NCBI RefSeq assembly: GCF_003268005.1
Contig: NZ_CP014213.1
Coordinates: forward strand, 1,488,001-1,552,000
Reading direction: 5' to 3'
Source: Methanosphaera sp. BMS
GTDB taxonomy: Archaea > Methanobacteriota > Methanobacteria > Methanobacteriales > Methanobacteriaceae
DNA length: 64,000 bases
Shown here: piece after piece, positions 1 through 64,000 of the stretch
How positions within the stretch are numbered: position 1 is the first letter of the stretch
Layout of the letters: the number at the start of each line of letters is the position of its first letter
The notes under the pieces: generated by a model
What the model saw: only the letters and a program-made list of their open reading frames with translations
Database searches by the model: none
Told to the model about the DNA's origin: nothing
Program-made: the position numbers and the translations under genes

Positions 1-4
1 AAGA

Positions 5-882
5 TTAAGAGATTACTAATCGTTCTAGAATATCCTTAAATGATATTACACCTGACATTTTATCATTTTTATCAAGAAGTACCATTAATGGTAAGTTGTT
101 ATGGTACATTATATCCATTGCTCTCATTAATGATATGTCATCTTTTGATGTTACTACATGAGAGTCCATGAAACTTTTTGCACGAATATCAAATACACGC
201 TCTGATATCATTTTAACAATGTCATCAAACATTATTATTCCAAGTATTTCATCACCATCAACTACCGGTGCTCCACGAATATTATTGGAAACCAATAATT
301 CTGCAACGTCAGAAATATTTAATTCAGGATCTATCGTTATAATATCTTTTGTTGCTATATCTTTTACCAGTATGTTGGGTACACTTTGTATATTATCTGT
401 TTTTAACAACAATGCGTTGTCCACATCATCTCTTCCGACGATTGTTCCGTTGACGGTTAGATTATTAACTGGCGTAGGACCGATTTTTATTTCATCATCC
501 AAATCCAATTGCTTAATATCCCCTACAACGAATATGGTGGCTTCACAGTCACCCGGTTTTAATATACTATTAAATTCTATTTTATTTACTGCTATATCTG
601 ATACTGCAAAACCATTAACATAGATTGGTATGTGGATTTCACACGGATCATCCTGTATGTTTAACGTGTGGTATGCCTCCAAGGTAGGTTTATATCCACC
701 TCTTGGCCCAGGAACACCTTTACAAGCCCCAAACTACGTAATGATTGCATTTGGTTTCGTATTGTTCCGGAGTTTCTTCCCATTAATTTTGCTATATTTT
801 CGCATTTAACAGAGGTACACTTGGATTTTCTGTATAGATTTATTAATGTCTGCAATATTTCTTTTTGTACTGATGTTAACAT
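5..882 (-). pseudogene. HTH-CBS transcriptional regulator, split by a 1-base frameshift
   Basis: Two abutting frames together make one protein. The upstream frame, from ATG at 882, encodes a winged-helix N-terminus (MLTSVQKEIL to SLRSLGLVK). The downstream frame begins in the reading GVPGPRGGYKPTLEAY and carries two CBS domains to the stop at 5. The switch occurs at about 717-722, where the minus strand reads GTAAAGG; one extra A would join LVK to GVPGPRGGY in frame. The 882 start is chosen because GGAGGT lies at 891-896 (reverse strand) and a TATA-like box lies near 951-963. CBS pairs usually bind adenine nucleotides, so the intact protein is probably a ligand-sensing DNA-binding regulator. 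It is divergent from atwA. It could be a true pseudogene, a sequencing error in a homopolymer, or programmed frameshifting; the sequence alone cannot decide. Confidence 0.85.
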
Positions 883-1198
883 TGAATAATACCTCCCTGA
901 TTCAAGTAAAATGAATTCAAAGAACATTTTACTCAAAAAATAATTACACTTTTATTTATATCTATTATTTATTATTATCATATAATAAATATTTTATGAT
1001 AAATGATTACAAATTAAAGTATAAAAAATAATCAATAATCTCTATTTGAATATGAGTTAAACATTAGTTGCATCTGGAAAAATACACGAACTACATTTAA
1101 ATATATAATCAAGAAGGGACATATGTATAAATAATAAAAAAGTTTGAATGTAATAAAACTAATTAAATTTATATATAATTAAAAAACTGGTGTAAAAT
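883..1198. promoter_or_regulatory. Divergent promoter region between the HTH-CBS gene and atwA
   Basis: This 316-base AT-rich spacer has no gene. A TATA-like box for atwA (AAATTTATATATAATT) lies at about 1165-1180, followed by GGTG just before the ATG at 1199. A minus-strand TATA-like stretch near 951-963 would place transcription of the HTH-CBS gene at about 925-930. A further TATA-like string is at about 1096-1110. No GC-containing operator palindrome is obvious. Confidence 0.55.
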
Positions 1199-2800
1199 AT
1201 GAGTTTTATAGAAGTAAAAAATGTTACAAAAAAATTCGATAACGAAGCAGTTCTCGATAACATTTCCTTTAATATTGAAGAAGGAGAAGTACTGGGTGTT
1301 CTAGGTAGAAGTGGTTCTGGAAAATCTGTACTATTAAACATGCTTCGTGGAATACCAGAATATGAACCGGATGAAGGCGAAGTATTCTACAATGTATCTG
1401 TATGTCCCCACTGTAAAAGAGTAGATGTTCCATCAAAAGTAGGAGAAACATGTAGCTGTAAAAAAGCAAAACTAGAAGAAAAAAATATAAACCTCTGGAA
1501 AAGTTCAAGAAGAGACTTCTCCGAAGTCAAAAAACGAATATCAATTATGTTACAGCGAACTTTCGCATTATACGAAGAGGATACGGTAATAGAAAACATA
1601 ATGAAATCCTTTGAAAATCAAAGAGATGAAGACAACATAAACAAGGCAATTTCATTATTAAAAATGACCAGAATGGAACATAGAATCACACACATAGCCA
1701 GGGACTTAAGTGGTGGAGAAAAACAGAGAATCGTACTGGCAAGACAACTGGCAAAAAACCCTATGCTATTCCTGGCCGATGAACCAACAGGTACACTTGA
1801 CCCTAAAACAGCAAAACTCCTACACGATGCACTCTTAAGCGGAGTTAAAGATAAAAACATTACAATGATTATAAACTCACACTGGCCAGAAGTAATTGAA
1901 GATCTATCAGACAGAGTTATATGGTTAGAAAATGGACAAATCAAAGAAGAAGGAGACCCTTCAAGCATAGTTACTGAATTCGTAAAAGAAATACCACTTC
2001 CTAAAAAACATGAAGAATTCACAACAGGTGGTCCACTAATTGAAATGAAAGACCTTAAAAAATACTACTTCTCAGTTTCTCGTGGAGTAGTCAAGTCAGT
2101 AGACGGTGTAACCCTAACAATCAATGAAGGAGAAATCGCAAGTATCGTGGGATTAAGTGGTGCGGGAAAAACCACACTATCCAAACTAATCGCAGGTATA
2201 ATCGAGCCAAGTGACGGTGAAATAAAAATTAAACTGGGAGAAGAATGGATAGACATGGGTAAAAAGGGACCACAACATAGAGGTCGTGTAACACCACACA
2301 TTGGATTACTACACCAAGACTTCAGTCTTTACCCATACAAAACAATTCTTGGAAACCTGACTGATGCAATAAGTCTGGACTTACCATCAGAATTTGCAAA
2401 AATGAAATCATTACACGTTTTAACAGCTGTGGGATTTAAAGAAGAAGAAGCATCCAAATTACTGACAAAATATCCTGATCAGATGAGTGGAGGAGAAAGA
2501 CACCGTGTTGCTATAGCACAGGTATTAATCAAAGAACCACGTATTGTCATATTGGATGAACCTACAGGAACAATGGACCCTATCACTAGAAGAAACGTTG
2601 CAGAATCAATACTTAATGCACGTGAAGAATTAGATCAAACATTCGTAATTATTTCACACGACATGGACTTTGTATTGGAATGCTGTGATACAGCTGCATT
2701 GATGCGTGACGGTAAATTGTTAGACAACGGAAAACCAGAAGAGATAGTCAAACAATTAACATCACAAGAACGTACAAAAATGTTAAACAAACAATTATAA
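1199..2800 (+). CDS. atwA: Methyl-coenzyme M reductase system component A2 (ATP-binding)
   Basis: This 533-residue soluble protein has two ABC-type ATPase domains and no membrane segments. The first has Walker A GRSGSGKS (residues 36-43), signature LSGGEKQR (170-177) and Walker B LFLADEP (190-196). The second has Walker A GLSGAGKT near 318-326, signature MSGGERHR and Walker [13 protein letters not shown] Cys-rich insertion in the first domain (C69, C72, C85, C87) looks like a zinc or Fe-S site. This architecture and length match component A2, the ATP carrier of the complex that reductively activates methyl-coenzyme M reductase. It is monocistronic with its own TATA box and a GGTG Shine-Dalgarno sequence. 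Confidence 0.93.
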
Positions 2801-3051
2801 CCCCCTTCTATTTATTTTATATTATTATATAACTCAATAATCAAAAAATCAGAAAAGATAGGAAGTTAATTAATTATCAAAAACACAAAATTAACTATTT
2901 TTAAAACAAATATGTTTCTACCAATACTTGAATAAATAATATTATTATAAAATCGTATTCCTTTTATAAAAAATGAAATCAAATAATTTAAAAAAAACAG
3001 TGCAAATAGAAGGAAACTTTGTATAAAAAATTAATAAAATGAAAAAAAAGG

Positions 3052-3300
3052 TTATATAGGTTTGTTGTTTATTCTCATTTGCATTCGAGCCTTTCTTCGA
3101 CGACAACATCCGCCTCTTTGATGTCCTTGTCCATGTCCTTCATTTTTATTGCAGTTTCCCTGGCCGTGACCTTCCTTATTCTTACAGCACTCCTTGTCCT
3201 CATGCCCTGCTTTATCTTTACAGCATTCCCCTTTTTCATGTTTTTCATCACAGTCATGATTTTCTTTATTTTTACAACATTTTTCTTCTTCTGAATTCAT
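3052..3300 (-). CDS. Small Cys/His-rich, probably metal-binding protein
   Basis: This 82-residue protein is almost entirely charged residues plus metal ligands: 10 cysteines (four CC pairs) and 6 histidines. The spacing is repetitive, with units like ECCKDKAGHEDK, ECCKNKEGHGQG and NCNKNEGHGQG. It ends in a basic tail (CCRRRKARMQMR). The ATG at 3300 is preferred over one four codons earlier because GGTGAAG precedes it at good spacing. There is no signal peptide, so it is presumably cytoplasmic. A metal store or chaperone role is inference from composition. No family is recognised. Confidence 0.65.
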   Translation of the reverse strand: MNSEEEKCCKNKENHDCDEKHEKGECCKDKAGHEDKECCKNKEGHGQGNCNKNEGHGQGHQRGGCCRRRKARMQMRINNKPI

Positions 3301-3435
3301 ATTCTTCACCATTTAGTATAGATTTAAGTAATTAAATAATAGTTACTTTCATAATTTTCTTTCTTTTTGTTATTTTATTATTTTCTATTTAATAACATGA
3401 ATATTTAAAGATAGTCCAAACGGTAAAAAAAATAA

Positions 3436-3454
3436 TTTTCAAAAATTTTGAAAA
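3436..3454 (-). terminator. Hairpin with U-tract downstream of cofH
   Basis: Perfect 9-base arms TTTTCAAAA and TTTTGAAAA flank a single base. A-runs on the plus strand either side give U-tracts in the minus-strand transcript. It lies about 105 bases past the cofH stop codon. AT-rich palindromes are common here, so confidence is limited. Confidence 0.35.
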
Positions 3455-3558
3455 AAAAGTACAGAATAAACCCCACAGATAAACTAAAAAAAAAAACAGA
3501 TTCATAAAAATTAACATCAACTAAAAAAAATAGGAATAAAAAGAAAATCACGGGAAAA

Positions 3559-4608
3559 CTACAAATACTCATAAGTAGTGGTTCTTTCCTGTGGTATTCT
3601 TCCGATATCTGTTATTAATTCCTTCATCTTTTCAACGGACAGATATCCACCAAAACCACCGCCGGCAGCAGTGGATATCTTGTCTTCAATCATTGTACCG
3701 CCTATATCATTTGCTCCACAGTCAAGTGCCACCTGAGTCATTCTAAGACCTAACTTTACCCAGGATACCTGAATATTAGGCAGTGTCCGACCAAATATTA
3801 TACGTGATATTGCATGCATCTTCAAATCTTCTATTCCGGTAGCCCCATGACAAGTTTTTCCCAACTCATTATTTTCACCAAGAAATGTCATCGGGACAAA
3901 CTCTGTGAATCCACCGGTATCCTCTTGTATCTGTTTTATTAAAAATAGATGTTCGATTCTATCGGCCCAACTTTCAATACTTCCATACATAATCGTTGAG
4001 GTTGTTGGAATATCCAAATTATGGGCCTCCTTAACTATTCTTACCCACTCATCTGTTGAGAGTTTTCTTGGACAGATTTCAGATCGGACGGAATCAACAA
4101 GTATCTCCGCAGATGCACCCGTCATTGTATCCATACCAGCTTCCTTCAGTCTTTTCAATACATCAACCGTTTCCATATTAGAGTTTAATGCTGTTTGATA
4201 TATTTCTGCTGGTGACAATGCATGTAAACAGATATCATGATTATCCTTTATTGTTTTAATAAGATTGACGTAATATTCAACATCCATCTTCTCATTTATT
4301 CCACCAAACAAACATATTTCAGTAGCACCAACTGATTTTGCCTGTGAAATACTATCGACTATCTCATCAACAGTCATGAAATAATTTTCATGATTTCTGA
4401 ATGAACAGAACTTACATCCAATGATACATTCATCCGTAATATCTATGGCCTTATTTACCACGTAAGTTACTGTATCTCCAATTATATCCTGACGTAACTT
4501 ATCTGCTGTGTCAAATAATTCGAACTGATTGGTATTGGATACCAAGTCCAATGCATCACTTGGCGTTAATTCATCATTCAATGACTTTTCATATATTTTA
4601 TCTATCAT
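3559..4608 (-). CDS. cofH: FO synthase subunit 2 (radical SAM; coenzyme F420 biosynthesis)
   Basis: CofH joins the 4-hydroxybenzyl group of tyrosine to 5-amino-6-ribitylaminouracil on the way to FO, the F420 chromophore. The radical SAM triad is visible as CIIGCKFC near the N-terminus. CofH-typical strings follow: LHALSPAEIYQTA, TMTGASAEILVDSVRSEICP, and TAAGGGFGGY near the C-terminus. The length of 349 residues is normal. ATG at 4608 is preferred over an in-frame GTG at 4617, because that GTGA itself serves as a Shine-Dalgarno core at good spacing. The partner cofG is not in this window. It lies in a loose same-strand group with ribL, another flavin-type gene. Confidence 0.92.
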   Translation of the reverse strand: MIDKIYEKSLNDELTPSDALDLVSNTNQFELFDTADKLRQDIIGDTVTYVVNKAIDITDECIIGCKFCSFRNHENYFMTVDEIVDSISQAKSVGATEICLFGGINEKMDVEYYVNLIKTIKDNHDICLHALSPAEIYQTALNSNMETVDVLKRLKEAGMDTMTGASAEILVDSVRSEICPRKLSTDEWVRIVKEAHNLDIPTTSTIMYGSIESWADRIEHLFLIKQIQEDTGGFTEFVPMTFLGENNELGKTCHGATGIEDLKMHAISRIIFGRTLPNIQVSWVKLGLRMTQVALDCGANDIGGTMIEDKISTAAGGGFGGYLSVEKMKELITDIGRIPQERTTTYEYL

Positions 4609-4771
4609 AGAATTCACATTAAACTGTATAATTATCTATTTGGATAAAGAAATATTTAATAATTTAGAAATTAGAAATAGTCAACCAATTAATCAATGTT
4701 TAATAGGCATTTATAAAAAAGGAGTTTCAAAAAAATATTAAAATAATTTTTATAAAAAAAGTGAAGAATGA

Positions 4772-5044
4772 TTATTCATCAAAGGTTAATTTCCATAAAT
4801 AATATAGTTCTTCTATTTTATCTTGTTTTTTAGATCGTTTTTTAGATTTCTTTTTGAGAGTGGATTCTTCTCCGGACCAATTACCTACATTATCATCCAA
4901 ATATTTAGCAATTTCTTCATCATAGTAACGGGTACCTATTGTATAACAATCAGGTTCATTACGTATATAGATAATTCCTCCACCTTTTTCTTCCATTACA
5001 TCAGTGATTTTTAATAATATATCATAGTATTGTTTTGCCACCAT
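4772..5044 (-). CDS. Conserved-looking small hypothetical protein
   Basis: This 90-residue soluble protein has a mixed alpha/beta N-terminal half, then a lysine-rich linker (KKKSKKRSKK) and a short aromatic/acidic tail (ELYYLWKLTFDE). A strong GGAGGT Shine-Dalgarno sequence precedes the ATG at 5044, which supports it as a real gene. It lies between cofH and ribL on the same strand, with gaps of over 100 bases, so co-transcription is possible but not shown. No family recognised. Confidence 0.6.
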   Translation of the reverse strand: MVAKQYYDILLKITDVMEEKGGGIIYIRNEPDCYTIGTRYYDEEIAKYLDDNVGNWSGEESTLKKKSKKRSKKQDKIEELYYLWKLTFDE

Positions 5045-5165
5045 AATTTTATACCTCCTCTGATTTATCTAAAAAAATTATACTATTATTAATTATATTC
5101 AAAATAGTATATTAATTTTGTCAATGGATGAGATATTGTAAAAAGTCATAACTTGCAGATTATTC

Positions 5166-5636
5166 TCACTCACATTCATCAAATACTTTTTTTGAAAAAT
5201 GAGTATTCTTGATTTTTTTTATAATCTTACAACTGCTGTCCAATTCAAATTTTTTATAATCAGTTATCTTAACAACCTTGCTGTTTAAGCCCATGCCATT
5301 TAACTTTTTCTGTAAACTGTCTATGTTAAAGTCCTGATCAGGTCCTATTGCTATTATATCAGGGGATTTTTCTCGGACAATCTTAAATGGATCATCTTCA
5401 GAGCCAATATATGCCTCATCCACGGGTTTTAATAGTTGAATCATTTCTAATCTCTGTTCTTGACACATTATAGGTACTCGTTTATGTTGTTCTACCGTTT
5501 TATCTGTTGCAATAACCACCATCAGAACTGCATCATCGCCGCCTAGCTTTTTTGCCTTTTCCAGGTAAAATCCATGACCCGGATGTATTATGTCAAATGT
5601 ACCTGTTGCCATTACTTTAATACTTATTCCCCCCAA
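5166..5636 (-). CDS. ribL: Archaeal FAD synthetase (FMN adenylyltransferase)
   Basis: RibL transfers AMP from ATP to FMN to make FAD. The nucleotidyltransferase signature appears as GTFDIIHPGH (HxGH at residues 18-21), with IAIGPDQDFN later and a cysteine near the C-terminus, as in RibL. The length of about 150 residues is typical. The start is uncertain: TTG at 5636 is the longest frame, while ATG at 5612 would start directly at MATGTFD. A GGGGGA stretch lies between them, which would suit an initiation site close to 5620. It follows hisA by 44 bases on the same strand, probably in one transcript. Confidence 0.88.
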   Translation of the reverse strand: MGGISIKVMATGTFDIIHPGHGFYLEKAKKLGGDDAVLMVVIATDKTVEQHKRVPIMCQEQRLEMIQLLKPVDEAYIGSEDDPFKIVREKSPDIIAIGPDQDFNIDSLQKKLNGMGLNSKVVKITDYKKFELDSSCKIIKKIKNTHFSKKVFDECE

Positions 5637-5680
5637 TATTTTAATCTAAATGCAAATTTTTTCATAGCTGTTATCTATAG

Positions 5681-6394
5681 CTAATCCTGGTATTCCAACA
5701 AATCTTCAAATTCAATTAATCCCTTGTATAATGCGGATCCTATTACGACATATTCGGTATTTATCTGTTTGAGACTTTTAATATCATCAATGGACGTTAT
5801 TCCACCAGAATATATTACAGGTATGTCTATATTTGATATTAAGTTTTCTGCTATATCCAAGTTAATACCATTAAGCAATCCTTCAACGTCAACATTCGTA
5901 AATAGGATGGATCCTGCACCTTTATCCTGGAATATTCTGGCATACTCCAATGGCGTTTTGTCCGTGAATTTTGTCCATCCGTGCGTGACTACCCTGTTAT
6001 CCTTACTGTCCAATGATACGCAGATTCTATCCTTACCGTACTCATTGGATAACTCTTCTATGATATCTGGATTTTCTATTGCCATAGTGCCTATGATAAC
6101 AGTATCTATGCCTACATCCAGCAATTTACGGGCATCATCCATAGTACGTATTCCACCACCCATCTGTGTTGGAACTGTTGATTTTTCAACTATTTCCTTT
6201 ACTATGTTGATGTTTTGACCGCTTCCCAATGCACCATCCAAGTCTACAATATGTAGTCTTTTTGCTCCCTTGTTAATCCATTTTACAGCTACATCAGCAG
6301 GATTATCTATTATAACCTGTTCAGTTCCCGGTTCTCCTTGAACTAACTGTACACATTTGGAATTTTTAATATCAACAGCCGGTATTATTATCAT
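5681..6394 (-). CDS. hisA: ProFAR isomerase, histidine biosynthesis
   Basis: HisA catalyses the Amadori rearrangement of ProFAR to PRFAR, the fourth step of histidine synthesis. It is a 237-residue (beta-alpha)8 barrel. Both expected catalytic aspartates are present: D8 in IIPAVDI and D129 in VSLDSKDN. Phosphate-binding glycines are seen in QMGGGIRT and VIYSGGITS. The ATG at 6394 follows AGGTTTGAT. It is the first gene of a probable hisA-ribL transcript and diverges from truA. Confidence 0.94.
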   Translation of the reverse strand: MIIIPAVDIKNSKCVQLVQGEPGTEQVIIDNPADVAVKWINKGAKRLHIVDLDGALGSGQNINIVKEIVEKSTVPTQMGGGIRTMDDARKLLDVGIDTVIIGTMAIENPDIIEELSNEYGKDRICVSLDSKDNRVVTHGWTKFTDKTPLEYARIFQDKGAGSILFTNVDVEGLLNGINLDIAENLISNIDIPVIYSGGITSIDDIKSLKQINTEYVVIGSALYKGLIEFEDLLEYQD

Positions 6395-6543
6395 ATTATC
6401 AAACCTTTTTTTAGTAAATATAACATACTATTAGTTATTACGGTTATCTTTTAAGTTTTTAACTATATCACTTAGGATAATCTTAAAAATAATATCTACC
6501 TAAAAACATATATAAATGTAAATAATGAAAGGTTTGTATTAAA

Positions 6544-7365
6544 TTGAGAAGAGTAGCATTAAAAATTGCATACATCGGTACTGATTTTCATGGATACCAG
6601 AGACAACCAAACTATAGGACTGTCGAGGGAGAAATCATCAAAGCCCTTAAGGAGTGTGAACTGATAGAAGACACCTGGACGGCACATTATTCTGTAGCCG
6701 GAAGAACTGATAAGGGTGTTCACTCTACGGGAAATGTAATTTCATTCATAACAGACGGTGACATCTACATAAATAAGATTAACGGACTGTTGCCCGATGA
6801 CATAAAGATTATTGGTGAAGCTCGTGTTCCCTATGGATTCAAGGTACGTTTTCCGGAATACAGGACATACACCTATGTTCAGCCAATAGATTCATTTGAT
6901 AATATTGACCTTGAACGGATAGAAAAGACAATTCCATTGTTTATCGGAGAACATAACTTCAGAAACTTCTCCAAAAAGAATGAAAAAAATCCAAACCGTG
7001 AAATATATGACATGTCCTTTAAAAAGGAGGGAAATGTCCTGATTTTTACCGTTGTCGGTAAGAGTTTCCTATGGAATATGGTACGTAAGATGATTACTGC
7101 AATTCTTAAGATTGCCCGCAGGGAATTTGAGATAAGCGTCATTGACGAGTTGTTCAAACCGGTAGAGCAAAGACAATACATCCGTCTGACACCGGCTCCT
7201 GCCAAGGGATTAATCTTAAGCGATATGCAATATAGGAACATAAAGTTTAAGGAATATGATTATGCCAAAGAGAAGCTAGTTAAAGTATTATACAAACAAT
7301 GCCTTTCATATGAACATTATATACAAGCGGATAATGTTCTTATCAAATTATTGGATGGGAATTAA
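6544..7365 (+). CDS. truA: tRNA pseudouridine(38-40) synthase
   Basis: TruA isomerises uridines in the anticodon arm of tRNA. The catalytic aspartate lies in AGRTDKGVHS (D56), and FHGYQRQPNYRTVEGE and SFLWNMVRKM are further family motifs. The length of 273 residues is normal. The start is TTG, continuing RRVALKIAYIG, with an AAAGGTTTG element upstream. The stop codon sits one base before the wecB ATG, so the two genes are tightly coupled. Confidence 0.93.
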   Translation: MRRVALKIAYIGTDFHGYQRQPNYRTVEGEIIKALKECELIEDTWTAHYSVAGRTDKGVHSTGNVISFITDGDIYINKINGLLPDDIKIIGEARVPYGFKVRFPEYRTYTYVQPIDSFDNIDLERIEKTIPLFIGEHNFRNFSKKNEKNPNREIYDMSFKKEGNVLIFTVVGKSFLWNMVRKMITAILKIARREFEISVIDELFKPVEQRQYIRLTPAPAKGLILSDMQYRNIKFKEYDYAKEKLVKVLYKQCLSYEHYIQADNVLIKLLDGN

Positions 7366-7366
7366 G

Positions 7367-8680
7367 ATGAAGATAGCAGTAATTCTTGGAACCAGGCCAG
7401 AGATTATTAAGATGGCACCGGTTATTGATGAGATTGAAAAGAATGATTCAGAGTGTGTATTGATACATACCGGTCAACATTATGACATTGAAATGTCAAA
7501 GCAATTCTTTATAGATTTAAAGCTCAAATTGCCCGACTACAATATTGGAATAGGATCAAATACTGCATTAAAGCAAATCAGCATCATAATATCCGAACTT
7601 GAAGAGATTTTGACTAAGGAAAAAGTTGATGTGGTACTGGTTCAAGGAGATACAAATGCTGCGCTTGCAGGTAGTTTAGCCGCCAATAAATTAAAAATAC
7701 CAGTAGGACATGTGGAAGCCGGGCTTAGGTCATTTGATAAGAATATGCCTGAAGAAACAAATAGGATTCTTGCAGACAATTGTACCAAGTTGTTCTTTGT
7801 ACCGACAGAAACAACGGCATTGAACCTTCAAAATGAGGGGTTCAACCATAACGATATCCACATAACGGGCAATACCATTGTAGATGCATGTTTTAGACAT
7901 AAGGATATTGCCGAGGAGAAGTCAAAAATCAAGGACAAAATCATATTTGATGAATACATAGCCTTAACCATGCATAGAGCTGAAAATGTGGATAATCCAG
8001 ATAGACTAAGAAGTATTGTCGATGCTTTGATAAACATTGATGAAAACATTGTATTTCCGGTACATCCCCATACCAAAAAATCTTTGAGGGACCTTGACTT
8101 ATATGATAAGCTGGCAAATTGTGAGAATATTCAGATTACAAAACCTTTGGGTTATCTTGACTTCCTGTACATGATATCCCACAGCAAACTGATATTGACT
8201 GATTCTGGAGGATTGCAGGAGGAGGCAATAACCTTAAGCATTCCTTGTATAACATTACGATACAACACGGAAAGACCCGAAACGATTAGTGCCGGAGGCA
8301 ATATATTGGCCGGGACTACAAGCAATCAGATTAGCAAAAACATCAACATGATTTTAGAGGACAGGGAAGTCTATGAGAGGATGAGCAATGCCGTTAACCC
8401 CTATGGTGATGGAACTTCCTCGAAAAGAATATATGACATTATCAGGAGCTATTACGATAAAAATTCATTAGACGTCACGTCTTTTGATGAGATAACCGAC
8501 TTCAAGGGTTATTATATGAGGCATGTGACTGAGGAGGTGACTGTTGAATCTTATGAATCGTTACATGAGGGACATATTATTGAAGAGATATTCGAGGATG
8601 GCACTCCAGTTTATATCGACAATAATCTGAACTTGAAAAACAAGGATATAGTAGTCAAAGAATTTTCCAAAGTTGAGTAA
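7367..8680 (+). CDS. wecB: UDP-N-acetylglucosamine 2-epimerase with C-terminal extension
   Basis: WecB converts UDP-GlcNAc to UDP-ManNAc. The N-terminus VILGTRPEIIKMAPVI, the segment GHVEAGLRSFDKNMPEE, and LTDSGGLQEEAITLSIPCITLR with TERPET are family hallmarks. The ATG at 7367 begins one base after the truA stop; the open frame extends upstream but overlaps truA. The protein is 437 residues, about 70 longer than the usual epimerase. The extra acidic tail (about residue 369 onward) has no motif I recognise. wecC follows, so the pair would make UDP-ManNAcA for surface glycans or protein glycosylation. Confidence 0.92.
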   Translation: MKIAVILGTRPEIIKMAPVIDEIEKNDSECVLIHTGQHYDIEMSKQFFIDLKLKLPDYNIGIGSNTALKQISIIISELEEILTKEKVDVVLVQGDTNAALAGSLAANKLKIPVGHVEAGLRSFDKNMPEETNRILADNCTKLFFVPTETTALNLQNEGFNHNDIHITGNTIVDACFRHKDIAEEKSKIKDKIIFDEYIALTMHRAENVDNPDRLRSIVDALINIDENIVFPVHPHTKKSLRDLDLYDKLANCENIQITKPLGYLDFLYMISHSKLILTDSGGLQEEAITLSIPCITLRYNTERPETISAGGNILAGTTSNQISKNINMILEDREVYERMSNAVNPYGDGTSSKRIYDIIRSYYDKNSLDVTSFDEITDFKGYYMRHVTEEVTVESYESLHEGHIIEEIFEDGTPVYIDNNLNLKNKDIVVKEFSKVE

Positions 8681-8807
8681 ATCTCGGCAATAAGAACTAT
8701 CGGTTAATCAAAAAATAAATAATAGTTACAACCAAACTGTTATATAGATAAATGTTACTCTTGATTGAAAAGAAATGATATCTTCTACATAAAAGGAGCA
8801 AATTACA

Positions 8808-10100
8808 ATGAATTTAAATAATAAAAAAATAGCCATTTATGGTTTAGGCCATATCGGTCTTCCAACAGCGGCAATACTGGCAAGTAATGACTTGGAAGTC
8901 ATTGGTGCAGATGTCAATCCAACGACTGTTAATAATATCAATGAAGGTATTTGTTCATTTAAGGAACCTGGACTTGACGAATTAGTTAAAAGGGTTGTCA
9001 ATAAGGATAAGCTTAAAGCTACAACGGATTTGGAAGAAGCCGCCAGGCTTGCAGATATACTCATTGTAATTGTACCCACACCCATTGATAAAGACAACAA
9101 CGCGGACTTGTCATATGTCATATCCGCATGCAAAAGTATATCCAAGGGACTTGAAAGGGGTAATCTTGTCATTATCGAAAGTACCGTTCCCCCTGAGACA
9201 GGAATCAACGTCGTCAAGGGCGTACTTGAGGAGTCCCAACTGAAATGTGGAAATGACTTCTATCTTGCATACAGTCCAGAAAGGGCATTGCCGAATAATA
9301 CCATCTATGAGATGACACACAATACCCGTATTGTGGGAGGATTCAATAAGGAAAGTGCCGATATGGCAAGCAAACTTTACTCCTATATTACAGAAGGGGA
9401 CATAATAACAGTTAAGAACATGACCAGTGCCGAGATGGTTAAGCTTATGGAAAATACATACCGTGACGTGAATATTGCACTTGCAAATGAGTTTGCATTG
9501 CTGTGTGAAAAAATCAACGTTGACGTTAATGAGGTGATTGACTCGGCCAACTATCATCCAAGGGTAAACATTCATACTCCAGGTCCTGGTGTCGGAGGTC
9601 ATTGCATACCTGTAGATCCATACTTCTTGATAGAACTTGGCAAGAAGTATGATGTCAAGACAAGACTCCTTGACGCTTCACGTTATGTGAACAATTACAT
9701 GCCTGAACATGTTCTTGAAATGATATTGAAGTATAAAAAAGATAAAGACAACTACAGCATTGCAATTTTGGGAATGGCATATAAGGGCAATGTTGATGAC
9801 ATACGAGAGACACCTACCATTAAGTTAATCGAGTTACTTGAAGAACTTGACTTTGATGTTTATGTAAACGATCCGTATGTGGATGATGAGATTATTGAGA
9901 ACTATGGGGTTAAGGCAGTAGAATATGAAGATGCTCTTGGGTGTGACTGTGTTGTTTTGATGACAGACCATGATTTGTATAAAGATTTGAATGCGGATAT
10001 GCTGGTAAACAAGTTTATCATATCCACAAGGCCAATTTTGGATGCGGATGAATTTAGAAATAAGGGCATAAATTTCCAAGCTATTGGAAATATATGCTAA
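8808..10100 (+). CDS. wecC: UDP-N-acetyl-D-mannosamine dehydrogenase
   Basis: WecC oxidises UDP-ManNAc to UDP-ManNAcA with two NAD+. The N-terminal Rossmann motif is YGLGHIGLPTAAIL. The central domain carries STVPPETG and the substrate helix MVKLMENTYRDVNIALANE. The catalytic cysteine is in PGVGGHCIPVDPYF, followed by the C-terminal LGMAYKGNVDDIRETP. The length of 430 residues is normal. GGAG precedes the ATG, and a TATA-like string near 8738-8750 suggests its own promoter in addition to read-through from wecB. Confidence 0.94.
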   Translation: MNLNNKKIAIYGLGHIGLPTAAILASNDLEVIGADVNPTTVNNINEGICSFKEPGLDELVKRVVNKDKLKATTDLEEAARLADILIVIVPTPIDKDNNADLSYVISACKSISKGLERGNLVIIESTVPPETGINVVKGVLEESQLKCGNDFYLAYSPERALPNNTIYEMTHNTRIVGGFNKESADMASKLYSYITEGDIITVKNMTSAEMVKLMENTYRDVNIALANEFALLCEKINVDVNEVIDSANYHPRVNIHTPGPGVGGHCIPVDPYFLIELGKKYDVKTRLLDASRYVNNYMPEHVLEMILKYKKDKDNYSIAILGMAYKGNVDDIRETPTIKLIELLEELDFDVYVNDPYVDDEIIENYGVKAVEYEDALGCDCVVLMTDHDLYKDLNADMLVNKFIISTRPILDADEFRNKGINFQAIGNIC

Positions 10101-10121
10101 TTACTTTTTTTGTGTATTATT

Positions 10122-11114
10122 ATGAAGATTTTAATTTTTGAGTATTCAACATGCATGGGTATTGATAACTTAATTTCAGAGGGTTTTGAAATATTAAAAA
10201 GCATATTGAATGACCTTGAGGATATCCAAGAGTATGATGTGGACTATCTGTTGATGGATGGTTTAAGTATTCCTCATATTCACAATCATGAAATTATTTT
10301 GAAGGATGATTTGCTTAGTTGGCTTGCCGAAAACTCATTCAAATATGATTACTGTCTATTTGTTGCCCCTGAAGATGATTTAATTCAATATAGGCTTGCC
10401 AAGATTCTTGAAGACAATAATGTCCGACTGCTGACATCAAACAGTACTGCTTCATATACATGTTGTAGTAAAATTTTAACTTACCAGAATACACCTTCGG
10501 ACATATTGAAAATACCATCAATGATTGTTGATATAAAAGATTATGACATTGATTTAATTAAGAGTAAACTCAAGTATAATGATATCATTTGTAAGCCGGA
10601 TAATTACACCTCAAGCAATTACATATTCCACACAACAAAAGACAACCTTGAAAAAATAATTAACACCTACAAGAAAAACAACATCCGAAAGATGATGATA
10701 CAGAAATATATAACTGGAAATCCAATCAGCATAAGTGCCATTGTAAACGACAAAGACATCAATATCCTAAGCATAAATTCACAAGTCATAACAGAAGACT
10801 ATGAGAAAATAACATACTCCGGTTGTGTCAGCCCAATAAATCATCCCCTGGAAAAACGAATCAAATATGATTCCGTGAAAATAATACAATCCATCCATGG
10901 ATTAAAGGGTTTTATTGGAATAGACTATATCATAGACGAAGATGACAACATATACTTTGTGGAATTAAACTCCAGAATAACCACCCCCTACATTGTATTG
11001 AGTAAAATATCAGAGGAGAACCTGACAAAATACCTGATAGACAACATCATCAGCAGCAAGAAAATGAATAAAATAGAATTTAACAAGAAAGGAGACTTTT
11101 ATAATGGAACATGA
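10122..11114 (+). CDS. mfnD: ATP-grasp ligase, probable tyramine-L-glutamate ligase (methanofuran)
   Basis: This 330-residue ATP-grasp protein begins MKILIFEYSTCMGIDN, like MfnD. The ATP-grasp core is seen in ICKPDNYTSSN, MMIQKYITGNPISISAIV, GFIGIDYIIDEDDNIYFVELNSRIT. MfnD adds glutamate to tyramine through a gamma-glutamyl bond in methanofuran synthesis. The function rests on family resemblance plus the overlapping downstream mfnF, which acts later in the same pathway. The start at 10122 lies 21 bases after the wecC stop and lacks a clear Shine-Dalgarno sequence. Confidence 0.83.
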   Translation: MKILIFEYSTCMGIDNLISEGFEILKSILNDLEDIQEYDVDYLLMDGLSIPHIHNHEIILKDDLLSWLAENSFKYDYCLFVAPEDDLIQYRLAKILEDNNVRLLTSNSTASYTCCSKILTYQNTPSDILKIPSMIVDIKDYDIDLIKSKLKYNDIICKPDNYTSSNYIFHTTKDNLEKIINTYKKNNIRKMMIQKYITGNPISISAIVNDKDINILSINSQVITEDYEKITYSGCVSPINHPLEKRIKYDSVKIIQSIHGLKGFIGIDYIIDEDDNIYFVELNSRITTPYIVLSKISEENLTKYLIDNIISSKKMNKIEFNKKGDFYNGT

Positions 11115-12162
11115 ATTGACGATAATGGGATTGGACATCGGCGGGGCAAATACAGACTGCTGCATCTGTCAAATTAATGGGAACAACATGAAACTTTTGA
11201 CATCAAAAAAGCAATACCTTCCGATGTGGCAGAAAAAGGACAACCTGGCTGATTGCTTAAACAACTTCAAAGAGGATTATCATATAGATGTTGTGGTGGC
11301 AACGACTACGGCCGAATTATCCGACGGTTATGAATCAAAAAAAGAGGGTATCCTTGACATTACACGTAAAATTATAGATGTATTCGATGATGCAATCGTT
11401 AAATTCGTTACATTCAATGGTCTGAAGGATTATGAGTATGTTATAAATAATCCAATGGAAATGGCCGCCGCCAATTGGATAGCGACTTCACATCTGATAT
11501 CGAAAATAAAGGACAACTGCATATTCATGGATATGGGAACAACCACAACGGACATCATACCAATAAAAAATCAGAAGGAATCAGCCACAGGTCATAGTGA
11601 CTTGGAAAGACTTTGCAGTGGAGAGTTGGTTTACACGGGGATGCTCAGAACAAATGTGGCGGCAATAACCCATGAAATCCCGGTTAATGACAAGGTTGCC
11701 ACAGTCAGCAGCGAACTGTTTGCAACTACTGCAGATGTACATATGATACTTGGCAACATTACACGGGATGAATACACCTGTTCTACAAGCGACAATAATG
11801 ATAAAAGTTTAACCTCGTGCAAGAGACGATTGGCAAGGGTGGTTTGTGCCGATTTGGATATGCTCAACGATGATGAAATCATGGATATTGCCCGGTACGT
11901 GGAAGATAGACAGATAAGTCATGTGGAAGATGGTCTTAAGAAAGTATGCCAAGCAAATGATTTGAATGACGTTGTAATTACAAACTATGCCCATGCCGAT
12001 ATCTGCCGGAAGGCTGCAAGCAATCTGAAATTAAACATAACCTCATTAAATGATTATTTGAAGGAAGATTCGTTGAATGTCTGCCCAACACTGGGATGTG
12101 TGCAGATGTATGTTGATGAACATCTAGGCGATATCACGCTGCTTAGATTACAAAACAAGTAA
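11104..12162 (+). CDS. mfnF: Methanofuran biosynthesis protein, hydantoinase/oxoprolinase-like kinase fold
   Basis: The N-terminus MGLDIGGANTDCC is the phosphate-binding strand-turn of the ASKHA/hydantoinase A superfamily. A second phosphate loop is FMDMGTTTTDIIPI. MfnF joins aminomethylfuran phosphate to gamma-glutamyltyramine to form the methanofuran core; these proteins are often labelled H4MPT-linked C1 transfer pathway protein. The 352-residue length fits. The ATG at 11104 lies inside the end of mfnD (11-base overlap) with GGAG upstream, so translation is probably coupled. Confidence 0.87.
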   Translation: MEHELTIMGLDIGGANTDCCICQINGNNMKLLTSKKQYLPMWQKKDNLADCLNNFKEDYHIDVVVATTTAELSDGYESKKEGILDITRKIIDVFDDAIVKFVTFNGLKDYEYVINNPMEMAAANWIATSHLISKIKDNCIFMDMGTTTTDIIPIKNQKESATGHSDLERLCSGELVYTGMLRTNVAAITHEIPVNDKVATVSSELFATTADVHMILGNITRDEYTCSTSDNNDKSLTSCKRRLARVVCADLDMLNDDEIMDIARYVEDRQISHVEDGLKKVCQANDLNDVVITNYAHADICRKAASNLKLNITSLNDYLKEDSLNVCPTLGCVQMYVDEHLGDITLLRLQNK

Positions 12163-12245
12163 AGTCAACATAAAATATGGTTATCCAGATTCCAAACTAA
12201 ACCATATTCATTAATCGAAAAAAAATGAGTTTAAAAGAAATAATA

Positions 12246-12812
12246 TTAGTACCATACATCCTTAAGGTGTATGGCATATGCAAACATATTTGCGGCAAGA
12301 TGGAAGAATACACTCAATATCAGTATACATACAACCATTTGCCAGCTGATATCAACCACTAATGAAGCAAATATCAATGCCACTACTACAAAGTCCAGCT
12401 GATCAAGTAGGGGTACGGCTTTTCCTCTTTCAAAATTCAATCTTCTTTTTATAAAGCTGCCTATAGCATCCCCTATCAATGCCCCAAATCCAAGTAAAAA
12501 ACCTATGATTAGTCCCTGCAATATGGGATTTGAGGTAAACGTCAAATTTCTTGAAAGTAAAGCAAAGTATGATGAACAGAAGCCAATCGTTGACAGATAT
12601 CCCAATAATCCACCTATCAGCATACCAAATAGACCTGCACCTATAGTACCACGCCAGGTTACTCCATCACCAATTAATCGACGATTATCCCATGCATTTG
12701 TACCAAAATCCATTGGTGTTCCACCACCAAATACCAATGCCGAACCATTGGCCAAATATGCAGGTATCATAAAGTATATCGAATAACATACCAGTGTAAT
12801 TATATCCATCAT
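12246..12812 (-). CDS. carS: CDP-archaeol synthase
   Basis: CarS activates digeranylgeranylglyceryl phosphate with CTP to give CDP-archaeol, the precursor of archaeal polar lipids. This is a 188-residue integral membrane protein with about five hydrophobic segments. The conserved stretch [18 protein letters not shown] and the later [19 protein letters not shown] (which continues [10 protein letters not shown]) are the family signature. The ATG at 12812 follows GGGGTT; a second ATG immediately after is an alternative. It is divergent from a probable tetraether lipid synthase gene. Confidence 0.92.
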
Positions 12813-13019
12813 CTTTAACCCCTATTGTTTATATTATCATATATGAATCTCCTAATATTAATTATTTTGCAAATGTAAAGAAAAACTGTGCAATCGATAT
12901 AATGAAAAATAAAGTGTATCTGTAGATTTTCCATCGGGAATACTCCAGTGTCATCATAATTTTGATAAAAATCATAACAAAGGGAAATATTATAAAAGTA
13001 TATAATTAGCATGTGACAA

Positions 13020-13045
13020 ATATAAATTATATATATAAATAAAGA
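13020..13045 (+). promoter_or_regulatory. TATA box of the tetraether-synthase-like gene
   Basis: AATTATATATATAAATAAAG lies at about 13024-13043. A start of transcription some 25 bases downstream would be near 13060. That would put the GTG at 13055 outside or at the very edge of the transcript and favour the in-frame GTG at 13112. Confidence 0.5.
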
Positions 13046-13054
13046 ATTAAAAAA

Positions 13055-14647
13055 GTGATAAGTTATAATTATTATTCAAATCTGAAACATGAATATATAT
13101 CTGAACAAGGGGTGATTGATATAGAAACTATATCTGAAACTAAAAGTTTATGTCCGGAATGTTTAAAAATATTGGATGCTGAAGTATACATTGAAGATAA
13201 TCAGGTATACATTGAAAAAACATGCCCTGAACATGGAACTTTTAAACATACATACTGGCATAATGCCGACGATTTTAAAAAAGCAATTGAACATGGAGCA
13301 GATCCACACAAACTGACAAACCTAAACCAAGCTGAAAATGGTGCATGTCCGTCAAACTGTGGTTTATGTGAATATCATGACAGTCAGACAGTACTTGGTT
13401 TAATTGATGTGACCAACAGGTGCAACCTCAGTTGTCCAATCTGTTTTGCTAATGCTGCCGCTTCAGGTACATTATATGAGCCATCACAAGATGAAATTAG
13501 ACAGATGCTTAGAAACCTTCGTCAAAATAGACCGGTTCCTACACCGGCTGTCCAATACTCAGGTGGAGAACCTACAGTCAGAAAAGACATTGTAGAGCTT
13601 ATTAAAATAGCCAAGGAAGAAGGATTTACACATACACAAATTGCTACAAATGGTATTGCCTTGGCTAATAATGAAAATTTGGCTAAAGAACTTAAAGATG
13701 CTGGTTTAAATACAGTATATTTACAATTTGATGGAATTACATCAGAACCGTACATAAAAACAAGAGCAGCAGATATTCTCGGTAAGAAGATTGAAGCTAT
13801 TGAAAACTGTAGAAAAGCAGGACTTGGAATAGTACTGGTACCTACACTTGTTACTGGTATTAATGATGATCAAATTGGTGGAATCATTCAATTTGCACTG
13901 GATAACATCGATATCATTAGGGGAATTAACTTCCAGCCGGTATCATTTGCTGGTCGTACACCATCTGATAAAGTGGAAGAACAGCGTATTACAATTGATG
14001 ATTTGATGAGGGAAGTTGAAGTTCAGACAAATGGAATGATTCCTAAAGATGCATTTTATTCAGCTTCTACTGTAGCACCTGTATCAGACTTGATAGCAGC
14101 CATGAGTGATAATGATGCGGAAGTTACATTGACCTGTCATGAACACTGTGGTGTTGGAACATATGTGTTTAAGGAAGAGGATGGTACGGTTATTCCTATT
14201 ACTAAATTTATTGATGTGGATAACTTTATTAATTTAATAGAAAAAAGTATTCCCGATGTATCCAAAAATACCAGGCTATCCAAAACCAAAACCGTTGCCA
14301 GAGCAATCAAGGAACTGCCCAAAACAGTCAATACAGAGGAATCTCCATCATACATCAACATTACGAAGTTACTTAAGAACATTTTCATAAAACAGGATTA
14401 CTCATCACTTGGAGATTTCCACATTAACGCATTGCTGATTTCATGCATGCACTTTATGGATCCGTTCAACTTCGATCAGGACCGGGTAAGCAAATGTGTT
14501 ATTCACTATGCAATACCAGACGGTAGAATTATACCATTCTGTTCAATGAATAACATCTACAGAGAATCAGTAGAAGAAGAATTCCACATACCACTTAACT
14601 CACCTAGAGCAAAAGAGATCATATCAAATATGAATAAGAAAGAATAA
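13055..14647 (+). CDS. Radical SAM protein, probable tetraether lipid synthase (Tes/MJ0619-like)
   Basis: The radical SAM triad is DVTNRCNLSCPICFANA (C123, C127, C130 counted from 13055), with the SAM-binding glycines in QYSGGEPT. Extra cysteines upstream (CPEC at 33-36, CPEHG near 57, and CPSNCGLC at 98-105) and late ones (CHEHCG, CVIHY, CSMNN) suggest additional metal clusters. The length of about 530 residues and this arrangement fit the family that includes Tes, which couples two archaeol tails into tetraether lipids. Methylation of methanopterin has also been proposed for relatives. The start is uncertain: GTG at 13055 or GTG at 13112, the latter favoured by the promoter position and by starting close to the first cysteine pair. 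Confidence 0.78.
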   Translation: MISYNYYSNLKHEYISEQGVIDIETISETKSLCPECLKILDAEVYIEDNQVYIEKTCPEHGTFKHTYWHNADDFKKAIEHGADPHKLTNLNQAENGACPSNCGLCEYHDSQTVLGLIDVTNRCNLSCPICFANAAASGTLYEPSQDEIRQMLRNLRQNRPVPTPAVQYSGGEPTVRKDIVELIKIAKEEGFTHTQIATNGIALANNENLAKELKDAGLNTVYLQFDGITSEPYIKTRAADILGKKIEAIENCRKAGLGIVLVPTLVTGINDDQIGGIIQFALDNIDIIRGINFQPVSFAGRTPSDKVEEQRITIDDLMREVEVQTNGMIPKDAFYSASTVAPVSDLIAAMSDNDAEVTLTCHEHCGVGTYVFKEEDGTVIPITKFIDVDNFINLIEKSIPDVSKNTRLSKTKTVARAIKELPKTVNTEESPSYINITKLLKNIFIKQDYSSLGDFHINALLISCMHFMDPFNFDQDRVSKCVIHYAIPDGRIIPFCSMNNIYRESVEEEFHIPLNSPRAKEIISNMNKKE

Positions 14648-15097
14648 TTACTTCTTTTCTTATATAATCCCCATTTTTTCCTTATTTTTAACAAACTAGT
14701 TATTAAAATATACTTTTTTATGATATACTCATTTATACAAAATAAAAAAGTATAATCTAATCAAATGAATTTTAAAAAAATAAAATATTAAGTCAATGTA
14801 TTAAAAATTAATACTTAAATGAATTATAAAGACTAAAATACTTAATATTCTTAATTTTAATAATAATCAAAGCTATGAGCTTAGTATTAAATAAAACAAA
14901 ATATTGACACTTATAAATTAATATAAAGTAATATTAAGAAGTTTTAATACTAAGGTTTATAAATATTAAAATATAAAATATAAAATAATAAATTTCAAGT
15001 AGCTAAATAAGAAAAAGTACTGAAATTAAAACAAAATGTAAAATAATACATTAAAAAAGTTCAAAAGATAAAACTATAAGTCATATGAGGTGAAAAC
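14648..15097. promoter_or_regulatory. Long upstream region of the histone gene with repeated AATACTTAA-type elements
   Basis: This 450-base stretch is very AT-rich and holds no gene. Six copies of TACTTAA-like or its complement (TTAGTATTAA type) occur at about 14785-14793, 14810-14818, 14837-14849, 14880-14890, 14928-14938 and 14945-14955, in both orientations. A TATA-like string (TTTATAAATATTAAAATATA) begins at about 14956. The histone gene follows at 15098. Confidence 0.5.
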
Positions 15098-15304
15098 ATG
15101 GGAGAATTACCATTAACCCCTTTAGGTAGAATAATCAAAAAAGGTGGAGCCGAAAGAGTTAGTGAAGATGCTAAAGAAGAACTATCTGATTTTTTAGAAG
15201 AAGAAGCTGAAACTATTGCAAAATTAGCTTTAGATAATGCAAAAGAAAATGGAAGAAAAACTCTTAAAGCTGAAGACATAGCTGTAGCTTACAAAAAACT
15301 TTAA
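15098..15304 (+). CDS. Archaeal histone
   Basis: This 68-residue protein is a single histone fold like HMf/HMt. It has ELPLTPLGRIIKKGGAERVS, an acidic central helix, and GRKTLKAEDIAVAYKKL at the C-terminus. It would dimerise and wrap DNA in stacked nucleosome-like particles. GGTGA lies just before the ATG. The central helix is richer in glutamate than in HMfB (DFLEEEAET), which could alter stacking between dimers; that is inference. It is monocistronic with an unusually long regulatory region. Confidence 0.96.
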   Translation: MGELPLTPLGRIIKKGGAERVSEDAKEELSDFLEEEAETIAKLALDNAKENGRKTLKAEDIAVAYKKL

Positions 15305-15355
15305 ACTCCACTTTCTTTTTTAAAACATGACGTTTAACTTTTTTTAATAAGGAAT

Positions 15356-15577
15356 TTAATATAGCGAATTGTTCTTTAATGATTCGAAATCATCCTCCGA
15401 CAATAATACATTTTCATAGTAAATCGCATTATTTTCATAAATAACAAATGCCACGACAGTATACTCACAAAACAGGTAAGTATCCTCAACATAAAATCCA
15501 GACATACTTGCAATTGGAACAAAATGCCTATTATTCAGTGTTATTTCATCCAATTCGACATATTTCAAAAAATCCAC
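15356..15577 (-). CDS. Small hypothetical protein downstream of the DUF2953 gene
   Basis: This 73-residue protein starts GTG (MDFLKYVELDEITLNN), one base after the stop of the upstream DUF2953 gene, so it is probably translated by coupling. It is acidic and aromatic with beta-rich periodicity (FVPIASMSGFYVED). No transmembrane segment or known motif. It may belong with the YtfJ/DUF2953 cassette. Function unknown. Confidence 0.5.
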   Translation of the reverse strand: MDFLKYVELDEITLNNRHFVPIASMSGFYVEDTYLFCEYTVVAFVIYENNAIYYENVLLSEDDFESLKNNSLY

Positions 15578-15578
15578 T

Positions 15579-16340
15579 TTAATTCAACTCTTTATATAAT
15601 CCGATTATTAATTTAAGAAGTTTTCTATTTGTAATTATCATCAGAAGTATTTGAAGTAAAACCAATAATGATAATTGAAAATTCAACCGGGAGTTCAAAT
15701 CCAACCTAAATTCATTCATAACTGGTTTTATCAATATCCTTAATCCCGTCGCATAAAATGGTGCCGTAATTGCCCATAGAAATGTCGATACTTTTATTGT
15801 AATATTGTTATCAATTAACCCGAATGCCAGATTAATACAATTCTCATCAAGGAATATGATTTTTTTAAAGGTCAAAATGATCCTTATAATGTCCCCCTTT
15901 ACTTCCATCACTTCAGGATAATATTTCCTGATTAACTGCAGGGTATCTGTTGAGTCATCATCCGCTTTTTCTTCATTACAAGCAGTATCAACTGATTTAT
16001 TGTTAGTGCTATCATCAGCATCTGATGAATTATCAGTATTGTCAAGTGTTTTGCCCGGATTATCGTTTTTGTTGTCATCAATCCCCTCTTGAAGATTGTC
16101 ATCCTCCTGATAAATCACCTTGAGATTTTTTGAAAAAAACCTTGTGTCAAAGGATATTTTTATATAACCCTCATCGATGCTTTTAATGATTTTGATAAAA
16201 TAATATTTTAATTCAATATGTCCTTTTTTTAACCCTTGAATAAAATCAAAATATACATCTATATGTATAGGTTCCAAAAATATGATTAAAAAAAGAGCTA
16301 TTAAAATAATCAACAAAAGCATTAATAATTTAATTAACAA
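15579..16340 (-). CDS. DUF2953 membrane-anchored protein (YtfI-like)
   Basis: The 253-residue protein begins with a hydrophobic helix (LLMLLLIILIALFLIIFL). A soluble beta-rich stretch follows, then an acidic low-complexity linker rich in D, N and S (about residues 80-125). Later comes the conserved core INLAFGLIDNNITIKVSTFLWAI (abridged), ending with a second hydrophobic segment. This matches DUF2953. The start is TTG at 16340 with GGAG upstream. It lies downstream of a YtfJ homologue; in Bacillus the corresponding pair ytfI/ytfJ is also adjacent (established knowledge). Confidence 0.72.
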   Translation of the reverse strand: MLIKLLMLLLIILIALFLIIFLEPIHIDVYFDFIQGLKKGHIELKYYFIKIIKSIDEGYIKISFDTRFFSKNLKVIYQEDDNLQEGIDDNKNDNPGKTLDNTDNSSDADDSTNNKSVDTACNEEKADDDSTDTLQLIRKYYPEVMEVKGDIIRIILTFKKIIFLDENCINLAFGLIDNNITIKVSTFLWAITAPFYATGLRILIKPVMNEFRLDLNSRLNFQLSLLVLLQILLMIITNRKLLKLIIGLYKELN

Positions 16341-16420
16341 GACATGTACTCCTACAAATTATCAACTATGTATTTAATTATTTTTATGAATAAAAAAGAA
16401 CAATAAAATAGATGACACAT

Positions 16421-16858
16421 CTATTTTTTAATTTTAGTTTTAATATCATCTACCGTAGAGCTTTTTGTCTTGGAAGTTTTAGCACCAGGAGATTTACTAC
16501 TCTGAGACATTCCATTACCTATAATGTCAAACAATACATTACCCACACCTTCCAATATATCCCCCAATGGATTATTGGAGTTAAGTGACACCAGCTGTAC
16601 ACCTGCAGGCCCTTCAATATCATTGCTGACTACCAAAAATGCCACGGGATCTATTGAACCTCCACCACCGGCACCGCCAATATAAGTATTTGAGTCACCC
16701 TGATTGTCTGCAGTTCCTACACCGAAACCTAATGCCACCTTGGATATAGGTATTATCACTTTATCTTTAGTCGTTATTGCAGTGCCGACAATGCTGTTAG
16801 CACCCATCACATTTTGAATTTGACTTAATGTTGTTTCAATCGTATCTTCAAGACTCAT
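16421..16858 (-). CDS. YtfJ/GerW-family protein
   Basis: This 145-residue protein has the YtfJ pattern: a short N-terminal helix, then TKDKVIIPISKVALGFGVG, a glycine-rich loop GGAGGGGSIDPVAFLVV, then the domain end NDIEGPAGVQLVSL. The C-terminal tail is a Ser/Lys-rich linker. In Firmicutes relatives are needed for sporulation or germination, which cannot apply to an archaeon, so the role here is unknown and perhaps envelope-related. It starts at ATG 16858 after GGAG and leads the three-gene cassette. Confidence 0.8.
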   Translation of the reverse strand: MSLEDTIETTLSQIQNVMGANSIVGTAITTKDKVIIPISKVALGFGVGTADNQGDSNTYIGGAGGGGSIDPVAFLVVSNDIEGPAGVQLVSLNSNNPLGDILEGVGNVLFDIIGNGMSQSSKSPGAKTSKTKSSTVDDIKTKIKK

Positions 16859-16944
16859 AAAATATTACTCCAATTATTTTTTTTTACATCTACTTACTCT
16901 TATCATTTTCATAATATTAAAATTTTATGAAACCATAACCCCAA

Positions 16945-16961
16945 ACCACAAAGTATATATA
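16945..16961 (+). promoter_or_regulatory. BRE/TATA element of the tRNA-Val/tRNA-Phe unit
   Basis: ACCACAAAGTATATATA lies 64 bases before tRNA-Val. The same 17 bases occur at 56121-56137 before tRNA-Leu. The ACCACAAAG part would be the TFB recognition element and TATATA the TBP site. Confidence 0.75.
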
Positions 16962-17008
16962 CTAAATCAGATATATAGTAATATAGTCTTTTATACAGAT
17001 ATATTTCT

Positions 17009-17080
17009 GGGCCGATGGTCTAGAGGTATGATACCTCCTTGACGTGGAGGGGATCGCGAGTTCGAATCTCGTTCGGCCCA
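17009..17080 (+). tRNA. tRNA-Val(GAC)
   Basis: Acceptor arms GGGCCGA and TCGGCCC pair fully, with discriminator A at 17080. The anticodon stem is CCTCC/GGAGG with loop TTGACGT, giving anticodon GAC at 17041-17043. The T-loop is GTTCGAATC. CCA is not encoded. tRNA-Phe follows after 18 bases. Confidence 0.97.
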
Positions 17081-17098
17081 TAAAATTCATTTTAATAT

Positions 17099-17171
17099 GC
17101 CGCAGTAGTTCAGATGGGAGAACGCAGGCCTGAAGAGCCTGATGTCGCTGGTTCAAGTCCGGCCTGCGGCA
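17099..17171 (+). tRNA. tRNA-Phe(GAA)
   Basis: Acceptor arms GCCGCAG and CTGCGGC pair, with discriminator A. The anticodon stem is CAGGC/GCCTG with loop CTGAAGA, giving GAA at 17132-17134. The T-loop is GTTCAAGTC. CCA is not encoded. It is probably co-transcribed with tRNA-Val. Confidence 0.97.
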
Positions 17172-17413
17172 CTGTATTTTAACTATTTTTAATTAACTTA
17201 ATCAACAATTAGTCAATACTAGATATATTTTTAATTTTTAATAAAAATAAGCTATATCACCCGTAACATAGAAAATAAAACCTACATAAATCCATACTTA
17301 TTTAAATAACCATAATCTCGTTTTAAAAAAGAAAAATATTGTTTCTAAATGTCAAAAAATAAAATTGATTGAAAAAAATAATGATTTAATAAAAAAGAGA
17401 AATGAAATGGTTT

Positions 17414-18160
17414 TTAGTTCATCCTATTGAGTATCTTATGTACCAACAGTTCACCTATAAATCCACCAAGACCAGATAAGAAACCACAAAACAATATTGC
17501 AATTAGCATCATGGGGATATCCTTAACGACAAGGACTGTGGAAAGACCCACAATTATTCCCACCAATGAAGACAGCTTAAACGAATCCTTGTAGGATACC
17601 CTTGGAAGTACAAATGATATCAAAAATCCGGCCAAGAGTAACGACAATACCAATATCAATGAAATGGTAGCATAATTCTGTGAAACTGCCAGCATTGGAT
17701 TTTTCTGAACATTAGCCAATCCCAATGTATACTCGATTCCTATTGCAAAGAAGAATAAAAAATCAAATAAACCAACAATAACACTCAATATCTTCAAAAA
17801 CAAACTTGCCAGATTATGTTGATTATGAACCATTACAACCATTTCAGGATTATCGGAAAGGTTTTCAATTGACTTGTTATAGTTATTCACGCTGTTGGCG
17901 TCATACTGCAATAAGAAGCGTGTTGAACCACAGAATAAACACATACCAGTTTGTCTTGGATTTAATGAATGACATTTAGCACATATTTTATGATATGCAA
18001 TCTTTGGAATCTCAATGTTATTCATAATGCAATTCAATTCGGTATTATCACGGGCATACTCCAACACATGCCCACAATTATGGCATTTATCAAAGTTTAA
18101 TGGCTGTGATTCATCTGGTATAACAACATTTTTACAATTTCTACAAACTATATAACTCAT
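17414..18160 (-). CDS. Membrane protein with N-terminal zinc ribbons
   Basis: The 248-residue protein opens with a ribbon CRNCKN...CHNCGH (residues 6-30) and a second CAKCHSLN...CLFCGS near 60-80. About four hydrophobic helices follow, in the second half. The last includes a glycine-rich run (FCGFLSGLGGFIGELLV). The zinc ribbons should be cytoplasmic. No named family recognised. It is the last gene after mtaB on the same strand (43-base gap), but that may be read-through only. Confidence 0.65.
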   Translation of the reverse strand: MSYIVCRNCKNVVIPDESQPLNFDKCHNCGHVLEYARDNTELNCIMNNIEIPKIAYHKICAKCHSLNPRQTGMCLFCGSTRFLLQYDANSVNNYNKSIENLSDNPEMVVMVHNQHNLASLFLKILSVIVGLFDFLFFFAIGIEYTLGLANVQKNPMLAVSQNYATISLILVLSLLLAGFLISFVLPRVSYKDSFKLSSLVGIIVGLSTVLVVKDIPMMLIAILFCGFLSGLGGFIGELLVHKILNRMN

Positions 18161-18203
18161 AATACCCTCGTTGTTAATATAATATCAATATAATATAATG
18201 TAA

Positions 18204-19487
18204 TTAATACATATTAATACTTTTTGCTAATAAATATGTACGTTTACCCTCTATAATTTCAACTTTCATAAATTCCCCGATAACCGCCTCATCTATTATG
18301 ATATTTTTATAGCTATCAGTATAACCAACATAACCACCGGATACTCCGGTAGAAGTTATTAGAACATTCTGTATGCTGCCTTCATATTTCTTATTATTCT
18401 CCAGCATGACTTTTGTCTTCAAATCATTCAATTTATGGGAACGCTCCTTCATCACTTCATGAGGTATTTCCTCCAGCGTGTTGGACTTGGCAGTTGGCCT
18501 GTGCATATACTTGGAGATGTGTATGATATCGGGTTTTATCTCTTCAATCAGATCCAACGTTTGATTAAAGTCATCATCTGTTTCTGTAGGATATCCCACG
18601 ATGATATCGGTAGCCAGCGATAATGACGGTATTTCTTTTCTGAATAACCTCAGCATTTCCTTAAATTCATCCAATGTATGTAGCCTATTCATTTCCTTCA
18701 GTACCTTTGGACTACCGGTCTGCACCGGCAGATGAATAAATTTATATATTTTTTCATGCTGTTTGAATACGTCTATCACATCATCCAATTGCCTTTTAAG
18801 ACTTTTGGGATGCATCATTCCAACACGTATCCTGAAATCGCCGTCAATCGTAGCCAACCTTTCCAATAACGTTGCAAATGATTCACCAGTATCTTCACCA
18901 TAGCATGCCGTATCCTGTGCAGTTACCTGTAATTCCCTGCAGCCATTTTTTACTGCAACTTTTGCCTCTTCAACTATCTTATCAATCGGATAACTGTTTA
19001 AAGAGCCCCTTGCTGATTTGGTACAGCAGAACGTACATCCACCACTACATCCCTCGCATATCTGAAGGATATGAATCAATGAATCGTTGGATTTTATATT
19101 GGATCCTGCCTTAAGCATAGTTGTTTTACCATATTCCCTTACGACCTCACCATTCAATGTCCGTTCTACTATTTCATCAACCAAATCAATTTTATGTGGT
19201 CCAATCCAGGAGGCATTATCTGAAAACTTACTTAATCTAATCGGATCTACTTCAACCATACATCCTGCTATTATTAACTTTTTATCAGGATATTTCTCTT
19301 CTATCTTCCTGATTTTTGTAATCATCTTCTGTTCTGTCGGTAACTTTACATAGCATGTATTTAAGATGATTACATCAGCTTCATCCATTGATTCAACCAT
19401 GACATGTTTTTCCTTAAGGATATTGATCATGATATCAGAATCGGCCTGATTGAATGTACATCCGTGTGTTTCTAAATAAATTTTCAT
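18204..19487 (-). CDS. tRNA ct6A/t6A37 methylthiotransferase (MtaB/CDKAL1 type)
   Basis: This enzyme adds a methylthio group at C2 of N6-threonylcarbamoyl-A37 in tRNAs reading ANN codons. The N-terminal domain carries three cluster cysteines (HGCTFNQ, LNTCYVK, AGCMVE). The radical SAM triad is in CEGCSGGCTFC, and a C-terminal TRAM-like region ends the protein. The length of 427 residues suits the archaeal/eukaryotic branch. AAGGGAT precedes the ATG at 19487, eight bases after the preceding gene's stop. Confidence 0.9.
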   Translation of the reverse strand: MKIYLETHGCTFNQADSDIMINILKEKHVMVESMDEADVIILNTCYVKLPTEQKMITKIRKIEEKYPDKKLIIAGCMVEVDPIRLSKFSDNASWIGPHKIDLVDEIVERTLNGEVVREYGKTTMLKAGSNIKSNDSLIHILQICEGCSGGCTFCCTKSARGSLNSYPIDKIVEEAKVAVKNGCRELQVTAQDTACYGEDTGESFATLLERLATIDGDFRIRVGMMHPKSLKRQLDDVIDVFKQHEKIYKFIHLPVQTGSPKVLKEMNRLHTLDEFKEMLRLFRKEIPSLSLATDIIVGYPTETDDDFNQTLDLIEEIKPDIIHISKYMHRPTAKSNTLEEIPHEVMKERSHKLNDLKTKVMLENNKKYEGSIQNVLITSTGVSGGYVGYTDSYKNIIIDEAVIGEFMKVEIIEGKRTYLLAKSINMY

Positions 19488-19495
19488 ATTATCCC

Positions 19496-20128
19496 TTAAT
19501 AATTATGTTCCTTAATGGTTGTCTTAATGACGTACTCAGTCAAGTCATATTGAACTGTTGATTTGTCTTTTCTTGACAGTAGCTTACCATATACCCTTTT
19601 AATTACCTTTGCATAGGCATAACCTTTTTTCATACTGCGCTCCAATGTTTTGAATCCATATATCTTGAATTTGATGCCGTCAATTTCACATACATCACCT
19701 ATGGTAAATATGAATTCCCTTTCTATTTCAATCTTGTGGGACAGGACTTCACCATGATTATCTATTGAAATACCAAGTCTTGCAAGCGTATCTAATGATT
19801 TAGCCCATATCGTTTGGATATTTATTACAGGACATTCATATACCCTTATACTGTCATTGTTTTCAATTGAAGTAACTTCAACCTCCTTATCATCAATAAA
19901 GAGTATTGTTCCCACTTCAAGGTATTCATCGGAGTACAACTTAACGCTACTTTTCCATGAATTTTCAAATTCACTTATGACTACCCTTACTTCTACTTCC
20001 TGAGCTTCCTGATGTGTTTGTCTATAAACGTGACTGCATTCTTTGCATTGAACCGTCAATTCCTTAACCTTTTTACCTTTTGATTTTAGTACTTCATATT
20101 CCTCATTACCACAATTTGGACAAGACAT
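19496..20128 (-). CDS. HVO_0476-family zinc finger protein
   Basis: The 210-residue protein starts CPNCGNEEYEV and has a second pair CKECSH near 33-38, forming one zinc ribbon. The rest is beta-rich with sequence ISEFENSWKSSVKLY and WAKSLDTLARLGISI, a pattern shared by an uncharacterised archaeal family. It starts one base after the hacB stop, so it is co-translated with it. Function unknown; its position next to mtaB and hacB does not settle a pathway. Confidence 0.78.
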   Translation of the reverse strand: MSCPNCGNEEYEVLKSKGKKVKELTVQCKECSHVYRQTHQEAQEVEVRVVISEFENSWKSSVKLYSDEYLEVGTILFIDDKEVEVTSIENNDSIRVYECPVINIQTIWAKSLDTLARLGISIDNHGEVLSHKIEIEREFIFTIGDVCEIDGIKFKIYGFKTLERSMKKGYAYAKVIKRVYGKLLSRKDKSTVQYDLTEYVIKTTIKEHNY

Positions 20129-20129
20129 A

Positions 20130-20618
20130 TTATTGCCCCCTCTCGTTTAAATATTTATTTACCAATCCACCGCTTTCCAATATATCAAGCATTGTTTGAT
20201 CGAATGGCTTGATTGTGTATTTCTTATCCTGTGTCAGGTTATTTATCATACCTTCATTTACGTCAACTTCCAGAATGTCTCCTTCATCGGCTTCTATATC
20301 TGCGGTTATGACAGGAAGTCCTATGTTGATGGCATTTCTATAGAATATCCTTGCAAATGATTTGGCTATTACCACAGATACTCCTGCTGTTTTTATGGCT
20401 ACTGGTGCTTGTTCACGACTTGAACCACACCCGAAGTTCCATCCTGCAACTATTATATCACCCTTATTTACCCTAGAAGAAAAATCGGGGTCTTCTGCTT
20501 CCATAACGTGTGCCGCCAGATCTTCGGGATTAAATGTCCTTAAATATCTGCCTGCAATAATTACGTCAGTATCTATGCAATCCCTGAATTTCCAAGTTTT
20601 TCCCTTAAATTTTTCCAT
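20130..20618 (-). CDS. hacB: Homoaconitase small subunit (coenzyme B pathway)
   Basis: HacB with its large subunit hydrates and dehydrates homocitrate-type intermediates on the way to 2-oxosuberate for coenzyme B. The swivelling-domain motif is seen in WNFGCGSSREQAP and SFARIFYRNAINIGLP. The specificity loop reads YLRT (in GRYLRTFNP), the form associated with homoaconitase, whereas isopropylmalate isomerase usually has YLVY-like residues; leuD therefore remains a less likely reading. The ATG at 20618 follows GGTGAT at good spacing and is preferred over GTG at 20627. Confidence 0.85.
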   Translation of the reverse strand: MEKFKGKTWKFRDCIDTDVIIAGRYLRTFNPEDLAAHVMEAEDPDFSSRVNKGDIIVAGWNFGCGSSREQAPVAIKTAGVSVVIAKSFARIFYRNAINIGLPVITADIEADEGDILEVDVNEGMINNLTQDKKYTIKPFDQTMLDILESGGLVNKYLNERGQ

Positions 20619-20634
20619 ATTTATCACCTTCTTG

Positions 20635-21618
20635 TTATTTGATTATTGAACCATGATTTTTTCCCTTGGTCACTATAAGATTACCTTCTTCTCCTAAAAA
20701 TTCCTTCAAATCATTTTTTATTTTTGAAACCTTACTGTCGGTTATTCCAAAACATGTAGGTCCAAATGAACTCATTCCCACAGCAGGTATGCCCATATTT
20801 TTCATATATTCTATCGTTTGATTAATCTTATCCTTTTGTAAATCTCGTTCTATCTTCTTAAATCCCAACTGCTGTATCTTATTTATTGCATCTCCGAAAG
20901 AAATTATGTCCTCCTCCAGTACGGATGGCATCAGTTTCATTAGAGTCAAATAACATATTTTCTCAACATCTTCAATCTTTACGGGAGTGTATTTTTCAAA
21001 TATGTTTACTTCATGCTGGCCGGATACTGATTCATTCTCGCCGGGTATTGCAAGAATTATATTCCAGTCCTTTGGAAAATCATATCTGACAAGCACCGGT
21101 GGTGGTGAAACCTTTGATGCGGAGGATGGTAGAAATGTGATTTTTTCATCCATCTTATGGCCGCCATCGATTATGAATCCTCCACTTTCAAAGGATCTTA
21201 CTCCAATTCCACTGGTACCTCCTCTTTGAACTATCTTTGCTAATTGATATGAGTTCATTTCTTTTTCATTCAATTGTGCCACCAGTTTAGCTGTTGACAA
21301 CAGCAGTTGTGTTCCAAGCCCCAGTCCATGATGTATTGGATATGCTTTTTTGAGTGTGAATGTATATGTTTTATCAGTTTGAAGGTAATTGTTCATGGCG
21401 GTACATGCTTCATTGATTTTTTGGGCATATTCATCAAAGTTAGTGATTTTTCCTACATTCTCATCGAAGATTATCTCAGTCTTATCATGATTTTCGACAC
21501 ATTCCAGTTTTATTGACGGCTGGTTTAATGTAATTCCTATACCCCCATCAATTCGACCTTCATTACCGTTTAAGTCAATTAATGATAAGTGTAATCTTGC
21601 AGAAGTTTCTATTTCCAA
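20635..21618 (-). CDS. mptG: Beta-ribofuranosylaminobenzene 5'-phosphate synthase
   Basis: This GHMP-fold enzyme condenses PRPP with 4-hydroxybenzoate or 4-aminobenzoate, releasing CO2 and PPi, an early committed step of methanopterin synthesis. Family strings are SARLHLSLIDLNG, the phosphate loop PIHHGLGLGTQ, RGGTSGIGVRSFESGGFIIDGGH (abridged), and FGPTCFGIT. Length 327 is normal. The start is TTG at 21618 with AGGTTG upstream. It heads a compact minus-strand operon: mptG, hacB, HVO_0476-like, mtaB. Confidence 0.9.
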   Translation of the reverse strand: MEIETSARLHLSLIDLNGNEGRIDGGIGITLNQPSIKLECVENHDKTEIIFDENVGKITNFDEYAQKINEACTAMNNYLQTDKTYTFTLKKAYPIHHGLGLGTQLLLSTAKLVAQLNEKEMNSYQLAKIVQRGGTSGIGVRSFESGGFIIDGGHKMDEKITFLPSSASKVSPPPVLVRYDFPKDWNIILAIPGENESVSGQHEVNIFEKYTPVKIEDVEKICYLTLMKLMPSVLEEDIISFGDAINKIQQLGFKKIERDLQKDKINQTIEYMKNMGIPAVGMSSFGPTCFGITDSKVSKIKNDLKEFLGEEGNLIVTKGKNHGSIIK

Positions 21619-21826
21619 AATAATACAACCTAAAAAGAATATTGCTAATTTATAAACTATGTTTATATATTTATATAATCATTAATATTATTTACTATTG
21701 TTAAAAAGCATCGTAAGAAGAAAAGTTAACAGTTTAAATCAGCAACATAATCATGATAATACCTGCTTAGATGAAAAAATAGAATATGTGAAAAGAAGGG
21801 CAATCATTAAATAGTTCATTACAACA

Positions 21827-23452
21827 TCATATGAATTTGGACATGTAAGCACCGTCTTTATGGTAATTGAATTTTCTATAGTAATCCCTTACACCTATAC
21901 CACTTATTATTGACATTTTATCTTTTCCAAACTCATGTTTGGCTATTTTTTCGGCTTCTTCCAACAGCTGCGAACCGAAACCCTTATGCTGCCATAAATC
22001 AGCCTGTTTATGTCCTAACTTTTGCATTTGACCATAAACATGCAGTTCCCTTATCAATGAGGTTGTTTCCGTGATTTCAGGTCTAAAAACATTGTTTGAT
22101 GGTATTCTTAGTCTTGTAAATCCTATGAGTATATCATTAGCCGTATCCTCTATGGATAGGAATATCTCCCTACCTCCACATACCATATAATCTGTACGAA
22201 GCAATTCAAGGTTATTGTAATCTGCCTCTATACCCTGGGATTTCTTATGACCCACTTCCCTACATCGTATGCATTGACATTGTATATCTTCATCCTTGAG
22301 TCGGTTATAGACCAATTCGCCAAGGTTAGATTTTTTTACTCCCGCCGTGATTAATGTTGCGGGAATATCCCGTTGTATTCTCATGGTTCTAACCCATTTC
22401 GGCAGATGCTTTTTCACATCCACAATTAAATCAACGGCCTGTTCAGATGTGTATGGCTCATACTCCCCTTTTTTCCACATTTCATAGAATTCGGAGCCTT
22501 CGGTTATTAGACATGGATATATCTTAAGCATGTCAGGACAGAATGATTCTTCACTAAACAATCTTTTAAACATGAACTTATCTGACTCATCTGATGAACT
22601 TAAACCCGGCATCATGTGCATGGCCACCTTAATGGCAGAATCCCTTAACATGCCGTTGGCCTCTATCACGTCCGTTATCGTATGGCCACGATCCACACGT
22701 TTGTATATGTGATTGTATAACGTTTGAACACCCAATTCCACCCTTGTAACTCCATATTCCAGCATCCTATTGATATCCTCGACTTTGGAGTAATCTGGCC
22801 TTGTTTCAAACGTTAACCCCACACACCTTACCTTACTGTGTTCATTTTCCTTTTGGATATCATGCAAGTATTGGAAATCATTTGGTGGAACAATCTCTAT
22901 TTCCCTTTGATTGGATGCAATAGTTTTGGAACGGGCTGAAAAATCATTCATCGCACGAAGTGCCTGTGATACAAACCATTCCTGATAGTCAAGACATCTT
23001 GATGCAAATGTACCTCCCATGATTATTAGTTCCACCTTATCGATTGCATGTCCAATATTTTTTAGTTGATAGAGTCTGTTGAATGTCTGGATGTAGGGAT
23101 GATAATTAAACATCCGTGCCCTTAATGCCGCAGGTTCTTCACCAGTATAGCTTGGAGGGGCTATTGAGCTTTCAGGACAATATTTGCAACGTCCATGTGG
23201 ACATTTGTGCGGATGACACATGACTGCCACTATTGCCACCCCAGATATGGTTCTTGTCGGTTTTTTCATAAGAAGAGGCCTTAGAAATTCCAGTTCATCC
23301 TCCTTCGCATATTCTAAAATCTTAGAGTTACTCATAAATCCATTTGATGAATACTCCCTGCAAATTCTATTCTTTAATTTTTCCATCTGTTTTTTAGTCT
23401 GTATATTCTCTTCAATTGCAGTATCAATTATTAAACGACATGCCTCTTGCAT
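21827..23452 (-). CDS. elp3: Elp3: tRNA U34 cm5-modifying radical SAM/GNAT enzyme
   Basis: Archaeal Elp3 builds the carboxymethyl group on wobble uridine from acetyl-CoA using a radical SAM centre. The cluster motif is [12 protein letters not shown] near residue 95. [25 protein letters not shown] and RVELGVQTL follow. The C-terminal GNAT domain shows [14 protein letters not shown] and ends [18 protein letters not shown] (abridged). Length 541 is typical. ATG at 23452 follows TTGGAG at good spacing. Confidence 0.95.
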
Positions 23453-23578
23453 CTTAATAACTCCAAAATTCAATTCTAAGTATTAGGTTTGTATTTAAAA
23501 TATAATATAATTAATGAAAAAAATATTTATCCTATTACTGGGATAATAATTTATATATAAATTCAAAAAGGTAATAAG

Positions 23579-23875
23579 ATGAAATGTACAGAAATTATAG
23601 GTAAAAAAGTATTGGATGTTAATGCTTACGAAATCGGTAAAATTAATGACATAGAACTAGACTTTGAAAATTCCAAGATTACAGGTGTGTATCTTTCAAG
23701 CAATGAATTGACACTCAAGAAACATCTTTATGAAATATGTCCTGAAGATATCAAAGTAGTTGGCGATTACGTATTGCTTAATGTTGCTCAAAAAGAAGTA
23801 ATAAAAGAAGAAGAACCTAAAAAGATTCTTGATGTAGAAATTGTTAATCCAGAAGAATTAGAAGATGAAGATTAA
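23579..23875 (+). CDS. PRC-barrel domain protein
   Basis: The 98-residue protein has the PRC-barrel pattern: KVLDVNAYEIGKINDIELDF, then ITGVYLSSN, and EDIKVVGDYVLLNV. The C-terminus is acidic. Archaeal PRC-barrel proteins are small; CdpB-type members bind the cell division machinery, but that role for this copy is only a possibility. The ATG follows AAGGTAAT. It converges with the aminotransferase gene, whose stop is one base away. Confidence 0.82.
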   Translation: MKCTEIIGKKVLDVNAYEIGKINDIELDFENSKITGVYLSSNELTLKKHLYEICPEDIKVVGDYVLLNVAQKEVIKEEEPKKILDVEIVNPEELEDED

Positions 23876-23876
23876 G

Positions 23877-25049
23877 TTAATCTTTCATTTTTATATTATT
23901 TTCTTCCTGTAATGTTAATATAGTATTTTTAAACTCTTTTTTAAATTCAAGTATCTGTTCTGTCGGTATTGAAAAGCTTACTCTTATGTATTTGTTTGCA
24001 AAGAGTTTACTTGTATAGTTACCTTCACGGACAAATATGTTTTTCTCCTTGAGTAGGTAATCACATATTGCCGTTGGTGATAACCCCGTCTTGGAGACGT
24101 CTATAACCATCATGTTTGCATCTGCCGGATATACTGGCAGGAATGTTCCAGGAGTTTCATCAACTGCTTCTTTTATAATTTCCTGGTTTTTATAACATAT
24201 GTCTTTCACTTCATTTATCCAGTCATCTTTGCTTTTTAATCCTGCTATTCCAGCTTCCTGTGCCAGGGAGTTTGTACCAAGATCGTTTATAACACTTGAA
24301 CGTATTTTTCTTATTAATTCAGGTGATGCTATCACTGACCCGATTCTCAGACCAGCCATACCGAATATTTTTGAGAAACTGTAAATCGTTATAGTATGTT
24401 TTGGTGCATATTTTGCAACCAACGTGTGGCTTTTTGAGAAATCCTTGTATGTTATGTCATGTAACAGATATATATCATTTTCTTTTGCTATTTCAGCGAT
24501 TTCCTTAATTTCTTCTTCTGTATAAGCTCTTCCCAGTGGGTTTAATGGGTCTATCAATATGATTAGTTTTGTATCCATATCGATATATTCCTTGATTAAT
24601 TTTGGAGTAAGCTTATATCCACAGTCTTCATTGTAGATTGGTACTTCCTTTACGTGATTTCCAAATCTATTCGCAAAGTTGTTGATAATCAGATACCCAG
24701 GATCTGATGCTATTGTATTATGGGTGTGATGCAATACCGAACTAATTGCAAGATATAAAGCTTCTGTTGCACTTGCAGTTATCTGTATGTCCTGAAGTTG
24801 AGGGTCCAAATCCAAGTCCTTCAATATTAGCTCCTTTAGTTCAGGGAATCCTTCAGGTGGTGGATATTTGCAGTAATCCCTTTTTTTGGCTGCATTTATT
24901 AATGCATCTTCTATGTGTTTATCCTTCTGTAGATGGTTGGTGTTTTGTCCCATCCATATTAAATCCTCTTTTTTATACAAGTAATCGAAAAATTCATTGA
25001 CTGAATTAAATCCAGCAGGAACCTTTTTTTCTTTTTTCTTAAATACCAT
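23877..25049 (-). CDS. PLP-dependent class I/II aminotransferase
   Basis: This is a 390-residue fold-type I aminotransferase. The PLP lysine lies in IYSFSKIFGMAGLRIG; other anchors are DPLNPLGRAYTEEE and the C-terminal arginine in YIRVSFSIPT. The start includes a lysine-rich leader (MVFKKKEKK), with GGGAG before the ATG at 25049. Substrate cannot be read from sequence. It is followed upstream by radB on the same strand, at a gap of 54 bases. Confidence 0.88.
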   Translation of the reverse strand: MVFKKKEKKVPAGFNSVNEFFDYLYKKEDLIWMGQNTNHLQKDKHIEDALINAAKKRDYCKYPPPEGFPELKELILKDLDLDPQLQDIQITASATEALYLAISSVLHHTHNTIASDPGYLIINNFANRFGNHVKEVPIYNEDCGYKLTPKLIKEYIDMDTKLIILIDPLNPLGRAYTEEEIKEIAEIAKENDIYLLHDITYKDFSKSHTLVAKYAPKHTITIYSFSKIFGMAGLRIGSVIASPELIRKIRSSVINDLGTNSLAQEAGIAGLKSKDDWINEVKDICYKNQEIIKEAVDETPGTFLPVYPADANMMVIDVSKTGLSPTAICDYLLKEKNIFVREGNYTSKLFANKYIRVSFSIPTEQILEFKKEFKNTILTLQEENNIKMKD

Positions 25050-25103
25050 AATTAACTCCCTCTCATAATCTTTTTTTTAATTCTTCTGTTATCATTCCAT
25101 ATT

Positions 25104-25802
25104 TTATGTTATTCCCTCATCAATTATTTCAAATGTTATCTTTTGATTAGGTGACTTGTTCTTATGTCTTTGCAATATAGCGTTTCTACTTGTGGATGCA
25201 ATATCCTTTTCAATTTCTACTATTACTTTACTCCAATACTTTAAAACAGTTCCTCCAATTGGCTCGACTATTAAATCATCAGAATCAAATGGAGAATATA
25301 TCTGATTTGTTATTACAACTGCCATATCATATTGTCTGCTGAGGGTTAGTAACTTGGCCATTTGCCTACCTAACCTCTTGTTTATGTCCGATGGATCGCC
25401 ATCTTCAATACGATACAATGCTACGACCGAATCTATTATCAGTATGTCAATTGATGAATCATCCTTAAGCAAATCTTCAATATTGTCTATGCATAACTGT
25501 TGTTCATCAAAGCTTTTTGGCTCCAATAGAAAGATGTTCGCCGCAACTGTATCAAAATCAGATCCTGCTATTTGTTGCATACGTTCTAGAGAAATTCCAC
25601 CTTCGGTATCCATGTATATTGCCTTTGAACCATTTTTTGTGGCTTCATATAATATCTTCATTGCAATATTAGTCTTTCCACAACCTGGCGGACCATAGAA
25701 CTGGGTTATGCAACCTTTTTCTATACCTCCACCCAGGAGTTCATCCAGTGATGAATTTGTGGCTATCAATTTAGGCTTTTTCAAATCCAAAAGTGTTTTC
25801 AA
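25104..25802 (-). CDS. radB: DNA repair and recombination protein RadB
   Basis: RadB is a RecA-fold paralogue of RadA that aids homologous recombination in euryarchaea. Walker A is GPPGCGKT (residues 36-43) and Walker B is IDILIIDSVVALYR. The protein lacks the N-terminal HhH domain of RadA and is 232 residues, as expected for RadB. The start codon is TTG at 25802 with GGAGAG upstream. Confidence 0.93.
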   Translation of the reverse strand: MKTLLDLKKPKLIATNSSLDELLGGGIEKGCITQFYGPPGCGKTNIAMKILYEATKNGSKAIYMDTEGGISLERMQQIAGSDFDTVAANIFLLEPKSFDEQQLCIDNIEDLLKDDSSIDILIIDSVVALYRIEDGDPSDINKRLGRQMAKLLTLSRQYDMAVVITNQIYSPFDSDDLIVEPIGGTVLKYWSKVIVEIEKDIASTSRNAILQRHKNKSPNQKITFEIIDEGIT

Positions 25803-26068
25803 TTAAATCTCTCCATCAACATAATAGACTATATAGTTATATCTATATTTTTTTTAGTATAAATATATTAGAATTGACGAATTATTTTTATTTAAGTTTT
25901 AATTTAAAAATTGTAAAAAATAGCCTATAATCGATGGATAATATGTGGTTATTTCAGTAACATGAATAACTCATGATTAAAAATAATAGCAGTATCATTA
26001 ATGCCATGAAATAATCTGTGAAAATAAGAGTAACAAAATTAGTAAAAAAAATGGATAAAGGAGAGTAG

Positions 26069-28621
26069 TTACTGTGTTGTATTTGTTGCAACGTTATTGT
26101 TGTTTGTTGCACCAGGATATTCGTATACATTCCATACACTTATACCCGGTTCTGAGTGGGTTAGGTTAAACCGTGTCTGGTTGAATCCACTTTCTAAATA
26201 CAATTTCGTAAATACTGAGTCTTCTAGATGTGAATCAAATAGTACCGTGAAGTATGAACCATCATTCTGGTGAATTGCCATGATAGACATGTTACTGTTG
26301 TTGTTTACAATTCTTTCTGATAATTGGTTGTTGTCCACATAGATTAATTTGTGTGGTTTAATCAATTCGTTACCAGTACCGTCGGTTAGTTCTTTTGACA
26401 TACGTTCTTTGTCTTCTGTTGTTGTCATGTTAAGTGTTTTGTTTAACTTGGTCTGATCAACATATGCGAATGTCATTCCAGTACCGTTGGTTTCATTGCT
26501 AGTGGATTGTACTCCTACAACTCCATTTTCAAGACCCATTGTGAAACCTTTACCGTTTATCTGTTCAGTTGTACTTTGAGCTGGATAATATGAGTAGTGT
26601 ACGGATGTTTTGTTCTGGAAATCCCAACTACCGAAATATGACCACCATGCTGCTTTTGAAAGCATATCTGAACTTAATATAAGATTAACTGGTTTTGTGT
26701 TAGCCGGATGAGTTAAGTCCAATACTGAATTAGCTTGTTGTTGATCCAATCCGTATGTTCCAGTTAATTCTGTGTTTGCCTGTGTTCTGTCCATTGGTAA
26801 TATTTTGTTTAATATTTCAACGGTTTTTGCTGTGTCATTAGTGTATAAGTCTAATGTGTTGGATGCATCTTCACCACTGTTTGCAAGCATTCTTAGTATA
26901 CCTGCTGATAAGTTTTCATTTGGTGTAGTCAGCGAGTTACCTATCCAGTAGGCCCTCATGTTGTTCTGTGAACCCCCATCGAATACCACTTGCCTATCTG
27001 CTACTGCCGTAAACAAGTGCCCGAAGTCCCACCAGGATGCGAGTACTGTATCAGGAGCAGTGTTTGCTTTAATCCATGTTAATGTGTTGTACATGTCATC
27101 ATTTGTACTACCTGCTGATTGAGATGAGGTTAAATGATCCGCATATAATGGACTTGCTACTGCCAATACGAGTAGTACTATTGCTACAGCGGTTATGTAT
27201 GATTTTGCTTCCCATTTTAAGTCAAGGTAGTTTAGGAAGAACCCTATTGAAAGACCGGCCATTAAAGCTATTGGTACTTCGAACTGTTCGATAAACCTTG
27301 TACCCTGTGTTAACATTACTGCTATACCTAAAACCCATAGGATTAACATTACAAACAAGAATAAATTGTTGTATTTTTCATCTTGTGTCCATATGAATTT
27401 TCCAGGTATGAATCGTTTATCCAATTCGTGTTGAATAATTTCTTCTGCTTTTTTGGTTTTTGGCGTGTATCTTCTTGTTCTTACCTTTTTATCATCAGCA
27501 TCATCTGCTTTTTCTTTAGGTTCGTGTTTTTCTTCAACTTTGGCTTTTCTACTTAATGCAACGCCCATTATAACAAAGCCTAAAAATGCGAATATTATTG
27601 TAAATATTCCACCACTCTGATTTGCTACATCGACTACTTGTGGAATTTGCATCTCACCTACAGATACATATACGTTAGGGTATGCTGTTCCAGCTGTTGC
27701 ACTCTGAAGACTGGTTGATAAACCAATTACGCTTGTTATAGATTCAAACATTGATGAACCTACTGTTACTGCGAGTATTGCTATGGATAATATTATGAAT
27801 ACCAATAGAGGTATTGTTACCGGATTGTTTTTAAGCCATTGCATCTTACTGTCGATTTTTTTACCATCACGTCTGTCCATTAAATAGGATGCAGGGATGT
27901 ATAAAATCAATGTTGCAAAGGTTAACAGTACCATATACGTGTACCCACTCCATGCCATTGAGAAAAGACCTAGACATACTGCTGCAATTGCTGCAAGTAT
28001 TGCCTTGAATATTGGTTTTTTCGCATAGACTGCTTCTGATAAGAACAGTGCTATTAACAATGGCAGCAATACGTTGAACATATCTGTATCGAAGAACCCA
28101 CCATATGTGTGTGAGAAATATGCTGGTGCTGCACCGGCAATTAATCCTGCTACTATTGCACCCCAATTGCTTTTGGTTGCTCTTTTTACAATGAAAAATG
28201 CTGGTATTACTGCTAGGGATCCTATAAGAGGACCTAACCAAAATGCTACTTGAGTTAAAGACACGCTAGTGAATGAATTTAAGAATTTGTATACACTGGC
28301 TGCTAATACAATAATCATTGGTTGATAATTCGCTTCACGACCATTAGGCGACGTTGACAATGAATCCCAATCGGTTCCATTAACAACAGTGTCCCCCAAG
28401 TGACCTGTTTTTAAGTAATTCTCAGTTAAACGATAATTATAATATGAGTCTATCTCTGTAAAGTATGGCATTCCAGAATCATCTTTATATAATTCTTTAA
28501 CAGTTGAATTAGAGATTCCTCCAATGTTTATGGTTTCTGCCCTTATAGCAAAAACCGTTAATACTAGAATTAGCACTATGATAAAAGGTGCTATTTTTAA
28601 TGTTAAGTTTTTTACGTCCAT
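26069..28621 (-). CDS. aglB: Oligosaccharyltransferase AglB (STT3)
   Basis: AglB transfers a lipid-linked glycan to asparagines in N-x-S/T sequons outside the membrane. The protein is 850 residues: an N-terminal multi-helix membrane half, then an extracytoplasmic C-terminal domain. The catalytic-site motif WWDFGH lies at about residues 530-535, and EIDSYYNYRLTENYL is the first-loop acidic site. A lysine-rich cytoplasmic-type insertion (about residues 375-410) interrupts the helices. ATG at 28621 follows GGAG and is preferred over the one at 28648. Many sequons in the adhesin at 56714-61837 could be its substrates (inference). Confidence 0.95.
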   Translation of the reverse strand: MDVKNLTLKIAPFIIVLILVLTVFAIRAETINIGGISNSTVKELYKDDSGMPYFTEIDSYYNYRLTENYLKTGHLGDTVVNGTDWDSLSTSPNGREANYQPMIIVLAASVYKFLNSFTSVSLTQVAFWLGPLIGSLAVIPAFFIVKRATKSNWGAIVAGLIAGAAPAYFSHTYGGFFDTDMFNVLLPLLIALFLSEAVYAKKPIFKAILAAIAAVCLGLFSMAWSGYTYMVLLTFATLILYIPASYLMDRRDGKKIDSKMQWLKNNPVTIPLLVFIILSIAILAVTVGSSMFESITSVIGLSTSLQSATAGTAYPNVYVSVGEMQIPQVVDVANQSGGIFTIIFAFLGFVIMGVALSRKAKVEEKHEPKEKADDADDKKVRTRRYTPKTKKAEEIIQHELDKRFIPGKFIWTQDEKYNNLFLFVMLILWVLGIAVMLTQGTRFIEQFEVPIALMAGLSIGFFLNYLDLKWEAKSYITAVAIVLLVLAVASPLYADHLTSSQSAGSTNDDMYNTLTWIKANTAPDTVLASWWDFGHLFTAVADRQVVFDGGSQNNMRAYWIGNSLTTPNENLSAGILRMLANSGEDASNTLDLYTNDTAKTVEILNKILPMDRTQANTELTGTYGLDQQQANSVLDLTHPANTKPVNLILSSDMLSKAAWWSYFGSWDFQNKTSVHYSYYPAQSTTEQINGKGFTMGLENGVVGVQSTSNETNGTGMTFAYVDQTKLNKTLNMTTTEDKERMSKELTDGTGNELIKPHKLIYVDNNQLSERIVNNNSNMSIMAIHQNDGSYFTVLFDSHLEDSVFTKLYLESGFNQTRFNLTHSEPGISVWNVYEYPGATNNNNVATNTTQ

Positions 28622-29045
28622 GTTATTAATTCTCCTTTTTACCTCCATAATAGATAAAAGAAAGGATAATGATAAGTTTATACTATGATAAATTGATAAA
28701 TACTGAATAAATTCAAATTATAAACTATATCTAACGAGAATAATCTGATAAATATATAGTTTAGAAAAATTGTTATATCAATTAATAACTATCCTTATAT
28801 AGATTTAAGTTTTAAGATATATTTAAAGTATTTTAATTAACAATTATTATACGAAAAAAATTATCTAAATTACTTAAAAAAAATTCATTAAAAGATAAAC
28901 TAGAATTGATTTTGAAACCCTGAAAAAAATTATTATAAACAAAAACCAAAAATAAATTCAGTAGTTAAATCAAAGAACAAATACGAAAAAAATATTACGG
29001 CACCATCCAAAAAAACCAAAATTCAATAAAAAGGAAAATATAATC
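28622..29045. promoter_or_regulatory. AT-rich divergent promoter region between aglB and the helicase gene
   Basis: This 424-base spacer shows no open frame or RNA-like GC-rich segment. Several TATA-like strings occur (for example around 28790-28800 and 28815-28830). AAAAAGGA before position 29046 is the Shine-Dalgarno region of the helicase. Confidence 0.4.
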
Positions 29046-31364
29046 ATGATTTCAGACATACTTGAATATTTCAACAACAAAAAGTGGTATAGAGACAGAA
29101 TAGAACATATCGAAGAGATACCACCAAGAAGGGCACGATACACCACCCAAAAGCTAGATTTGCCAGATGCACTTGAGGACTATCTAAAAAATCATGATAT
29201 AACCTTATACACCCACCAATATGAAACGCTCCAACATTTAAGAAACAATGAAAACGTGATAATCACCACCCCCACCTCATCAGGTAAAACATTATCATTT
29301 TCACTGCCGGTACTGGAAAACCTATGCAAATACGAAGACAACACGGCATTATACATCTACCCAACAAAGGCACTTGCAAATGACCAGCTAAAAAGCATAC
29401 TGAGTATTGACAAGGAATGTGACCTGGAAATATACCCTGCAAAGTATGATGGGGATACGCCAAAGTCAAAAAGACCTGAAATAAAAAGAAAATCAAGGTT
29501 AGTCATTACAAATCCATATGAACTGCATTATATATTGCCATGGCATGAGCAATGGAAACGCTTCTTTGAAAACATTAAATACATAATAATAGATGAAGCA
29601 CACCAGTACCGTGGAGTATTCGGATCAAATATGGCATTTCTTATCAGAAGATTGAAAAGAATATGCAAATACTACGGCTCAGATCCACAGTTTATCATAT
29701 CAACAGCTACACTAGCAAACCCCGTTGAATTTGGTGAAAAACTAACGGGACTTAAGTTTAAGATAATAACGGAAAACGGTTCACCATCAGGAAAAAAATA
29801 TTTCATGTTCTTCAATCCATACGCCATCGAATCAAAAAATCCATCGATAAACAAGGACACACAAAAATTATTCAACACATTCATAGAACACGACCTTCAA
29901 ACAATCTGCTTTGAAATATCAAGAAAGATGGCTGAAATAATAGCAAGAAACTCAAAAAAGGCACTTGAAAATACAAGACCCGACCTTATAAATAAGGTAA
30001 CCGCGTATCGTGCAGGATACACCATTGAAGAACGTAAAAAGATAGAAAACAAACTAAAAAGTGGCGAACTTAAGGGAATAGTCACAACAAATGCTCTGGA
30101 ATTGGGAATAAACATCGGTTCACTTGATAGCGTAATCATCTCCGGCTATCCAGGTACTATTATATCCACATGGCAACAGGCCGGAAGAGCAGGTCGAAGC
30201 AATCAAGAGGCAATAATCACGATGATAGCATTCCAAAACCCTCTGGATCAGTACTTCATGAAACACCCTGAACTATTCTTTACCAATTCACATGAACACG
30301 CAATAATCGACTTAAACAATGAAGAAATACTCAGAGGACACCTCAAATGTGCAGCGTATGAACTGCCAATAAAATACAGCGAAACAGACAGCTTCGGATT
30401 TGATGACCAGGGAGTGGTGTTTGATGAGATAAGTGAAATGGAAACCCAGGAGATACTTACATATAAACACGATCAATGGTCATATAACGTAACATCTAGT
30501 GACGATAACCCCAACTTTAAAGTAAGCCTCAGCGACACCATGTCCGAACCGTTTCTGGTATACAACGGCAGGAAATTCCTGGAATCCATGAGCCAAAAAC
30601 AGGCATTCAGGGAAGCACATGAAAATGCCGTACTCATACATAACGCCGAAACATATCTCGTAAATGAATTGGACATTAAAAATAAAAGGGTTTACGTCAA
30701 GAAAAAAGATTTGAACTATCATACACAGACAATCAAGGAAGTTGATGTAAGAAACCTTAAAATTGAAAAGAGTGAAAAACTTGGTGACATTCAACTAAAC
30801 TATGGTAGCGTGAACGTTATTGAAAAATATGACCGATACAACATCATCGAATTCAGTAAGATAAAGGCATCCAAGAAGTTAAACCTGCCACCACTCGACT
30901 TTAAGACTAAGGGATTCTGGTTTACCATACCGTATCAGGTAAGAGAGGAGCTTGAAGAATTCCTGTTGAGTGAGGATAAATTCAAGGACATCTTAATGGG
31001 ATGCCTGCAGGGCGTGGAAAATGTAATACTATCCGTATGTCCATTCCATGTGATGTGTGACTCTCACGATTTAAGTGGTGTGGCAAAGAATATGCATGAA
31101 GACACATTGAATGCTACGATATTCATCTATGACGGTTTTGAAGGTGGAATTGGATTAACACAAAAAGCATTTGACCTATTTGAGGACATTATAAAAATGT
31201 CATATGACCTGGTTAACGATTGTGACTGTGAAAGTGGATGTCCTGCATGTATCTATTCATCACAACAGCAGACAGATGACAAATACCTGAACAAGGAAGG
31301 AACGCTCCTAATACTAAAGAGGTTATATGAAATAATAACAGAAAATAAAAAAGAGGGAGATTAG
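29046..31364 (+). CDS. MrfA/YprA-like superfamily 2 helicase with C-terminal Cys cluster
   Basis: This 772-residue DExH helicase has Walker [10 protein letters not shown] (about 75-82), DEAH at 183-186, SAT motif III in [10 protein letters not shown], and motif [13 protein letters not shown]. The C-terminal region has [13 protein letters not shown] plus an upstream CPFHVMCD, the four-cysteine arrangement of the DUF1998/MrfA type. Bacterial MrfA acts in mitomycin-type DNA damage repair; relatives translocate 3' to 5'. The nuclease partner MrfB is not adjacent. Its stop codon overlaps the topA stop on the other strand. Confidence 0.85.
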
Positions 31365-33520
31365 GTTTTTTCTTCTTTTTGAGCCTTCTCGAAGTCGGCT
31401 ATTGAAGAGGTGAATCGGCATTTTGGAAAACCTGAACAGCCAATGAATTCACCGAACCGGCCCATTCGTTTTATCAAATCCTTTCCACAATCAGGACATT
31501 CACCTACAACATCATTTGATGATTCCTTACCACCATTTGCACATTTTGAATCAAGACATGCTCTTTGTCTAGGCTTACCGAATGATATCAGTGGAAGTCC
31601 ACATTTTTCACATTTCGTTTTAAGTACGCTGGCACCTGCAGGTAGTGAATATGTTTTCTTACAGTCGGGATAATTTGAACAGCCTACAAACTTACCGCCA
31701 CGTGGTGATGATATTATTATAAGATTTCCACCACATTCACATTCTGCTACAATTTTACTCTGTTCATATGCACTGAACAATTCCTTACCTATATTTTCCT
31801 GGTTATTGTCCATGGAATCAAGTATTCCATCCAATTCCTTCTTGGCAATATCCACTACTTCGCTTTCACTAATCTTCTTGTCCTTAATCTCAGAGATATC
31901 ATCCTCAAATTCACGTGTCATCTGTTCGCTGGTGATTCTTTCGGAGTATTTCTCGAGTGTATCAATTATACGTTCACCAAGTTGATTGACGGTAATCTTC
32001 TGTCCTTCAACATATTTTCTGGTGTATAATATTGCAACAATATTAGCACGGGTAGATTTTGTACCCAGTCCACGTTTTTCCAGTTCCCTGATGATTGATG
32101 CCTGATTATATCTTGCAGGTGGTTTTGTTTCCTTTTCTTCACTCAATACTTTGGCCGTGGTACTTTCACCTTCTTTCAAATCAGGGAATTCCTCATTTTT
32201 AACCTTTTTGTATTGGTAAGGGTCAAGACTTAACCATCCTTCCTTGGATATTCTCTGCCTTGAGAAGTCAAATGCCTCCCCTCCAATGTCCAGATCTACT
32301 TTTATTGATTCGATCTCTGCAGGTTCACCGAACAGGCTGATAAACCTATATGTGATTAGGTCATATATTTTCTGATAGTCCTCCGTTATATCCTTCGGCA
32401 GTGTTCCCGTCGGATGTATAGCAGGGTGTGCCTCATCGGTCTTTTTACCCTCGTTAGGTTTTAGCGGTTCTTTGAGTGACTTGATTTTATCCTTGTATTT
32501 TGGATCTTTGGCCAATTCATTGAGTATGTTGTCCAGTCCAAGGTTTGCAGGTAATTTCTGTGATGATGTTCTAGGATAGGATGTGTATCCTTCAACATAC
32601 AGGTTCTGTGCTATCTGCTGGGTTTTTCTTGGAGTGAAACCAAACTGTGCATATGCCTCTGACTGGAGCGTTCCTAATTCAAACGGTACAGGCAATGGCT
32701 TTTTGCTTTTTCTGTTTGTTATCTTTGTAACCTTAGCGTCCTTACCCTTGCAGTTTGCCAGGATTTTGTCTACCTCTTTTTTGTCGAATATTTTGCCTTT
32801 CTTATGATCGGCTATTATTGACTTTGGAAGTTTGGCCTTTATCACCCAGTATGGCTCTGGTATGAATTTTTTTATCTCCTTTTCACGTTCGGTTAGTATT
32901 GCCAGTGTCGGTGTCTGTACACGTCCTGCGGAGAGTTGAACGTACCTGTTTGTCACACTGGATACTGAATCGGTCATGGCCTTGGATATGTTCACACCGA
33001 ATAGGTAGTCAAGGATGTGTCTTGCTTCCCCACTGTCTACCCAGCTGATATCATCGGTCAATGGATAAGCTTCGGAGTAAGCCTTTATCAAATCTTTCTT
33101 GGTCAATGCCGAAAATTTCATCCTGAATGAATTTTCTATACTTTTTTCTCCACAGATGTATTTTAATGCATTGAATCCGATTAATGTTCCTTCAGTATCA
33201 TAATCGCATGCATGTATAAATCTATCGGCATCCTTTGAAAACTTTTTAATCAAGTCAACATAGTTTTTCACATACTTTTTTGATTTATCTGTTTCATATA
33301 ACGGTACCCATTCAACATCGTATAATCTTTTTTCTTTGCTTTTTGCCTTTAGTGAAAATAAGTGACCAACAGCGGACAATACTGTTATCTTATCACCATT
33401 ATCCTTCGTTATCTCATAGTATGGTACACGTTTATATGAATTTTTAATTGGTGAATCTGATAATGCTTCAGCTACCTTTTGGGCAACCTTCGGCTTTTCA
33501 CAAATTATTAATTCACTCAT
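31361..33520 (-). CDS. topA: DNA topoisomerase I (type IA)
   Basis: TopA relaxes negative supercoils. The N-terminal Toprim domain begins [18 protein letters not shown] with the acidic DYDTEG motif. The active tyrosine lies in [11 protein letters not shown]. Three C-terminal zinc-finger-like units end the protein: CECGG...CSNYPDC, CEKCGLP...CLDSKC, and CPDCGKD...CSGFPKC. Length 719 is normal. GGGAGAT precedes the ATG at 33520. Confidence 0.95.
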
Positions 33521-33759
33521 GTATTTTATCTCCCAAATCTCGTTAATTAAATAATTTTTTTATTAAAATAAAAATATCATTCCTTGAATTTTACATTTTT
33601 ATATTTTCGTAAATTCCATATTAAATGATTATTAATTGCATAATATATATAATATTATATTGAAGAACAAATAATTAAGATGATGATTTCTCATTATGAA
33701 AACGATTATCACTAATATGACCACCCATTTAATTTGATAAATAGAAGAGGACAACATTA

Positions 33760-34290
33760 ATGTTAATAGGAGTAATTTCAGATACACATATACCTGTACG
33801 TAGCAAGAAAATTCCGGACAAAGTGTTTGAAGTATTTAAGGATGTTGATTTAATACTCCATGCCGGAGATATTGAAACGTTGGATGTGATTGAAGAATTG
33901 AAAACAATTGCACCTGTTGTTGCTGTGCATGGTAATTGTGATTATGATTTAGGATTAAATAACGCGGAAATAATAGATGTTGAGGATGTGAAAATTGGAC
34001 TGGCCCATGGGGTTGTATATCCCAAAGGGGATACCCAACAGTTATATTATCTGGCAAAGGAGTTAGACGTCGATGTCATGATTACAGGCCATACACATCA
34101 GGCATCAATCCAGCAGATTAAGGATGTGCTGCTTTTAAATCCGGGAAGTCCGACACAGCCAAGAATGAGTGAGCCTAGCGTCATGCTTGTAGAGATAAAC
34201 GGTAGTGAAGTTGAGGCGGAAATTGTTGTTATAGGAAGTCCCATGTGTAAATCACTGGATTTCAGCAGATTTAAACATTTATATGAATAA
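33760..34290 (+). CDS. YfcE/MJ0936-type metallophosphoesterase
   Basis: The 176-residue protein has the calcineurin-like metal ligands in order: SDTHIP, LHAGDIE, HGNCDYD, LAHG and TGHTHQA, then NPGSPTQPR. The family hydrolyses phosphodiesters such as bis-p-nitrophenyl phosphate; the physiological substrate is unknown. AGAGGAC lies before the ATG. rlmE follows after 32 bases on the same strand. Confidence 0.9.
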   Translation: MLIGVISDTHIPVRSKKIPDKVFEVFKDVDLILHAGDIETLDVIEELKTIAPVVAVHGNCDYDLGLNNAEIIDVEDVKIGLAHGVVYPKGDTQQLYYLAKELDVDVMITGHTHQASIQQIKDVLLLNPGSPTQPRMSEPSVMLVEINGSEVEAEIVVIGSPMCKSLDFSRFKHLYE

Positions 34291-34322
34291 ATTAAAACAA
34301 AAAATGGATTGAAGGTGAAAAT

Positions 34323-34943
34323 ATGAGTAGATGGAAGGCAAAGCACGACAAGGAACATTATTATAAACTTGCAAAAAAACAGAATTATCGTTCCCGTGCA
34401 TCATATAAACTAAAACAACTGGACAAGAAGTATAAACTGTTAAAGCCGGATTATAATGTGGTTGATTTGGGTGCCGCTCCCGGCGGATGGAGTCAGGTGG
34501 TATGTGACGTTATAGGTGAAGAGGGAACTGGCATTGTCGTGGCGGTAGATCTAGAGTACATCAAACCGATTGATCATGAAGCATTCATAGCCGTTAAAGG
34601 TGACTTTACAACAGAGGAAGTTCAAAATACAATTACCGAGATTATTGATGGAAAGGCCGATGTCATATTATCGGATGCATCACCTAAACTATGTGGAATT
34701 AAGGATATTGATAACTTCAGATCATATGACTTGGCAACGGCCGTTCTTAACATCTCTGACAATATCCTTAAAAAGGAGGGAAACCTTATCATGAAGGCAT
34801 TTCAGGGTGAGGCATACCAGGAGCTGATAAACAAGCTGAAGAAAAAGTTCAGGACAGTTAAGACAACAAAGCCTAATTCATCCAGAAAACGCAGCAGTGA
34901 AATGTACGTTATTGCAAGGGGTTTTAAAGGACCTAAAAAGTAA
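34323..34943 (+). CDS. rlmE: 23S rRNA 2'-O-methyltransferase RlmE/FtsJ
   Basis: The 206-residue protein starts SRWKAKHDKEHYYKLAKK and has the SAM motif DLGAAPGGWSQ. The catalytic K-D-K-E tetrad is visible: K in RASYKLKQ, D in LSDASPKLCG, K in IMKAFQGE, and E in SSEMYVIARG. It methylates the A-loop uridine of 23S rRNA or tRNA positions, depending on the clade. GGTGA precedes the ATG. Confidence 0.93.
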   Translation: MSRWKAKHDKEHYYKLAKKQNYRSRASYKLKQLDKKYKLLKPDYNVVDLGAAPGGWSQVVCDVIGEEGTGIVVAVDLEYIKPIDHEAFIAVKGDFTTEEVQNTITEIIDGKADVILSDASPKLCGIKDIDNFRSYDLATAVLNISDNILKKEGNLIMKAFQGEAYQELINKLKKKFRTVKTTKPNSSRKRSSEMYVIARGFKGPKK

Positions 34944-35081
34944 ACTATTCATCTTTTGATTGACTAATATTGAAAATAAGTAAACTTCCTTATTCACCTT
35001 TTTAAAACCAGACAACCAGTCTTTATCCAAAAAAAGTGATAGTAAAAATAATTAAATAAAAAAAAATAGTTTACATACAGT

Positions 35082-35510
35082 TTATGAGGTTATGTTACTG
35101 TATGTATCTTGAACAAATTTTAAATCCTCATTTACTGAGGTTATTTTTGATTTTATAACATCTTCTGACTTACCATTATTTATGTCATTTTCGATTGAAT
35201 TAATGGTTGTGTTTGCCTCGGATAATTTTAACTTACCATTATTATAAGTGGTTTTTAAGGCTTTATCCTTACTTTGAGTAACTTGATCACTTAGAGACAG
35301 GTATGTTGCTGAGACATTGTTATATTGACTTTTTAATTGATTTAACTGATCATATTCTGCTCCGCTTGATACGGATGTAGACACTGTATTTGTTAAACCT
35401 GAAACTGCAATATATGCAATTACGCCAACAGTTATTAATATCAATATCACACCGATTAATGATATGGTTAAAGATGTTGTCTTGAATAGCTTTAATCTTG
35501 AACGTTTCAT
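35082..35510 (-). CDS. Small membrane-anchored coiled-coil-type hypothetical protein
   Basis: The 142-residue protein has a basic N-terminus (KRSRLKLFK), one long hydrophobic helix (LIGVILILITVGVIAYIAV), then an outside segment rich in S, T, N and Q with heptad-like hydrophobics. Several N-x-S/T sequons occur (NVSATY, NTTINS, NITS). It looks like a single-pass surface protein. AGAGGT precedes the ATG. No family recognised. Confidence 0.65.
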   Translation of the reverse strand: MKRSRLKLFKTTSLTISLIGVILILITVGVIAYIAVSGLTNTVSTSVSSGAEYDQLNQLKSQYNNVSATYLSLSDQVTQSKDKALKTTYNNGKLKLSEANTTINSIENDINNGKSEDVIKSKITSVNEDLKFVQDTYSNITS

Positions 35511-35752
35511 TCTTTACCTCTAAAAAAATTGTATTATGATGAAATAATTTTTTCAATATAATTTTACAATCTTAATAATTTTAATATGATAACTTTCATA
35601 TAATAATATTAGTTATATTAATTTCTATTTTTTACATTATTTAATCATTGACATGAAAAAAAGGTAAAGAGGAAAATGAATAAAAATATTTAAATTGAGT
35701 TTTTCTGTAAAAAGTAGATTTTGATTATAAAATAAAGTTTAAAAATGATAAT

Positions 35753-37756
35753 ATGGAAACTATGCAAGAATCTAAAGGCAAGAATTCAGTTTTGAAATTA
35801 GAAGAATTCTTTAGTAGTCGTATGAAAGATGAAGTATTTGCTGTTTTAGATAAGTATCCTGAAGAAAAATCAGTTATAGTGGACTATAATGATTTGGAAA
35901 TATTTGACCCTGATACTGCTGACTTATTAATTGAAAAGCCTGAAGAAATGTTAGATGCCGCAAGTAAATCTATCGTTAACATTGACCCGCAGAGAAAGAA
36001 TGCACAGCTAAATGTCAGGTTTAAGAATGTGCGTAACAATGTACCGCTCAGATATCTTCGTAGTGAATATATTGGCAAGTTTATTGCCGTCGATGGGATT
36101 GTACGTAAGACCGATGAAATTCATCCACGTATAATGAGTGCTGTGTTTGAGTGCAGAAGCTGTATGAGATTACATGATGTTGAACAGAAATCAAATATTA
36201 TCCATGAACCCGCTGTATGTACAGAATGTGGTGGCCGTTCATTCAAATTGCTTCAAGAGGAATCCCAGTATATGGATACGCAGACTGTTAAACTGCAGGA
36301 ACCACTGGAAAACTTATCCGGTGGTGATCAGCCTAGACAAATCAATATCGTCCTGGAAGATGACCTTGTGGATACACTGACTCCTGGAGACAAGATTAGA
36401 ATAACCGGCATACTGAGGACAGTCCGTGATGAAAAATCAAAACGATTTACCAATTACATCTACGGTAACTTCTTTGAAGCCCTGGAACAGGAATTTGAAG
36501 AATTGGAAATTAGTGAAGAGGATGAGGAGGAAATCAGACAACTGGCAAGTAGCCCCGACATCTATGATAAAATCATCAACTCCACTGCACCATCCATTCA
36601 GGGTTACTATGAGGTAAAAGAGGCAATAGCATTCCAACTGTTTGGTGGTAGTGCAAAAATCCTGGAGGATAAAACCCACATGAGAGGAGACATGCACATA
36701 TTGATTGTTGGAGATCCTGGTATTGGTAAATCCCAGATACTTAAATATGTTTCAAAGCTTGCACCCCGTGGTATATATACCAGTGGTAAGGGTACCAGTG
36801 GTGTAGGACTTACTGCCGCTGCCGTACGTGACGACCTTGGTGGTTGGAGTTTGGAAGCGGGAGCATTGGTACTTGGTGATAAAGGTAACGTATGTGTAGA
36901 CGAACTTGATAAGATGCGTGAAGAGGACCGTTCTGCTATACACGAGGCTTTAGAACAGCAGACAATCTCCATTGCAAAGGCTGGTATTATGGCTACATTA
37001 AACAGTAGATGTAGTGTACTTGCCGCTGCTAACCCTAAATTCGGTAGATTTGACAGGTACAAGTCCATCGCCGAGCAGATTGACTTGCCTTCACCTATCT
37101 TATCACGTTTTGATTTGATATTCATTATCGAGGATAAACCTAACGCGGAAAGAGATCATAGCCTGGCAGGTCACATATTGAAGATACATCAGGACAGAAA
37201 TATCAACTATGAGATTGAACCGGAATTTATGCGTAAATACATTGCATATGCCCGTAGAACAGTTAATCCGACGTTAAGTAATGAGGCCGCCACGACCCTT
37301 CAGGACTTCTATGTTACCATGCGTAGCGGTGCTATTGATGAGGAATCACCTGTACCGATTACTGCCCGTCAACTGGAGGCACTCGTTCGTATTGCAGAGG
37401 CCAGTGCACGTATCAGATTAAGTGATGAGGTAACCAAGGAAGATGCCGAAAGAGCTATCCAGTTACAGGAAAACTGTATGAAACAGGTGGGATATGATCC
37501 TGATACAGGTAAGGTAGACATCGATAAGGTTGAAGGTAGAACATCAAAATCTGAAAGGGATAAAATAAATATAATTACCGATGTAATTAAGGAATTATGT
37601 GTAGACTATGAAGGTAGTGCTCCAAAAACAGTGGTTTATGCAGAATTAGCCGATAAATATAACATTGGTGAAAATAAGGTTGATGAAATCATCAATATGC
37701 TCAAAAGTAAGGGCGTTATTTATGAACCTACCGCTGACCATTATAATATAGCATAA
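35753..37756 (+). CDS. mcm: Replicative DNA helicase MCM
   Basis: The 667-residue protein has an N-terminal OB domain with a zinc site (C134, C137, C156, C159). The AAA+ core carries Walker A GDPGIGKS (320-327), Walker B CVDELDKM and arginine finger LSRFDLIF. A winged-helix C-terminus ([20 protein letters not shown]) ends it. No intein is present. It begins ATG-GAA with ATG-CAA three codons later as an alternative, and no clear Shine-Dalgarno sequence. It precedes aIF2-beta on the same strand. Confidence 0.97.
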
Positions 37757-37896
37757 ATGATATTATAGATAAGTTAATAATAAGCTTGAAACATATATTA
37801 TATTATTATAAATTAATTAGGACAATTAAGATTATATCAATATAATAATTTTTTTTAATCGAAAAGGAAAATAAAAAAATCGGAGGTATTTGACTA

Positions 37897-38331
37897 ATGG
37901 CAAGAAAGAGTGAAAAATCTGAATTTGAAGAATATGAAGAATTATTAGATCAAGCATATGAACAATTACCAGATACAATATTTGAAGCAAAAAGATTTAA
38001 AGTACCTAAAGGATACTCTGTCATTCAAGGTAATCGTACAATTATCAAAAACTTTGGAGACGTATCAAGTACATTAAACAGGGATCCACAACACATATTG
38101 AAATACCTGTTAAGAGAGTTAGGTACTAGTGGAAACGTAGAAGGAAATCGTGCAATAATGCAGGGTAAATTTACCCATTACGTGATAAATGATCGTATAA
38201 AGGAATATGTCGATAACTTTGTAATGTGTCATGAATGTAACAGACCGGATACAATCATCATACGCGAAGACCGTATTGACATGTTAAAATGTAGTGCCTG
38301 CGGAGCAAGAGCACCACTTAAATCATTATAA
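37897..38331 (+). CDS. Translation initiation factor aIF2 subunit beta
   Basis: This is the 144-residue beta subunit of the GTPase that delivers initiator tRNA. It has the central [20 protein letters not shown] core and [15 protein letters not shown]. The C-terminal zinc ribbon is [10 protein letters not shown]...CSACGA. GGAGGT precedes the ATG at 37897. It is separated from mcm by 140 bases that include TATA-like sequence. Confidence 0.96.
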
Positions 38332-38452
38332 AGATAGATTAACCAATCTTCCCCTCTTAAACCTTTTTTTAAGTTCTAAAAAAGAAATTTATTTGATATG
38401 ACACTAGTTACTTAATTAATTACATTAAAATAATACATGAGTGATAATAGTT

Positions 38453-39502
38453 ATGTTTTGTTTATTGTGTGATAGTCAGGAAAAGTTATATGACGGTCTT
38501 TGTAAGAAATGCTTTCTAGAGGAGTTTGAAGCCCTTAATGTACCGGATTATACTACATTTACTGTTTGTTCTCATTGTGGTGCGACTCTAAAGAAAAACA
38601 AGTGGCTCCAGGTAGGATACTTTGATGATGAAATAATAAATGATGCCATTCAGAAGAATATCGAAGTAAATCCCAAACTTGAGGATGTGGATATATACAC
38701 CGAGATAACCAATAATCGTGGAACCGTATATGAATGCATCATACATGTAAATGGAAGATTAATCGATACAGACATATCCAAAGAATATCCAATAGAAGTG
38801 AAAGTGGAAAAGGGAGTATGTCCTGATTGCAGCAAATTTCATTCAGGTTACTATGAAGCTGTTATCCAGCTTAGAGCCGATGACAGAAAACTGCTTGATG
38901 AAGAAGTTAAACAAGCGGATGAATTCATCTCGAATGAAATACAAAGATTATGTAAGACAAATAAACTGGCATATGTGACAGAACGTATTGTTCTGAAGGA
39001 GGGTATAGACTATCAGGTCGGCAGCTACAATGCAGTCCACAAGATTGTCGTTAACCTACAGAAACAATTCGGAGGAATAATTACCGAGTCACGTAAGATT
39101 GTCGGTCATGACAAGTCACGTAGTAAGGATCTGTATCGTTCATGGGTTTTACTTAGGCTTCCGTCATTTAATAAGAATGACTTTATAGAATATGATGACA
39201 AAATCATAAAGATTGAAAAAATCGGCAGTCATAAATTCTCGGGTATCAATCTTAAGGATTATTCAACCGAATCAATCAGCTGGAAGGAATATGACAATAT
39301 CAGGAAGATAGCCGACACCGATGATATTAAGCCTACCACCATCACCAACATTACCCCTAGTGAGGTTCAAGTGTTGGATCCGGATAATTATGACACGGTG
39401 GACTTAAAGAAGCTGGACGTTATGAATAATCTTAATATTGGAGAAGAGATTAATGTGATTAAAATCAAAAACACGGTATATGTCATACTGGATGACAAAT
39501 AG
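38453..39502 (+). CDS. Archaeal Nmd3-like ribosome assembly protein
   Basis: The 349-residue protein begins with zinc-binding cysteines CLLCDSQEKLYDGLCKKC, then CSHCGATL and CPDCSKFHSGYYEAVIQLR. Those match Nmd3, the eukaryotic 60S export adaptor; archaeal forms lack the export sequences and probably act in large-subunit maturation. ATG at 38453 has GTGAT at correct spacing and is preferred over GTG at 38441. It lies between aIF2-beta and tyrS. Confidence 0.87.
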   Translation: MFCLLCDSQEKLYDGLCKKCFLEEFEALNVPDYTTFTVCSHCGATLKKNKWLQVGYFDDEIINDAIQKNIEVNPKLEDVDIYTEITNNRGTVYECIIHVNGRLIDTDISKEYPIEVKVEKGVCPDCSKFHSGYYEAVIQLRADDRKLLDEEVKQADEFISNEIQRLCKTNKLAYVTERIVLKEGIDYQVGSYNAVHKIVVNLQKQFGGIITESRKIVGHDKSRSKDLYRSWVLLRLPSFNKNDFIEYDDKIIKIEKIGSHKFSGINLKDYSTESISWKEYDNIRKIADTDDIKPTTITNITPSEVQVLDPDNYDTVDLKKLDVMNNLNIGEEINVIKIKNTVYVILDDK

Positions 39503-39573
39503 TCTTAATGATTATAAAAGGTTAATAAGATGCGATTAAAATTATGAATTAGAAAATTTGGAGGAAAAAAATC

Positions 39574-40530
39574 ATGGATATTGAAGAAGCTATAGCCAAT
39601 ATTAGCAAGGATACGGCAGAAATTATTGAAGTTGACGAATTGAAGGAAATTTTAAAGAGAGATGATAAGACCGCATATGTAGGTTTTGAGCCATCAGGTA
39701 AGATACACCTTGGTCATGCATTGACAATCAAACGTATGAAGGCACTGCAGGATGCGGGTTTTAAGATTAAAATTTTCATAGCAGACCTTCACGCATACCT
39801 TAACGGTAAGGGAACATTGGAGGAAATCCAGGAAACCGCAAAGTACAACACCGAATGTTTCAAGGCGTTAGGCCTTAGCGAAGATACAGAGTTCATCCTA
39901 GGTTCTGACCGTATGAGTGCCGAGTACATGTTCAAAGTGTTTAAGGTAGCACAAACTGTTACAATACAAAGGGCACAGCGTAGTATGGCCCAGATTTCAA
40001 GGGATGAAACACATAACGTAGCCGAAGCACTGTATCCTATCATGCAGGCATTGGATATTGAAGATTTGGGCGTTGATGTTGCCGTTGGTGGTATGGAACA
40101 ACGTAAGATACACATGCTTGCAAGGGAAAGCCTGCCAAAATTCGGAATTTCTGCACCGGTATGTATTCATATACCACTTATACATGGAACAGACGGATCT
40201 GCTAAAATGTCCAGCAGCAAAGGTAACTTCATAGCAATAGATGACAATCCAAAGGATATCAAGACAAAAATCAACAAAAGCTTCTGTCCTGCAGGAGTGG
40301 TTGAGGATAACCCTGTTATGGAATTGGCACATTACTACATCTTTGATGAAAATGACAAGATACTAATTGAAAGACCGGAGAAATTTGGTGGAAACCTTGA
40401 ACTGACCGAAGAGGAATTGACTGACATCTATCAAAAGGGAGAACTTCACCCAATGGACTTGAAAAATACTGTCAGCAAATACATAATTGACAGGCTGGAA
40501 CCGGCAAGAGAATACATGGCAAATAGGTGA
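39574..40530 (+). CDS. tyrS: Tyrosyl-tRNA synthetase
   Basis: The class I signature appears as GKIHLGHA (HIGH) and KMSSSKG (KMSKS). AYVGFEPSG, DLHAYLNGKG and the tyrosine-site string YPIMQALDI agree with the archaeal TyrRS type. Length 318 without an S4 domain is normal in archaea. GGAGG lies nine bases before the ATG. The downstream 110-residue gene starts six bases after its stop. Confidence 0.95.
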   Translation: MDIEEAIANISKDTAEIIEVDELKEILKRDDKTAYVGFEPSGKIHLGHALTIKRMKALQDAGFKIKIFIADLHAYLNGKGTLEEIQETAKYNTECFKALGLSEDTEFILGSDRMSAEYMFKVFKVAQTVTIQRAQRSMAQISRDETHNVAEALYPIMQALDIEDLGVDVAVGGMEQRKIHMLARESLPKFGISAPVCIHIPLIHGTDGSAKMSSSKGNFIAIDDNPKDIKTKINKSFCPAGVVEDNPVMELAHYYIFDENDKILIERPEKFGGNLELTEEELTDIYQKGELHPMDLKNTVSKYIIDRLEPAREYMANR

Positions 40531-40536
40531 GCGTAA

Positions 40537-40869
40537 ATGGTTAAACATACAATGAGAGTATTATCAGGAATGAACCCTAGACAAGTGGATGAGATGATTA
40601 GCAAGTATCACTTAAACATGCTTCAGACAGATAAGGGAATATTGCTTTTTGAAGGTGAATTAGAGGACTTAAGAGAGGCTTCAAAGCATGTTGTCGATGT
40701 GATACTTCCACCTGGTCCAACCGTAAGTGAAATACAGGATGCCGTTGAAAAGTTTGACGTCAAACTCAAACAATCCGAGGACGGACCACAATTACACGGC
40801 AGACTAATAGACATTAACGATGCCATTAACTATATTGTGGATACCATGACGGAAAGATTAAATCTATAG
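40537..40869 (+). CDS. Hypothetical protein with internal duplication, coupled to tyrS
   Basis: The 110-residue soluble protein contains two copies of a roughly 38-residue unit. The first runs from VDEMISKYHLNMLQTDKG to HVVDVI; the second from IQDAVEKFDVKLKQSEDG to YIVDTM. Between them is PPGPTVS. Shared pattern: hydrophobic helix, then a D/E-G turn, then GELED/GRLID and a helix ending VD. GGTGA overlaps the tyrS stop, so it is translated with tyrS. No family recognised. Confidence 0.7.
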   Translation: MVKHTMRVLSGMNPRQVDEMISKYHLNMLQTDKGILLFEGELEDLREASKHVVDVILPPGPTVSEIQDAVEKFDVKLKQSEDGPQLHGRLIDINDAINYIVDTMTERLNL

Positions 40870-40946
40870 AAGCACCATAAATAAGAATATTATAATAGCT
40901 GAAAAAAATAATAATAAAAAAATAAATCAATAAAGGAATGATCAAT

Positions 40947-42170
40947 ATGAAAGCAGATTCAATAAAAATAGCTGATGGAGTATACTGGGTAGGAGCACTT
41001 GACTGGGATGCACGTGATTTTCATGGTTTTGCAGTCCCTGGTATGACATATAACGCATACCTCATATTTGGTGATGAAAAAACTGCACTTATAGATAATG
41101 TATATGATGGATTTTTCCCTGAAATGTGGGCAAGAATAGAAGATGCATTTGCAAAAGAGGACAAAGAAGTGGAAATTGATGCGCTTGTAATCAACCACAT
41201 CGAAAATGACCACATAGCATCCATCCCTGAATTTCTGGAAAAATTCCCTGACATTGAATGCCTATGTACACAGGCAGCAAGCATGGGTATAAAAAGACAA
41301 CATCACTGTCTAGCAGACAGGGAATTTACCATCATCTCCACAGGGGATACACTTGATTTGGGCGGTAAAACATTTACATTCATCAACGCACCAATGCTAC
41401 ACTGGCCTGACAGTAACTTCACTTTATACAATGAAGAAGGAATTCTATTTTCCAACGATGCATTCGGTCAGCACATCTGTGAAAGCAAAAGATATGACGT
41501 TGACATCGACCCTGGATACCTGGAGTTACACGCAAAAAGATTTTATGCAAACCTAGTGCAGCTATCCGCATCAATGGTACTTGCAAAGGTTACTGAAATG
41601 ACACAGGCAGGATACCTTGACAACCTTACGATGATTGCACCTTGTCATGGCCAAATATGGAAAAACCCATCCACAATTGTTGACTTGTATGCCAAATGGG
41701 CTAAAGGTGAAGCTGATGACAAGATAACCGTTATTTATGAAACCATGCATCACTCTACCCAAAAGATGGCTCATCAGATTGCTGAAGGAATAATGTCCGA
41801 GGGCGTTGAAACCAAGATGCACTTCATCAGATATGACCCCGAGTCAGATATACTTGCCGACATATTGGACAGTAAGGCAATAGTTGTTGGTGTACCTACC
41901 ATGATGAACAACCCTTATCCAAAGATTGGAAACCTACTGTCATATCTTGATTGTGTAAGTCCTGCAAATACCGGCGTACGTAAAAAAGCAGTTGTATTCT
42001 CATCCAAAGGATGGGCAGGAGGAGCAATACCTAAACTTACCTCAAGATTAACCGATGCAGGTTTCGATGTTCTGGATGAATCCGTTGAGGAAATCTACGT
42101 ACCTGATGACAATGACATGGAAAAATGTTATGACTTGGGTAAAAAATTAGCAAAAATGATTAAGGAATAA
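40947..42170 (+). CDS. fprA: F420H2 oxidase, flavodiiron protein
   Basis: FprA reduces O2 to water with F420H2 and protects methanogens from oxygen. The N-terminal metallo-beta-lactamase-like domain carries the diiron motif HIENDH (H84, E86, D88, H89) and FSNDAFGQH; CHGQIW follows. The C-terminal flavodoxin domain has VIYETMHHST and the FMN loop VGVPTMMNNPYP. Length 407 is typical. ATG at 40947 has GGAATGATC upstream, preferred to the ATG at 40938. It has its own promoter region after the 110-residue gene. Confidence 0.94.
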   Translation: MKADSIKIADGVYWVGALDWDARDFHGFAVPGMTYNAYLIFGDEKTALIDNVYDGFFPEMWARIEDAFAKEDKEVEIDALVINHIENDHIASIPEFLEKFPDIECLCTQAASMGIKRQHHCLADREFTIISTGDTLDLGGKTFTFINAPMLHWPDSNFTLYNEEGILFSNDAFGQHICESKRYDVDIDPGYLELHAKRFYANLVQLSASMVLAKVTEMTQAGYLDNLTMIAPCHGQIWKNPSTIVDLYAKWAKGEADDKITVIYETMHHSTQKMAHQIAEGIMSEGVETKMHFIRYDPESDILADILDSKAIVVGVPTMMNNPYPKIGNLLSYLDCVSPANTGVRKKAVVFSSKGWAGGAIPKLTSRLTDAGFDVLDESVEEIYVPDDNDMEKCYDLGKKLAKMIKE

Positions 42171-42172
42171 CC

Positions 42173-42265
42173 ATATTCATATTTTATGATTATGAATATT
42201 CATCCGATATTATAAACTTCGATTAACGTGTTTTGGAATTCAGCTTCCAAAATCTTACTTTTTTT
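42173..42265 (+). terminator. Two hairpins between convergent fprA and tmk
   Basis: The first has arms ATATTCATA (42173-42181) and TATGAATAT (42191-42199). The second has arms TTTTGGAA (42231-42238) and TTCCAAAA (42245-42252) with a 6-base loop, followed by a T-rich tract (CTTACTTTTTTT to 42265). The second is a good intrinsic-terminator-like element for fprA. Confidence 0.6.
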
Positions 42266-42300
42266 GGAAATGATTTTGATAAAAAAATAATTATAGGGGA

Positions 42301-42888
42301 TTATTTGTTGAATAATCTGTTGTCAATCACGTCCCTTATGTTTTTTTGTACCTTATTGACATTTGGATATGCCGATATTTTTATCGTGTTCTTATATCTT
42401 AGGAGTTTAAGATAGTTCTGTCTTGTTTTTCTCAGAAACTGCATGTTTTCAAATACTTCTTCGCCTTCACATCTTTTGATTGCAATGTTTTCATTCAAGT
42501 CAAGCAGTATCAACAAATCAGGTCTTGGAGTATGCTGATTTATCTGATAAATCCATTTAGGAGTGATAGAATAATTATTCTGATAACATATACTTGAATA
42601 AAATGACCTGTCACTTAACAGAAGATTATTTGGGTTGTGCTTATACTTCAATATTTCCTCTTTCTGAGTTAACCTGTCTGCAGCGAATAATAATGCCAGG
42701 ATTTGTTGGTTATTGTCCTTTAATGAATCATCGTTTTTCAGTTCTTGTCTTAATAATTGTCCTACAGGTGAATCTGTTGGTTCTACGATTCTTTTTGTAT
42801 CAATACCCTTAGAATTGTAATACTTTTCTAAAAGATTTGCGTGTGTGGATTTTCCCACCCCGTCGATTCCTTCCAATACTACGTACAT
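42301..42888 (-). CDS. tmk: Thymidylate kinase
   Basis: Tmk phosphorylates dTMP to dTDP. The P-loop is EGIDGVGKST (residues 6-15), the DRX motif is LSDRSFYSS, and the dTMP-binding RIVEPTDSPVGQLLR precedes it. Length 195 is normal. The ATG at 42888 has AGGGTAGGA upstream. It diverges from the U32 gene and converges with fprA. Confidence 0.93.
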   Translation of the reverse strand: MYVVLEGIDGVGKSTHANLLEKYYNSKGIDTKRIVEPTDSPVGQLLRQELKNDDSLKDNNQQILALLFAADRLTQKEEILKYKHNPNNLLLSDRSFYSSICYQNNYSITPKWIYQINQHTPRPDLLILLDLNENIAIKRCEGEEVFENMQFLRKTRQNYLKLLRYKNTIKISAYPNVNKVQKNIRDVIDNRLFNK

Positions 42889-42972
42889 GTTCCTACCCTA
42901 TTTAACTGTTAAGTAAATATATCTTAAATTAAATATAAAAGTATATGCTTTAATTTGTGGGAGGAATTTTTC

Positions 42973-45468
42973 TTGGATAATGAATGTAAGGTATTGTCAC
43001 CTGTAGGTAGTATGGATGTGTTGAAGGCCAGCGTATTTAGTGGTGCCGATTATGTGTATCTGTCCGGTAAAATGTATGGTGCCAGAGATTATGCCAGCAA
43101 TTTTACGCATAAGGAACTTGAAAAGGCCATTGAATTTTGTCATAACTTCAATGTGGGAGTATTTGTTACTGTCAACACTTCAATTCTTGAAAGAGAGATA
43201 ACTGATGTGTTGGATTATGTGTATTTCCTGTATACACAGGGTGTGGATGCAGTTATCGTGGAGGATATAGGACTTGCATCCATCATTAATAAATTAATAC
43301 CTAACCTGGATTTGCATGCATCCACTCAGATGACCATTTATGATTACAGCATGATTAAGTATCTGGAGGATAACGGATTTGTAAATGCCAACATCTCCCG
43401 GGAGGTACCGTTGAGGCGTATAAAATCAATCATGCAAAAGCTTAGAAAATATGACCATAAGATTAAGATAGAGGTTTTTGCCCATGGGGCATTATGTTAC
43501 TCCTACTCCGGCAGGTGTTTGATGTCATCGTTTTTAGGCGGTCGCAGCGGTAATCGTGGATTGTGTGCACAGCCATGCAGGATGAGATATGCTCTTTTGG
43601 ACAAGTATCATGGAAGAGTTTGTGAGGATACGTACCTGTTGAGCACTAAGGATTTATGCACCTATGATGATGTTTCCCAATTAGTGGATTGTGGCGTGGA
43701 TTGTCTTAAAATAGAAGGTCGTATGAAGTCAAGGGAGTATGTCTCCAGTACCACCCATGCATACAGGAATGCTGTTGATGGAAATATCTGCAAAGAGGAC
43801 AAGTTTCTTCTTAATCTGGCATTCAATAGAAGTCTTACGGGCGGTTATATTATGGATAATGATGCTTCGGAGGTTGTGGGCAGAAACCAGCCCGGAAGTA
43901 ACGGTTATCCCGTAGGTGTGGTGAGCAAGTCCAACTCCAAAAAAATTACCATTAAGCTTCTTAATAGGGATTATCCCATCATGTTTAGCAATGGCGATGG
44001 ATTGAAGTTTGAATTTGACAATAAGAGTTATGGAATGTATGTTACGAAGATTTTCGATCAGAGCAAATATAAACTCATAATAGCAAATGATAAGAATATT
44101 TTCCTGAATGAGGGTACGTTGGTCTATATCACGTATTCCAAATATCTTCATGACAGGACAAAAGCAATAATAAATGAAAGGCACATCAATAAAATACCTC
44201 TTGACTTGGAAATTAACGTGAATGATGAAAGACAACTTGAAGTAAAATGTATGCTTGAAAACAGCAAAAAATCATTCAACTATCTATCTGATGAAAAGTT
44301 CCAAAAAGCACAGAAAAGGCCTTTAAGCAGAGAATCTGTAAACAAACAACTCTCAAAGACGGGTGAAAGCAAATTCATTGTAAACAGCATTAGCTATAAA
44401 AATTTCCCAGATGACCTGTTCATGCCAATATCCACACTTAACGAGATTAGAAGACAGCTGATTAAAAAGCTTAAAAAGGAACTGGATAACCTTTACACTC
44501 CTGACAAAGAGGAAATAAGAAATATTAAGGAGAATATTAGCAACTTCAAGAAGACATATTACGCAAAAAAGGAACAGATTAAATCAATAACACACCATGA
44601 ATCCATAAAATCCGATAAGAAGTGGAATGTCTACATACAAAACATGAAACAGGCAGAACTGATTGAAAATTACAAATTTATCAATGGCGTGTACTATGAC
44701 GGGTCATATAACTATGACAACATGCATGACTACTCAAGGGGTATGTATGATGAGCTATACATGTTAAATGAGATACTGCCCGATAGCACCGATCTGGTAT
44801 GGGTACTTCCACAGCTACTGCTTGATGAGGACTTTGCCCATATCAGCGAAATACTCCTGAAATTGGAACGTGACGAGATTGATGTGAAGTTACAGACTGA
44901 TTCGATTGGTGTGGCCGACAATATGGATGCTATATTCTACGGCAATTACCTTAACGTCTACAATAACTATTCCATAAAAAAGTTAAGTGAAAAAAATCTC
45001 TTTGAAAGGTTGGTTGTATCCAATGAAATTTCAATCAATGACGTGAAAATGTTGCATTCGGATGATTGCGAATTGGAATATGTGTTGTTTGGATATAATC
45101 AGCTGATGATTTCAAGGGATGACTTTGAGGATGTCATTGATGAAAGAATATCCAATCAATATTATTTGAAGGATAAGCGTGACAATGAGTATCCGTTGGT
45201 ATTTGACTGCAATGGCAATAGTCATATCTATGATTACCGGATTGCCAATCTGGCAGGTCGTCTTGATGAGTTTGGAGATAGTGGAATTGACGTATTGAGT
45301 ATTGACTTAAGGCACTTGAATAGTACTGACAGCAGGAGGGTACTGGATTACTTTGAACGGGTTACGGACCATTATAATCCAGACGAATGCAATTTGGAAT
45401 TGACAGATAACAACAATTTCTATGAATTGAATATTGAAAAGGGATTGTTTATTAATAAATCCAAGTAA
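42973..45468 (+). CDS. U32 family peptidase-like protein, long form
   Basis: The 831-residue protein has the U32 N-terminal barrel: SPVGSMDVLKASVFSGADYV, LHASTQMT and the signature FAHGALCYSYSGRCLMSSFL. The cluster cysteines follow in GNRGLCAQPCRM, then DLCTYDDV and CLKIEGRMKS. A DUF3656-like and further C-terminal part follows. Bacterial long relatives such as RlhA hydroxylate 23S rRNA, so an RNA-modifying role is possible; true protease activity is doubtful. TTG at 42973 is chosen because GGGAGG lies eight bases upstream. Confidence 0.88.
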   Translation: MDNECKVLSPVGSMDVLKASVFSGADYVYLSGKMYGARDYASNFTHKELEKAIEFCHNFNVGVFVTVNTSILEREITDVLDYVYFLYTQGVDAVIVEDIGLASIINKLIPNLDLHASTQMTIYDYSMIKYLEDNGFVNANISREVPLRRIKSIMQKLRKYDHKIKIEVFAHGALCYSYSGRCLMSSFLGGRSGNRGLCAQPCRMRYALLDKYHGRVCEDTYLLSTKDLCTYDDVSQLVDCGVDCLKIEGRMKSREYVSSTTHAYRNAVDGNICKEDKFLLNLAFNRSLTGGYIMDNDASEVVGRNQPGSNGYPVGVVSKSNSKKITIKLLNRDYPIMFSNGDGLKFEFDNKSYGMYVTKIFDQSKYKLIIANDKNIFLNEGTLVYITYSKYLHDRTKAIINERHINKIPLDLEINVNDERQLEVKCMLENSKKSFNYLSDEKFQKAQKRPLSRESVNKQLSKTGESKFIVNSISYKNFPDDLFMPISTLNEIRRQLIKKLKKELDNLYTPDKEEIRNIKENISNFKKTYYAKKEQIKSITHHESIKSDKKWNVYIQNMKQAELIENYKFINGVYYDGSYNYDNMHDYSRGMYDELYMLNEILPDSTDLVWVLPQLLLDEDFAHISEILLKLERDEIDVKLQTDSIGVADNMDAIFYGNYLNVYNNYSIKKLSEKNLFERLVVSNEISINDVKMLHSDDCELEYVLFGYNQLMISRDDFEDVIDERISNQYYLKDKRDNEYPLVFDCNGNSHIYDYRIANLAGRLDEFGDSGIDVLSIDLRHLNSTDSRRVLDYFERVTDHYNPDECNLELTDNNNFYELNIEKGLFINKSK

Positions 45469-45581
45469 TTAAATTTCATGATAAAAATGGACATTATTGA
45501 TTCATTTACACCCCCTTTTTTTATTGAATACCCTATTTTTGAAAGATTTAATTATCAACAAAAAAAGTATCATAAAAATTT

Positions 45582-45595
45582 TTAGGTATACCTAA
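45582..45595. promoter_or_regulatory. DtxR/IdeR-like palindromic operator next to a TATA box
   Basis: TTAGGTATACCTAA is a perfect 14-base palindrome. It lies just before TTTATATATTGG (about 45597-45608), so it overlaps the TFB recognition position of the methyltransferase promoter. Its TNAGG...CCTNA arms resemble sites of DtxR-family metal-dependent repressors. Confidence 0.55.
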
Positions 45596-45657
45596 ATTTA
45601 TATATTGGATAAATGACATAACATAACACAACAAAAAAAATACAAGGAGACAACAAG

Positions 45658-46467
45658 ATGACCGAAAAAGTAGACTTAAGTTCAGTAAGTGAAACCATGC
45701 TAGTCCCATTATATGCCAGAGCAATAGAAAGCAAAAAAGAAAATCCAGAATTCATTGACAAAACGGCAATACATGTAATGGACAACCTAGATTATGACTT
45801 CAAAAAACGATTCAAACAATCAACCAACAAACTTAACTTCTGGGGATGCTCGGCAAGAACCGTGATACTGGACAGAGAAGCAAAAAACTTCATCGACAAA
45901 AATCCAGAGTGTACTGTGATAAACATAGCATGCGGACTGGATGACAGATTCACCAGAGTGGACAACGGACAAATCCAATGGTACAACATCGACTTTCAAG
46001 AGGTTATAAATCTAAGAGAAAAACTCATAAAAACAAATCCCCGAGTAAAAAACATAGCCTCATCAGCAATGGACTTCAAATGGATAGACCAAATAGACGA
46101 TAAAGAAAACGTGCTGATAATAGCCGAAGGATTCTTAATGTACCTTGATGAACATGAGGTAAAGGAATTATTTGACAAGATATCAGAAAGCTTCACAAAT
46201 ATGGAGTTACTCATTGAATTAATGGCCGAATGGATGGTCAAAAACCAGAAAGTACATGACACCACACGAACCACAGGTGCAGTATTTAAATGGGGCGTAA
46301 AAGACGGAAAAGACTTTGAAAGGCTATGTCCCGAATTTAGGCTAATTGCCGAGTACAACCTAACCGACAAGATGAAAGATTACTCACCAATATTTATCAG
46401 AATAATATCCCCATTTTTAAAGAGTAGAAACAATAGAATAGCCAAGTATGAAAAAATGCAAATATGA
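45658..46467 (+). CDS. LCMT/PPM1-family class I methyltransferase (COG3315-like)
   Basis: The 269-residue protein has ARAIESKKENPEFIDKTA at the N-terminus and the SAM motif VINIACGLDDRF, then WYNIDFQEV and IIAEGFLMYLDEHEV. These match the leucine carboxyl methyltransferase-like family often annotated as polyketide-type O-methyltransferases. The substrate is unknown. GGAG precedes the ATG. A DtxR-like palindrome overlaps the promoter, suggesting metal-linked control. Confidence 0.85.
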   Translation: MTEKVDLSSVSETMLVPLYARAIESKKENPEFIDKTAIHVMDNLDYDFKKRFKQSTNKLNFWGCSARTVILDREAKNFIDKNPECTVINIACGLDDRFTRVDNGQIQWYNIDFQEVINLREKLIKTNPRVKNIASSAMDFKWIDQIDDKENVLIIAEGFLMYLDEHEVKELFDKISESFTNMELLIELMAEWMVKNQKVHDTTRTTGAVFKWGVKDGKDFERLCPEFRLIAEYNLTDKMKDYSPIFIRIISPFLKSRNNRIAKYEKMQI

Positions 46468-46584
46468 CCATAACCACCCCCTTTTTCAATTATTTTTTTT
46501 AAATTTAATCAACATCCACTTTCATCAATATGACAAAAGCAAATTCAAAAAGAATTAAATCATATAAGCAACAAAGTGGAATAC

Positions 46585-47163
46585 ATGACAACAGGTGACA
46601 AATTAATAGACATACTCAACCAAGAAAATCATATAGTTATTGCCGAACTAATGAATGATGAAATGAAAAAACAGGTCCTTCAGCATGAAATGAAACGACT
46701 CGAAGAACTGGTCCCATTTATCAACAAAGGGATGCAGGAAGCCTTTGAAGAAAAAGAAGCAATAGTAATTGTAATGGACAATACAATAGAGCACATACGA
46801 GCTACAAATCCAAGTGATCCCGATGCGGGCGGATTTACCCTTCAAACAGAAAACGGTAAAATCATAGGCGAGGCAATATATGATGAAGAGGAACTTGAAG
46901 ACCTGAGAGATGATCCCAATTCATACTTCATATCAGAAAATTTCGTCATGTATACTGATTTAGCCACTCCAGGTGAAAAGCAGTTCTTTGTAGTTGACAG
47001 CACAAACAGTAACTTCTTTACTGACAAAGACCTTGAAAGCATTGTAAGCAGCCTGACAGTTGCAATACCATCCACACCTACAGACCATTACATTAAGGAC
47101 TGCTTTGAATTGCCTCATGAAGACAAACTAGGAACGTTGATTATAGGATTACAGAGTAGATAA
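46585..47163 (+). CDS. Hypothetical cytoplasmic protein upstream of a QueG-like gene
   Basis: The 192-residue acidic protein has no membrane segment. Visible pieces are ENHIVIAELMNDEMKKQVLQ and an alpha/beta C-terminal half ending DKLGTLIIGLQSR. ATG at 46585 is used; GTG at 46576 is the longer option. It ends two bases before the next gene, so the two are co-transcribed. No family recognised. Confidence 0.65.
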   Translation: MTTGDKLIDILNQENHIVIAELMNDEMKKQVLQHEMKRLEELVPFINKGMQEAFEEKEAIVIVMDNTIEHIRATNPSDPDAGGFTLQTENGKIIGEAIYDEEELEDLRDDPNSYFISENFVMYTDLATPGEKQFFVVDSTNSNFFTDKDLESIVSSLTVAIPSTPTDHYIKDCFELPHEDKLGTLIIGLQSR

Positions 47164-47165
47164 AG

Positions 47166-47864
47166 ATGAGAGTAATAGAACTTTTAGAAAATCTTAGTGA
47201 CATCTACGGCATAGCGGATTTCAATAAGAATAAGGATGAACTGATAGAAAGCTACGGTGAAGATATCTGCAGATATCCATATGCAATAGCAATCGGCCAT
47301 AAGATGATAGAGGAGATAATTGAAAAGATACCGCTGACATACAATGATGACAAACTGGCACAAGAATACCTTGACGAATACTTCAATTCACATCAGAGAG
47401 TATCCGAGATAGCGGGCAAAATTGCAAATCTCATCCAAGAGGAAGGATATCATGCAGTAATATTGGACGTATCGGGAAAGAGTGAAGAGTTAAACCTCAA
47501 ACAATCATTCAGCAATAAGGCCAGTGCTAACCTTGCAGGCATAGGATGGCTTGGAAAAAACAATCTATTAACTACCGAAGAGTTTGGTCCTAGATTAACG
47601 TGGGCTACAATACTTACAGACATGCCATTATCAGACTATGCCGGAGAGCCCATGGAGTCATTGTGTGATGAATGTACAATCTGTGTAAAGGCATGTCCAG
47701 GTAAGGCAATAATCGATGATTCCAATCCCAAAATATCATATAATCCTGAGAAATGTGGTGAATTCCTATTTAAAAGAAGGGATGAAGGCCATCCTGTAGC
47801 ATGTGGTATGTGTCTGTACATATGTCCATTCGGCAACAGCAAAGTGGAACAGTTGACCAGATAA
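47166..47864 (+). CDS. QueG-like double 4Fe-4S protein (epoxyqueuosine reductase-related)
   Basis: The 232-residue protein has two ferredoxin-type cluster motifs: CDECTICVKACPGKAI and CGMCLYICPFGN. Upstream is ASANLAGIGWLGKNNLL with FGPRLTWATILTD, the QueG-type core. True QueG is longer and cobalamin-dependent; this shorter form may reduce another substrate. It follows the hypothetical gene by two bases. Confidence 0.78.
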   Translation: MRVIELLENLSDIYGIADFNKNKDELIESYGEDICRYPYAIAIGHKMIEEIIEKIPLTYNDDKLAQEYLDEYFNSHQRVSEIAGKIANLIQEEGYHAVILDVSGKSEELNLKQSFSNKASANLAGIGWLGKNNLLTTEEFGPRLTWATILTDMPLSDYAGEPMESLCDECTICVKACPGKAIIDDSNPKISYNPEKCGEFLFKRRDEGHPVACGMCLYICPFGNSKVEQLTR

Positions 47865-47997
47865 ATAAATCCCCATTTATTTTTTTAGCATTTGACAAAA
47901 AACTTTTAACAAGTTTAAAGAGAATGTACTGAAAAAAATAGGAATATAACTTATAAAACAGAACATTAATTAATATATTTTCAAGGAAACGGTTAAA

Positions 47998-48582
47998 ATG
48001 GACAATCTTAATTTTTCAAAAATGGTTTTTATAACGGGCAGCTTATATTATCTGCTTGCCGAATTCATCTGTGCACTGTTTTTTAATGATTCACTGGTTA
48101 ATACATACCTTTACCATACAATATCAGAACTTGGTATTCCAAATGCCAATTCTCCATTATCCTTTTTGATGAACTCAGCATTTATTTTTATAGGCTTGGC
48201 ATTGATTATAGGTAGCTTTTATGGATTTAAGAATCATATCATTAAAAACAAAAGGCTGTTCTATATTTTAACATTAGTCACGGCAATCGGTGTTATTATT
48301 GTAGGTTTAATTCATGGAGGCAATCCATTGACCTCCGGTTATCATACAACGGGTGCTGTAATGGCAATACTTGGCGGCAATATCCTGCTGGTGGTTATAT
48401 CCCGATCAACATCAGAATTCGGAGGATATGAAAAATCCACATTAATGCTTGCAGTTATAGGTTTGATTGCTTTTTGGGTGATGTTTTTTAACATAAAAAG
48501 TATTTACATGCCCGTCTTTGAGAGGTTATCTGTTTATACCCTGATAATATGGTGTTTTTTAACAGGATTACACTTGAAATAA
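47998..48582 (+). CDS. DUF998-type membrane protein
   Basis: The 194-residue protein has six hydrophobic helices. The first loop carries YHTISELGIPNANSPLSFLMN and later GLIHGGNPLTSGYHTTGAV, typical of DUF998. GGA lies 9 bases before the ATG. No enzymatic motif. Function unknown. Confidence 0.78.
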   Translation: MDNLNFSKMVFITGSLYYLLAEFICALFFNDSLVNTYLYHTISELGIPNANSPLSFLMNSAFIFIGLALIIGSFYGFKNHIIKNKRLFYILTLVTAIGVIIVGLIHGGNPLTSGYHTTGAVMAILGGNILLVVISRSTSEFGGYEKSTLMLAVIGLIAFWVMFFNIKSIYMPVFERLSVYTLIIWCFLTGLHLK

Positions 48583-48654
48583 AAAATTTAATACAAATAA
48601 TCAAATATGATAAAAAAAGCAGTATAATGGTAACGTCAAGTCACCATTATATTA

Positions 48655-49308
48655 TTAAAAGCTTTGTGTTCCACCACGTGCATCCATGTATACAGTACGT
48701 GTATCCTGTACATTACCGTTACCGTCATATAATGTAATGTATGCATAATCAGGATAGTATTTGAATGCATCTGCACTGTATACCGTTACATAACCGGAGC
48801 CATCAACAGTTACCGGTACAACTTTTCCCTGATTCAGATTACTGCCATCCCTACTGTACAATACACTGATTTTTACTTGCTGACCGGAATATTGACTTCC
48901 TACAAATACTGTACACTTTGTTTTATCTGATAGTGACGAACCTGTATAGAAACTTCCACTCTTTATTTCCAGTGGAAGACTCTCACTTACGGATTCCTTT
49001 GAATTATCCTGAGTTACGGCATTTTGAGTTTTTTCATCGGATGCTGCCTGATGAGCATTTGCATGAGTGTTGTTTATAAGAGCGTTCGCATCACCATTGT
49101 TATTTGACATCAACAGGAAGGTTCCCGCGATTATCAATGCCAATAGTATTACTGTTATGCAGATTATGATTATTGCATTGCTGTTGGAGCTGTTCGTATA
49201 CTGTGGCTGAGCATTGTCCATGGGTGAATTGTTAATTAATGGGCTTCCACAATTTTTACAGTAGGGACTGTTACTTGCATTTAAACAACCACAATTTTGA
49301 CAAATCAT
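48655..49308 (-). CDS. Zinc-ribbon single-pass membrane protein
   Basis: The 217-residue protein begins with a zinc ribbon (CQNCGCLNASNSPYCKNCGS). A disordered N/S/P-rich linker, a single hydrophobic helix (IIIICITVILLALIIAGTFL), and an acidic/serine linker follow. A C-terminal beta-rich domain of about 100 residues (VTVDGSGYVTVYSADAF) ends it. The ribbon should be cytoplasmic and the beta domain outside. ATG at 49308 follows GGGGG. The open frame upstream to 49428 is unlikely to be coding. Confidence 0.75.
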   Translation of the reverse strand: MICQNCGCLNASNSPYCKNCGSPLINNSPMDNAQPQYTNSSNSNAIIIICITVILLALIIAGTFLLMSNNNGDANALINNTHANAHQAASDEKTQNAVTQDNSKESVSESLPLEIKSGSFYTGSSLSDKTKCTVFVGSQYSGQQVKISVLYSRDGSNLNQGKVVPVTVDGSGYVTVYSADAFKYYPDYAYITLYDGNGNVQDTRTVYMDARGGTQSF

Positions 49309-49521
49309 TTTAAAACCCCCATTTTTATCCTTCAAGATATACTTTATAACTATTGATTTAAATAGATTAATCATGAAATGCTGCACTATTTGAAAAAAAA
49401 TATCGTATATAAAATACTTCAACATCATGAAAAAATCTATATATTACTGGAAAAGAAAGTAAAAAATAGGCCAGAATATTATTTTTTTAGGACTGCAAAC
49501 ACAAATAGGATGAATGAAAAA

Positions 49522-50946
49522 ATGAGATATAAAACTTTTATACTGAGATTAGAGGATCGTTCCGGTCATCTGCTTGAAGTGTCCGAAATAATTTCCTCCC
49601 ATAATGCAAATATTACACGTCTTAGCTATAACAAGATAGTGGACCAGCATGCAGTATTTGTTGAAGTCTATGCTGATGAAGATAATCTGGATAGGTTATC
49701 TGATGAATTGGAAGAACATAATTTGCTATTAAAACAGGGCAGTGAAGAGGTTGACGTCTTAATCACGTTGCAAATACTGGACATACCGGGAGTTGTCAGC
49801 GATATCCTAAAAGTATTTCAAAGATATGATGTCAACATATCCTACGTGAACACACAGGAAAATGATACTTCATACCAATACTGTAAAATAGGACTTTATG
49901 CTCCTAGTTTAAAAGTTTTAAGCAATGTACTTGAAGAAATCAGTTCATTCTGTAAACTTATTGACATAAACTATGATACCCAAGAGAAGATAATTGATAA
50001 TTCAGTATTCTATCATAACTTTGCCCAGATGATGCAGAAGAAATTATCCCTGTCTCAGAAGGAAACGGATATCTTTCTTAACAATTCCAACAAGATTCTG
50101 CAGATACTTGAAGATAAAAATGAAAACTACTTTAAGACATTCCATTACATCAGGAAATTCGCCGAATTTACAGTGGATTACAAAAATGAACATTTCAATC
50201 CACGAATCAGCCATAAAAGCATATCAGATGATGTTAATCTTTATTTGATTGAGCCGCCATGTGGAAGTAACACATATATCATCGAATGTGATGGTGAATT
50301 ATTGTTTGTTGACTCCGGATTTCGCTGTTATGAGGATGAAATGAAAAAATTTTTCCACGTGCTATTTCCAGACTTCAATCAGATGAAAAAGGAGATTATC
50401 ATAACCCATGCAGACATGGATCACGTCGGAATAAACGACATATTTGATGACATATACGTTAGTGAAAATACATTCATCAACTTCAAACGAGAACATGAGG
50501 GCAAAAAGAATTTCAGGGAAGAAAACCCACTGCATGAGCCATATATAAAATTAGACAGAATCATCTCAAGATATGAACCACCTGAGCTTACAAAACTAAG
50601 GATTATTGGAAATAAGACAAACGATAAAGAATTTGAAAAGATTGGCAAATTTAATTTCAAGAATTTGTCATTTGACATCTATGAATCCAATGGAGGACAC
50701 CTTAAGGGAGAGATAATACTCGTTGAAAAGAAAATGAAAATCCTATTCACCGGTGATATCTTCGTAAACGTCAATGGATTTACCCAAGAACAATATGACT
50801 TCAATCTGCTGGCACCCTACCTGATGGGTTCGGTTAACAGTGATTCATCCAAAGCATCAGCCTGCAGAAAGATTATGTTAGATAAGTGCAGAGATTATCT
50901 GTTATGTCCGGGCCACGGTACATGGGTTGAAAATAACAAGCAGTAA
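49522..50946 (+). CDS. Two ACT-like domains fused to a metallo-beta-lactamase fold hydrolase
   Basis: The 474-residue protein starts MRYKTFILRLEDRSGHLLEV, an ACT domain, and a second ACT copy follows (LITLQILDIPGVVSDILKVF). A helical linker leads to the hydrolase domain at about residue 240. Its metal ligands appear as THADMDHVG (second His of the usual HxHxDH replaced by Asp), SNGGHLKGE, FTGDIF and CPGHGTW. ACT domains usually bind amino acids. An allosterically controlled hydrolase is inferred; the substrate is unknown. ATG at 49522 is chosen because GGATGA lies upstream at good spacing. Confidence 0.82.
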   Translation: MRYKTFILRLEDRSGHLLEVSEIISSHNANITRLSYNKIVDQHAVFVEVYADEDNLDRLSDELEEHNLLLKQGSEEVDVLITLQILDIPGVVSDILKVFQRYDVNISYVNTQENDTSYQYCKIGLYAPSLKVLSNVLEEISSFCKLIDINYDTQEKIIDNSVFYHNFAQMMQKKLSLSQKETDIFLNNSNKILQILEDKNENYFKTFHYIRKFAEFTVDYKNEHFNPRISHKSISDDVNLYLIEPPCGSNTYIIECDGELLFVDSGFRCYEDEMKKFFHVLFPDFNQMKKEIIITHADMDHVGINDIFDDIYVSENTFINFKREHEGKKNFREENPLHEPYIKLDRIISRYEPPELTKLRIIGNKTNDKEFEKIGKFNFKNLSFDIYESNGGHLKGEIILVEKKMKILFTGDIFVNVNGFTQEQYDFNLLAPYLMGSVNSDSSKASACRKIMLDKCRDYLLCPGHGTWVENNKQ

Positions 50947-51343
50947 CACCAATATATAAACTCCAATAAAAATGTAATTATCATCAAAGCAAATAATTGA
51001 TGATTAACCCATTATTATTTTTTCTAAAAAAAACTTATTATTTGACACTATCATGCATCCAAATCAGAAAGGGATTCAATATGGGCCAATTACATACATT
51101 CATTCCCGTTCCCACTGATTTTAGAAATAGTTGTAATTACAGCCGCCACTCTGTTTAGACAAATATGAAATAAACGTGCAATGTTTTTTAATGACAGACT
51201 TAAAGAGTAATATATTTTAATTAGAAAGACTTGTTTTAATCATCATTTCACCCCATTTTTTTTGAAAAGAAAAAATATTAATCTTAGAAAGGATAATCAT
51301 TAATTATTGAAAAAGATTAAAAAAAGAATATGGAGAATTATTT
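50947..51343. other. Gene-poor 397-base spacer with one possible short open frame
   Basis: It is mostly AT-rich. An island of ordinary composition at about 51060-51160 contains ATG at 51081 (AGGG seven bases upstream), encoding 25 residues beginning MGQLHTFIPVPTDF. A different frame there reads hydrophobic FPLILEIVVITAATLFRQI. This may be a decayed gene remnant. Nothing else is seen. Confidence 0.3.
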
Positions 51344-51625
51344 ATGTTAGAGGAATATCTGCCCTTTATTGGCTTACTAATATTTGGCAACATTGAAAAC
51401 CTTATACTGGCAAGTCAGGGTGAAGTAAAGAAGGCCAACGTTTTATCATTGAGTATAATGAGTATAATTGTGGTAATATTATGGTTTATTCTAGGAACCC
51501 TATTGACTGATATAGCCCTACAGTATTCAAACATCATTAACTTTATAGGCGGACTTGCAATATTCATATTGGGTATACAGTCAGTTGTTGAAGCAATGAA
51601 AAATAAAAAAACAAAACAAGAATAA
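51344..51625 (+). CDS. Small three-helix membrane protein, first of a tandem pair
   Basis: The 93-residue protein has three hydrophobic helices: around FIGLLIFGNIENLILAS, ILWFILGTLLTDI and FIGGLAIFILGIQSV. Acidic residues E in FGNIENLILAS and D in LLTDIALQY lie in or at helices, as in cation transporters. The size is half that of a six-helix transporter of the LysE/CadD/TerC/GDT1 kind. It probably pairs with the next gene product as a heterodimer (inference). GGAG precedes the ATG. Confidence 0.72.
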   Translation: MLEEYLPFIGLLIFGNIENLILASQGEVKKANVLSLSIMSIIVVILWFILGTLLTDIALQYSNIINFIGGLAIFILGIQSVVEAMKNKKTKQE

Positions 51626-51634
51626 GGTGATGGA

Positions 51635-51913
51635 ATGAACTTAATAAAAGATTGTACTGGATTTTGGGCATTACTTATTTTTGGCAACATTGAAAATCTT
51701 ATACTGGCAAGTCAGGGTGCCATAAGTCAAGTTAACCAAATTGTACTGTTAATTTTATCTTTAATATTTGTTATCGCATGGCTGTTATTAGGAAAATATG
51801 CGACGAAATTTGCAATCAAATACGCAGATGAAATAGAGATTATTGGAGGAGCGGCAATAATATTACTGGGTATTGAGGCCATGCTTGAAGCATTTGGAAT
51901 CATAAGCATATAA
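51635..51913 (+). CDS. Small three-helix membrane protein, second of a tandem pair
   Basis: The 92-residue protein is paralogous to its upstream neighbour: it shares FGNIENLILASQG exactly, while the rest is only moderately similar (LLLGKYATKFAIKYADEIE against ILGTLLTDIALQYSNIIN). Helix layout is the same. Start at 51635 with GGTGAT overlapping the intergenic gap of nine bases, so translation is coupled. A two-subunit half-size transporter is the simplest reading; the transported ion cannot be told. Confidence 0.72.
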   Translation: MNLIKDCTGFWALLIFGNIENLILASQGAISQVNQIVLLILSLIFVIAWLLLGKYATKFAIKYADEIEIIGGAAIILLGIEAMLEAFGIISI

Positions 51914-52006
51914 TCCACCCCTTCATAAAAAAAATGTTATATCAACAAAAGCATTTTTTTACCTTTTTTTCAAAACTTTTTTTAAATAGTAATATAAGCA
52001 CTCTTT

Positions 52007-52813
52007 TTAGAATAATCCATACATCTTAAGTCCAATGTAGAGTACAACTACAATGTGCATGGCATTGAGTATTCGTGCATCCATATTTTTTGACCAGCCG
52101 GCCGCATAGCCAGAGACTATCAAACTCGTGATTGTCAGAAATACAAATTGAATGATGTTCACAAAGCCCAGTGAGTATGCAGGTAAATCGGGAATGTTCC
52201 ACCCCAATATGATGTAGGTAATCAAACCCCCAAGTGATGTTGCTATTATTGAAGCGGATGAGGTTCCTATAGCCTTATGTGTAGGATATTTTAAAAGTAT
52301 TGTAAGAGCAGGTATCATTATTACCCCTCCGCCAACACCTAAAAGTCCACATAAGAGTCCTGCCGTCAATCCAAGCAGCAGATGCCCCATTCGGTTATGT
52401 GAAATATTATCATCATTATCAGGGTATTTAATCAGTATCATGTTAATGACGGCTATTATACACATCGTTGCAAATACTATCTCCAACAATCTCACATTTA
52501 CGTGAGTGGATATAACTGCACCCATTATGGCACCGATAAAACCTGGTATCATCAACTCCTTAAGATAATCCCCGACAACCATCCCGTTTTCATAATGCTT
52601 TTTGGTTGATCTTATCATGGTAACAAAGATTACGGCCAAGCTTGTGGCAAAGGACATTGGTAGGGCTATACTGGCAGGTACTCCCATAGCCAATAGCAGT
52701 GCATATTGTATGGGTGTAAGTATTATTCCACCACCAACGCCTAATAATCCTGCCATCAATCCACCGAAGCAACCGCCGATTAACAATAATACCATGTATA
52801 AAAGAAAATCCAT
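52007..52813 (-). CDS. TauE/SafE-family permease
   Basis: The 268-residue membrane protein has eight hydrophobic helices. The family's duplicated glycine motif occurs as GLMAGLLGVGGGIILTP and GLLCGLLGVGGGVIMIP. AtTauE/SafE relatives export sulfite, sulfoacetate or related organosulfur compounds; the substrate here is not known. AGGAT precedes the ATG at 52813. It is divergent from the MutS-like gene. Confidence 0.9.
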   Translation of the reverse strand: MDFLLYMVLLLIGGCFGGLMAGLLGVGGGIILTPIQYALLLAMGVPASIALPMSFATSLAVIFVTMIRSTKKHYENGMVVGDYLKELMIPGFIGAIMGAVISTHVNVRLLEIVFATMCIIAVINMILIKYPDNDDNISHNRMGHLLLGLTAGLLCGLLGVGGGVIMIPALTILLKYPTHKAIGTSSASIIATSLGGLITYIILGWNIPDLPAYSLGFVNIIQFVFLTITSLIVSGYAAGWSKNMDARILNAMHIVVVLYIGLKMYGLF

Positions 52814-52931
52814 AAAAAATCCTATCCGTTGAAATTTTAAAATAACATAAATACTTTAAATTAAATAACTATTATTAGTTATCTTTAATATACTATTTTA
52901 ACTTAACACGATACTAAACAATTATGAGGAT

Positions 52932-54869
52932 GTGTTTTTAATTTACGATATAAAGGAAATTAAGGGTGTTGGTCAGAAGCTGATTGATAAGATTATCGAA
53001 AGCTACGGTTCCTATGATGAGTTTGATGATGCCATCAGAAACTATGATATTGACCCATTATTGAATATAGCGGGACTGAGCAATCAGAAGGCATTGGAGA
53101 TTGTCAGATACATGCATGGAGACAATATTGATGATTTTCTTAAAACGTCCCAGTCAAAGAATATCTACCTTGACATCATTGATAGATTGCTGTCATTTAC
53201 CAATACCGATTATGCCAGAAATAGGATACTGCTATTAAGTCCCACAAAGGATTATAACAGAATAGAATCCACACAGGAATTAATCAAAAGGACATTGATT
53301 GATACCGATAATTTGGATTATGAGTATATCAGAGAATTATATTCCAATATCCATGAACTTAACGAGAATGTCCGTCCCAAATTTAACGATGAATATGCCA
53401 TCGTATGTGAGGATTATGAGGATTACATGGATTTGGTTGAACGTGGATTCAACAGGTACTGCAATGTCTATGCAATTGAAAGCCAGGTGGACTTTAATGA
53501 ATTCGAGTTCATAATATATGTATACGACAGTTTTAATGCCGAACCGGGAGAGACAGGCAATGTCATCAGTGTCAGCAGCAAGAGTCCCGATTATGAGATT
53601 CAGCCAAACATTATACTTGAATTTTTCAAGCAGAACAAGGATGTACTTGAAAACGTTTATAATCTTAGAAAGTACTTGCACATGGATACGTGTATCGAGG
53701 AAGTGCTTAAGTTACTGGACAACATCAACGTTAACACAGAAAATAATGTACAGCTGATTGATGTTGTTGAGGAGGTTACCAAAAAGACGAATGAGGTCAT
53801 TAAGGATGAAATCAAGAATGTTGACCTGACGGGTGATGAAGTGCTAGAGCTTCTTAACAATGAAAATCTTCCACCGAAGATTATGACGATTTTCGACAAG
53901 CATCTGGAAGTTGCAAAGGATGAAATCTATGAGAGGACATCCCAGTATGTTGACGCGTTTATTATTAAGTACCCCCTGGAAATTGACTATGATGAGCTTA
54001 TGCGTATTGAAGAAAGTGCAAATGCCAACAGTCATCTTAAGAAGTTTGAAGCCGAACTTGATACGTGTCTGAAGCTTGAGAGGTATAAACAAAGAATCAT
54101 CGATGAAACGTTGGAGTTGATTCATTATGATTACCCATTTACTCTTGCATCATTCAGCAAGTATTATGACCTGAGTATTCCATCTTTTGGTGAGGAGTAC
54201 ATTCTTGAGGGTAGCCTTCACCTGACTCTTAAAAAACAACAAAAAGATGATGGCATTTTAATGCAAGATATCGATTATAATCTTGATAGTAACAACAATA
54301 TCATACTACTTACTGGGGCAAATAGTGGAGGAAAAACAACTCTCCTTGAAACTTTGGCACAACACACAATCATGACCTATATGGGTTTAGGCGTATGTGC
54401 CAAAAATGCAATAATTCCAAAAATCAATGAGGTATACTACTTCACAAAGAAACACTCACTCAATGCAGGAGCATTCGAAACATTCCTCACATCATTCATA
54501 CCCGTAGTAATAGGTGAAAAAAACAAGTTGGTACTTATCGATGAACTTGAATCAATAACGGAACTAGAAGCGGCCATAAAAATCATAATCGGATTTATCG
54601 AACACATCCAGGATGACGACTCCTATGCAATAATAGTAACACACATGGCACCCGAAATACTCAAGCACACACAGAACATTAAAATAAGAACGGACGGTAT
54701 AGAAGCAAAAGGATTGGATGAAAACTACAATCTGATAGTGGACAGAAGTCCTAAAATAAACTATCTGGCAAAAAGTACTCCTGAGCTTATACTCAAAAGA
54801 ATATATGAACAGTCCGATGAGCCTATAAAAAGTGTATATAAAGATATTCTGGATAAATTTAGTGAATAA
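52932..54869 (+). CDS. MutS-superfamily ATPase with N-terminal HhH motif (MutS2-like)
   Basis: The 645-residue protein starts IYDIKEIKGVGQKLIDKII, a helix-hairpin-helix unit, repeated as LNIAGLSNQKALEIV. A long helical lever-like middle follows. The C-terminal ATPase has Walker A TGANSGGKTT, the MutS loop SLNAGAFETFLT and Walker B VLIDELES. The mismatch-recognition domain I and the Smr nuclease of bacterial MutS2 are absent. The GTG at 52932 has GAGG only two bases upstream, so the exact start is uncertain. Its role may be in recombination or ribosome rescue. Confidence 0.82.
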   Translation: MFLIYDIKEIKGVGQKLIDKIIESYGSYDEFDDAIRNYDIDPLLNIAGLSNQKALEIVRYMHGDNIDDFLKTSQSKNIYLDIIDRLLSFTNTDYARNRILLLSPTKDYNRIESTQELIKRTLIDTDNLDYEYIRELYSNIHELNENVRPKFNDEYAIVCEDYEDYMDLVERGFNRYCNVYAIESQVDFNEFEFIIYVYDSFNAEPGETGNVISVSSKSPDYEIQPNIILEFFKQNKDVLENVYNLRKYLHMDTCIEEVLKLLDNINVNTENNVQLIDVVEEVTKKTNEVIKDEIKNVDLTGDEVLELLNNENLPPKIMTIFDKHLEVAKDEIYERTSQYVDAFIIKYPLEIDYDELMRIEESANANSHLKKFEAELDTCLKLERYKQRIIDETLELIHYDYPFTLASFSKYYDLSIPSFGEEYILEGSLHLTLKKQQKDDGILMQDIDYNLDSNNNIILLTGANSGGKTTLLETLAQHTIMTYMGLGVCAKNAIIPKINEVYYFTKKHSLNAGAFETFLTSFIPVVIGEKNKLVLIDELESITELEAAIKIIIGFIEHIQDDDSYAIIVTHMAPEILKHTQNIKIRTDGIEAKGLDENYNLIVDRSPKINYLAKSTPELILKRIYEQSDEPIKSVYKDILDKFSE

Positions 54870-55273
54870 ATTTATCAACATCCTTACTTTTTTTTAAAAT
54901 AGTATTGCCTGTTTACTAACTCTCCAGATCACAGGTAGATTACCAACATTCCTCCCCAAGCAACCCTCGTACCAGGCAGTCATGAATTAACATCAAATTC
55001 CATTACAGATTAAGTATCAAATACTTAAGATGTTAACCTATTATGAGAAACTCATAAAAGTAGACAATTAATATATTTATCAATAGTAATATAAGAAATA
55101 TTTCATTTAAGGTAAGGATAAATATTAAAGTAAAATCATGGGAAATAAGTCCAGACGACTTATTAACCCCAATAAAAATTAGAATCACGAATCTACTACA
55201 AAAACAAGAGAACTACATAATAAACTCAATATACAACTTGCCACAAAAAAAGCTAACAACTTAGATAATTAAA
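54870..55273. other. 404-base region between the MutS-like gene and 5S rRNA
   Basis: A GC-rich island with complementary ends at 54906-54978 is described separately. The remainder (about 54990-55270) is AT-rich and holds no convincing gene. A-run at about 55243-55251 gives a minus-strand U-tract downstream of 5S rRNA and could end its transcription. Confidence 0.45.
54906..54978. ncRNA. Candidate ncRNA: GC-rich island with complementary ends
   Basis: By hand count 36 of 73 bases are G or C, against roughly a quarter in the flanks. The ends TGCCTG (54906-54911) and CAGGCA (54973-54978) pair perfectly. GGTAGATTACC within it can form a short hairpin (GGTA/TACC). No tRNA, SRP or RNase P signature was seen, and the strand is unknown. 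GC-rich islands in AT-rich archaeal genomes are a known hint of structural RNA. Confidence 0.4.
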
Positions 55274-55397
55274 GGCCGGCAACTTTCTGAAATTCCCATA
55301 GACTTACCACCTATAGTACAAAGCAGAACGTAGATAGACTTTATTACTGAGATCGAGACGAGATCAGATGTGACCCTATCGCTATGGTCGCCGTACC
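55274..55397 (-). rRNA. 5S rRNA, isolated copy
   Basis: The minus strand reads GGTACGGCGACCATAGCGAT, close to the 5S consensus. Helix I pairs CGGCGAC (55393-55387) with GTTGCCG (55283-55277). Helix II pairs GATAG with CTATC, helix III CTGA with TCAG, and the helix IV/V region CTATAG with CTATGG. The total is about 124 bases. A TATA-like box (ATTTATATACTATT) lies roughly 45-55 bases upstream. No 16S, 23S or tRNA is adjacent, so this is an orphan copy. Exact ends are uncertain by a few bases. Confidence 0.88.
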
Positions 55398-55439
55398 AAT
55401 TATACTAATGAATATTATACTATATCTTATAACAATAAT

Positions 55440-55453
55440 AGTATATAAATGTT
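55440..55453 (-). promoter_or_regulatory. TATA box of the orphan 5S rRNA
   Basis: On the minus strand ATTTATATACTATT lies about 45-55 bases before the 5S rRNA 5' end, suggesting a leader of about 20-30 bases to be processed. Confidence 0.5.
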
Positions 55454-55583
55454 TTGTACAATACCTAAAGAGCGGATAATGAATATCCACAACAATATTG
55501 GAAAAAATAATCAGTTCAGATGGATTAGATATAATTATCTGAAAATACAAAAGTAACTACAACAACAAACAGAGTATGACAAT

Positions 55584-56009
55584 ATGTTTAGAATGATAAT
55601 CCCAATAACGATGGTGGTAATATCCAACTGCTTCTATCACATATGCAGCAAGTCCATGCCAAACAACGTTAATACATTTGGTGGACTGATGGTAACCTAC
55701 CTTACAGCTGCAATTATAACAGGGGCACTTTTCTTGTACAGCATCAAATATGAAAATACCCTCATCGAACTGGCAAAAATCAACTGGACATCCATTGCAT
55801 TGGGCATAGCAATAATCGGACTTGAAGCAGGTTATATCTATGCATATCGTGTAGGTTGGCAGGTAAACAACGCCCCATTAGTGGCAAATACCTGTTTAGC
55901 TATAGCACTACTTTTTATCGGTGCAATATTATACCATGAAGGAATAACATTAAAACAAATAGCAGGCATGATTTTATGTATTGTGGGTTTAATATTCATT
56001 AATCTCTGA
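55584..56009 (+). CDS. Single EamA-type (DMT superfamily) membrane protein
   Basis: The 141-residue protein has four to five hydrophobic helices and ends GITLKQIAGMILCIVGLIFI, the typical EamA C-terminal motif. GLEAGYIYAYRVGWQV lies in the middle. The size corresponds to one EamA unit, so it would work as a dimer like small multidrug resistance proteins. The substrate is unknown. The first of two close in-frame ATGs is used; no strong Shine-Dalgarno sequence. Confidence 0.75.
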   Translation: MFRMIIPITMVVISNCFYHICSKSMPNNVNTFGGLMVTYLTAAIITGALFLYSIKYENTLIELAKINWTSIALGIAIIGLEAGYIYAYRVGWQVNNAPLVANTCLAIALLFIGAILYHEGITLKQIAGMILCIVGLIFINL

Positions 56010-56120
56010 TTAAAGAATTAATTAAAAACAAATAAAGCATCACAAATCGTATAACTCCATTATCATAATTTGAAAAGATATTCCCCCTTTCAGTATGAAA
56101 GTTATAGAAAAAAATGAATT

Positions 56121-56137
56121 ACCACAAAGTATATATA
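56121..56137 (+). promoter_or_regulatory. BRE/TATA element of the tRNA-Leu/tRNA-Thr unit
   Basis: ACCACAAAGTATATATA lies 72 bases before tRNA-Leu. It is identical over 17 bases to the element before tRNA-Val at 16945-16961. Confidence 0.75.
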
Positions 56138-56192
56138 TAAGATGAAACTTATATAGTATTGTTCTCTTAAAGAGATATACTTAATTTTAAAT

Positions 56193-56276
56193 GCAGGGGT
56201 GCCCGAGCTGGCCAAAGGGGGTGGACTTAAGATCCTCTGGCGTAGGCCTACGTGGGTTCGAATCCCATCTCCTGCA
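56193..56276 (+). tRNA. tRNA-Leu(TAA)
   Basis: This 84-base class II tRNA has acceptor arms GCAGGGG/CTCCTGC with discriminator A. The anticodon stem is GGA/TCC flanking CTTAAGA, giving TAA at 56228-56230. It has a long variable arm (GGCGTAGGCCTACGT) and T-loop GTTCGAATC. CCA is not encoded. Confidence 0.97.
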
Positions 56277-56300
56277 CTATATTTCTAACAAATTTTACTT

Positions 56301-56372
56301 GCCTTAGTGGCTCAGGGGTAGAGCGATGCCTTGGTAAGGCATAGGTCGAGGGTTCAATTCCCCCCTAAGGCT
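56301..56372 (+). tRNA. tRNA-Thr(GGT)
   Basis: Acceptor arms GCCTTAG and CTAAGGC pair, with discriminator T. The anticodon stem is ATGCC/GGCAT with loop TTGGTAA, giving GGT at 56333-56335. The T-loop is GTTCAATTC. It follows tRNA-Leu by 24 bases, so they are probably co-transcribed. Confidence 0.96.
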
Positions 56373-56713
56373 TAACTAATTATTTAAAAAATTAATTTTT
56401 CATTATTTAACTTTATTTTACATAACTATTTTCCGTATTCAAATACTTCTTTTGACAAAAAACCAGTACCATCTATGAACTAAAAAGATCCAATATTTTT
56501 GTTATTAAATAAAGTTATTCATGTTATTAATATGAAGAACCACATTTTGTTTTCATAGCAATTTATCAGATTTCATATTTCATGAAAATTTTACTTCGTT
56601 ATACAAGGCTATAACGAACTAAAAAAACGAATTTCAAACGTTTTCTGAACATTAATTTAAATATAATGGATTTAACGATAGTGTTATAAAAAAAGGTGAA
56701 AAAATAAGGGAGT
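56373..56713. other. 341-base AT-rich spacer between tRNA-Thr and the adhesin 3' end
   Basis: No gene is seen. One perfect inverted repeat with 9-base arms lies at 56595-56618 and is listed as a candidate terminator of the adhesin gene. Confidence 0.4.
56595..56618 (-). terminator. Inverted repeat downstream of the adhesin gene
   Basis: Arms TTCGTTATA (56595-56603) and TATAACGAA (56610-56618) are perfect complements around CAAGGC. On the minus strand it lies about 95 bases after the adhesin stop, and TAAAATTTTC follows. A terminator is the simplest reading; a protein-binding site is possible. Confidence 0.4.
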
Positions 56714-59700
56714 TTAGTTTGTGATTTTTATCACTTTTGTCGTGTTTCTCTGTGAGTTGTATGCCAGTCTGTCCTGTGTTATGACTTCTATGCTGGTGTA
56801 GTTTTTAGATTGAGGTACCGGTATGTTTTTAAGGTTTAACACTCCATCGGTTGTGTAATAGTACTGTACATTGGTACCGTTTTTAAGTGTTACACCATTT
56901 ACTTTTATAATACACTTGTTAGGTCCTGCTACTATGTTGCCGAGGTAGTCTTTGATTGTTATTTTCATGGATAGTGTGTGTGTCTTGTTGTTTATTGTAG
57001 CGTTGGCTAGGTTGATTGTGATATTTGATCTTTCCACCTGGAAGGTTGGTGTTTTTGTCATGATGTTCTGGTAGTTTTTGTTGTAGAGTCCCACTTGTAT
57101 TGTGTGATTTTTTGGTGTTAGTGTCTGCATATCTGTTAGGCAGGATATTCCTAGTGGTATGGTGTAGTTTACTGTTGCTGTGCCGTTTATTATCTTGACT
57201 TTAAGCATTTCCCCATTTGCATCCTTGAGTGTTATACCATTTACTTTGAAGTATACATATTCATCCTGGTATTTGGTTATATTACTTGTTTTTTTACCAT
57301 TCGTTGTGTCATAGATTTTAGCCGTGATGATGAGTACTTGTCCCTGTTTGATTATCTTCTTGTTTGTTGTTACTTCTATTGTAGCGTTACGTTTGGATAT
57401 GTTTATACTTGCAGAGCCACTGGTTGATGCATTATATCTCGTTGTACCAACATAGTATGCGGTTATGTTTTTAGCGTTAGTCATATTGATATCTGGTATG
57501 ATGGTGGCTGTTGCTACTCCGTTTACGACTTTTATTTTGAGTGGGTTATTTGAACCGGTTAGTTTTCCGTTGTCTTTTATTGTTACTCCGTTTACTTTGA
57601 ATATGAGGTTTCCTTCCTTTACATTGTTGCCGTTTGTATCGGTTATTGTTGCTTTGATGGTGAGTTTTTCTCCTATTACTCCAGTAGCTGGGTTAACAGT
57701 GGTTTGTGTTTTTATCTTGTTTTTCACGGTTATTCGGATGGTTTTTGTACTGTTGTTGTATCGGCTGTCTCCAGTGTATGTTGCGGTTATGTTTTGTGTT
57801 TCAACTTTTGTCGGTGTATAGTTTTGTGTTACTTGTCCATTATTGTTTGTTTTTGCCGTTACTGTTTTTCCGTTGATATTTAGTGTTACTTGTTGATTTG
57901 CTAACTTGTTTCCATCTGCATCTGTAAGTGTTACTGTAACGGTTATTGGTGTGTTGTTTATTGGTGTATTATTGGATACCTTAAGATCTATTTTAGTATT
58001 AATTTTCTTAACTGTGATGTTGGTTGTTGCTGTGCTGTTAACGTATTGACTATCCCCTTTATAGATTGCAGTTATTGTTTGTTTTCCTAGTGTTGTTGGG
58101 GTGTATGTTTGTGTTGCTATTCCATTGCTATTGGTTTTAAGGTTGAATGTTTTACCTGCAACATTTAATGTAATATTTTGATTTGCAATTGTTTTATTAT
58201 CAGTATCGGTTAGTGTTGCTGTAATTGTAGTGCTTGTATTGTTTACTGGTGTACTGTTGGATACTTTTACTGATAGTTTGGTGTTAATTTTCTTAACGGT
58301 TATGCCGGTTGTTGCAGTGCTATTTACGTATTGGCTATTTCCATTATAAGTTGCAGTTATTGTCTGTTTTCCTAGCGTTGTTGGCGTGTATGATTGGGTT
58401 GCTATACCATTATTGTTAGTTTTAATGTTGAATGTTTTATCACTTACGTTTAGTGTAATGTTTTGGTTTGCTAGTTTGTTACCATCCGTATCTGTTAGTG
58501 TTACGGTTATGTTTATTGGCGTGTTGTTTACTGGTGTGGTGTTGGATACTTTTAGATTTATTTTTGTGTTTATCTTTTTGACTGTGATGTTGGTTGTTGC
58601 AGTACTGTTAACATATTGACTATTTCCATTATAGATTGCAGTTATTGTTTGTTTTTCCACTTTGGTTGGTGTGTATGTTTGGGTTGCTACACCATTGCTA
58701 TTGGTTTTTATGTTGAATGTTTTATCTGCAATATTTAATGTGATGTTCTGGTTTGTTAGTTTGTTACCAGTTGTATCTGTTAGTGTTACGGTTATGGTGA
58801 TTGGTGTGTTGTTTACTGGTGTGTTGTTGGATACTGTTAGTGTTAGTTTTGTGTTTGTCTTGGTTGCCGTGACTTTTGCCGTGCTGTTGGTTGACTGAGT
58901 GTATACATCAGTTCCAGGATATATTACAGTTATTGGATATTCTCCCATCTGGTCTAGTGTGAATGTTGTGTTGAATTGTCCTAGATTATTTGTGGTGGCT
59001 GGTTGTGTTGTGCCATTGACTGTTATGTTTACTGTTTCTATCGGTAATGGTTGATTATCTTTGTCTAGTAGTGTTCCGGTTATTGTAAAGTTTTGTCCTA
59101 CTTTAGTATCAGTGTCATCGACTATGAGTTTTGTTTCTATTTTTGGTGCTGTGACAAGTAGTGTTGTCGTGTTTGTATTATAGTTATTGTTTCCCGGATA
59201 TGTTGCGTTAATTAGTGTTTCATTGCTTTTTATCGTGTGTTCTATACTGGTTGTTCCGGTTATGTCTGTTGTCTTGTTGGCTGTATAATCTTTTATTGTG
59301 ATTGTAATATTTTCATCAATTATTGGCCTGTCTAGCTGATCTTTTAATGTGAATGTAATGTTTATAACATCACCTATTGCAGGATATGCGTTATCTGTGG
59401 ATATGTTGATTGTTATATTGAGTTTATCATAGAACTTATTACCTTCTATTGTAACGGTTTTAGTTGAGTTTGTGTATATTGTTCCATTATAAGTTGAAGT
59501 TTCATCTCCTTCATTGTTTTTTATTGTTGCTGTTCCATCATTTATTATGGCAGTTCCAGTCATTTGTGAAGGATTAGCTATGAAATAATTGGATTCTATA
59601 ACAACATCACCACTGCCAGTGTTGTATATTGCTCCTCCCTGTGTTGCATTGTTGTATTCAAGCATTGAATTGTTAATATTTAAACCATCAAGGTTGTATA

Positions 59701-61837
59701 TTGCACCTCCACGTCCATATTGTTGTCCTGTTGCTGTGTTGTTGTTGAGGTTGGATTGTGTTATGGTAAGATTACCCCTAATGTTGTATATTGCACCTCC
59801 ACGTCCATTTTCTTGTCCTGTTGCCGTGTTGTGGGTGAGGTTGGATTGTGTTATGTTAATAGTACCACCATCGTTGCCTATTACACCTCCATATCCATCT
59901 CCATATTTTCCTTGTCCTGTTGCCTTGTTTTGTGTGAGGTTGGATTGTGTTATGTTAATGGTACCACCGGTGTTGTGTATTGCACCTCCAATTCCATATC
60001 CATTTTGTCCTTGTCCTGTTGCGTTGTTTTGTGTGAGGTTGGAGTCGGTTATGGTAAGATTACCTGAGTTGTGTATTGCACCTCCATATCCATTGTTTTG
60101 TCCTGTTGCGTTGTTTTGTGTGAGGTTGGATTGTGTTATGGTAAGTGTACCACGGTCGTTGTATATTGCACCTCCACGTCCATTAGATCTTTGTCCTGTT
60201 GCGTTGTTTTGTGTGAGGTTGGATTGTGTTATGTTAAGAGTACCAGCGTTGTATATTGCACCTCCATATCCATAGTATTGTCCTGTTGCTGTGTTGTTTT
60301 TGAGTGTGCTGTTATTGATGGTTAAGTTTCCACTGTTGTATATTGCACCTCCATATCCATTGTTTTGTCCTGTTGCCTTGTTTTGTGTGAGGTTGGATTG
60401 TGTTATGTTAAGAGTACCAGCGTTGTTGTGTATTGCACCTCCATATCCATATCCATATTGTCCTTGTCCTGTTGCCTTGTTTTGTGTGAGGTTGGATTGT
60501 GTTATGTTAAGAGTACCACCATTGTTGTATATTGCACCTCCATATCCATCTTCTTGTCCTGTTGCCTTGTTGTGTGTGAGGTTGGAATCAAATATTGTTA
60601 AATTACTACCTGTACCATTGTTAACTATTGCTCCCCCATAATCATTTGCATTGTTATATGTTAGATTAGTGTTGTTAAGGGTTATGTTACTGTTATGGTT
60701 GTATATTGCTCCTCCATGTGTTGCGTTGTTGTATTCAAGTATTGAATTGTCAATGTTAATAGTACCACCATAGTCGTTGGATATTGCACCTCCATATCCA
60801 TCTTCTTGTCCTGTTGCTCTGTTGTATGTGAGGTTGGATTGTGTTATGTTAAGAGTACCATCGTTGTATATTGCTCCTCCATATCCATTTGTTTGTCCTG
60901 TTACGGTGTTGTTGTTGAGGTTGGATTCGGTTATGGTAAGATTACCCCCATAGTAGTTGTATATTGCACCTCCCCATCCATCATATGTTTGTCCTGTTGC
61001 CTTGTTGTGTGTGAGGTTGGAGCCTGTTATGTTAAGATTACCAGAGTTGGATATTGCACCTCCATATCCATAGTATTGTCCTGTTGCTGTGTTATTGTTG
61101 AGGTTGGATTGTGTTATGGTAAGAGTACCCATGTTGAATATTGCACCTCCTTCTGTATATCCTGTTGCTTGGTTGTTTTCTAGTGTGGAGTCTGTGATAG
61201 TTAATTTTCCATAATTGTGTATTGCTCCTCCTCCGTTACCTGATGTCGATTCTGTAGTTGTTACTGTATTGTTTATGAGTGTGCTGTTGTTTATTATTAA
61301 ATTTCCACCATTTAATATTGCACCCCACCATCCATCATTTTTAGAGTTTTTTATTGTGATGTTTTTTAGAATCACGGAAGACCCCCGCTCAATCTCGAAT
61401 ACATGGTTTTGGTTTCCGTCTATGCTTTGTCCTTTACCGTCAATTGTAATTGTTATTGGTTGATTAAATGTAATTGTACCTTCGGCTGTATATGTTCCTT
61501 CATCTAATGTTATGTTTGTATCTTGTGTTGCATCAGTTATTATGCTGTTAAGTTCTATCCATGAGCTTACTGTTGTATCTTTTTTTAGGTTATTTGTGTT
61601 TTTTTGTATGTTTTTTGTGGTTTTTGTCTGATTTGTATTCGTTTTTTGTTTTATATTTTCTACTGTATTTGTATCACTTGGTGATACTGTTGATTTTTCT
61701 TGTACTGCTTTTTCAAGTATTAGGGGTGTATCGCTAGTGGGTGTGTCTGCTTCGGTGGATACTTCATTTGCCGTTGCAACTCCCACTAAGAGTACTAATA
61801 CTATGACAAATAACAGTACTTCTTTTATTTTTTTCAT
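56714..61837 (-). CDS. Adhesin-like surface protein: beta-helix repeats plus Ig-like repeats
   Basis: This 1707-residue secreted protein starts with a signal peptide (KKIKEVLLFVIVLVLLVGVA). A Thr/Asn/Lys-rich disordered stretch runs to about residue 90. A right-handed beta-helix region (about 145-750) has some 20 coils of the form GGAIYN-x-GTLNITQSNLTQN-x-ATGQ. Then come Ig-like (Big_3-type) domains: about four near-identical 97-residue units (986-1369) with the string NNTPITITVTLTD, followed by more divergent ones. It has dozens of N-x-S/T sequons. No C-terminal membrane helix or obvious pseudomurein-binding domain is seen. GGAGG precedes the ATG. Such proteins are the main adhesin family of gut Methanobacteriales. 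Confidence 0.93.
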   Translation of the reverse strand: MKKIKEVLLFVIVLVLLVGVATANEVSTEADTPTSDTPLILEKAVQEKSTVSPSDTNTVENIKQKTNTNQTKTTKNIQKNTNNLKKDTTVSSWIELNSIITDATQDTNITLDEGTYTAEGTITFNQPITITIDGKGQSIDGNQNHVFEIERGSSVILKNITIKNSKNDGWWGAILNGGNLIINNSTLINNTVTTTESTSGNGGGAIHNYGKLTITDSTLENNQATGYTEGGAIFNMGTLTITQSNLNNNTATGQYYGYGGAISNSGNLNITGSNLTHNKATGQTYDGWGGAIYNYYGGNLTITESNLNNNTVTGQTNGYGGAIYNDGTLNITQSNLTYNRATGQEDGYGGAISNDYGGTINIDNSILEYNNATHGGAIYNHNSNITLNNTNLTYNNANDYGGAIVNNGTGSNLTIFDSNLTHNKATGQEDGYGGAIYNNGGTLNITQSNLTQNKATGQGQYGYGYGGAIHNNAGTLNITQSNLTQNKATGQNNGYGGAIYNSGNLTINNSTLKNNTATGQYYGYGGAIYNAGTLNITQSNLTQNNATGQRSNGRGGAIYNDRGTLTITQSNLTQNNATGQNNGYGGAIHNSGNLTITDSNLTQNNATGQGQNGYGIGGAIHNTGGTINITQSNLTQNKATGQGKYGDGYGGVIGNDGGTINITQSNLTHNTATGQENGRGGAIYNIRGNLTITQSNLNNNTATGQQYGRGGAIYNLDGLNINNSMLEYNNATQGGAIYNTGSGDVVIESNYFIANPSQMTGTAIINDGTATIKNNEGDETSTYNGTIYTNSTKTVTIEGNKFYDKLNITINISTDNAYPAIGDVINITFTLKDQLDRPIIDENITITIKDYTANKTTDITGTTSIEHTIKSNETLINATYPGNNNYNTNTTTLLVTAPKIETKLIVDDTDTKVGQNFTITGTLLDKDNQPLPIETVNITVNGTTQPATTNNLGQFNTTFTLDQMGEYPITVIYPGTDVYTQSTNSTAKVTATKTNTKLTLTVSNNTPVNNTPITITVTLTDTTGNKLTNQNITLNIADKTFNIKTNSNGVATQTYTPTKVEKQTITAIYNGNSQYVNSTATTNITVKKINTKINLKVSNTTPVNNTPINITVTLTDTDGNKLANQNITLNVSDKTFNIKTNNNGIATQSYTPTTLGKQTITATYNGNSQYVNSTATTGITVKKINTKLSVKVSNSTPVNNTSTTITATLTDTDNKTIANQNITLNVAGKTFNLKTNSNGIATQTYTPTTLGKQTITAIYKGDSQYVNSTATTNITVKKINTKIDLKVSNNTPINNTPITVTVTLTDADGNKLANQQVTLNINGKTVTAKTNNNGQVTQNYTPTKVETQNITATYTGDSRYNNSTKTIRITVKNKIKTQTTVNPATGVIGEKLTIKATITDTNGNNVKEGNLIFKVNGVTIKDNGKLTGSNNPLKIKVVNGVATATIIPDINMTNAKNITAYYVGTTRYNASTSGSASINISKRNATIEVTTNKKIIKQGQVLIITAKIYDTTNGKKTSNITKYQDEYVYFKVNGITLKDANGEMLKVKIINGTATVNYTIPLGISCLTDMQTLTPKNHTIQVGLYNKNYQNIMTKTPTFQVERSNITINLANATINNKTHTLSMKITIKDYLGNIVAGPNKCIIKVNGVTLKNGTNVQYYYTTDGVLNLKNIPVPQSKNYTSIEVITQDRLAYNSQRNTTKVIKITN
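57730..58880 (-). repeat. Tandem Ig-like domain repeats within the adhesin gene
   Basis: Similar DNA segments recur every 288-295 bases; unit boundaries are near 57,990, 58,285, 58,570 and 58,855. Each encodes about 97 residues and shares long near-identical stretches, suggesting recent duplication or gene conversion. Confidence 0.8.
59590..61260 (-). repeat. Beta-helix coil repeats within the adhesin gene
   Basis: Nineteen GGAI (one GGVI) coils can be counted, spaced mostly 75-95 bases apart. Strings such as TTGGATTGTGTTATG and TATTGCACCTCCA (plus strand) recur many times. The repeats make long spurious open frames on the opposite strand. Confidence 0.85.
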
Positions 61838-62467
61838 ATTGAACTATCCTCCATTAGTTATAGTTTATTATGATACTCTATATGTGAAGTGGTGGTATTT
61901 AATATTTTTTAGAGTTTTTTATAAAAAAAGAAGTTAAATTAAATAGTAATATACTTATTAAAGAGTTTATATTTTGAAATTACTGATTTTTCTTAGGGCT
62001 GTTATGATTGTATCCGATGTATCTTTTTCTATGATTATTTAATGTAGGTACATGATTAATCATGATAATTAAGGGGTGAATATTATCTTTTTTTCAATAC
62101 ACTTTTTGTTGGCGTATAATTATTTGTGTTTTTGTTCATTTTGTAAGTCCAATCAGTACATTTTATATTTTTCATTATTTTTCTTGTTTTGGTAATCTTT
62201 TGTTTAGTTTATGTTATTTTTTGTATGTGTCTGTTTATTTTGTTCTTCTTCTTTTCTTGTGTTTTGTCGCATATTATATTAATATGCGAAATAGGATATT
62301 TTGAGATAGATTTTTATTACAAATAATAATTAGCAAGTTTCAATCAGAGTAGTGTGATTATTATTAATTTATTAAATGATAGAAAATTCGATAAAATATA
62401 TAAACTATAAATTATATATATTGAATTTCAAAGTGAAAAAAATATATTTGATAGGCGTGGATAATTT
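61838..62467. promoter_or_regulatory. 630-base region upstream of the adhesin gene with two palindromes
   Basis: No gene seen. CATGATTAATCATG (62051-62064) is a perfect 14-base palindrome. A second palindrome with arms CGCATATTA (62268-62276) and TAATATGCG (62280-62288) surrounds TAT. The plus strand is strongly T-rich at 62090-62270, which could end transcription entering from either side. The adhesin Shine-Dalgarno GGAGG lies at about 61848-61852 (reverse strand). Confidence 0.45.
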
Positions 62468-63223
62468 ATGTCAAAGACAAAAATGACTGATATTATAATA
62501 GTTGCCCTTATATCTGGAGTTGTAGCTGTTTTAACTTCATTTATGGGTATTAGTGGTACAATTATAGGGGCTGTTGTCACATCATTTGTAGCGGAGTTTC
62601 TGAAGAAATTCTTTAAGGATCCGTTGATGACTGAGATTGAACAGGAGAAGACACAGTTACCTAAGAAGACTCCAAGAGATAAATTCAGGAAGGTCAATAA
62701 TTACGAGTATCATAAAAGATATCAGCAAAAAGTGGATGATGATTCATCATATATTACCACTAAGATTTTGTTCTTGTTCCCATTGGTTGTAATATTAATA
62801 ATTGAATTGATTCATTTTCTTGGGGCAGCAGGAGTCATTCCATATGACATCTTCATGAACCTTGAAAGTATTACTAATTGGACATTATTTAGAACAATTG
62901 GATATGCGTTGATTATCATGGGTTTATATCCATTGTTCAGTGGTAAAATAAAAAGTACCCATGGAATCCTATTGATTATCATAGGAGTTATTGAGTTGAT
63001 AATTGGCTATGCTGATGTTAATGTTCATGCATCAATGATATATTCATTGTTTGAATCAGTTAAGGAATATGTTAACATTGCAATTATTGCCTGTATTTTA
63101 TACACTATCCTCAGGGTACCTGATGAAGTTGATAAGAATACGAAAAGTAACCCTAAAAAAGTTAACACCCATAGATTTAATAATTATCATGAGGGTAATG
63201 ATGATGAAGATATGATTTATTAG
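62468..63223 (+). CDS. Hypothetical multi-helix membrane protein
   Basis: The 251-residue protein has a glycine/serine N-terminal pair of helices (ALISGVVAVLTSFMG, ISGTIIGAVVTSFVAEF). A basic cytoplasmic loop follows (KKFFKDP to QKV), then about four more helices, and a hydrophilic tail rich in N, H and D (NTHRFNNYHEGNDDED). GTGGAT precedes the ATG. No family recognised. Confidence 0.65.
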   Translation: MSKTKMTDIIIVALISGVVAVLTSFMGISGTIIGAVVTSFVAEFLKKFFKDPLMTEIEQEKTQLPKKTPRDKFRKVNNYEYHKRYQQKVDDDSSYITTKILFLFPLVVILIIELIHFLGAAGVIPYDIFMNLESITNWTLFRTIGYALIIMGLYPLFSGKIKSTHGILLIIIGVIELIIGYADVNVHASMIYSLFESVKEYVNIAIIACILYTILRVPDEVDKNTKSNPKKVNTHRFNNYHEGNDDEDMIY

Positions 63224-63311
63224 TTATCTTCCAAATCACATCACTCTTTTTTTAATAAAACAAATAATTAGATTTAGTATATGTTTTTACATGAAGTATT
63301 TTCGGCCTTTT

Positions 63312-63683
63312 TTATATAGTTTCAAGATATGCTTTTATGACACCTCTTCCGGCATTTCTAAAAGCGCGTGAGACTCCTCCCTGTCCTAGTTTTATTCCAC
63401 CGAATATTCTGGAGACCATAATCATATATCCGTTGAGATTGTATTCATGCAATAATTCCATGAGTACTCGTCCTGGAGAGCCTACCTCCCCATCATTTCT
63501 TTGATCTTCATTATCATCCAACAATACCGCATAGCAGTGATGTGCCGCCTTTTTATACTTCTTGTTATGTATTTTTCTGATTTGTTCTACGTCACTGTCC
63601 ATATTATCTATCTTGTATAGGTGTGCATAGAATTTGGATTTGCGTTCAACCATTTTACCTGCTAGTACCTCTTCTACTGCCAT
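63312..63683 (-). CDS. YigZ/IMPACT-family protein
   Basis: The 123-residue protein shows the IMPACT (UPF0029) domain: FYAHLYKIDN, KKAAHHCYAVLL, DDGEVGSPGRVLMELL-type (here RNDGEVGSPGRVLME) and SRIFGGIKLGQGGVSRAFR. ATG at 63683 follows GGTGAT; an ATG nine bases earlier is less likely. It may be co-transcribed with the upstream partial gene, whose stop is nine bases away. The cellular role is unknown. Confidence 0.87.
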   Translation of the reverse strand: MAVEEVLAGKMVERKSKFYAHLYKIDNMDSDVEQIRKIHNKKYKKAAHHCYAVLLDDNEDQRNDGEVGSPGRVLMELLHEYNLNGYMIMVSRIFGGIKLGQGGVSRAFRNAGRGVIKAYLETI

Positions 63684-63692
63684 AATAATCAC

Positions 63693-64000
63693 CTAACTTA
63701 TTGGATGTTTTAGTTTTGGTTTGCTTGCGTCAACCACGTCGTTTTCCGTAATGTCCAAAAATTGCATATACAGATATCTTCTGATGTATGTCTGTATTTT
63801 TCCCAAGTTCTGCAATTGATTGTTTATGTTTCCCTCATTTTTATAATCCTTTCCTGGCATGCAGAATTCCGTTTCCTCCCTGTTTTCAAGATCATAGACT
63901 TTTAATTTATACTGGTTGTTTTCGTATGTGAATAGTGTTGCTATTTTCAGTTCTATGCATATTTCGATTGCATCAGGGATTATGTCTTTGAGTTCATAGT
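63693..64000 (-). CDS. Possible ERF-type single-strand annealing protein, C-terminal part only
   Basis: The gene continues beyond the window; 102 residues are visible to the stop at 63693. The reading includes LFTYENNQYKLKVYDLEN, then GKIQTYIRRYLYMQFLDI and TENDVVDAS. The Q-TY-RRY-L pattern followed by E-D-x-x-D resembles the ERF family, phage-type recombination proteins. The assignment is tentative without the N-terminus. It is upstream of yigZ by nine bases on the same strand. Confidence 0.5.
   Translation of the reverse strand, partial: YELKDIIPDAIEICIELKIATLFTYENNQYKLKVYDLENREETEFCMPGKDYKNEGNINNQLQNLGKIQTYIRRYLYMQFLDITENDVVDASKPKLKHPIS

What the first reader, a model, noticed from the sequence alone, without database searches (positions are those of the whole stretch)
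51344..51913. Tandem half-transporters sharing a 39/40-identical DNA block
Positions 51383-51422 and 51680-51719 match at 39 of 40 bases, including synonymous sites, while flanking coding DNA has diverged. The block encodes FGNIENLILASQG. This pattern suggests gene conversion or a nucleic-acid-level constraint. The products look like two halves of a six-helix transporter, a possible snapshot of evolution before gene fusion.
Basis: partly seen in the sequence, partly recalled or inferred. Interest (0 to 1): 0.6.

Follow-up and report, generated by a model that had tools for sequence, protein, structure and literature searches.

The report
Paired half-transporter genes of gut methanogens
Two neighbouring genes of a gut methane-producing archaeon each encode half of what is probably a metal-ion exporter, the halves sitting in opposite directions in the membrane; the almost identical DNA stretch they share is a conserved working motif whose two copies seem to have been locally homogenised.

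Summary
In detail: 51383-51422 and 51680-51719 match at 39/40. The two 3-TM proteins (93 and 92 aa) form an uncharacterised family with no match above any Pfam or NCBIfam cut-off. It was found in 104 of 152 genomes of the phylum, all in four genera of one family (named loci: Methanosphaera, Methanobrevibacter), almost always as adjacent pairs. The block encodes the family's invariant GNIENL motif, which AlphaFold places in a broken first helix. Upstream (A) and downstream (B) copies form two separate clades (99/97), so the duplication is older than these genera. Synonymous codons in the block agree more within a genome than between genomes (0.68 v 0.51 in 12 orthologous pairs; smaller excess outside), but are not conserved across species: short-tract gene conversion fits, a nucleic-acid constraint does not. 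Charge bias is opposite in 85/85 A and 85/85 B proteins, predicting fixed antiparallel orientation, and one relative carries a natural in-frame A-B fusion. Profile comparison ranks the 3+3-TM manganese exporter MntP above decoys, but no Pfam cut-off is met. Best reading: a split, antiparallel, MntP-like cation exporter. Substrate and dimer are inferred. The architecture has precedents (SMR and UPF0016 gene pairs).

The parts
51344..51625 (+). subunit A: 93 aa, 3 TM, predicted N-out/C-in (K+R in loop 1 and C-terminus)
51635..51913 (+). subunit B: 92 aa, 3 TM, predicted N-in/C-out (K+R in N-terminus and loop 2); starts 9 nt after the A stop, in the same frame
51383..51422 (+). block copy 1 (39/40 identical), FGNIENLILASQG, broken-helix TM1 motif of A
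51680..51719 (+). block copy 2, FGNIENLILASQG, broken-helix TM1 motif of B
51374..51422 (+). extended 49-nt repeat, copy 1 (94% to 51671-51719), possible conversion tract
51671..51719 (+). extended 49-nt repeat, copy 2

Best explanation
The two genes encode the obligate halves of one small secondary transporter. A inserts N-out/C-in and B N-in/C-out, and they pack as an antiparallel A-B heterodimer equivalent to a 3+3-TM exporter of the MntP / LysE-superfamily type. Each half carries one copy of G-N-I-E-N-L at a break in its first helix; the acidic E takes the place of the motif Asp in TM1 and TM4 of MntP, so the two motifs probably face each other across the pseudo-twofold axis and form the ion site. 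Most likely cargo: Mn2+ or another divalent cation, exported. The pair arose by one duplication before the host-associated genera split; the motif DNA is occasionally homogenised between the adjacent copies by short gene conversion, which in this genome has left 39/40 identity. Shown: pairing, ancient A/B split, opposite charge bias, natural fusion, motif invariance, local synonymous excess. Inferred: dimer, transport, cargo, direction, conversion mechanism.
For: Family and pairing: 104/152 genomes, 99 of the 104 with an even number of copies, all in 4 genera of one family; only Methanosphaera and Methanobrevibacter among 17 named loci from the 84,980-species collection. A and B each one side of a branch, 99/97, 100% of bootstraps. 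Charge bias: even loops > odd in 85/85 A, odd > even in 85/85 B. Natural fusion L115/L122 (G148), 196 aa from its ATG, linker of about 25 residues without a TM helix and no start codon left for B; near relatives G096, G117 and G153 keep two genes. AlphaFold2 of the fusion: pLDDT 86, pTM 0.80, TM1 and TM4 each broken at the motif. Profile-profile v MntP: 91%, E 1e-6, 131 columns; reversed control 0.3%; E of GNIEN aligns with D of SIDAF in the second half. MntP proteins rank 1 and 2 of 41 mostly membrane proteins and first among neighbour-derived membrane clusters (27.6 v 19.2 for the next). Conversion: within-genome block identity 0.683 v 0.506 between (P < 1e-4), outside 0.566 v 0.503 (P = 0.003). 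The superfamily paper gives MntP as 3+3 TM with a fully conserved D in TMS1 and TMS4 (PMC4608589).
Against: No Pfam cut-off met; Mntp hits one of 22 members at E 9e-4, TerC four members at E >= 0.08, while an unrelated family (PF23021) hits ten at E down to 4e-4. Half profiles alone are weak against MntP (19% for A+B pooled). Foldseek finds nothing at E <= 0.001 in PDB or BFVD. GDT1 and TerC give no profile signal. The genome already has an ordinary MntP, no Mn riboswitch was found at the loci tested, and neighbours are not conserved, so Mn is not established. The pair-level conversion signal is only marginal after correction for 34 pairs.
Confidence: 0.6

Rival explanations
1. Antiparallel paired transporter as above, but the cargo is not a metal ion (for example an amino acid or a small organic cation); the affinity to MntP reflects only the shared LysE-superfamily fold.
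For: LysE-superfamily members carry metals, amino acids, lipids and electrons (PMC4608589); no metal-linked gene or riboswitch is conserved beside the pair; the motif acid is E, not the D of MntP and CadD.
Against: MntP is the single best profile match among the families compared; CadD, LysE and NicO were not compared as profiles.
Confidence: 0.25
2. The 39/40 identity is not gene conversion but strong protein constraint plus chance agreement of codons (or shared local codon bias).
For: The 13 residues are under strong protein constraint in every copy; 34 pairs were examined and the best run P for the window is 0.0095 uncorrected; synonymous agreement within a genome is also slightly raised outside the block (0.566 v 0.503).
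Against: P(>=12/13) = 6e-5 under the window's codon usage, about 0.002 after 34 pairs; within-genome excess in the block persists without the window pair (0.661 v 0.522, P = 2e-4) and is larger than outside; both window copies use Ser AGT, with AGC/AGT in G013 the only other AGY copies, while the second pair of the same genome uses TCA/TGT.
Confidence: 0.3
3. A recent tandem duplication with the flanks diverging fast.
For: Adjacent, same strand, 46% protein identity.
Against: A and B are separate clades present in four genera; the duplication is far older than the block similarity.
Confidence: 0.02
4. The small proteins are not transporters but a paired membrane scaffold, sensor or chaperone (TerC-like metalation helper).
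For: TerC proteins of the same superfamily metalate secreted enzymes (PMC10550928 abstract); TerC is a weak hit over both halves in some members.
Against: No TerC profile signal; no TerC accessory domain; compact 3+3 TM only.
Confidence: 0.12

Closest known systems
MntP (Mn2+ exporter, PF02659, TC 2.A.107)
   Same: 3+3 TM, about 190 aa when fused, acidic motif in TM1 and TM4 (SIDAF v GNIENL), similar TM3/TM6 (IEI-GG-LI-IG), best profile match
   Different: two genes instead of one (except in G148), E-N instead of D-A, no Pfam cut-off met, coexists with a true MntP in the same genome
UPF0016/GDT1 single-domain gene pairs of cyanobacteria
   Same: adjacent genes for 3-TM halves with opposite K+R bias; singleton, pair and fusion states (PMC4067407)
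   Different: motif E-x-G-D-K-T absent, no profile signal to GDT1; in that paper paired genes are known only from cyanobacteria
SMR pairs and DUF606 pairs (dual-topology evolution)
   Same: pairs with fixed opposite orientation made by duplication of a dual-topology ancestor (families named in PMC4067407; SMR pairs from general knowledge)
   Different: 4- and 5-TM folds, unrelated sequences; no singleton form of the present family was seen
CadD (PF03596) and TerC (PF03741) of the LysE superfamily
   Same: superfamily TM1/TM4 acid-containing motif; conserved D in TMS1 and TMS4 shared by CadD and MntP, Asn in the CadD TMS4 motif
   Different: no CadD or TerC in this genome; TerC has no profile signal; CadD profile not compared

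Membership tests
MntP (PF02659) | score above the Pfam gathering cut-off (24.4 bits) | tested here: not met
   neither window protein hits Mntp at E <= 10; one of 22 joined members hits at E 9e-4, others none
MntP (PF02659) | profile-level homology | tested here: inconclusive
   hhalign 91%, E 1e-6 against reversed 0.3% and decoys; halves alone weak
MntP (PF02659) | fully conserved Asp in TM1 and TM4 | tested here: not met
   Glu (GNIENL) is invariant at the aligned place
MntP (PF02659) | 3+3 TM in antiparallel repeat | tested here: met
   3 TM each, opposite charge bias, natural fusion; by prediction only
MntP (PF02659) | exports Mn2+ | not testable with these tools
   needs an assay
GDT1/UPF0016 (PF01169) | E-x-G-D-(K/R)-(S/T) motif | tested here: not met
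   motif absent from all copies; profile 0.3%
TerC (PF03741) | Pfam cut-off (27.8 bits) | tested here: not met
   13.1 bits in the fusion
LysE superfamily | 3-TM repeat with significant similarity to a member family | tested here: inconclusive
   MntP profile similarity only; no fold match in PDB
paired antiparallel half-transporter (functional type) | adjacent paralogues with fixed opposite K+R bias | tested here: met
   85/85 and 85/85
paired antiparallel half-transporter (functional type) | interdependent function as a heterodimer | not testable with these tools
   needs co-expression and complementation

The most novel reading that the evidence does not exclude
A previously undescribed family of split LysE-superfamily (MntP-like) exporters, confined to host-associated methanogens, that has stayed for a long time at the antiparallel two-gene stage, with repeated small conversion tracts keeping the two ion-site motifs alike at the DNA level, and with at least one independent fusion to a six-helix protein.
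Probability: 0.4. Interest if true: 0.6.

Novelty: new variant of a known kind. Interest (0 to 1): 0.45.

Why it matters
Inverted-repeat transporters are thought to have evolved from dual-topology proteins via oppositely oriented gene pairs to fused genes. The superfamily paper consulted proposes a 3-TM precursor for the LysE superfamily and, in the passages read, describes only full-length members. This family gives dozens of natural pairs with fixed opposite bias and one natural fusion in a relative, in an archaeal lineage, so the pair-to-fusion step can be tested by exchange of natural parts. It would also give a function to an unannotated gene pair of gut methanogens, possibly in metal homeostasis.

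Tried and rejected
Riboswitch or other RNA element beside the genes: none. Pfam, NCBIfam and PDB sequence searches: no significant family. GDT1, by analogy the first guess, and TerC: no profile signal. Weak Pfam/NCBIfam hits (SemiSWEET, ThiC, PGAP2IP, SpoIIIAC) looked like generic membrane-helix matches and were not pursued. Fold search in PDB and BFVD: nothing significant. Conserved neighbourhood: none common to the orthologous pairs. An apparent fusion in G011 (L070) is a run of N, not a fusion. First half-profile runs contained the unsplit fusion; repeated cleanly. Plasmids hold no relative; 144 genomes of two other archaeal phyla gave none, but without a positive control there.

Full report
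Observation. The two stretches match at 39 of 40 bases and the repeat extends to 49 nt at 94%. They lie in two adjacent same-strand genes of 93 and 92 codons (51344-51625 and 51635-51913). The proteins are 46% identical. In the 13 block codons 12 are identical, against 10 of 27 same-residue codons elsewhere in the pair. Window codon usage gives 5.1 expected matches and P = 6e-5 for 12 or more.

What it is. The genome is a 2.87-Mb archaeal chromosome; the named loci that hold relatives are Methanosphaera and Methanobrevibacter. It carries a second pair at 591159-591685. With a profile, 104 of 152 genomes of the phylum have the family, all in four genera of one family, and 99 of the 104 have an even number of copies. 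No match above the curated cut-off exists in Pfam or NCBIfam, and none in the PDB by sequence. The copies aligned all hold G-N-I-E-N-L, and the block is this motif. In the AlphaFold model of the natural fusion (pLDDT 86, pTM 0.80) TM1 and TM4 are interrupted at the motif.

Why the DNA is alike. A tree separates all A from all B (99/97; 100% of bootstrap trees), so the duplication is older than the genera and the similarity is not recent duplication. The block's synonymous sites are not conserved between genomes (A-A 0.55, B-B 0.58, about the same as outside), which speaks against a nucleic-acid constraint. In the 12 orthologous pairs, A and B of the same genome agree at 0.683 of block codons against 0.506 between genomes (P < 1e-4), while outside the block the figures are 0.566 and 0.503 (P = 0.003); without the window pair the block excess stays (0.661 v 0.522, P = 2e-4). 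The permutation does not model phylogeny or genome codon bias fully; the figures outside the block are the control for that, and the second pair of the same genome shares only 2-3 of 11 block codons with the window pair. Other pairs in the family (group b) show no significant block excess (0.587 v 0.561). So local concerted evolution is likely in this orthologous group and strongest in this genome, but for a single pair it is marginal after correction.

How it works. K+R counts put the positive charges in loop 1 and the C-terminus of A and in the N-terminus and loop 2 of B, without exception in 85 distinct pairs: fixed opposite topology under the positive-inside rule. G148 has A and B in one reading frame with a linker of about 25 residues and no TM helix; relatives G096, G117 and G153 have two genes at that place, and the junction differs by several changes with the B start codon gone, so one sequencing error cannot explain it. 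A fusion without an extra helix requires the two halves to be antiparallel. The window pair itself was modelled as a read-through of the A stop (pLDDT 74); such a model cannot by itself prove a heterodimer.

Which family. Comparison of the fused profile with a MntP profile gives 91% and E 1e-6 over 131 columns; the reversed profile gives 0.3%. MntP sequences rank first and second of 41 mostly membrane proteins, and in clusters drawn blindly from the neighbourhoods the MntP cluster ranks first (27.6 v 19.2). E of GNIEN aligns with D of SIDAF. GDT1 and TerC give nothing. These pairwise E-values are not calibrated against a database, half profiles are weak, Pfam cut-offs are not met and Foldseek finds no fold match. 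I therefore say 'works like and is probably a remote relative of MntP', not 'is a MntP'. The host genome has an ordinary MntP elsewhere (G000:C1:548145-548591). In one genome (G015) MntP genes lie 1.1 and 1.5 kb from two of its pairs on the same strand, suggestive only.

Known context. Paired, oppositely biased half-genes and their fusions are described for UPF0016 and DUF606, and the SMR family is the classic dual-topology case (PMC4067407). The LysE superfamily is thought to descend from a 3-TM precursor, and the passages read of that paper mention no half-size members (PMC4608589). The present family adds an archaeal set of pairs to this picture; the kind is known, the family and its probable superfamily placement are new as far as the tools show.

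Noticed in passing
L053:1368-1916 and L056:5537-5974 (genome G015): MntP genes lie 1.1 and 1.5 kb downstream of two A-B pairs on the same strand; the second one is cut by a TAG. Not seen beside other pairs.
   Followed up: partly
L115:1372-2100 (-): Natural A-B fusion with an acidic linker (VKEEEEIIDEYGEN), only one clean case among 67 genomes of its genus.
   Followed up: yes
L064:3203-4236 (-), genome G002: Three family genes in a row: A, a B-type gene and a further copy that looks B-type.
   Followed up: no
window 49378-50946 (+): Protein with two ACT domains followed by a metallo-beta-lactamase fold, upstream of the pair; an unusual domain pairing, also beside the pair in one other genome.
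   Followed up: no
window 52007-52813 (-): TauE/SafE-type permease facing the pair, kept beside it only in the closest relative (L034/L052).
   Followed up: no
window 56714-61837 (-): 1707-aa adhesin-like repeat protein with many near-identical ITQSNLTHN-type repeats.
   Followed up: no
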